This document shows, in pieces, positions 1 to 12,634 of a stretch of 12,634 nt of DNA. Every line of letters starts with the position of its first letter. The stretch's first letter is position 1. The stretch spans positions 1 to 12,634 of the forward strand of contig DPLS01000173.1 of NCBI GenBank assembly GCA_003541875.1, written 5' to 3'. Both the position numbers and the translations under genes were made by a program. The notes beneath the pieces are model-generated. The model did no database searches, was not told the DNA's origin, and worked only from the letters and a program-made list of their open reading frames with translations. The stretch is from Bacteroidota bacterium (GTDB lineage: Bacteria > Bacteroidota > Ignavibacteria > UBA10030 > UBA6906).

Positions 1-285
1 CTTGTGAAGTTGCCCGGTGCGGTCGAACCGCTCTTCCTGGACTGGCTTCGACGCACGATCCCCGATCGGGCCGGCAAGATCATCAATCGGATCAAAGACA
101 CTCGCAAAGGGAAAATGACGGACAGCCGATTCGGTACAAGGATGACGGGCGAGGGGGGAATCGCTCAAACCATCAATTCCCTTTTCGATATCAACGCTCG
201 CAAGCACAACGTTCGCCAGCGGTGGGAAGAGCTCTCAACTGAGCATTTCTGCCGTTCGACTCCCTCTCAATTCGAGATGTTCTGA
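1..285 (+). CDS. PA0069/Rv2578c-family radical SAM protein, C-terminal fragment
   Basis: The reading frame is open from the left edge and ends at TGA 283-285, so only the last 94 codons are visible and the start and the radical SAM CxxxCxxC cluster lie outside the window. The visible part carries segments I recognise as the C-terminal region of the PA0069/Rv2578c group, distant relatives of spore photoproduct lyase: PLFLDWLRRTIPDRAGKIIN, then NRIKDTRKGKMTDSRFGTRM, then a GEGxxAxxIxxLFDxxxRK stretch. In this group the region follows the SAM barrel. The biological substrate is unknown to me. A GTG at position 4 exists but is internal to the family's sequence and should not be taken as the start. 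Family assignment is from memory of conserved motifs; partial status is certain. Confidence 0.8.
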   Translation, partial: LVKLPGAVEPLFLDWLRRTIPDRAGKIINRIKDTRKGKMTDSRFGTRMTGEGGIAQTINSLFDINARKHNVRQRWEELSTEHFCRSTPSQFEMF

Positions 286-322
286 TAACGTCAGCTATCA
301 CCTACGTCCGTCGTCCTCTCGT

Positions 323-351
323 TTGACTCCCTCGTAAATTCTTCGTAGCAT
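323..351 (+). promoter_or_regulatory. Candidate sigma70-like promoter for the 389-2591 gene group
   Basis: TTGACT at 323-328 and TAGCAT at 346-351 are separated by 17 bp, about 40 bp upstream of the ATG at 389. The spacing is ideal and the -35 box is close to consensus, but the -10 box is imperfect and no transcription data are available. Apart from this I see nothing in the gap 286-388. Confidence 0.4.
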
Positions 352-388
352 TCATCAGAATATCATCCAACAGACACAGGAGGCGGCC

Positions 389-658
389 ATGCGCCAGATC
401 CTCGTTGTCCTGTTCCTCGCCATCTCTCCTTTCATCTTCCCGAAGACAATTTCATTCTACATTCCTGGTTTATCATTCGTCATTCTGAAGGTGTTTGATG
501 TATTGGGCAGAGAAGTCACAACTCTGGTGAATGAGGAGATGAGGGCGGGAAAGTATGAGCGGGCGTTCGATGCTGGTGGGCTGGCGAGCGGAGTGTACTT
601 CTATCGTCTCCGTTCAGGGGAATTTGTACAGACAAAGAAGTTACTCTTACTATGTTAG
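389..658 (+). CDS. Vestigial T9SS cargo: signal peptide joined directly to a C-terminal sorting domain
   Basis: This 89-residue product starts at an ATG with a strong AGGAGG Shine-Dalgarno at 378-383. Residues 1-18 are a basic N-terminus plus a hydrophobic stretch (ILVVLFLAI), resembling a signal peptide. From about residue 13 to the end it aligns with the sorting domain of the next gene: SPFIFPKTISFYIPG lies gaplessly over NPFNPSTTISFTIPH, then LKVFDVLGREVTTLVNEEM, LASGVYFYRL and KKLLLLC. There is no room for a passenger domain, and the first sorting-domain strand merges with the signal peptide. At DNA level, 485-541 matches 1444-1500 at 49 of 57 positions. The likely explanation is an internally deleted cargo gene that still has its translation signals, but a deliberately small secreted peptide cannot be excluded. 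The terminal residue is Cys where its two relatives here have Arg or Lys. It sits 23 nt upstream of the next gene. Confidence 0.6.
   Translation: MRQILVVLFLAISPFIFPKTISFYIPGLSFVILKVFDVLGREVTTLVNEEMRAGKYERAFDAGGLASGVYFYRLRSGEFVQTKKLLLLC
485..541 (+). repeat. Sorting-domain DNA repeat, copy 1 (also at 1444-1500 and 7109-7165)
   Basis: The 57 bp encoding LKVFDVLGREV and the following TLVNEE core recur three times in the window on the same strand. By eye, copy 1 and copy 2 (1444-1500) agree at 49 of 57 positions, ending in 18 identical bases. Copy 1 and copy 3 (7109-7165) agree at about 45 of 57 and share their first 18 bases. They are paralogous coding repeats and could support homologous recombination between cargo genes. 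Confidence 0.7.
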
Positions 659-681
659 GTGCTACAGGAGAGAGGCATCCG

Positions 682-1617
682 ATGAAAACAGCCATGACCT
701 TGTTTCTGGTATTGTGTTCTCTGGCTAACCAGGGTTCTCCAGCACAGGTCAACAGAATGACTCCTGCAACTTCTCGTCGTGTGGCAGAAGACAGTCGACC
801 CACATCGAGCTTCGATGTGTTCCCCCTCCTTTCCAATCTCCGTTACAACTACAACTACTACATTGGCTCACGGGTCACTGAACTCATCTATCTGATTCAA
901 TTGAGTATCGACTCAGGCACTGTGTCCTGTATTGTTCGAGACTCATCACAAATCTCCGATACAACAATTGCCTGGAACGTCGAAGAACAATCAGACCTTT
1001 GGCATCGCAGGCTTGACGCGTATCTCAATCGTGACAGCATATACTGGACTCATGACACTTCACATTTCACGGTTTACGAGAGCACTCGCCTCTCCCATGA
1101 ATTGACTTCCAACGGAATGATCTGGCGTTTTCCCCTTTCTTCACCAACCCAATCGGTGTTTCGTTACGCTGACACGGACTATGTCATTCTCGGTCGACCA
1201 AACGACACTCTTCATTTCCATGGCGGTCGAGGATTCTACCGGAGACACGGCAGTACATTCAGCGGCGTCGGGAACACCCACTTCTCTACTTGGCATGCAA
1301 TCGATCTCTCAGGCAATCCGACGAATACTTTGTTTGTGGAACGCGTAGCTGGCGAGACGATGAGACTTGCACAAAACTACCCCAACCCGTTCAACCCTAG
1401 TACAACTATTTCATTCACAATCCCCCATTCATCATTCGTCACTCTAAAGGTGTTCGACGTGTTGGGCAGAGAGGTGGCAACGCTGGTGAATGAGGAGATG
1501 ACGCTGGGATGGTATGAGAGAATGTTTGATGGAAGCAACTTGGCGAGCGGAGTCTACATCTACAGACTACATGCCGGAGGTTTCGACCAGATCAAGAAAC
1601 TACTTCTGTTGAGATAG
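682..1617 (+). CDS. Secreted protein of unknown function with T9SS type A sorting domain
   Basis: The protein has 311 residues from the ATG at 682, chosen because it has an AGGAGAG Shine-Dalgarno at 666-672 and begins a clean signal peptide (residues 1-22, MKTAMTLFLVLCSLANQGSP...). An upstream in-frame ATG at 652 would bury that signal. Residues about 23-228 form a soluble region rich in Asp, Ser, Thr and Tyr that I do not recognise. Residues 229-311 are a canonical T9SS C-terminal domain: NYPNPFNPSTTISF, LKVFDVLGREVATLVNEEM, LASGVYIYRL and KKLLLLR. In Bacteroidota such domains direct cargo through the outer membrane and are usually cleaved, with the cargo released or attached to surface lipopolysaccharide. 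The passenger contains a stretch with SNGMIWRFPLSS and FRYADTD motifs, but no catalytic signature is evident. It lies in a probable operon with its neighbours. Confidence 0.85.
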   Translation: MKTAMTLFLVLCSLANQGSPAQVNRMTPATSRRVAEDSRPTSSFDVFPLLSNLRYNYNYYIGSRVTELIYLIQLSIDSGTVSCIVRDSSQISDTTIAWNVEEQSDLWHRRLDAYLNRDSIYWTHDTSHFTVYESTRLSHELTSNGMIWRFPLSSPTQSVFRYADTDYVILGRPNDTLHFHGGRGFYRRHGSTFSGVGNTHFSTWHAIDLSGNPTNTLFVERVAGETMRLAQNYPNPFNPSTTISFTIPHSSFVTLKVFDVLGREVATLVNEEMTLGWYERMFDGSNLASGVYIYRLHAGGFDQIKKLLLLR

Positions 1618-1634
1618 GGCTGATCGATTTCGTG

Positions 1635-2591
1635 ATGAACACACATGGCAAGATCTCACAGAACAGAACCTTCTTTGGGTTCATTCTCTGTCTGTATTTG
1701 CTCGCTTCCCTACTCTTCACTCAGGAGTACTTTGGCCACGCCATCGAATGGAAGCAGGCTCCTCTTGAGAAGACAATCAGGTTCGAGGCGGACACCCCGT
1801 TTCAGTATCGGGTGTTAGCCCCACTCGTCATCCGAGCTATCATTCTTACAACCCCTATCGATGCCTACGCTGCTTCAACAATCCTCACGGTGGTGTGGAC
1901 GTTCTTCTCACTCCTGGCATTCCGAATTCTATTGCGCACCTTTTTTTCGAATGCTGGTGCCTCGTTCGGAGCGTTGCTCCTTGCGTATGCGATGTACTGG
2001 AACTATGCCGTCTTCGGCATATGGCGCATGCCATTCGACCTCCCTGCGATTCTTCTGTTTACTCTGGGTCTCTTTGCACTCGTGAGACAGCGGTGGGTGC
2101 TGTTCTATCTCGCGTTCGTTCTTGGAGCGCTGAACAGAGAAACAATCCTGGTTCTTTCCGTTGCCTTCATCTTCCTCTCCTGGAAACGGGCCGAACCTAC
2201 ATTCGTTTGGAAACACGTTGGAGTTCAGCTGGGCTTATGGATGCTCATTCGCGCAACACTCATCGTGATTTTCAGGAACAATCAAGGCGGGCAATTCCAA
2301 ACTCAGTTTGCAGCCAACATCAATAATTTGATGTCGGGCATGCCCACCATTCCGCTGCTGCTTTCCTTCGGGGGGCTATGGCTACCCGCATTTCTGGGAT
2401 GGCGTGCCATCGATAACCGGATCCGCCGACTCCTACTTGTAACGATTCCATTTGCGGGTGTGATGGTCATTGTCGGAAATCTTCACGAGCTTCGGATCTA
2501 CAACGAATTAGTGCCAATCATCTCGATGGGAGCGCTAGGTGGCTGGCTAGCTTTCTATGATCGTGTTCGATTTGGACGGCAACAAAAGTAG
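1635..2591 (+). CDS. Polytopic inner-membrane protein, possibly GT-C-like, function unknown
   Basis: Roughly 318 residues with about nine or ten hydrophobic segments, for example around residues 13-30, 78-103, 106-125, 135-150, 152-182 and four more after residue 195. A GTG at 1632 precedes the ATG at 1635; neither has a good ribosome-binding site, and the gap to the preceding stop is 17 nt, so translational coupling is plausible. Polar landmarks are FQYRVLAPLVIRA between the first segments, GALNRET in mid-protein and NLHELRIYNELVPI near the end. This arrangement recalls GT-C-type polyprenyl-phosphate sugar transferases and related uncharacterised bacterial membrane families. However, I do not see the classic acidic DD/DE motif in the first periplasmic loop, so no activity is assigned. 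No signal peptide cleavage site is evident. Confidence 0.75.
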   Translation: MNTHGKISQNRTFFGFILCLYLLASLLFTQEYFGHAIEWKQAPLEKTIRFEADTPFQYRVLAPLVIRAIILTTPIDAYAASTILTVVWTFFSLLAFRILLRTFFSNAGASFGALLLAYAMYWNYAVFGIWRMPFDLPAILLFTLGLFALVRQRWVLFYLAFVLGALNRETILVLSVAFIFLSWKRAEPTFVWKHVGVQLGLWMLIRATLIVIFRNNQGGQFQTQFAANINNLMSGMPTIPLLLSFGGLWLPAFLGWRAIDNRIRRLLLVTIPFAGVMVIVGNLHELRIYNELVPIISMGALGGWLAFYDRVRFGRQQK

Positions 2592-2631
2592 TCGGAGATG
2601 TCAGACGCGCAGAGGCAGTTTCTCTGTCGAG

Positions 2632-3291
2632 CTAGAGCCTTCCAGACCACTTCTCGACGACCTCTTTCGGTATCCGCACCTCATCTCCCACCACTCTGCT
2701 TGGAATCGGATCGGGATAGTAGGTACCGCAGCAGGCGTAGGCTTCCATCGTCATCATGTCCCAATGCGATGGACAGTGAGCACAGTAGATCTGGTTGTTC
2801 TTGAGTTGGAACTCCGTTGAGCCGCAATGATCACTTATGCTAATTGCGGTGACTGCCCTTCCTTCTGGATCGATGTACGCCATCACCGGCCTGATGATGT
2901 TCCTTGCAGGATACTCGAAGCGGATGAGGCGGTATTGTTTGAGATCGGAAAGAGAGAAGACGATATCGTTTCCATTCTGGTGGAATGAAACATTGGTCAT
3001 GGTGATGACGTTGGAGTCGTAATCCATCGGCGCTGCGACTACTGGCTGCCGCTTGATCACTGCATGTACCGACGGCTTCACATAGGAATAGAAAACAATG
3101 CTGCCCCCGATCACTACAAGTGGAACGAGAATCAGGCCTACACGTCTGAAGACGGATGTGATTCGAGGTTGAGAGGACTTGCCTTCTCCGGATTCTTTCT
3201 GAGTCTCCGCTGTGCCTACTGGTGCACCACATGATGGACAGAAATGGTCCGAACCCTCAATCTCGCTCCCACAACTTGTGCACTGCTTCAT
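2632..3291 (-). CDS. Zinc-ribbon, single-TM protein with DUF2318-like (Fe-S/metal-binding) C-terminal domain
   Basis: The protein has 219 residues. Residues 4-21 hold a CxxC...CxxC zinc ribbon (C4, C7, C18, C21). A low-complexity linker follows, then one membrane helix at about 51-70 and an extracytoplasmic domain at about 75-219. That domain has C156, then C170-x2-C173, then C187-C188 followed by YYPDPIPSRV and VRIPKEVVEKW. The order matches the DUF2318 pattern (cysteine, CxxC, late cysteine followed by a PIP turn), known from membrane Fe-S or metal-handling proteins of the FtrD type and from zinc-ribbon fusions. By inference this is an envelope metal or redox protein. A redox partner or iron/copper transporter is not next to it. 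A GGAA sequence lies just upstream of the start. The gene is convergent with the preceding membrane protein (40 bp gap) and divergent from the large T9SS protein. Confidence 0.75.
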   Translation of the reverse strand: MKQCTSCGSEIEGSDHFCPSCGAPVGTAETQKESGEGKSSQPRITSVFRRVGLILVPLVVIGGSIVFYSYVKPSVHAVIKRQPVVAAPMDYDSNVITMTNVSFHQNGNDIVFSLSDLKQYRLIRFEYPARNIIRPVMAYIDPEGRAVTAISISDHCGSTEFQLKNNQIYCAHCPSHWDMMTMEAYACCGTYYPDPIPSRVVGDEVRIPKEVVEKWSGRL

Positions 3292-3340
3292 AGTTTCCAG
3301 CCTTTGCGGTATGTGTGTCGAAGAACTGTTAGTCTCTTAG

Positions 3341-3369
3341 AATATACGAAGGCCTTGCGTGACGAGCAA
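3341..3369 (-). promoter_or_regulatory. Candidate promoter for the DUF2318-like gene
   Basis: Read on the minus strand, TTGCTC (3369 to 3364) and TATATT (3346 to 3341) are 17 bp apart, giving a start site near 3334 and a leader of about 43 nt before the ATG at 3291. The -10 box is identical to that of the divergent promoter next to it. Confidence 0.5.
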
Positions 3370-3375
3370 ACAACC

Positions 3376-3405
3376 TTGCATATTGTGGTCATCCTTTTGT
3401 ATATT
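3376..3405 (+). promoter_or_regulatory. Candidate promoter for the 1262-residue T9SS protein
   Basis: TTGCAT at 3376-3381 and TATATT at 3400-3405 are 18 bp apart. The predicted start near 3412 leaves a leader of about 80 nt before the ATG at 3494. Its -35 box lies only 6 bp from that of the divergent minus-strand promoter. Confidence 0.5.
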
Positions 3406-3493
3406 CGTGCAGAAGATTGTCCCACCTCTGTTCCATTCAACATAGCAGATATCGGAGTTCACTCATCCTCTCACAAGCCTCAAGGAGTCAACT

Positions 3494-6400
3494 ATGAAAC
3501 GATGTGCCACTCTGATTGTTCCACTTGCTCTCAGCTTCTCAATCGTTGCCGCCGGATCTCAAAACAAATCTGTCGGCACCAGAACTACGACTTCTATCAT
3601 CGATGGAAAAGTTGTGCAGAAAACCGAAACCGTTGCAGAGCCAAACCCTCTCCCTCCTGCTGACAACTTTCTCGAACAGGAAAAGAGCAAGCCGATTCCA
3701 AATTCGGGCGCGTTCAATTCATCGATTCGTTGGCAGAGCACGGATGCTGCTGCGATAGGCCAAGACATTGCCGTGAATGCCAATGGCACGAACGCGTTCA
3801 TCGGCTGGAACTTGAACAACCTGCGTACGTCGTTCCACGACAACAACTCTGGAACTCCAATTTGGGAGCACACATCCGATCCACAAACATATCGGAACTA
3901 TGTGTCGCTCTCGGCAGATGCAAACCTTGTCGCCAACGCAACCTATCACAACATCTATCTGTTCGACAAAAGCTCGGGCGCCATCACATTCAATTTCAAC
4001 GTGCCTGATTCGCGCATTGCAGGGCCAATAGCTGTCTCCCGCGACGGGCACCTACTCGCGTGTGCGTGCACCTCTCCACTTTCGGGCGGAACGCACAGAG
4101 TCTACGCGTTCAATCCACCGTCCACAACACCAATCTGGACGTTCGACTTCAGCGATGCTCAAAGCTCAGGAGTGTATGGGATCGACATCAGCATCGACAG
4201 ATCGACCGTTGCCGTAAATGGAAAGTTCTACGGATGGATACTCAACGCTACCGACGGCACGGTAAGAACACAAATGGAAATCGCAAACACCGAGTCCCGC
4301 ATCGCGCTAAGCGCTGACGCCTCGGTGCTGGCTATAGCTGAACTGAGTGGCTTTGTGAAGGCGTATGCCTATAACACGGCACAAAGCAGGTACGATCTTC
4401 TGTGGCTTTACAGGATCCCACCGGGAGTGTCCACGAACTGGGCAAGTTCTGTGGAGGTATCGGCAGATGGCTTGACAATCATGGCAGGCAGCTTGGTGTT
4501 CCTTTCCGCCGGCTACGATGGAAGCGTATACATGTTCGATACGTTCGGAGAAGGCGTTCCGCTCTGGGTGATGAACAATCTCGGTGACGAGGTGGGTATG
4601 GTTGGCCTTTCGGATGATGGCTCTCTCGGTGCGGCTGCCACCTGGGGCGACATCAACAACCCGGCAAAACCAACCATCTTGATATTCGAACGGAACTCAA
4701 ATAGCCCGGTCTATTCAGTGTCATCGCCCGGCTCCATGTTCTCGCTGGCGATGTCGGCGGATGGAAAATCCGTGGTAGCTGGAGGCAAGCATGTCCACGC
4801 AAGGACCTTCGGTAGTGGCGGAGACGCCTATTACATCGGTGTTGATATGGATGGAGGAGCAATCGCCGGAACTGTAACTCTCGGAGGTGTGCCACCGAAT
4901 CATAGCGGAACAACCGTGCAGGTGCTTGGAACAAACAAGAGAGCTTCGACTCTGCCAAACGGACAATACGTCGTCGCAAATATTTCGCCTGGAACGTACT
5001 CCGTTCGGATTTCACACCTTGGGTACGTAGGCACAACACTGAGCAGTGTGGTAGTTGCCGGAACTGATACAACGCGAAACGTGAACGCGACGCTCCAACA
5101 AACCGGGGCCGCACCCACAAATCTTGTTGCGTCTCACAGTCTGAGCTCGCGCATCCAGCTTAACTGGACAAATCCAACGCTATTTGACGATCGGGCCTTC
5201 GATCGGATCAGGGCGGTCGATGATATCAAAGAAGCTTCAGTGCCAACCATCAGTGCCAGGAACTCGGAGCGTCGGGGAGAACAGTCACTGCTCCTCCGCT
5301 CAACTTCGCCCCAAGGCATCTCCGACCTGCTGCCTCCTGATAGCATCAAGATCTACCGGGCGATTCGCACTGGCGGTCCCTACTACCATAAGCGAACCCT
5401 TGCAGGAACTCAGTCATCCTACGTTGACAGCAGCGCAATGCCGCTCAAGAGCTACTACTACCGCGTCACAGCCATCTATGGCAATGGTGAGAGCGAGTAC
5501 TCCAACGAAGCGTACGGCACGGTGGACAGTTCGTTCCTGCAATTTGCTTTCACTACTCCCCACAAAACAACAACGCCGACGATCGATGGCACACTCTCCC
5601 CGGGTGAATGGGCAGATGCGATACAAGTGGACGTCTCGGATGTCTTCGGATACGGAGGCGGTGTACGTCTTCCTCGCAGCAGCACGTTCATGTATTTCAA
5701 GTATGACAGCGTCGCCAAGAAACTCTATATCGCCGGGGAAGACTTTCTGAACAACGATGGCCTGGCGGAAAGTGAAGGGTTCGGACTGTACTTCGATGAT
5801 AATCATAACCGGCAGTTCGAGCCGATTGGGACAGACTCGTTGCTGCGTGAGGGTAACTACTGGGCGTACTACTTCAGTGTTGGTTCTAATGTCAGGTTCC
5901 GTGAGATTTATACTGGAGGCGGAGTCAACGCAATTGTCGACGTGGTGACAGATGCCCAAGTTGCGTTTTCCAGCGCAACCGGACATGTCACTGGAGAGGT
6001 GAGTATACCCATCAGTTTCTTCAATAAGAACCACCTCCAGGTGTTCGCACCGAACAGAACTGTTGGTGCCGGACTCTTCATGATAGGTCGCAACGCGGGG
6101 GCGGCCGTTTTCCATGGCTGGTGGCCCCAAACGATGATCAGTGTGTTTACCCCAAACGGGTTTGGAGATGTGACTATTCCTATTCGGCTGCTTGCACCAC
6201 CAAAAGCACCTGCAAACATCGCAGTGACACGGCAAGGCAATCGTCTGAGAATCACCTGGACTGATCCGACACAAGGAATCAACAACGACCCCCTTACGGT
6301 TCCTATTACACTCGAACTGTGGCGGAATGGATCTCCGTGGCGCACGTTCCCAAGCGGCGCCCAGGCGTGGACGGACTCCAACATCGTGGCACAGGGATGG

Positions 6401-7282
6401 TACGAGTACAAGATAAGAGGATCCATCAATGTGACGAGTTCACCGAACACAACCTTTTTTGGACCATTCTCTCCGACAGTGGGCACTTTCGCAGTCAGCG
6501 ATCCGCAGCTGACGGAGTTGATCTATGATGATGGACAGCCTGATCCCCCACCCTGGATTGTCAGCAACACCTATGACGGGAACATGTTCGGGACACGTTT
6601 CACTCCACAACAGTACCCGGCGAAAGTGTGTCGCGTGAAGGCTTTCACAAACGTCAGCAATTCACCGATACAGATCTATATTTACAGTGACAGCTCAGGG
6701 ATACCCGGTCACCCCATTGCCGGGCCCTGGAGCGGAACAACCTATCAAACCGCAGGTGTCGATAGCTTCCTCGTGACGATTCCTGGAACCGAGCCGCCGA
6801 CGATCACGAGCGGAGATTTCCATGTCGTACTCGCGTATCTGCCCACCAGCCCGACCGCGCCAGGCATCTATGCCGACGTCACACAACCGCTTCTGGGGAG
6901 GAGTATGTTCTTCACGAATACTCTTAACTGGACACTCATGCCCGGGGGAGTCGATCTCATGGTGCGCGCATTCATCACCGGGCAACCTTCCGCAGTTGGT
7001 GATGAGAAAGGACTTCCTAAAGAGTTTGCGTTGTCGCAGAACTACCCGAACCCTTTCAACCCCGCGACGAACGTCAGCTATCAATTGGCAGCGCGGAGCC
7101 AGGTATCACTGAAGGTGTTTGATGTACTGGGTCGAGAGGTTGCCACATTGGTGAACGAAGAGAAGGAACCGGGCACGTACTCCGCAGTTTGGGATGCACG
7201 GAACGCAGCAAGCGGCGTCTACTTCTACCGCCTCGATGCAGGCAACTTCACGAGCGTGAGAAAGTTGCTGTTGCTCAAGTAG
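3494..7282 (+). CDS. Large modular T9SS-exported protein: beta-propeller, carboxypeptidase-regulatory-like, FnIII, CBM9/DOMON-like, sorting domain
   Basis: The protein has 1262 residues. The start at 3494 is supported by AAGGAG at 3482-3487 and a signal peptide (residues 1-20, MKRCATLIVPLALSFSIVAA). Residues 90-435 contain eight repeats of an LSADG-xx-(V/L)-A type turn, beginning near residues 93, 138, 180, 231, 271, 321, 371 and 419 and spaced 40-51 apart, as in a WD40/PQQ-like propeller. Residues 454-537 form a carboxypeptidase-regulatory-like beta-sandwich (IAGTVTLGG...LPNGQYVVANISPGTYSVRI). Residues 539-677 are FnIII-like (YYYRVTAIYGNGESEYSN), with an insertion near 562-615. Residues 694-897 resemble CBM9/DOMON (PTIDGTLSPGEW...GFGLYFDD). 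Residues 903-1000 are a second FnIII-like unit, 1006-1161 an unassigned probable beta-sandwich, and 1176-1262 the T9SS type A sorting domain (NYPNPFNPATNVSY...RKLLLLK). By inference it is a secreted or surface-attached carbohydrate-binding or adhesive protein. I see no catalytic residues. Confidence 0.88.
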   Translation: MKRCATLIVPLALSFSIVAAGSQNKSVGTRTTTSIIDGKVVQKTETVAEPNPLPPADNFLEQEKSKPIPNSGAFNSSIRWQSTDAAAIGQDIAVNANGTNAFIGWNLNNLRTSFHDNNSGTPIWEHTSDPQTYRNYVSLSADANLVANATYHNIYLFDKSSGAITFNFNVPDSRIAGPIAVSRDGHLLACACTSPLSGGTHRVYAFNPPSTTPIWTFDFSDAQSSGVYGIDISIDRSTVAVNGKFYGWILNATDGTVRTQMEIANTESRIALSADASVLAIAELSGFVKAYAYNTAQSRYDLLWLYRIPPGVSTNWASSVEVSADGLTIMAGSLVFLSAGYDGSVYMFDTFGEGVPLWVMNNLGDEVGMVGLSDDGSLGAAATWGDINNPAKPTILIFERNSNSPVYSVSSPGSMFSLAMSADGKSVVAGGKHVHARTFGSGGDAYYIGVDMDGGAIAGTVTLGGVPPNHSGTTVQVLGTNKRASTLPNGQYVVANISPGTYSVRISHLGYVGTTLSSVVVAGTDTTRNVNATLQQTGAAPTNLVASHSLSSRIQLNWTNPTLFDDRAFDRIRAVDDIKEASVPTISARNSERRGEQSLLLRSTSPQGISDLLPPDSIKIYRAIRTGGPYYHKRTLAGTQSSYVDSSAMPLKSYYYRVTAIYGNGESEYSNEAYGTVDSSFLQFAFTTPHKTTTPTIDGTLSPGEWADAIQVDVSDVFGYGGGVRLPRSSTFMYFKYDSVAKKLYIAGEDFLNNDGLAESEGFGLYFDDNHNRQFEPIGTDSLLREGNYWAYYFSVGSNVRFREIYTGGGVNAIVDVVTDAQVAFSSATGHVTGEVSIPISFFNKNHLQVFAPNRTVGAGLFMIGRNAGAAVFHGWWPQTMISVFTPNGFGDVTIPIRLLAPPKAPANIAVTRQGNRLRITWTDPTQGINNDPLTVPITLELWRNGSPWRTFPSGAQAWTDSNIVAQGWYEYKIRGSINVTSSPNTTFFGPFSPTVGTFAVSDPQLTELIYDDGQPDPPPWIVSNTYDGNMFGTRFTPQQYPAKVCRVKAFTNVSNSPIQIYIYSDSSGIPGHPIAGPWSGTTYQTAGVDSFLVTIPGTEPPTITSGDFHVVLAYLPTSPTAPGIYADVTQPLLGRSMFFTNTLNWTLMPGGVDLMVRAFITGQPSAVGDEKGLPKEFALSQNYPNPFNPATNVSYQLAARSQVSLKVFDVLGREVATLVNEEKEPGTYSAVWDARNAASGVYFYRLDAGNFTSVRKLLLLK

Positions 7283-7303
7283 CAGAATCAGCAACTCCTT
7301 GCG

Positions 7304-7339
7304 GAAAGTCCCGGGCAAATCTCGGGACTTTCTGTTTCT
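7304..7339 (+). terminator. Intrinsic terminator of the large T9SS gene
   Basis: A perfect 10-bp stem (GAAAGTCCCG at 7304-7313 with CGGGACTTTC at 7323-7332) encloses a 9-nt loop and is followed by TGTTTCT. It lies 22 bp after the stop codon. The rest of the gap up to 7522 holds no gene or convincing promoter that I can see. Confidence 0.8.
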
Positions 7340-7510
7340 ACGGATCCTATCTGAACTCGTGCCACGTTGGATCAACGATTCCCTCGGGCCGGCCCCACCT
7401 TGAATGATTGAGGACAGTTCCGTAGGTTGTTCTGAGTGAAATCAGATGGTGGCTTCTCACCAACTGCCTGAGCTGCGAACTTGGAAGACAACTGCTAGCA
7501 AGCTCATTTG

Positions 7511-7516
7511 AAAGGA
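7511..7516 (+). promoter_or_regulatory. Shine-Dalgarno site that fixes the thioesterase start at GTG 7523
   Basis: AAAGGA lies 6 nt before GTG 7523. An in-frame TTG at 7508 lies immediately upstream of this site and has no ribosome-binding site of its own, so GTG 7523 is preferred. Confidence 0.6.
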
Positions 7517-7522
7517 AGACTT

Positions 7523-7948
7523 GTGCCCAGAATCTATCAACATCAGTTTTTCGTACCGGATAATGCCATTGACGAAAACGGACATGTGAATAACATTGAA
7601 TATGTGAAGTGGATGCAGGACATCGCCGTGATGCATTCACAAGCGCAGGGCTTCGGCTCCAAAGAATACAAAGAGCTGGGAGTTACATGGGTGGTTCACT
7701 CACACAAAATTACGTACTCAAGTCCCGCCTTCACCGGCGATCAGATTACTGCGCTCACCTGGGTAGCAACCCTAGGACGCTCACAATCGCTGCGCAAGTA
7801 CAAGTTCATCCGAGCCAAAGATTCAAAGACCCTCGCCACTGCGGAAACCAATTGGGTGTTCATCAACACTAAATCCAATCGGCCTTGTGCCATCCACGAA
7901 AGCGTGGCAAGCGCATTCCAACTGGTTCCAGAGAGCGAAGAGCCGTAG
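7523..7948 (+). CDS. Hotdog-fold acyl-CoA thioesterase (4HBT/YbgC-FadM-like)
   Basis: The protein has 141 residues from GTG 7523, typical for single-domain hotdog thioesterases. Near the N-terminus is the family signature DENGHVNNIEYVKWMQD, with the catalytic aspartate at residue 17 and GHVNN on the start of the long helix. The rest gives the alternating strands expected: THKITYSSPAFTGDQI-like and SLRKYKFIRAKDSKTLATAETNWVFI-like regions. Members hydrolyse acyl-CoA (or acyl-ACP) to free acid and CoA in the cytoplasm. Substrate chain length cannot be read from the sequence. The gene appears to be transcribed alone, after the terminator at 7304-7339 and about 170 bp before the deoC promoter. Family assignment is strong; specificity is unknown. 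Confidence 0.88.
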   Translation: MPRIYQHQFFVPDNAIDENGHVNNIEYVKWMQDIAVMHSQAQGFGSKEYKELGVTWVVHSHKITYSSPAFTGDQITALTWVATLGRSQSLRKYKFIRAKDSKTLATAETNWVFINTKSNRPCAIHESVASAFQLVPESEEP

Positions 7949-8118
7949 AAAGAGACTCTAAAGGGCACTCCCCCAGTCGGCTCATGAGTTTGAGAAATTG
8001 CTGGCGTACTTTCCTCCTTTCCCTTGCTTTGCTTCCTGGGTCAGTATTTCAACAAACTCACGAAAGGAAATCTTCTTTCTGGGTGAAACAGGCCTGAAAC
8101 GAAACAACGCTCCAGCCC

Positions 8119-8146
8119 TTGAATTTTCCATTGATTGGGTTATATT
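8119..8146 (+). promoter_or_regulatory. Candidate promoter of the deoC-SPOR-SPOR operon
   Basis: TTGAAT at 8119-8124 and TATATT at 8141-8146 are 16 bp apart. The predicted start near 8153 would leave a leader of only about 20 nt before the ATG at 8173. That short leader has no clear Shine-Dalgarno. The rest of the gap 7949-8118 shows no convincing gene. Confidence 0.45.
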
Positions 8147-8172
8147 GATGGGAGCATGCACAGACCCAAGCC

Positions 8173-9054
8173 ATGAACCGAGAAATCATAGACCGCATTA
8201 TCAACGAAATCCTACAGGAGAAACTCAAGGGAAAAGACGGCCACATTTGCTGCAAAGACGGCGTCTGCTCCGACAACCTCTGCGTGGTCCATAACAAGGA
8301 GGGTGTTCGCAACATTGTCGGCAACGGGGCTACGCGCATTACGGCAAGCGTTGGCATCGAAGCCGCCGGTGGCGTCGAATCCGACCTCGCTGGGATGATC
8401 GACCACACCCTCCTGAAGCCCGATGCGAGCAAGTCGGAGATCGAGAAACTCTGCGGTGAAGCCAAGAAGTACGGCTTTGCCAGTGTGTGTATCAACCCGA
8501 GCTACGTTCCGCTCTGCGCAAAACTTCTGAAGGGAACGGATGTAAAAGTATGTACCGTCATCGGCTTTCCGCTTGGTGCAACTTCAACGGCCTCCAAAGC
8601 ATTCGAGACCGAGCAAGCTATCAGAGAGGGCGCGCAAGAAGTGGACATGGTAATGAATGTGGGAATGCTCAAGTCCGGCGAATATGATTATGTTGAACAC
8701 GATATCTTCGCTGTGGTGAGCACTGCCCGGCGCTACCGGGTTCTCAGCAAAGTGATACTGGAGACAGGATTCCTCACCGATGAGGAGAAGATCAAGGCGT
8801 GCGTGCTTGCGAAGCGCGCAGGCGCCGATTTCGTGAAGACCTCAACTGGTTTTGGCAAAGGCGGAGCAACGATGGGCGATATCGCTTTGATGAGAAAAGT
8901 CGTGGGAAGTACAATGGGCGTGAAAGCCTCGGGCGGGGTCCGAAGTCGCGAGGATGCGCTTGCCATGGTCGCATCAGGGGCGGACAGAATCGGTGCAAGC
9001 GCCAGCGTGAAGATTGTGAGTGGGGAGACAGCGGAAGCAACGAAAGGATATTGA
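8173..9054 (+). CDS. deoC: Deoxyribose-phosphate aldolase with N-terminal extension resembling a microcompartment encapsulation peptide
   Basis: The protein has 293 residues. Residues 73-290 are a complete class I DERA TIM barrel, starting at [12 protein letters not shown]. The key residues are present: D158 in EVDMV, Schiff-base K222 in DFVKTSTGF and K251 in GVKASGGVR, with the phosphate loop [10 protein letters not shown] near 269-278. DERA reversibly cleaves 2-deoxyribose 5-phosphate to glyceraldehyde 3-phosphate and acetaldehyde. The usual bacterial enzyme is about 210-260 residues and begins near residue 70 here. The extra N-terminus has three parts: an amphipathic helix at 1-20 (I5, I6, I9, I10, I13, L14 and L18 on one face), a cysteine cluster (C26, C27, C32, C37), and a segment at 45-61 resembling the phosphate loop. 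Helices of this type target enzymes into bacterial microcompartments, and extended DERAs are known from some of those loci. The start at 8173 lacks a Shine-Dalgarno; ATG 8395 would give a conventional short enzyme, but it also lacks one. The GTG of the next gene abuts the stop. Confidence 0.9.
9043..9048 (+). promoter_or_regulatory. Shine-Dalgarno inside the end of deoC for the first SPOR lipoprotein
   Basis: AAAGGA lies 6 nt before GTG 9055, within the last codons of deoC. It supports a start that directly abuts the deoC stop (TGA then GTG), implying coupled translation. Confidence 0.6.
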
Positions 9055-9519
9055 GTGCATCGGTTTTCTCCATATACTCTAATGCTATTTTTTGGCGCCT
9101 TCTGTGCCGGATGCGGGAGCTCGACCGACACTCAGGAAACGCAAACACTCCCACCTCCCCCACCTATTGTGAAGCAAACCCCGCCGAAGATGGAATTCGA
9201 GACGAAGACTGACACCGTTGCAATGGAGAAATCGCAACGTGATTCGGTTGGCGCCCGTCAATCCCGCGGGGTGCAGGTCAAGTACATGGTGCAGATTGGA
9301 GCGTTCAAGGATCCTCACTACGCAAGCGACGTGCAGAGCATCGCGAGAGAGCGATATCACATGCCCGCTCTGAACGACTACAACACGGGATTGGCTCTTT
9401 ACCAGATTCGGATCGGGTTCTTCGAAACACGAGAAGACGCGTATGCGTTCCGGAAAAGAATGCTGCAAGAGCACCCCGGTGACTACAAGGATGCATGGGT
9501 CGTTCAGCTCAAAAGGTGA
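9055..9519 (+). CDS. SPOR-domain lipoprotein
   Basis: The protein has 154 residues from GTG 9055; an in-frame ATG at 9082 would leave a very short signal. Residues 1-19 are a lipoprotein signal ending FCAGC, with C20 as the lipidation site and an unusual Cys at -3. A Pro/Thr-rich linker covers about 21-70 (TLPPPPPIVKQTPPK). Residues 75-154 are a SPOR domain, starting VKYMVQIGAF and ending DAWVVQLKR, with the usual alternating strand-helix pattern. SPOR domains (PF05036) bind glycan strands lacking stem peptides and typically concentrate proteins at the division septum. The domain reaches the last residues of the protein, as is usual. The gene is the middle cistron between deoC and a second SPOR lipoprotein, with 0 and 2 nt gaps, so co-transcription is very likely. 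Membership of the SPOR family is strong; a role in division is inferred from the family. Confidence 0.85.
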   Translation: MHRFSPYTLMLFFGAFCAGCGSSTDTQETQTLPPPPPIVKQTPPKMEFETKTDTVAMEKSQRDSVGARQSRGVQVKYMVQIGAFKDPHYASDVQSIARERYHMPALNDYNTGLALYQIRIGFFETREDAYAFRKRMLQEHPGDYKDAWVVQLKR

Positions 9520-9521
9520 TC

Positions 9522-10034
9522 ATGGGAAAGCTGCTCCTGGCACTCGGCATAGTCTCGCTGACGAGTTGCGCTGCGACGAAGGAGTCGGAAGATGACTCTC
9601 AGAAACGCGACGTCCTCAAACAGTATGAGGCCACATTTCGCCCTTCGGACTACGATCAGCCCCTAAAGGATTTCTTCCCCGAGATCAAGAATCCGACCAG
9701 CAAAGATACCACTGCCGGTTCAATCAGTCTTAACCCGCAAGCTCTCGAACTCACACAAGGATACCGTGTCCAGATATTCGCAACAACGAACCATGATGAA
9801 GCTGAACAAATGAAGGCAACTGCGGAAACGCAGTTTCCCGAAGAGTGGTTCTACGTGGTGTACGATGCGCCGACCTACAAACTGCGCGCTGGGAACTTCC
9901 TGGAAAGATATGAAGCGGATCGCTTTGGCAAGTCGCTCGCCGAAAAGGGGTACAGAGACGCGTGGGTTGTGCCAGAAAAGGTGTTCAAAAACGCCCCCCC
10001 GCGCCCCCCGCAAGCACCTGATCAGCAGAAGTAA
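9522..10034 (+). CDS. Second SPOR-domain lipoprotein
   Basis: The protein has 170 residues from ATG 9522. An earlier in-frame ATG at 9495 is less likely because the one at 9522 is preceded by AAAAGGTGAT, which overlaps the upstream stop, and directly opens a signal peptide with lipobox LTSC (lipidated C16). Residues 17-75 are a charged linker that includes QPLKDFFPEI. Residues 79-154 are a SPOR domain (GYRVQIFATTNHDEAEQM ... YKLRAGNFLERYEAD ... GYRDAWVVPEKV). The tail at 155-170 is Pro-rich and is encoded by two long C runs near 9993-10009. Similarity to the upstream SPOR protein is domain-level, with matching DAWVV ends, suggesting a duplicated or paired function at the envelope. Its stop lies 2 bp from the stop of the convergent Ig-like lipoprotein gene. 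Confidence 0.85.
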   Translation: MGKLLLALGIVSLTSCAATKESEDDSQKRDVLKQYEATFRPSDYDQPLKDFFPEIKNPTSKDTTAGSISLNPQALELTQGYRVQIFATTNHDEAEQMKATAETQFPEEWFYVVYDAPTYKLRAGNFLERYEADRFGKSLAEKGYRDAWVVPEKVFKNAPPRPPQAPDQQK

Positions 10035-10036
10035 TC

Positions 10037-11743
10037 CTACCGAATCTTCAACACAACTCCCTCAACACCCCATCGGGCTCGGACCTTTATCGTGTCAGAA
10101 GAAACGGCGAAATGCTCGGAGGGGACAAATGGATATGGCCTTCCGAACGAATAACTCCTTGAGCTATCAGCATCACGGAAACTTCTGAACGTGTAGTTCC
10201 CTTCGGGCAGCTGCTCCATCTTGAAGCTGCCTGGCTTGGAAAGGGAAATGGTTTTTTCCAATGGCACATTGGCATTGACACTCGTAACGATAACGTAGAT
10301 CGGGCAACCTACGTCTTTCTTCACTTCATCAGCAACAACTCCCTCAACCGTACCAGTAGTGCGGAGATCGAGAGTCTGAAAGCGAACTGCCCACAGACTG
10401 TCCTTCCAACAGTTCTCTGTGTAATCACGTATCGAGTCCATCGCCATGCGAATCTGATACCACGCCCTGCTCTTCAAAGGTGATGCTGGCACGAGCTTCA
10501 CGTCTGTCGCATTCAACCATCGCAGGCTCGACGGCACAACTGCTTTCGTGCTGTCATTCAATTGGATCGTGTTGTCGAGAGGACGATGAAGTACTGGTTC
10601 CGAGAAGGAGATTTCAAACTCCTGTTCCAAAGAAATTCCTCTCGTGCTATCACCGATCCCGAGAACGCTGGGGAATGCGCGAAGAGTATCTGGAACTCCA
10701 GTCGCAACAATCGTTGCAAACGAGTTCGCGGAATCAAGCAGGTTTCCGAGCCGATCAAAAACATGGTGGGCCGTAACACGGTAGGCAACTCCACTATCAG
10801 TCTTCGTCGCAGTGACCAGATCGACCAAGCTCGGTGTAGTTCTATTCAGACTGGAGACCAGAATGGTAACCGGCTTCAGAGTGAGAGTGTCGGCAATTGC
10901 GAATGATCCAGCCTCAAATGCGGGGGTATCGAGAGGCTCACTGAACCGCAACTGAATATGCCGGTTGTTTACTTCTTGAGCACTTGTCACAAACGGTTTT
11001 GTCGTATCCTCACGCGAGAGGCGATACCAGAGGTCGGTGACTTTCGGATGTTCATACGTTACAACAGTATCGCCAATAGTGACTCCGAACTGATCGGTCT
11101 CTTTGTCGTAGAGCAGATTCCTAAACTCATCCCGGACGGCAATGACCCTGTACCTCCCCAATGCAATATTCGAGAGAGCGAAGATCCCGTTCTTCCCTGT
11201 TTGCACAATGTAGTCGGGCTTCACCTTCGATGGATCAAGCGTATCGGGATCGTAGGAGCTCAGTGCGTACGCAAATATCATGACGCCTTCGGGTTTCTCA
11301 TCAAACACTCGTCCGCTGATGGACCCCTGATCGATCGAGTCGCCCGTCGAGAATGCAAGAGTGTAACCTTTAGCCATGCGGTTGCGCGCTCGAATATCCA
11401 GCACGTCAGTCCCAATATTCACAACATACGTGGTGTTCTTCTTCAACTTTTGGGAGAAATTCACCTTGACATCAGTAGATCCCCAGTCAAACTCCAGATC
11501 GCCCACATACGGTGAGATGAAGATTGATTCCTCAACGGTACGGCGGTCCACATATTCGCTGAACTCAAGTTCAATGCTGTTGTCCTCAATGCGCACGGCA
11601 TTGGAATCCGGCACTGTCCTGATTACTGTGGGCGGAATTGTATCCACTGGTCCTCCTCCCGGAGGAACCTGTCCGGCACATCCCACCCAAAAAAGTGCAG
11701 AAAACAGAAGGAAAGCGTACAGGAAACTCTTTTTTGCTGGCAT
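10037..11743 (-). CDS. Multi-domain Ig-like (Big_5/SbsA-type) lipoprotein
   Basis: The protein has 568 residues from the ATG at 11743, preferred over an in-frame ATG at 11812 because it follows AAAAGG and opens a lipoprotein signal (residues 1-21, ending WVGC, lipidated C22). After the cysteine comes GQVPPGGGPVDTIPP, a hallmark of a widespread Bacteroidota lipoprotein family. Residues about 35-133 form a Big_5-type Ig domain (IELEFSEYVDRRTVEESIFI ... YTLAFSTGD). Residues 140-244 form a prealbumin-like or DUF2141-like beta-sandwich (SISGRVF ... ALGRYRVIAVRD). Two further Big_5-like units follow at 245-349 (LRFSEPLD) and 350-457 (ISFSEPVL). The C-terminal domain at 460-568 ends RARWGVEGVVLKIR. 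It is probably anchored at the outer membrane. The family is widespread but I know of no established function. It lies downstream of mltG on the same strand but appears to have its own promoter. Confidence 0.85.
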   Translation of the reverse strand: MPAKKSFLYAFLLFSALFWVGCAGQVPPGGGPVDTIPPTVIRTVPDSNAVRIEDNSIELEFSEYVDRRTVEESIFISPYVGDLEFDWGSTDVKVNFSQKLKKNTTYVVNIGTDVLDIRARNRMAKGYTLAFSTGDSIDQGSISGRVFDEKPEGVMIFAYALSSYDPDTLDPSKVKPDYIVQTGKNGIFALSNIALGRYRVIAVRDEFRNLLYDKETDQFGVTIGDTVVTYEHPKVTDLWYRLSREDTTKPFVTSAQEVNNRHIQLRFSEPLDTPAFEAGSFAIADTLTLKPVTILVSSLNRTTPSLVDLVTATKTDSGVAYRVTAHHVFDRLGNLLDSANSFATIVATGVPDTLRAFPSVLGIGDSTRGISLEQEFEISFSEPVLHRPLDNTIQLNDSTKAVVPSSLRWLNATDVKLVPASPLKSRAWYQIRMAMDSIRDYTENCWKDSLWAVRFQTLDLRTTGTVEGVVADEVKKDVGCPIYVIVTSVNANVPLEKTISLSKPGSFKMEQLPEGNYTFRSFRDADSSRSYSFGRPYPFVPSEHFAVSSDTIKVRARWGVEGVVLKIR

Positions 11744-11789
11744 GGAACCTTTTGGCGACGGGTGTGGTTTACTTAAATGAAAGCGGTTC

Positions 11790-11819
11790 AATATACTGAA
11801 ATCAGCCCTCAAATTGAAA
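11790..11819 (-). promoter_or_regulatory. Candidate promoter for the Ig-like lipoprotein gene
   Basis: On the minus strand, TTTCAA (11819 to 11814) and TATATT (11795 to 11790) are 18 bp apart, placing the start near 11783 and leaving a leader of about 40 nt before ATG 11743. The -35 box is poor, but the -10 box repeats the TATATT seen at the other candidate promoters here. Confidence 0.4.
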
Positions 11820-11823
11820 GCTT

Positions 11824-11911
11824 AGGGCTCCTCGGAATCAGTGAAGTTGGTTGAAGATCTCCAGTGATGATGGTGGGTGGTTGAGATTGATGGAGATTCC
11901 GGGAGAGCCCT
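11824..11911 (-). repeat. Long imperfect inverted repeat between mltG and the Ig-like lipoprotein gene
   Basis: The left arm at 11824-11839 (AGGGCTCCTCGGAATC) is complementary to the right arm at 11895-11911 (GATTCCGGGAGAGCCCT) except for one mismatch and one extra base. A 55-nt spacer separates them and contains a further TCCA/TGGA pairing adjacent to the stem (11860-11863 with 11891-11894). It lies after the mltG stop and before the candidate promoter of the next gene. There is no clear T-tract after the stem in the direction of transcription, so a standard intrinsic terminator is not assured. Confidence 0.5.
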
Positions 11912-11941
11912 TTTGATTTCGCTTCGACGAATCCAACCGAA

Positions 11942-12634
11942 TTACCGAGCAGCAGGTCTCCCGTTCGTATCAGTCAATGAACCTGCCTCCCGGATGTTCC
12001 TCTCTCGCCTATACTGGCGCACATAGCGCATGTGTTCTGCATAGGTCGAAGTAAACCAGTGACCACCCTTGCCGTTAGCGACAAAGAAGAGATAGTTATG
12101 ACGGGCAGGAAACAGCGCGGCCAGGATCGACGCCCTGCCCGGATTGTTGATCGGACCGGGAGGCAGCCCTCGGTACCGATACGTGTTATACGGGCTCTCT
12201 ATCTGCAGGTCGGAATAGAGTATTCGTCGCGGGCCCCCATCTATGACATATCGCAGCGTTGGATCCGCTTCAAGCTTCATCCCCTTTCGTAGTCGGTTGT
12301 GATACACGCCTGAGATGACCGGCCGTTCTTCCTGCAACACCGCCTCCCCTTCAACGATGGAGGCGAGTGTCATCACTTGATTCGTCGTCCAATCCAAGCC
12401 ATTTGCACGAGCCTGCAGTGAATCGGTGTAGAATCTCCGATACTCAGTAACAAGAGTAGTGATGAGCGCCTGTTCATCTGTTTGCCACTGGAATGTGTAC
12501 GTATCCGGGAGCAGGTAGCCTTCGAGTGAATGAGCGTTTATGCCAAGAGAATGGACAAAGGACTCATCGTGCACAAGGGCCACGAATCGTGCGGAATCTA
12601 TCCCAACGACGCGAGAAAGAATGTGCGCCTGGTG
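11942..12634 (-). CDS. mltG: Endolytic murein transglycosylase MltG, C-terminal part
   Basis: The frame is open to the right edge, so the start, membrane anchor and LysM-like N-terminal region are outside the window; 230 residues are visible. YceG/MltG motifs appear in order: SLEGYLLPDTYTF, then LASIVEGEA with the catalytic glutamate (codon 12350-12352, about visible residue 95), then VYHNRLRKGMKLEADPTLRY, SPYNTYRYRGLPPGPINNPG and a C-terminal YLFFVANGKGGHWF. MltG cleaves nascent peptidoglycan inside glycan strands at the inner membrane and is thought to set strand length. The GTG at 12583 is internal, not the start. The tail after the YceG domain is short and basic. It lies upstream of the Ig-like lipoprotein gene on the same strand, with a 198-bp gap containing an inverted repeat. 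Confidence 0.93.
   Translation of the reverse strand, partial: HQAHILSRVVGIDSARFVALVHDESFVHSLGINAHSLEGYLLPDTYTFQWQTDEQALITTLVTEYRRFYTDSLQARANGLDWTTNQVMTLASIVEGEAVLQEERPVISGVYHNRLRKGMKLEADPTLRYVIDGGPRRILYSDLQIESPYNTYRYRGLPPGPINNPGRASILAALFPARHNYLFFVANGKGGHWFTSTYAEHMRYVRQYRRERNIREAGSLTDTNGRPAAR

Follow-up and report, generated by a model that had tools for sequence, protein, structure and literature searches.

A deoxyribose-phosphate aldolase of an Ignavibacteria genome with a very probable address tag for an organelle with a protein shell and scattered genes

The aldolase gene and its surroundings

The window, i.e. the whole stretch of DNA that was analysed (12,634 nucleotides), carries on its plus strand a gene (8173..9054, stop codon included) for DeoC, a class I deoxyribose-phosphate aldolase (DERA) with an N-terminal extension of 70 residues, as recognised from the open reading frame and from the TIGR00126 and PF01791 models. 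The product has 293 amino acids; TIGR00126 matched its residues 72-282 with 290 bits, the curated cut-off being 117. The catalytic TIM barrel comprises residues 70-275 (8380..8997, plus strand), in which KTSTGF, K193 and K222 are invariant, and the two lysines are presumably the catalytic pair of DERA. Since the best-matching DERA chains of the PDB align with the protein only from about residue 71, some 70 residues of DeoC are extra as compared with the solved structures.

Position 8173 is the first start codon of the open frame, and a Met was found at the matching place in 35 of the 38 aligned orthologues, the other three having another codon there (the script used for this comparison chose, in each orthologue, the ATG lying closest to where it was expected). 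An alternative start at 8395 was rejected because the invariant residues of the extension, described below, would be cut off, thus translation from 8173, as assumed in the preliminary description, was retained. A promoter-like site was tentatively assigned upstream of the start (8119..8146, plus strand; TTGAAT-16-TATATT, 9/12 matches), three such sites having been found in the region against 1.0 expected.

The two SPOR genes noticed earlier next to the aldolase lie downstream of it (9055-9519 and 9495-10034) and were confirmed by PF05036 matches. Beyond them a Big_5 protein and a YceG-family protein on the minus strand are encoded. When the window was read for shell genes none was seen, in agreement with the preliminary description; four are present elsewhere in the same genome. 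Three other proteins of the window (389-658, 652-1617 and 3494-7282) have a common C-terminal domain with the motif FDVLGREV.TLVNEE, which resembles a Por/type IX secretion sorting domain.

Helix, linker and cysteine module of the extension

DERA proteins were searched for in 60 genomes, the own genome of the window and 59 relatives of the same order. The extension, with the start at 8173, was present in 40 of the 60 genomes and was read residue by residue in all 40. Its residues 1-18 (8173..8226, plus strand) form an amphipathic helix, a predicted encapsulation peptide, to judge from conservation in the aligned aldolases and from structure prediction. The helix alignment contained 38 of the 40 extended aldolases; G023 and G028, which have a shorter helix, were excluded, and a shift of one residue was applied to four sequences. 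All 38 aligned orthologues have hydrophobic residues at positions 6, 9, 10, 13 and 14; at any other position from 2 to 17 at most nine of them do. The hydrophobic face proposed earlier thus stands for these five positions, but not for I5 (hydrophobic in 9/38) and L18 (17/38). The mean helical moment of the 38-row alignment was reached by 7 of 5000 column permutations. In the case of the single DeoC helix, 3640 of 20000 of its own shuffles reached the moment for residues 3-17 and 8521 of 20000 for residues 1-18. Since the shuffles were equally good, the amphipathicity of the single sequence was rejected as evidence for a tag, and the helix is regarded as significant because its pattern is conserved across the orthologues, not because one sequence is amphipathic.

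The AlphaFold2 prediction from 26 sequences gave a weak helix at residues 3-17 and no confident structure from 17 to 67. With 85 sequences the helix covered residues 3-18 (mean pLDDT 79 for residues 1-10 and 61 for 11-20), the barrel was mostly above 90, and residues 19-26 as well as the stretch 57-68 were of low confidence. Residues 19-26 (8227..8250, plus strand; pLDDT below 50) are a linker, the length of which varies among the orthologues. The flexible linker that had been described between helix and barrel can be recognised in these two low-confidence segments; residues 27-55, however, are a conserved small module predicted with modest confidence, with short strand and helix elements and a block pLDDT of 49-63. 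The preliminary description was therefore right in the helix but overlooked a conserved cysteine module between linker and barrel, on account of which the reading of the whole extension as a helix with a plain linker was rejected.

The cysteine module proper (residues 27-51; 8251..8325, plus strand) is followed by a GAxR pre-barrel motif (residues 52-55; 8326..8337, plus strand). C27, C32, D34, C37, H40 and N41 of the module and G52, A53 and R55 of the motif were invariant in 21 aligned DeoC N-termini, the spacing in the window DeoC being C-x4-C-x4-C-x2-H. Wider homologues, 77 long enough aldolases among the best 80 of at least 97 named loci from many phyla, had GAx[RG] ahead of the barrel in 75 cases, and in 51 the pre-barrel part contained three cysteines or more. 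By eye, the cysteine spacing is ferredoxin-like in some homologues, and the Melioribacteraceae have fewer cysteines. The module is missing in the shell-less relatives G002, G052 and G058. Our guess is that it could be a metal or iron-sulfur site. The pre-barrel GAxR also resembles the C-terminal GAxRIG loop of the barrel itself (residues 269-274; loop present in 63 of the 77 homologues), a likeness which may possibly be a mimic of the phosphate site and possibly chance.

Further N-terminal tags were searched for with a degenerate DNA pattern in five genomes. The pattern recovered the aldolase in all five and gave 49 matches, 30 of which were translated, against 17 in the backwards-read control. 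The other recurrent match (four loci, with an HExGH peptidase-like motif) was judged unlikely to be cargo; its reading frame continues upstream of the Met.

Shell and partner genes in the genome and its relatives

The own genome (2.65 Mb in 439 contigs) is 67.55% complete, so absences there mean little. BMC shell domains and a tagged aldehyde dehydrogenase, the partners that a microcompartment cargo was expected to have, were both found in it: two BMC-H genes on contig C386, two BMC-P genes on C407 and a CoA-acylating AldDH on C114, which scored 640 bits with TIGR02518, the model of acetylating acetaldehyde dehydrogenase (cut-off 620). The C-terminal extension of the AldDH appears to close with a helix-like stretch that contains EDVDRI. 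The moment of this last helix of the tail was reached by 543 of 20000 shuffles, and a second candidate helix of the tail was no better than chance (7740 of 20000). AldDH tails were recovered at 29 of 33 loci, a strict tail pattern matching 20 and a second, upstream pattern 18, with some loci ending at contig edges.

C424 encodes an RpiB that is longer at its N-terminus by about 75 residues. Among the ten genomes of the 60 examined for it, extended RpiB was present in seven of the eight shell-positive ones, including the own genome, and in neither of the two shell-negative ones (G024, G058); the shell-positive G012 has only a plain RpiB. This extension may signal encapsulation, and RpiB would then be a part of the organelle. 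The gene comes after an RlpA-like lipoprotein gene. In relatives a similar-looking gene follows the rpoD-like gene beside the BMC-P pair, hence C407 may lie next to C424 in the own genome. PduL (PF06130), which had also been expected, was not found in the incomplete own genome; it was present in 8 and missing in 52 of the 60 genomes, and a PduL-bearing organelle is not favoured as the host of the aldolase in the own genome. The window (C127), the BMC-H, BMC-P, AldDH and RpiB genes thus lie on five different contigs. The suggestion that the aldolase is a satellite cargo gene came close to this picture, but no main locus to which it could be a satellite was found.

The layout was read in stretches of the own genome, G009, G022, G030 and G041 and in one of G012. 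In the stretches read, the aldolase adjoins the SPOR genes and the third BMC-P adjoins a gene of the phosphomannomutase family (PGM_PMM). The other neighbours were recognised from their sequences and are presumably yfhO-like or ybbR/pdxJ-like genes in the case of the BMC-H pair, an rpoD-like sigma gene in the case of the BMC-P pair, and dprA- and rpoN-like genes, also found with the third BMC-P. Three BMC-P genes are present in most shell-positive relatives and two in the incomplete own genome. In the near-complete G022 (10 contigs) BMC-H lies at 16 kb, a PduS-like gene and BMC-T at 392-394 kb and RpiB at 1301 kb of contig C7, AldDH at 149 kb and the BMC-P pair at 162 kb of C6, and the aldolase at 208 kb and the third BMC-P at 225 kb of C4. 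The parts are likewise apart in the near-complete G009.

A double-domain BMC-T and an RnfC/PduS-like gene (at least 59% identity) share a contig in 25 of 25 genomes that have this BMC-T among the matches listed, as counted by hand with a few partial genes included. In G016 a fragment of a PduS-like gene lies at the end of a contig, and no BMC-T is among the matches listed; in G003, G013, G038 and G049 more distant BMC-T/PduS-like pairs are found in other shell clusters, and neither gene was seen in the own genome and several other shell-positive genomes. At four loci (G007:C172, G011:C45, G014:C25 and G016:C174) three BMC-P genes are clustered with PduL and a second AldDH, which is 29-31% identical to the first; in G007, G011 and G016 BMC-H is close by. 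These clusters may be intermediates between the scattered and the clustered organisation.

In 59 of the 60 genomes the extended aldolase and the AldDH agreed, being either present together or absent together. An AldDH orthologue (at least 67% identity; at least three are fragments) occurred in 40/40 genomes with the extended aldolase versus 1/20 others (Fisher p 1e-14), a PF00936 match in 40/40 versus 4/20 (p 3e-11) and BMC-P genes in 39/40 versus 3/20 (p 5e-11). Eight of the 20 negatives were read at the N-terminus and twelve were called from the search table alone. None of 20000 within-family permutations reached the observed concordance for AldDH, PF00936 or BMC-P, a control that does not fully remove relatedness. 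Contrasts were found also within genera. In g22, G030 has the shell, the AldDH and the full extension, and G052 and G058 have neither shell nor AldDH and their extensions are degraded remnants; in g33, G055 has all the parts and G043 none. As for the individual exceptions, G053 has shell and AldDH and no DERA match, G040 has the aldolase and AldDH with one PF00936 fragment and no BMC-P, and G002, without shell genes, has kept an encapsulation-peptide-like helix on its aldolase while the cysteine module is gone. G003, G038 and G049, with their other shell clusters, have no extended aldolase.

When the N-terminal alignment was used as a query, at least 97 relatives were found, of which the best 80 were used; the listed matches nearest to the extension come from MAGs labelled Bacteroidetes, Ignavibacteria and Kryptonia. 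Among these best 80, 51 matches reach residue 9 or earlier and 29 cover only the later part of the extension, so that in the latter the helix itself was not matched. Linkage was assessed within 8 kb (E up to 1e-6) with HMMs built from shell and AldDH genes of the related genomes. Shell genes were found at 46 of the 80 loci, BMC-H, BMC-P and AldDH together at 35, an RpiB match (plain or extended) at 52, and shell genes with RpiB at 38. By title, 23 of the 46 shell-linked loci are Chloroflexi and the rest Calditrichota, Aminicenantes, Acidimicrobiia, Woeseiaceae, Bacillota and others. Most ignavibacterial loci belong to the 34 at which no shell gene lay within 8 kb, as expected for a scattered gene set, and some of the 34 are on short contigs. 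When 35 AldDHs were scored, the 15 closest to the own enzyme reached 616-643 bits and the other 20 reached 33-237 bits; the 15 belong to Chloroflexi loci and one Bacteroidetes-labelled locus, and mostly have a similar helix-like C-terminal end.

Proposed function and comparison with known microcompartments

The proposal that the N-terminal amphipathic helix is an encapsulation peptide is supported by the pattern conserved in 38/38 orthologues, the shell genes in the own genome and the co-occurrence, and it is very probable that the aldolase is addressed by this helix to an organelle with a protein shell, the genes of which are scattered in the same genome. The other possibility raised earlier, an exapted enzyme, has become less likely, since extension and shell go together across the genomes and two shell-less relatives have the extension only in degraded form, even if the helix persists in G002. 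We consider it likely that the tagged aldolase is taken up as cargo by a dispersed deoxyribose-phosphate metabolosome, which would be SPU-like in its chemistry and FRAG-like in its layout. The genes themselves, the conserved extension, the co-occurrence, the degraded extensions of two shell-less relatives and the linkage in other phyla support this; encapsulation, substrate, direction of flux and the role of the cysteine module are what we infer. In such an organelle the helix (residues 1-18) would gather the aldolase with the other cargo and the shell, the tagged acetylating acetaldehyde dehydrogenase encoded elsewhere would turn acetaldehyde into acetyl-CoA, and the shell would retain the toxic acetaldehyde. 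The extended RpiB isomerase is predicted to be the third part.

DERA is a reversible enzyme, so the aldolase could also be cargo of the shell in another pathway, catalysing condensation or acting on a different aldehyde and not taking part in the breakdown of deoxyribose. The lack of PduL in most genomes would fit such a pathway, and the published SPU assignment is itself a prediction (PMC8217296). We regard this as improbable, since the AldDH exceeds the cut-off for acetylating acetaldehyde dehydrogenase, i.e. the user of the cleavage product of DERA, and the extended RpiB is present as well. It is very unlikely that the extension is a regulatory or oligomerisation module, for example a metal-binding one built on the cysteines, with the helix being incidental. 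The cysteine module is indeed conserved more strongly than the linker, and in G002 the helix was kept without any shell gene; but the helix pattern is fixed in all 38 aligned orthologues, G052 and G058 have neither the helix nor the shell, the homologues with such a helix adjoin shell genes, and the partner AldDH has a similar sequence at its opposite end. That the protein is an ordinary cytosolic DERA, the scattered shell genes belonging to an unrelated organelle and the co-occurrence reflecting shared ancestry, can hardly be maintained: the shell genes and the aldolase do lie on different contigs beside apparent housekeeping genes and relatedness inflates the counts, but the within-family permutations, the contrasts within g22 and g33 and the shell genes that directly adjoin extended aldolases in other phyla all speak against it.

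Within the reading of the aldolase as tagged metabolosome cargo, a bolder version can be formulated, which we hold to be doubtful as a whole: the FRAG organelles of the order would be SPU deoxyribose-burners split into single genes at fixed housekeeping addresses, and the cysteine module would bind zinc or an iron-sulfur cluster and switch or position the aldolase according to the redox state of the lumen. If the metabolosome reading is true, scattered microcompartments without assigned function would have their first likely job, the burning of the sugar of DNA. It would also suggest that an entire organelle can be passed on in the form of individual genes, with no operon to hold them together, and searches for gene clusters would miss such organelles. 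The natural loss series, in which the shell was lost and the extension degraded, offers a ready-made test of the purpose of the tag.

Encapsulation peptides such as those of PduP and PduD are defined as terminal amphipathic helices of about 18 residues with a linker (PMC12339742), and a terminal helix and linker are found also in DeoC. The length of 15-20 residues at an enzyme terminus agrees with the 38/38 pattern and the predicted helix 3-18, and the poorly conserved flexible linker with residues 19-26, after which the conserved module comes. Unlike tags of the PduP/PduD type, DeoC has this cysteine module between linker and enzyme. The resemblance of the DeoC helix to the peptide of PduP presumably extends to details.

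Sutter et al. (2021) describe DeoC and RpiB in all SPU subtypes, propose the breakdown of DNA debris, and place the encapsulation peptide of the type I AldDh at the C-terminus (PMC8217296), where it would be also in the own AldDH. The aldolase examined here is of the DeoC type (pfam01791), BMC-H, BMC-P and AldDH accompany it, and an RpiB-type isomerase (pfam02502) in extended form was found in the own genome and in six of the seven other shell-positive genomes examined. The closest likeness is to the Anaerolineae loci, which we call SPU6-like because Sutter et al. place SPU6 in this class (PMC8217296), a designation made by taxonomic class. At these loci the DeoC has GAxR and a related helix at its N-terminus, often with cysteines between them, and there are also RpiB, BMC-H, BMC-P and an AldDH with a similar C-terminal tail. 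SPU genes, however, stand in one locus, whereas in the own genome, G022 and G009 each part has a separate place; because of this the system was not filed as an SPU locus, though it would work like one. In the HO type of Haliangium ochraceum, which has a main locus, some genomes carry a distant DeoC with an N-terminal extension similar to an encapsulation peptide, as here; the HO AldDh is said there to be nearest to SPU5/SPU7 (PMC8217296), and the own AldDH is nearest to the mainly Anaerolineae group among the 35 enzymes scored, a set without the HO AldDh. The PduL-type phosphotransacylase of the classical metabolosome core was found in 8 of the 60 genomes and not in the incomplete own one.

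The layout resembles FRAG, described in 2021 from shell genes alone, with shell genes in up to six places, a BMC-P triplet and Ignavibacteriae among the hosts (PMC8217296). Axen et al. (2014) noted seven BMC-P genes in Melioribacter roseus, spread over five loci (PMC4207490). In the organisms examined here the shell genes stand at several genomic places without a main locus and the hosts are Ignavibacteriae, a likeness of layout; three BMC-P genes are present in most shell-positive relatives, and two were found in the incomplete own genome. In the open-access literature searched, no paper tying DeoC to FRAG organelles was found; the SPU chemistry and the FRAG layout have each been described, and neither the link between them nor the parts list was found in print. 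FRAG was called enigmatic, an environmental correlate being expected to reveal its function, and FRAG1-7 were listed among the types without an obvious signature enzyme (PMC8217296), whereas here DERA, RpiB and the tagged AldDH are proposed as the contents, so that the tagged aldolase, the tagged acetaldehyde dehydrogenase and the extended RpiB would give FRAG a directly testable function.
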